A stretch of 7,449 bases of DNA from Hydrogenophaga sp. (GTDB lineage Bacteria > Pseudomonadota > Gammaproteobacteria > Burkholderiales > Burkholderiaceae): positions 1-7,449 of the forward strand of contig JALOSH010000096.1 of NCBI GenBank assembly GCA_025458545.1. The letters run 5' to 3'. Positions 1 through 7,449 of this stretch are shown piece after piece. The stretch's first letter is position 1. Each line of letters begins with the position of its first letter. The notes beneath the pieces were generated by a model. It saw nothing but the letters and a program-made list of their open reading frames with translations, made no database searches and was not told the DNA's origin. Position numbers and translations under genes: made by a program.

Positions 1-567
1 GGTGGCTGACATGACCTACGTGCCGACCTGGATGGGCTTCCTCTACCTGGCCGTGGTCATTGATGTCTGGAGCCGGCGTGTGGTGGGCTGGGCCATGGGA
101 GAACGCATGACCGCAGACCTCGTGCTTGCAGCGTTGAACATGGCGCTGGAGCAACGCAAACCCAAGGGCGTCATTCATCACAGCGATCAGGGCAGCCAGT
201 ACACCAGCCTGGCCTTCGGCGAGCGCTGCCGGCAGATGCAGGTGCGCCCGTCCATGGGAACGGTGGGCGATGCTTACGACAACGCAATGGCCGAGAGCTT
301 CTTCGCCAGCTTGGAGGGCGAACTCATCGAGCGCAACAGCTTCCAGAGCAAGGCCCAGGCCCGCATGGCGGTCTTCACCTGGATTGAAGGCTGGTACAAC
401 CCCAGGCGCCGCCACAGCGGCCTGGGCTATCTCTCACCGCTGAACTTTGAAAGGAGCAAGCAGGCCCTGTTCGATGTTGTCGACGATGCCGTCTTGCATG
501 CCCAGACAACACTCGACACGGTTTGAGAATCAAACCGAAAACCGTCCACGGAAGTGGGTCAACTCCA
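1..567 (+). mobile_element. IS3-family insertion sequence, right part
   Basis: The element covers the partial orfB and a short non-coding tail. The probable right inverted repeat is at about 542-567. Read on the other strand it begins TGGAGTTGACCCACTTCCGT, which has the TG...CA terminus expected of IS3 elements. The left end lies outside the window, so neither the matching repeat nor the target-site duplication can be checked. The boundary at 567 is inferred from the terminal CA and could be off by a few bases (569 is the other candidate). Confidence 0.55.
2..526 (+). CDS. IS3-family transposase, orfB C-terminal part (partial, cut by window start)
   Basis: This is the catalytic integrase-core part of an IS3-family OrfB, which cuts and joins IS ends as the OrfAB fusion. 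The frame is open through the left edge, so the N-terminal part (the helix-turn-helix region and start of the HTH_21/rve domains) is missing. All three catalytic acidic residues are visible: Asp in ADMTY at residue 3 of the visible part, Asp62 in HHSDQGSQYTS, and Glu98 in DAYDNAMAESFF. The second Asp and the Glu are exactly 35 residues apart, the classic DD35E spacing. The C-terminal RRRHSGLGYLSP motif is also typical of the family. The visible part has no frameshift or stop, so the copy looks recent and possibly active. It lies at the 3' side of the island integrase and points towards it. I did not assign the IS3 subgroup. Confidence 0.93.
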   Translation: MADMTYVPTWMGFLYLAVVIDVWSRRVVGWAMGERMTADLVLAALNMALEQRKPKGVIHHSDQGSQYTSLAFGERCRQMQVRPSMGTVGDAYDNAMAESFFASLEGELIERNSFQSKAQARMAVFTWIEGWYNPRRRHSGLGYLSPLNFERSKQALFDVVDDAVLHAQTTLDTV

Positions 568-597
568 CATGTCGAATTCCCCCACCGGACTTCGAAC

Positions 598-2124
598 TCA
601 ACTCCTGGACATAACTCTCTTGCTCATTTGATTTGAGCTTCCCGCTTTGCCCGGCGTGGTTTTGGTCATCAAGGCGGATAGCTTTTTCCCGAGAGACTCG
701 AATGCGGCCGCTTGTTCGCGTTCACGTCGGTCGTGGATGTATACGCGCCGCATGCGACTTTCCATCATGTGGTTGAGGCATTCGTCGACCACATCGCCAG
801 AAACTCCCAGGCTAGCCATCAAGGTTGCAGTGGTGCGGCGGAGATCATGTGCCGTCCATCGGCCGCCAGGGAGACGTAAGGCCTCCGTGGCCTTGCTGCG
901 ACCAGACATACGCTGTTCGGGCGTGCGCTGCCTGTCGCTCAGCTGTTTGCCGAAGCTCTTTACGCAAACGGGATACATGTTGTCTCTCGCAGGGAAAACC
1001 CAGGGCGCAGACGAGTCGGTGCCTTGGGCTTTTTCCCTCAGGGCGGATAGGGCCTCGAATTGCTTGACTGCAAACTCGCTGAGATGAATGGAGTGTGATC
1101 GCTGATTTTTGGTGTCCTGGAGGTACCAGGTCCGTTTTGCCAGGTCAACGATGCCGACCTTGACCCCATCGCTATCTGCAAGGGACTGGAGGCCCTCCAG
1201 TGCATTCCTTTGCTCTACGGGTTGGTCTGGCAATGCTTCTCGCCAGACAGCTCCCATCAATTCCCCGACCCGAGCGCCGGTGGCCAGCAACAGTCGGATG
1301 GCCAGGGCGCTGCGCTTGCTCATTCGCGCAGCTGGAATAGCCAGAGCTAACGTCTTGATTTCTGCCTCGGCGAGAACACGGGTTCGTTCTACCGCAGTTC
1401 CCACGACCCGTGACTTTTTGATACTCGCCAATGGATCTGAGTCGATCAGTTCCCGGTCGAGTGCAAACGCCATCATCTGCCGCAGGTCGCTCAGGATCAC
1501 GGCGGCCGTGCGGAGCTTGCCATCAGCTTTTTGGGCATCGATCAGGGCAAGAACGTCCGCCTTTCTTACCTCAGCAATCGGGCGGTCCCCCATGGCAGGA
1601 AAGACGTGGCGTTCAAACTGTTGATGCACGTATGTGCCTCCATCCTTGCGGCCAGTGCGCTTTCCATCCGCCCGGGTTGTTGGCTGCAGTTCGGTCTCAC
1701 GCCAGCGCTGAAACACCTGCCTGACGGTCAGGCGCCGTTCGGCCTCCAGCGCCAACTGTCGCATCCTCTCTACTTCAGCAGCCTTGCTTGTAGTTTCGGC
1801 TTCGACCTGACTTTGAGCCAGTAGTTGAAGGTGCTCGCGCAAATCCTTGGCGCCGGTCCTGTACAGAGAAGATAGTTCACGAGCTCTGCTTCTGGCTTGC
1901 TGAACAGTAAAGCTGCCCCTTCCATCGCCGTTCGGGTCGTATGGGCCAATCAGCAGTCGAACACGCTCTCCAGCACTGGACGTGTAGCGGAAGTAAAAGG
2001 ACCGGGCCCCTGCTGGTGTGATCCGTCCCACCAGTCGACCGTCCCCACGCGCACCGTCCTCGATCAGCCAGGCGTCTTTCTCGCCTGGCTTCCTCTTCAT
2101 CTCCCGGTCCGAAATGATCGTCAC
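598..2124 (-). CDS. Tyrosine-recombinase integrase of a tRNA-targeting genomic island
   Basis: A 508-aa phage/island-type tyrosine recombinase that catalyses site-specific integration and excision between attP and a tRNA-embedded attB. The N-terminal part (about residues 10-100) resembles the arm-binding region of P4-type integrases, with SFYFRYTSSAGERVRLLIG. Residues about 110-130 are helical and charged, and about 130-235 form the SAM-like core-binding domain. The catalytic set is complete: Arg285 (ATGARVGEL), Lys339 (DTKNQRSHSI), His426 and Arg429 (TAHDLRR), His452 (LNHMM) and the nucleophile Tyr462 (RRVYIHD). The start is GTG at 2124, supported by GGAG at 2130-2133 with 5-base spacing. 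The ATG nine codons in has no properly spaced site. The gene ends about 30 bp from the probable IS end and starts about 195 bp from the tRNA-Pro fragment, the usual int-next-to-att arrangement. It looks intact and should be functional. Confidence 0.95.
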   Translation of the reverse strand: MTIISDREMKRKPGEKDAWLIEDGARGDGRLVGRITPAGARSFYFRYTSSAGERVRLLIGPYDPNGDGRGSFTVQQARSRARELSSLYRTGAKDLREHLQLLAQSQVEAETTSKAAEVERMRQLALEAERRLTVRQVFQRWRETELQPTTRADGKRTGRKDGGTYVHQQFERHVFPAMGDRPIAEVRKADVLALIDAQKADGKLRTAAVILSDLRQMMAFALDRELIDSDPLASIKKSRVVGTAVERTRVLAEAEIKTLALAIPAARMSKRSALAIRLLLATGARVGELMGAVWREALPDQPVEQRNALEGLQSLADSDGVKVGIVDLAKRTWYLQDTKNQRSHSIHLSEFAVKQFEALSALREKAQGTDSSAPWVFPARDNMYPVCVKSFGKQLSDRQRTPEQRMSGRSKATEALRLPGGRWTAHDLRRTTATLMASLGVSGDVVDECLNHMMESRMRRVYIHDRREREQAAAFESLGKKLSALMTKTTPGKAGSSNQMSKRVMSRS

Positions 2125-2129
2125 AAAAA

Positions 2130-2133
2130 CTCC
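2130..2133 (-). promoter_or_regulatory. Ribosome binding site deciding the integrase start
   Basis: On the - strand, GGAG sits 5 bases before a GTG codon at 2124. This favours the GTG over the in-frame ATG at codon 9, whose only purine-rich tract touches the start codon directly. Confidence 0.6.
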
Positions 2134-2146
2134 GTATGTCAGGCTT

Positions 2147-2185
2147 CACCGAACGGGCACGGGATTCTCTGGTGCCCGTTCGGTG
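2147..2185. promoter_or_regulatory. 14-bp perfect inverted repeat ahead of the integrase gene (operator or leader hairpin)
   Basis: CACCGAACGGGCAC at 2147-2160 and GTGCCCGTTCGGTG at 2172-2185 are perfect reverse complements with an 11-base spacer. A further direct half-copy, GGTGCCCGTT, occurs at 2182-2191 and overlaps the right arm. The repeat lies about 23-61 bp upstream of the integrase GTG. It could be an operator for a repressor, possibly the integrase itself. If the promoter lies further upstream, it could instead fold as a long hairpin in the int mRNA leader. It is not followed by a T-run in either direction, so it does not look like a terminator. Confidence 0.6.
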
Positions 2186-2210
2186 CCCGTTTCTCACTGG
2201 ATTTCAGTGT

Positions 2211-2292
2211 ACCTTGATGAACCTTGATGTACGATGGATTTTGATTTAATGTTGATTTATAAAGATAAAATAGAAAAACATAGACCTTGATG
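2211..2292 (+). repeat. Repeated ACCTTGATG / TTGAT motifs, candidate integrase arm-type sites
   Basis: ACCTTGATG occurs three times in the same orientation, at 2211-2219, 2221-2229 and 2284-2292. The shorter core TTGAT also appears at 2241-2245 and 2252-2256, giving five in 80 bp. The first two are 10 bp apart and the next pair 11 bp, close to one helical turn. The stretch from about 2225 to 2290 is strikingly AT-rich for this GC-rich window. Short direct repeats between int and the core site are typical of the arm-binding sites read by the integrase N-terminal domain. That role is inferred here. Confidence 0.5.
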
Positions 2293-2302
2293 GACGTCTA
2301 TG
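2279..2302. repeat. 7-bp inverted repeat beside the attachment site
   Basis: CATAGAC at 2279-2285 and GTCTATG at 2296-2302 are reverse complements with a 10-bp spacer. The spacer holds most of the third ACCTTGATG copy. The repeat ends 18 bp before the tRNA-derived core. It may bind an excisionase or accessory factor, or be chance. Confidence 0.35.
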
Positions 2303-2319
2303 GAGGTTGTGTGGATTGA

Positions 2320-2364
2320 ATGGGGTGCAAGGGGTCGCGAGTTCGAATCCCGCCACGCCGACCA
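2320..2364 (+). other. 3' fragment of tRNA-Pro(GGG): island attachment site (attR side)
   Basis: The sequence reads as a tRNA from the anticodon loop onward: loop ATGGGGT (anticodon GGG at 2322-2324), the 3' strand of the anticodon stem GCAAG, a 5-base variable region, the T arm with loop TTCGAAT (2342-2348), the acceptor strand CACGCCG (2354-2360), discriminator A and encoded CCA (2362-2364). A 3' acceptor strand ending in G before ACCA implies C1, a tRNA-Pro hallmark, and the layout parallels E. coli proL. Nothing upstream resembles the D arm or the 5' acceptor strand, so this is not a functional tRNA. The 45-bp identity block starting at the anticodon loop is a usual crossover place for tRNA-targeting integrases. 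A normal T stem would pair fully, but here 2340(A)-2350(C) is a mismatch, perhaps drift in a copy no longer under selection. Confidence 0.85.
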
Positions 2365-2376
2365 TTTATCTCAGAA

Positions 2377-2407
2377 GCCCGCAACCGAAAGGTTGCGGGC
2401 TTTTTTT
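2377..2407 (+). terminator. Rho-independent terminator, originally of tRNA-Pro
   Basis: A perfect 10-bp stem GCCCGCAACC / GGTTGCGGGC closes on a GAAA tetraloop and is followed by seven T (2401-2407). It begins 12 bp after the tRNA CCA end and reads on the + strand, so it would have ended the tRNA transcript before the island entered. It could now stop transcripts leaving the island towards the convergent Nudix gene. The - strand side lacks a T-run, so it is probably one-directional. Confidence 0.92.
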
Positions 2408-2455
2408 GTTTCTGGATGGGATGCTGCGGGTTTTCGGGGGTCTTTGAAACCAGAT

Positions 2456-3010
2456 TCAGACGATGTCGAGCGTGTGGAAGCCGAAGCGACCCTGGCGACG
2501 GTCTGCGAAATAGTGTTCCAGGGTCTCGCGCACGGTCCGGAATGCGATGTCTTCCCAGGGGATCTGGTCTTCGGTGAACAGCCGGGCTTCGATGGTTTCG
2601 AAGCCCGGCTTGAAGTGGTCGCTGAGCAGCCGGGCACGGTAGTACAGGTGTACTTGGCCGACCCGCGGTACGTTCATGAGAGTGAACAGTTCGCCCAGTT
2701 CGATCTGGGCGCCGGCTTCTTCGTCGGTTTCGCGTGCTGCGCCTTGTGCGGTCGTTTCGCCCAGTTCCATGAAGCCGGCGGGCAGGGTCCATTTGCCGCG
2801 GCGCGGTTCGATGTTGCGCAGGCAGAGCAACACCTGTTCACCGCTCTCACCCCACACCGGCACGGTACCGACCACGTTCAGCGGATTTTCGTAGTGAACG
2901 GTATGGCAGACGGTGCAAACGGCCCGGGGTTTGGTATCGCCGTCGTCGGGCAGGCGGTAGCTGACCGGGGCGCCACATTGGCGGCAGTGCTGGATGGGGC
3001 TGCGTTGCAT
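2456..3010 (-). CDS. Nudix hydrolase with N-terminal zinc ribbon
   Basis: A 184-aa Nudix pyrophosphohydrolase that would cleave a nucleoside diphosphate linked to another moiety. The substrate cannot be read from sequence. The N-terminus carries two CxxC pairs, Cys9/Cys12 (HCRQCG) and Cys32/Cys35 (VCTVCH), followed by YENPLNVVG, as in the Nudix_N_2 zinc-ribbon family. The Nudix box is a full match to GX5EX7REUXEEXGU: Gly79, Glu85, Arg93-Glu94, Glu97-Glu98, Gly100. WTLPAGF directly before it is also typical. I chose ATG at 3010. The frame extends eight codons further to a TTG at 3034, but that extension lacks a ribosome site and homologues usually begin close to the zinc ribbon. No strong Shine-Dalgarno is visible for either start. 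It is probably a single-gene transcript in old chromosomal context beside tRNA-Pro, separated from the catabolic operon by the terminator at 3061-3084. Confidence 0.93.
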   Translation of the reverse strand: MQRSPIQHCRQCGAPVSYRLPDDGDTKPRAVCTVCHTVHYENPLNVVGTVPVWGESGEQVLLCLRNIEPRRGKWTLPAGFMELGETTAQGAARETDEEAGAQIELGELFTLMNVPRVGQVHLYYRARLLSDHFKPGFETIEARLFTEDQIPWEDIAFRTVRETLEHYFADRRQGRFGFHTLDIV

Positions 3011-3060
3011 GCGCCAAAGTGTAGGGGGAATCAAAAAGACTCTGCTGGGAGCCCCAAAGA

Positions 3061-3084
3061 AAAGGGCTCTGTGCAGAGCCCTTT
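3061..3084 (-). terminator. Rho-independent terminator at the end of the catabolic operon
   Basis: AAAGGGCTCTG (3061-3071) and CAGAGCCCTTT (3074-3084) form an 11-bp inverted repeat, or 10 bp with a 4-base loop. On the - strand the stem runs into TTTTCTTT. It lies about 30 bp after the stop codon of the TRAP binding-protein gene, so it likely ends that operon and insulates the Nudix gene. The + strand flank is not T-rich. Confidence 0.85.
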
Positions 3085-3115
3085 CCGTGACGCAGGGACG
3101 GACCTCCGTGAGTGA

Positions 3116-4198
3116 TCAGCCCTTCTTGGCCGGCGCGGCTTTGCCCGGCGCCGCGGCTGTCTTGCCGTGTTTCTCGATCAGCGACTTGGCGGAGTCGAGC
3201 AGCTGCTTGCCGTTGAAACCGCGCTTGTCCATGTCCTGCATCCATTCCACCTCGACCAGGCGCGCCTTGCGTCTGAATTCTTGCGCTTCGCTGGCCGGAA
3301 TGGTGTGGATGGTGTTGCCTTGCTTCACCGCCGAATCGCGACCGGCCACGTCACCAGCCTGCTGTGTCTTGCCCAGCCAGCCGGACGTTTCAACGCCGGA
3401 ATTGCGGTCGATGATGGCCTTGAGGTCCGGCGGCAACGAAGCGTACTTGGCCCTGTTCATGGCCATGATGAAGGTGGTGGTGTAGAGCGCGCCGCCGGCG
3501 GGGTCGAACTCGCTGTGGAATTTGGTCAGCTCGTGCACCTTGACCGAAGGCACGACCTCCCAGGGGATCACGCAGCCGTTGATGGCGCCTTTGGAGAGCG
3601 CGTCCGGAATCTGCGGCAGCGGCATGCCGACGGGCGTGGCGCCCAGGTAGCCGAGCATTTTGGTGATCTGGCGGGTGGGGCCCCGCACTTTGGAGCCGCG
3701 CAGGTCGTCGGCTGTCCTGACGAGCTTCTCTCGCATGTGGAACACGCCCGGGCCATGCACTTGCAGGGCAATCGGGTGCACTTCCCGGAATTCGTCCTTG
3801 GCGACGGTCTGCACATACTCCCAGTAGGCTTTGGAGGTGGCCTCGGCGTTGTTCATCATGAACGGCAGCTCGAACACTTCGATGCGCGGGAAGCGGCCTG
3901 GGGTGTTGCCGGGCAAGGTCCAGACCACATCGACGACGCCGTCCTTCGCCTGGTCGTACAGCTGCACCGGTGAGCCGCCGAGCTGCATGGCCGGGTAGGC
4001 CTCGAACTTGATGCGGCCGTCCGAGTCTTTGGTGACCTTGTCCATCCAGGCCTTGTGCATGTTGAGCCACACATTGGATTGCGGTGACATGAAGGTGTGG
4101 AACTTGAGCGTGACGGTTTGCTGAGCGAAGCCGACCAAGGCGGGCGCGCCCAAGGCCACGGCTGCACCGGTCTGAAGCAGGGTTCTGCGCTGGATCAT
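3116..4198 (-). CDS. TRAP transporter substrate-binding protein, DctP family, probable Tat export
   Basis: A 360-aa periplasmic solute receptor for a TRAP transporter, which carries small organic acids into the cell using an ion gradient. The N-terminus MIQRRTLLQTGAAVALGAPA has a twin arginine, a moderately hydrophobic stretch and a likely cleavage near GFA-QQ (about residue 25), suggesting Tat export as for many DctP proteins. The mature protein starts TVTLKFHTFMSPQS. It holds the family region LRGSKVRGPTRQITKML-GYLGATPVGMP at about residues 166-193, where Arg172 corresponds to the carboxylate-binding arginine of DctP/SiaP. The tail (about residues 345-360) is an Ala/Pro/Lys-rich extension, probably disordered. 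ATG at 4198 is preceded by AGGAGA with 8-base spacing. It is the last gene before a terminator and lies 184 bp from the FAH-family gene. No DctQ or DctM permease gene follows, so the permease is elsewhere, perhaps upstream in the operon. An aromatic carboxylate ligand is inferred from the neighbours only. Confidence 0.93.
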   Translation of the reverse strand: MIQRRTLLQTGAAVALGAPALVGFAQQTVTLKFHTFMSPQSNVWLNMHKAWMDKVTKDSDGRIKFEAYPAMQLGGSPVQLYDQAKDGVVDVVWTLPGNTPGRFPRIEVFELPFMMNNAEATSKAYWEYVQTVAKDEFREVHPIALQVHGPGVFHMREKLVRTADDLRGSKVRGPTRQITKMLGYLGATPVGMPLPQIPDALSKGAINGCVIPWEVVPSVKVHELTKFHSEFDPAGGALYTTTFIMAMNRAKYASLPPDLKAIIDRNSGVETSGWLGKTQQAGDVAGRDSAVKQGNTIHTIPASEAQEFRRKARLVEVEWMQDMDKRGFNGKQLLDSAKSLIEKHGKTAAAPGKAAPAKKG

Positions 4199-4382
4199 GT
4201 AAGGGGTCTCCTGTAGGGGTTCAAAGGATCGGGATGGGATGGATTCAGGACTTGGCTACGGTAAGGGCTATTCAAAAGATGTGGTTTCGGGGCAAACCCG
4301 CGTGACCGGGTGCAAATTCCACACGCCGGGCCGTTTCCCCAGGACGTGCACACGAACGACCAGCCGGACCGGCCGGCGCAGC
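4199..4382. other. Gap between FAH-family and TRAP receptor genes
   Basis: This is the longest gap in the operon, 184 bp, with no gene I can support. It holds the binding-protein ribosome site (TCTCCT at 4207-4212, read on the - strand). It also holds a weak hairpin, GGTTT (4283-4287) with AAACC (4294-4298), which has no proper T-run. A separate promoter for the receptor gene is possible, but I see no convincing -35/-10 pair. Confidence 0.4.
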
Positions 4383-5078
4383 TCAGGCCACCTGGACCGA
4401 AATGCTGGTCAGGCCGTCCACGCCGCCCACCATCGTGTCTCCCTGCACAACCGCCGCCACGCCCTCTGGCGTGCCGGTGTAGATCAGGTCCCCAGGCTGC
4501 AGTTCCCAGGCGCTGGACAAATGTTCGATGGTTTCGGCGATGTTCCAGATGAGTTTGCCCACGTTGCTGCGCTGGCGGTCAACGCCGTTGACCTGCACCC
4601 AGATGGCCGCGTGGTGGATGTCGCCCGCGTCTGCCGCGGGGGTGATCGGGCCGATGGGTGCAGACTGGTCAAAGCCTTTGCCGATGCACCAGGGACGGCC
4701 CTGTTTTTTCATCTCGTTCTGCAGGTCGCGGCGCGTCATGTCCAGGCCGACCGCGTAGCCGAAGATGTGCCGGGCGGCGTCTTTTGCCGGGATGTTTCGG
4801 CCCCCCGAACCGATGGCCACCACCAGCTCGATCTCGTGGTGCAGGTTGGCCGTGAGCGTGGGGTAGGGGATGGGGGCGGTTTGACCGGATTCGGCCACCA
4901 CGATGGCGTCCGCCGGCTTGAGAAAGAAGAAGGGCGGCTCGCGCCCGGTGAAGCCCATTTCTTTGGCGTGTTCTTCGTAGTTGCGGCCCACGCAATAGAT
5001 GCGGTGCACCGGGAAGCGCTCGGCGCGGCCCACCACGGGCACAGACACCACAGCGGCGGGGGAAAAGACGTAGCTCAT
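4383..5078 (-). CDS. Fumarylacetoacetate hydrolase family protein, fumarylpyruvate-hydrolase-like
   Basis: A 231-aa single-domain FAH-family enzyme. Members hydrolyse or decarboxylate 2,4-diketo acids late in aromatic breakdown, using a divalent metal. Landmarks: RIYCVGRNYEEHAKEMG (about 26-42), PPFFFLKPADA with Lys54, metal ligands Glu82 and Glu84 (HHEIELVVAIG) and Asp113 (GLDMTRRDLQ), and LIYTGTPEGV (208-217). The combination of MTRRDLQNEMKKQGRPW, KGFDQSAPIGPI and the short length is closest, from memory, to fumarylpyruvate hydrolases of the gentisate pathway (NagK-type). It is less like 2-oxopent-4-enoate hydratases. ATG at 5078 has AAAGG 5 bases upstream. It starts 47 bp after the ferredoxin gene in the same direction, so it is very probably cotranscribed. 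Family membership is firm, but the substrate is inferred. Confidence 0.93.
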   Translation of the reverse strand: MSYVFSPAAVVSVPVVGRAERFPVHRIYCVGRNYEEHAKEMGFTGREPPFFFLKPADAIVVAESGQTAPIPYPTLTANLHHEIELVVAIGSGGRNIPAKDAARHIFGYAVGLDMTRRDLQNEMKKQGRPWCIGKGFDQSAPIGPITPAADAGDIHHAAIWVQVNGVDRQRSNVGKLIWNIAETIEHLSSAWELQPGDLIYTGTPEGVAAVVQGDTMVGGVDGLTSISVQVA

Positions 5079-5125
5079 GTCAACCTTTCAGTTCGTCAGG
5101 GGTGCGGCGGAAGGTGCACGGCAAC

Positions 5126-5449
5126 TCAGTGCTGAGCAGCGGGCAGCCGCACGAGCAGGCCATCGAGTTCGGGCGTGAGCTGTATCTGGCAACTGAGACG
5201 GCTGCCCGGCTCCGTGGGGCTGGCGGCAAAGCCGAGCATGTCACGTTCTTCGGCCGTGGGTGCCGGCAACACGCCAGTCCAGGGCGGCTCCAGCAGCACA
5301 TGGCAGGTGGCGCAGCTGAGCGCGCCGCCGCAGTCGGCTTCGATGCCGTGCAGGTTGGCGTTCACGGCGGCTTGCATCAGGCTCTGGCCGGTCGGCGCCT
5401 GCAGGGTGTCTTCGGTGCCGTCGGCTCGGATGAATCGGATCTGGATCAT
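5126..5449 (-). CDS. [2Fe-2S] ferredoxin, putidaredoxin/adrenodoxin type (SadD-like position)
   Basis: A 107-aa soluble electron carrier with one [2Fe-2S] cluster. The ligands are Cys40, Cys46, Cys49 and Cys87, in the pattern C-x5-C-x2-C-x37-C (ADCGGALSCATCHVLL ... RLSCQIQL). The C-x5-C spacing and the late RLSCQI cysteine are typical of the putidaredoxin/adrenodoxin/Isc ferredoxin group. Length is normal and no reductase domain is fused. ATG at 5449 lies 23 bp after the stop of the GS-like gene and has only a weak ribosome site, so translation may depend on coupling. A longer in-frame reading upstream exists but only overlaps the GS-like gene out of frame, so I reject it. Beside a Rieske oxygenase, its likely job is to pass electrons to the Rieske cluster. 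The reductase that would reduce it is not in the window. Confidence 0.93.
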   Translation of the reverse strand: MIQIRFIRADGTEDTLQAPTGQSLMQAAVNANLHGIEADCGGALSCATCHVLLEPPWTGVLPAPTAEERDMLGFAASPTEPGSRLSCQIQLTPELDGLLVRLPAAQH

Positions 5450-5472
5450 GTCAGCACGGGGTGGTTCAGGGT

Positions 5473-6951
5473 TCAGGTCCGGGCGAAGTATTCGCGCCGT
5501 TCGAAATCGGTCTTGTCCTGGGCGTCGGTGTGGCGGTCGATCTCGGACTGTTTGACGCGGCAGAAATGGCGCACCACATCGTGCCCCAGGCCGGCGACCA
5601 GCTCGCTGTCGGCCTGGAGCGCGGCGAGCGCGTCGTTCAGGCTGGTCGGTATGCCGCGCCGCTGGCTGGCGTACGGCGTGTCCGAGGCGCTGGCGGGCTC
5701 CAGTCCGCGCTGCAGGCCGTCCAGCCCGGCATGGATCTGCGAGGCGATGTACAGGTAGGGGTTGGCGGCGGGCTCGCCGATGCGGTTTTCGATGCGGGTG
5801 GCGCCGTCCCCGGCGCCGCCCACCACCCGCAACATGGCGCCCCGGTTGTCTCGGCCCCAGAGCACGGCATGGGGCGCGAGCGCGTTCGGCCGGAAGCGCC
5901 CATAGCCGTTGACGGTGGGTGTGCACAGAGCGGTCATGCCCTCACCGTGGGCCAGCAGGCCGGCCAGCCAGTGGGCGCCGGTATCGGACAAGGTGTGGCG
6001 CGCGTCGTGCGGCTGGGTGTCCGGCGCCGGTGTCGCGCGGGCAAAGGCGTTCTGCCCGGTGCCGCTTTCCACCAGCGACTGGTGCAGGTGCCAGCCGCTG
6101 GACATGATGTTCGGGAACGGCGGGCGGCACATGAAGCTGGCGTGGTAGCCCGCACGACGCAGCGCCTGGCGCACGCCGTTGCGGAACAGCACCATCTGGT
6201 CGGCCGCGGTGAGCGCGTCGGTGGCGTCGAACACGGCTTCGACCTGGCTGGGGCCGAGTTCGATCTCCAGCGATTGCAGCGGCAGGCCCAGTGCCTGCGC
6301 GGTTTGCATCACGGTGCGCAGCGGCTCGTCGGCCAGGTCGCTCATGGCCTCTGACTGCAGGTTGTAGCCCGGGTGGATCATCTCCACACGCGGCGGCAGG
6401 CCGGGCCAGGCGGCGAGTTCGGGATCGAGCTGCGGCGCGGTGTCGGTGATGCGGTAGATGTGGAACTCCACCTCCAGGCCGGTCTTGAGCCCGTAGCCCT
6501 GTTGGCCCAGCTGGGCCAAGGCCCGCTGCAGCACGTACCGGCTGTCGAGCGGCACCGGCTTGCCCTCCTGGAACCAGGGCTGGCAGCGCAGCCAGCCGGT
6601 GCCTTCGCTCCAGGGCAGCAGGGTGAAGCTGGTGGGGTCGGGCAGCAGCATGAGGTTGGCCGCGCCCGCAAAGCCGGGCAGGTCGGCCGTTGCGCCCGGT
6701 TCGAACACCTTCCAGGCGGTGCGGTCAGAGGTGTCCTTGAGCATCATCGTGCCCACCATGCCTACCCCCTCGCGCAGTGCCCGGACCGCGGCATGGGCCA
6801 TGAGCGTCTTGCCGCGCAGCATGCCGTGCACGTCGCACCAGCCCATGCGCACCCGTTGCACGCCACTGGCTTCGATCAGCTTGGCGGTGCGTTGGCACGC
6901 CGCTTCGCGGGCTGCGTCCTGGATGCCGCAGCGATGGGCGAAAGACGTCAT
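5473..6951 (-). CDS. Glutamine synthetase-like protein (gamma-glutamyl ligase; SadB/aniline-type)
   Basis: A 492-aa member of the GS fold family, likely to ligate glutamate to an amine using ATP, as proposed for gamma-glutamylanilide synthases. The N-terminal beta-grasp domain includes VRMGWCDVHGMLRGKTL (about 34-50). The catalytic domain shows metal/ATP-site signatures: Glu160 and Glu162 (GLEVEFH), Glu231 and Glu238 (EIELGPSQVE), His288 (SSGWHLHQSL), Arg352-Arg354 and Asn369-Arg370 (NGYGRFRPNA ... WGRDNRGAM), Glu388 (ATRIENRIGEPAANPYLY). It lacks the adenylylation-loop features of housekeeping GlnA. A Trp-His-Leu-His replaces the more usual Met-His-x-His, as far as I recall also in aniline-type homologues. 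I chose ATG at 6951. It overlaps the Rieske stop as ATGA, a coupled arrangement, and the frame's longer upstream part only shadows the Rieske gene. The equivalent SadB is reported as essential for dioxygenase activity in E. coli. Substrate here is unknown. Confidence 0.9.
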   Translation of the reverse strand: MTSFAHRCGIQDAAREAACQRTAKLIEASGVQRVRMGWCDVHGMLRGKTLMAHAAVRALREGVGMVGTMMLKDTSDRTAWKVFEPGATADLPGFAGAANLMLLPDPTSFTLLPWSEGTGWLRCQPWFQEGKPVPLDSRYVLQRALAQLGQQGYGLKTGLEVEFHIYRITDTAPQLDPELAAWPGLPPRVEMIHPGYNLQSEAMSDLADEPLRTVMQTAQALGLPLQSLEIELGPSQVEAVFDATDALTAADQMVLFRNGVRQALRRAGYHASFMCRPPFPNIMSSGWHLHQSLVESGTGQNAFARATPAPDTQPHDARHTLSDTGAHWLAGLLAHGEGMTALCTPTVNGYGRFRPNALAPHAVLWGRDNRGAMLRVVGGAGDGATRIENRIGEPAANPYLYIASQIHAGLDGLQRGLEPASASDTPYASQRRGIPTSLNDALAALQADSELVAGLGHDVVRHFCRVKQSEIDRHTDAQDKTDFERREYFART

Positions 6952-7449
6952 GTTGCGCCCGCCGTGTCGGTGTTGCCGGACCGTGCAGCGGTCAGCCAGG
7001 GCGCACCACGGCGTTTGGCCTGCACCGCTTCTTGCCACCAGGCCTGCCAGCCGTCGGCCGGTGCGATGCCATCCACGGTGTCGGGGCCGGTGATCTGGCC
7101 GTGCACGGCGGGGTCGGCGATGCCCGGCGGTGTGCCGCCCTGTTGCACGGTGTCCATGGCCTGGAGCAACATGCGCCGGTTTGCCATGATCACTTTGTCT
7201 GTGGTGCCCAGGTGCTCTCGGGTGCGGTCCTGGACGGCGCCCATGCTTTCGCAGGCCCATTGGTCGTGCACGTTGATGTCGTCCTCGCCCATGCCGAGGT
7301 AAGTGCGGTTCTGCTGCTCCTCGGCGTTGAAACCCCACCGGTTGTGGCGGCCAGACCTGGGGATGTAGTCGGGCAGGGTGACGGCGGACAGCCGCTGGTT
7401 GCGCATGGTGTCCTTGTCCACCGGTTTGTCGAAACTGGTGAAGAAGGCG
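6948..7449 (-). CDS. Rieske-type aromatic ring-hydroxylating oxygenase, C-terminal part (partial at window end)
   Basis: The last 166 residues of a non-heme iron oxygenase alpha subunit. The frame is open through the right edge, with visible residues starting AFFTSFDKPVDKDTMRNQR. The Rieske cluster domain and the two iron-binding histidines lie outside. The segment HDQWACESMGAVQDRTREHL is the conserved C-terminal block of phthalate-4,5-dioxygenase-type oxygenases (typically xxDxxVQESMG..DR..EHLG). By alignment with dicamba monooxygenase, the Asp of HDQW (codon 7263-7265) is the predicted iron ligand. It is followed by TTDKVIMANRRMLLQAM and GGTPPG, also usual here. This class is homo-oligomeric without a beta subunit, consistent with no beta gene nearby. 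It is the first visible gene of the operon and its TGA overlaps the GS-like ATG. The position fits SadA of 4-aminobenzenesulfonate dioxygenase, though demethylase or phenoxybenzoate-type activity cannot be excluded. Confidence 0.9.
   Translation of the reverse strand, partial: AFFTSFDKPVDKDTMRNQRLSAVTLPDYIPRSGRHNRWGFNAEEQQNRTYLGMGEDDINVHDQWACESMGAVQDRTREHLGTTDKVIMANRRMLLQAMDTVQQGGTPPGIADPAVHGQITGPDTVDGIAPADGWQAWWQEAVQAKRRGAPWLTAARSGNTDTAGAT

Follow-up and report, generated by a model that had tools for sequence, protein, structure and literature searches.

What does a gene set made up of a Rieske oxygenase, a glutamine synthetase-like (GS-like) ligase and a ferredoxin do in a Hydrogenophaga genome, and which amine does it act on? 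The question is raised by the contig JALOSH010000096.1 of Hydrogenophaga sp. (assembly GCA_025458545.1), from which a stretch of 7,449 nucleotides, hereafter the window, was analyzed.

Organization and conservation of the operon

An oxygenase, a GS-like gene and a ferredoxin had been placed at positions 5126..7449 by the first-pass annotation, and the three genes are present there on the minus strand, following the sadABD order of Rieske oxygenase, GS-like and ferredoxin. The first (6948..7449) encodes the C-terminal 166 aa of a SadA-type Rieske oxygenase alpha subunit, 72–90% identical to Hydrogenophaga orthologs and recognized by PF19301 (LigXa_C; 31.9 bits, cut-off 27). The window does not reach the 5′ part of the gene, which carries the Rieske cluster domain, and a full-length ortholog (L002:8619–10001) comprises the Rieske domain PF00355 and PF19301. 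The second (5473..6951) encodes a SadB-type, GoaS-like ligase of 492 aa, presumed to be a gamma-glutamyl-arylamide synthetase, and the third (5126..5449) a SadD-type, putidaredoxin/FdVI-like [2Fe-2S] ferredoxin of 107 aa (PF00111; 4ltu, E 9e-26). The GS start overlaps the Rieske stop (ATGA), and 23 bp separate the GS-like and ferredoxin genes. The cluster continues past position 5126 on the same strand with the gene of an FAA-hydrolase family protein of uncertain role (4383..5078; PF01557), 47 bp downstream of the ferredoxin and syntenic in Hydrogenophaga, and then that of a TRAP transporter solute-binding protein (DctP, 3116..4198; PF03480). Promoter and terminator scans of the window gave counts no different from those of shuffles. 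The predicted GntR operator AAACGGKATACCRTTT is almost exclusive to this operon.

The coupling of the three genes is not due to chance, since a SadA-type Rieske gene lies next upstream of the GS gene, on the same strand, in 77 of 80 related loci of the wider set, the two genes overlapping by up to 51 bp or lying up to 220 bp apart. Two of the other three loci (L042 and L053) are truncated where their contigs end, and one (L052) genuinely lacks the Rieske gene. At the thresholds used, 53 of 67 Hydrogenophaga genomes contain both genes and the other 14 neither, though one of these 14 (G030) still has the operon start at a contig end. The correlation of GS and Rieske distances (0.90, 54 loci) is what shared descent predicts and is not taken as proof of interaction. 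Searched as DNA against plasmids, the operon sequence gave no match. According to Gan et al. (PMC5632844), the sad operon was conserved in all Hydrogenophaga genomes then reported, and its original substrate was probably a natural compound. GS-like genes and the alpha-only Rieske genes beside them are often annotated as glutamine synthetase and phthalate dioxygenase, respectively.

Orthology to sadABD of Hydrogenophaga intermedia

The resemblance to sadABD of Hydrogenophaga sp. PBC, noted in the first-pass annotation, is upheld and raised to orthology by synteny with the genome G013. The names SadA and SadB appeared in none of the matches listed (at least 120 homologs per search), and synteny was used instead. 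The operon of G013 is syntenic with that of the window, downstream FAH, DctP and NUDIX genes being common to both, and identities reach 72% for the GS-like protein, 72% for the Rieske fragment and 61% for the ferredoxin. It carries the only close SadA-type Rieske protein of that genome (55% identical to the protein of Novosphingobium resinovorum SA1; runner-up 38%), and reductase homologs are located away from it.

Judged by its genes, we infer that G013 is H. intermedia. 4-Sulfomuconolactone hydrolase (4-SLH) exceeds the cut-off in G013 only among the 67 Hydrogenophaga genomes, and a pcaB-like lyase and a maleylacetate reductase adjoin it there. PMC5632844 describes pcaH2G2, pcaB2 and 4-SLH as conserved in H. 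intermedia only. Since pcaH2G2 was not found in G013 (three TIGR02422 matches, all below the cut-off, as across the genus genomes searched), the identity rests on 4-SLH and its two neighbors. Protocatechuate dioxygenase (matches in 61/67 genomes, none over the cut-off) and maleylacetate reductase (30/67) are not specific as H. intermedia markers; the latter led to contig C97 of G013. The window operon is a sadABD ortholog, a Hydrogenophaga-type copy of a kind of operon already known.

Ligase, oxygenase and alternative readings

The GS-like protein matches PF00120 (E 2e-72), and its best solved relative is 8wwu (E 2e-100), given in PMC11335346 as the NpaA1 entry. Its NCBIfam equivalog scores fall far below the cut-offs for GlnA (199 versus 429 bits), type III GS (217 versus 470) and gamma-glutamylputrescine synthetase (209 versus 650); a grouping with GlnA or polyamine ligases had been named in the first-pass annotation as an outcome that would count against its reading. 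The assignment to an "aniline/SadB branch" stands in part: the protein is 72% identical to its presumed H. intermedia counterpart and 42% to DcaQ, but it lies outside the aniline clade (DcaQ/NpaA1, SH-aLRT 100) of the GS tree. In that tree the aniline clade falls among the sad-type rows (the sad-type label needs four changes), and, the outgroup branch being very long, we claim no direction of evolution between the two types. In five Hydrogenophaga genomes an aniline-type GS or module exists separately, in addition to the sad type.

The GoaS pocket glutamates (NpaA1 E232 and E234) and the GS catalytic domain are kept in the window ligase. K72 (codon 6736..6738, minus strand) corresponds to position 75 of NpaA1 in the amine tunnel, which is F in NpaA1 itself, K in all 225 distinct sad-type rows, and F, H or V in eight aniline-type ones. 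T78 (codon 6718..6720, minus strand) aligns with the NpaA1 specificity site, position 81, which is T in 220 rows, S in two metagenome proteins, and K or N only in two sulfanilate-linked genomes (K in presumed H. intermedia, N in N. resinovorum SA1).

The nearest solved relatives of the Rieske protein are phthalate and isophthalate dioxygenases. The arginine that anchors the carboxylate in isophthalate dioxygenase (IPDO R234) is present in all 84 sad-type Rieske rows, and IPDO H257 is replaced by Q in the same number (84/84). Changed and silent codons between G008 and G013 number 26 and 43 in the Rieske gene, 11 and 12 in the ferredoxin and 11 and 82 in the ligase, which indicates that oxygenase and ferredoxin changed more than the ligase. 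No Rieske change common to presumed H. intermedia and SA1 was found at columns conserved at 90–99%.

Two other readings were weighed against these data. An operon of the AtdA/TdnQ/DcaQ kind, acting on neutral anilines, would likewise join a GoaS-like ligase to a Rieske oxygenase, but its order of GS, amidotransferase, alpha, beta and reductase is absent from the window, its alpha subunit is of PF00848 and paired with a beta subunit, and the F75 of its tunnel is K here. Gene order, subunits and the GS tree led us to reject it, and we give it hardly any weight. Less easily dismissed, though still unlikely, is that the core-clade operon uses a different amine, such as an alkylamine or an anionic arylamine that is larger or not a benzoate, and that benzenoid sulfonates are encountered only by its relatives in H. 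intermedia and SA1. The core clade, to which the window belongs, has a pocket of its own, with L201 accompanying D79 in 192 of the 225 distinct rows and never mixed with the Y/F201 type, and the window ligase sits in a separate, long-branched Comamonadaceae clade (SH-aLRT 100). Against this, K75, E232/E234 and the Rieske R234 are all kept in the core clade, and the presumed H. intermedia ligase is itself of core type, its operon serving 4-aminobenzenesulfonate deamination according to PMC5632844.

Neighboring genes

The TRAP binding protein is 73% identical to 5im2 and 45–47% to TarP_Sse with coumarate or cinnamate. The relatives ranked 2–18 are titled as aromatic-acid binders (rank 14 being the open form of one), and the ligand of the first, 5im2, is not legible in its title; the structural model is weak (mean pLDDT 62.9) and was used only to read the titles of relatives that the sequence had already identified. 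The protein belongs to the aromatic-acid (TarP-like) group and is likely engaged in substrate uptake, which fits an anionic arylamine. The FAA hydrolase is closest to 6j5y (FAA hydrolase family) and then to 4maq (a putative fumarylpyruvate hydrolase), and a relative of it occurs in eight of nine loci with a gentisate 1,2-dioxygenase gene, one of the eight being partial. A gentisate route for Hydrogenophaga was set aside because this dioxygenase exceeds the cut-off in only 3 of the 67 genomes (weaker matches in 58). Both the FAA hydrolase and the TRAP genes may be mere neighbors of the operon.

PnbB, of the 4-hydroxylaminobenzoate lyase family, is encoded near the module on two plasmid loci (L112 and L119) and in none of the 80 genome_contigs loci, and pca genes lie near a third relative (L121) that has no adjacent Rieske gene; these associations support a ring-acid substrate. 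Ligase positions 201/79 are L/D in the window clade, Y/H in L112 and L119, and F/G in L121, and the substrates of these three loci may therefore differ from that of the window. A tblastn search revealed no gamma-glutamyl hydrolase of the AtdA2 or L112 type near the Hydrogenophaga operons. LigA does not discriminate, since nearly all genomes of the genus have it (50 of 53 with the operon, 12 of 14 without it).

Proposed function and significance

The substrate of sad-type modules is likely an anionic arylamine, as suggested by K at NpaA1 position 75 in the ligase and R234 in the Rieske protein. An amine substrate was likewise put forward, as an inference, in the first-pass annotation. The SadB-like ligase would couple the amino group to the gamma-carboxyl of glutamate at the expense of ATP, a step with a precedent in NpaA1/AtdA1 (PMC11335346). 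The SadA-like alpha-only Rieske oxygenase, supplied with electrons by an unlinked NAD(P)H:ferredoxin reductase through the SadD-like ferredoxin, would then dioxygenate the amine-bearing carbon of the glutamyl-arylamide together with the carbon next to it, and the adduct would shed the gamma-glutamyl amide to leave a catechol-type acid. The substrate would probably enter via the TRAP system taking aromatic acids. We consider it probable that the sadABD ortholog of the window glutamylates and then dioxygenates an anionic arylamine in this way, with an aminobenzoate as the most likely natural substrate; 4-aminobenzoate, yielding protocatechuate, is perhaps the first candidate. 4-Aminobenzenesulfonate is proposed, as part of this explanation, to be a recruited substrate in H. 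intermedia.

A wider scenario is conceivable but doubtful. The sad type may be a large group, separate from the aniline dioxygenases, that serves anionic amines through the ligase lysine and the oxygenase arginine, its ancestral job being the breakdown of natural aminobenzoates. Sulfanilate degradation may have arisen from it at least twice, in H. intermedia and N. resinovorum SA1, and on each occasion a change at position 81 may have retuned the ligase gate. The greater change in oxygenase and ferredoxin slightly lowered our estimate of this retuning.

The question of the sad substrate raised in PMC5632844 is thereby narrowed to anionic arylamines, aminobenzoates first. The comparison provides handles in ligase K72 and T78, the predicted GntR operator and the adjacent aromatic-acid-type binding protein. 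GS-like genes adjoining alpha-only Rieske genes probably denote arylamine catabolism, despite their usual labels.

Comparison with known systems

The aniline and naphthylamine modules (AtdA, TdnQ/DcaQ, NpaA1) likewise have a GS-like ligase ahead of a Rieske dioxygenase; unlike the window, they have an alpha/beta oxygenase, an amidotransferase gene, a hydrophobic amine tunnel and a separate GS clade. In Comamonas testosteroni KF1, the dioxygenases for isophthalate and phthalate (9ina, 7fjl) also belong to the alpha-only Rieske family and have the anchoring arginine in common with the sad type, but IPDO has H257 where the sad type has Q, and they are not known to have a GS-like partner. Plasmid pSA3 of the sulfanilate degrader N. 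resinovorum SA1 carries the same Rieske and GS-like unit with K75 and the Rieske R234 kept, whereas its GS is about 43% identical to that of the window, has N at position 81 and belongs to another clade, and its ferredoxin and reductase genes lie about 4–5 kb from the pair. In H. intermedia, tunnel position 81 of the ligase is K (G013) against T in the window, and sulfocatechol genes are found in the genome and none in the window, but sadABD of strain PBC, encoding 4-aminobenzenesulfonate 3,4-dioxygenase, shares with the window its gene order, alpha-only Rieske oxygenase, GS-like protein and ferredoxin.

Operon organization and orthology to sadABD

The minus strand of the 7449-bp window carries a 5'-truncated Rieske oxygenase gene, a GS-like ligase gene, and a [2Fe-2S] ferredoxin gene, just in the order described in the first-pass annotation, followed by genes for an FAA-hydrolase-family protein (FAH), a TRAP solute-binding protein (DctP), and a NUDIX hydrolase. 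The Rieske stop and GS start overlap in an ATGA, and the gaps thereafter are 23 bp (GS–ferredoxin), 47 bp (ferredoxin–FAH), and 184 bp (FAH–DctP). Among the 120 homologues listed, the closest GS-like protein is 91% identical to that of the window; the organism-named ones are mostly from Hydrogenophaga, the first of them being a Gammaproteobacteria MAG. In H. aromaticivorans (L002:12670–16799), five additional genes separate FAH from DctP; of the two scanned, one encodes a family-2 glycosyltransferase and the other has no Pfam match.

At the other side of the window, a tyrosine integrase gene (598–2124, minus strand) adjoins the final 45 bp of a tRNA-Pro(ggg) gene (2320–2364), an arrangement that resembles one border of an integrated island. 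In two compared loci (L005 and L009), the corresponding place behind the NUDIX gene is occupied by an intact tRNA-Pro(ggg). An IS3-family transposase gene is represented by its 3' part at positions 2–526 (plus strand).

Orthology to sadABD, the 4-aminobenzenesulfonate 3,4-dioxygenase operon of H. intermedia PBC, was judged against G013, a Hydrogenophaga genome identified from its gene content. G013 is the only one of 67 Hydrogenophaga genomes with a 4-sulfomuconolactone hydrolase (4-SLH) over the cut-off (603 vs. 500 bits; weaker relatives in 44 others), beside which lie a 3-carboxymuconate-cycloisomerase-like lyase and a maleylacetate reductase. Extracts of PMC5632844 give H. intermedia as the sole species conserving pcaH2G2, pcaB2, and 4-SLH, so G013 is presumed to be this species; pcaH2G2 was looked for in G013 and not found. 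The window and G013 share the gene order from Rieske through NUDIX, with identities of 72% (Rieske fragment), about 72%–72.6% (GS), 61% (ferredoxin), 81% (FAH), 86% (DctP), and 80% (NUDIX). This synteny and identity bear out the proposed resemblance to sadABD, and the window operon is almost certainly its ortholog. The G013 operon carries that genome's sole close SadA-type Rieske protein, 55% identical to that of the sulfanilate degrader Novosphingobium resinovorum SA1 (next best, 38%). Reductase homologues in G013 (49%, 47%, and 36%) lie away from the operon, in line with sadC reportedly having been cloned separately by Gan in 2012. A second GoaS-like piece in G013, at a contig end (L135:78–686), is 99.5% identical to DcaQ.

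Rieske–ligase coupling and a predicted operator

Used as query against species genomes, the window GS-like protein gave 100 relatives; in 77 of the best 80 of these loci, a SadA-type Rieske gene lies directly upstream on the same strand. L052 is the sole real exception, because a contig end truncates each of the other two (L042 and L053). At thresholds of best E < 1e-160 for strong GS matches (a few being in pieces) and E < 1e-90 for Rieske matches, each gene occurs in 53 of the 67 Hydrogenophaga genomes, and one set of 14 genomes, all 4.0 Mb or less, has neither; in one of these (G030), the regulator and the Rieske start are still visible at a contig end. The extracts of PMC5632844 describe the sad operon as conserved in every reported Hydrogenophaga. 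Outside the genus, sad-type pairs were seen at L068, L075, L078, and L080, on contigs assigned to Flavobacteriales, Acidimicrobiia, and other Alphaproteobacteria; L068 and L080 hardly differ yet carry the labels of different phyla, one of which may reflect a binning error.

The palindrome AAACGGKATACCRTTT, in the GntR/FCD–Rieske intergenic interval outside the window, is a predicted operator. Of 37 loci with a divergent regulator, 27 have it with at most one mismatch, seven (mostly Ramlibacter-type) with 3–4, and three plasmid-type ones with 5–7; the best matches in seven loci without a regulator at that place have 5–6. With at most one mismatch, it is present in 46/67 Hydrogenophaga genomes at 47 distinct places, 45 just upstream of the operon (G030 included) and two elsewhere, while the reversed pattern, used as a control, matches in 2/67. 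Nine operon-bearing Hydrogenophaga genomes have no such site at the operon.

Putative substrate-facing residues of the ligase and oxygenase

In the naphthylamine-type ligase NpaA1, the tunnel is formed by F75, M81, F86, and W235 and the pocket by V201, E232, and E234 (extracts of PMC11335346). These positions were compared across 241 sad-type rows (225 distinct; some genomes appear twice), comprising 87 loci with a Rieske partner, the window, 120 best homologues with partner unchecked, and 33 genus loci. Eight aniline-type rows and five in which no partner was found were set aside. Position 75 is K in all 225 distinct rows, and F, H, or V in the aniline-type rows, which have I, F, or V at 81; the partnerless rows have K (L052 and L121) or F (L120) at 75, L042 and L053 being truncated. 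At positions 79 and 201, respectively, 192/225 rows, a core clade including the window, have D and L, and the remaining 33 have H/N (X in one) and Y (F in one).

Position 81 is T in 220 rows, K in two (both G013), N in SA1, which is listed as a sulfanilic-acid degrader (extracts of PMC6167471), and S in two metagenome proteins. The other 222 rows have 97 columns with ≥98% conservation; G013 deviates at one of them and SA1 at four, position 81 being common to both. The chance of such sharing is about 4 in 97, for a site spotted by eye before the scan. G008, the closest G013 relative among those compared (ligase 97.8% identical), has T at 81 and no 4-SLH over the cut-off. The two ligases differ by 11 amino-acid changes, T to K at 81 among them, and 82 silent codon changes; the Rieske gene (26 amino-acid against 43 silent changes) and the ferredoxin gene (11 against 12) changed more. 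No conserved Rieske column changed in both G013 and SA1 was found.

Among solved structures, the nearest Rieske relatives are 9ina (isophthalate dioxygenase, IPDO; so named in extracts of PMC12445078), 7fhr (putative phthalate 4,5-dioxygenase), and 7fjl (phthalate dioxygenase; an entry given in PMC12445004). IPDO grips the two carboxylates with R234 and H257 (extracts of PMC12445078), whose equivalents are R and Q, respectively, in 84/84 sad-type Rieske rows (two from the same genome, four loci omitted for odd length, and the window left out because its fragment is too short). The retained R and the change of H257 to Q fit one ring anion plus a non-carboxylate group on the far side.

Uptake, gene neighborhood, and probable substrate

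For the window TRAP binding protein, identity is 73% to 5im2 and 45–48% to proteins whose titles name aromatic acids, coumarate, or cinnamate as ligands. In R. palustris, TarP binds coumarate and related compounds with nanomolar Kd (extracts of PMC3610893). TRAP permease genes adjoin in some loci (L036 and L046). The closest Hydrogenophaga DctM proteins (74–81%, 26 genomes) are encoded <10 kb from ligA in 16/26, and the link to sad is loose because six of the 26 genomes lack the operon. Plasmid relatives have PnbB-family and nitroreductase genes (L112 and L119) or protocatechuate genes (L121) nearby. A gentisate 1,2-dioxygenase gene near nine loci (Ramlibacter, Caenimonas, and Polaromonas; the one checked is over the NCBIfam cut-off) may be the reason for the FAA hydrolase.

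The substrate is probably an anionic arylamine, with 4-aminobenzoate as the best single guess; a limited literature search found no study of the natural substrate. H. intermedia requires a p-aminobenzoate supplement (extracts of PMC5632844), which would be odd if its sad enzymes also destroy this compound.

Comparison with aniline-type modules

The sad-type module consists of a Rieske protein (PF00355 and PF19301), GS, often a ferredoxin, and often a divergent GntR regulator, with a reductase and gamma-glutamyl hydrolase added in some plasmid modules, whereas the aniline-type order is GS, amidotransferase, alpha (PF00848), beta, and reductase. Glutamylation likely precedes dioxygenation in the sad-type module, by analogy. 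Four fetched Hydrogenophaga loci (L125, L126, L128, and L129) hold an additional aniline-type, DcaQ-like module in genomes that also have the core operon, and in two such modules GS, alpha, beta, and amidotransferase are 98–100% identical to plasmid pI2 proteins; another locus (L127) is a second sad-type module with a reductase. The G013 ligase shares 72% identity with the window protein and 41% with DcaQ, and the G013 Rieske protein places among Hydrogenophaga. In a GS tree of 66 rows, which did not include G013, a single clade unites the aniline-type proteins with NpaA1 (SH-aLRT 100), no such clade unites the sad-type rows, and the window groups with Hydrogenophaga and other Comamonadaceae.
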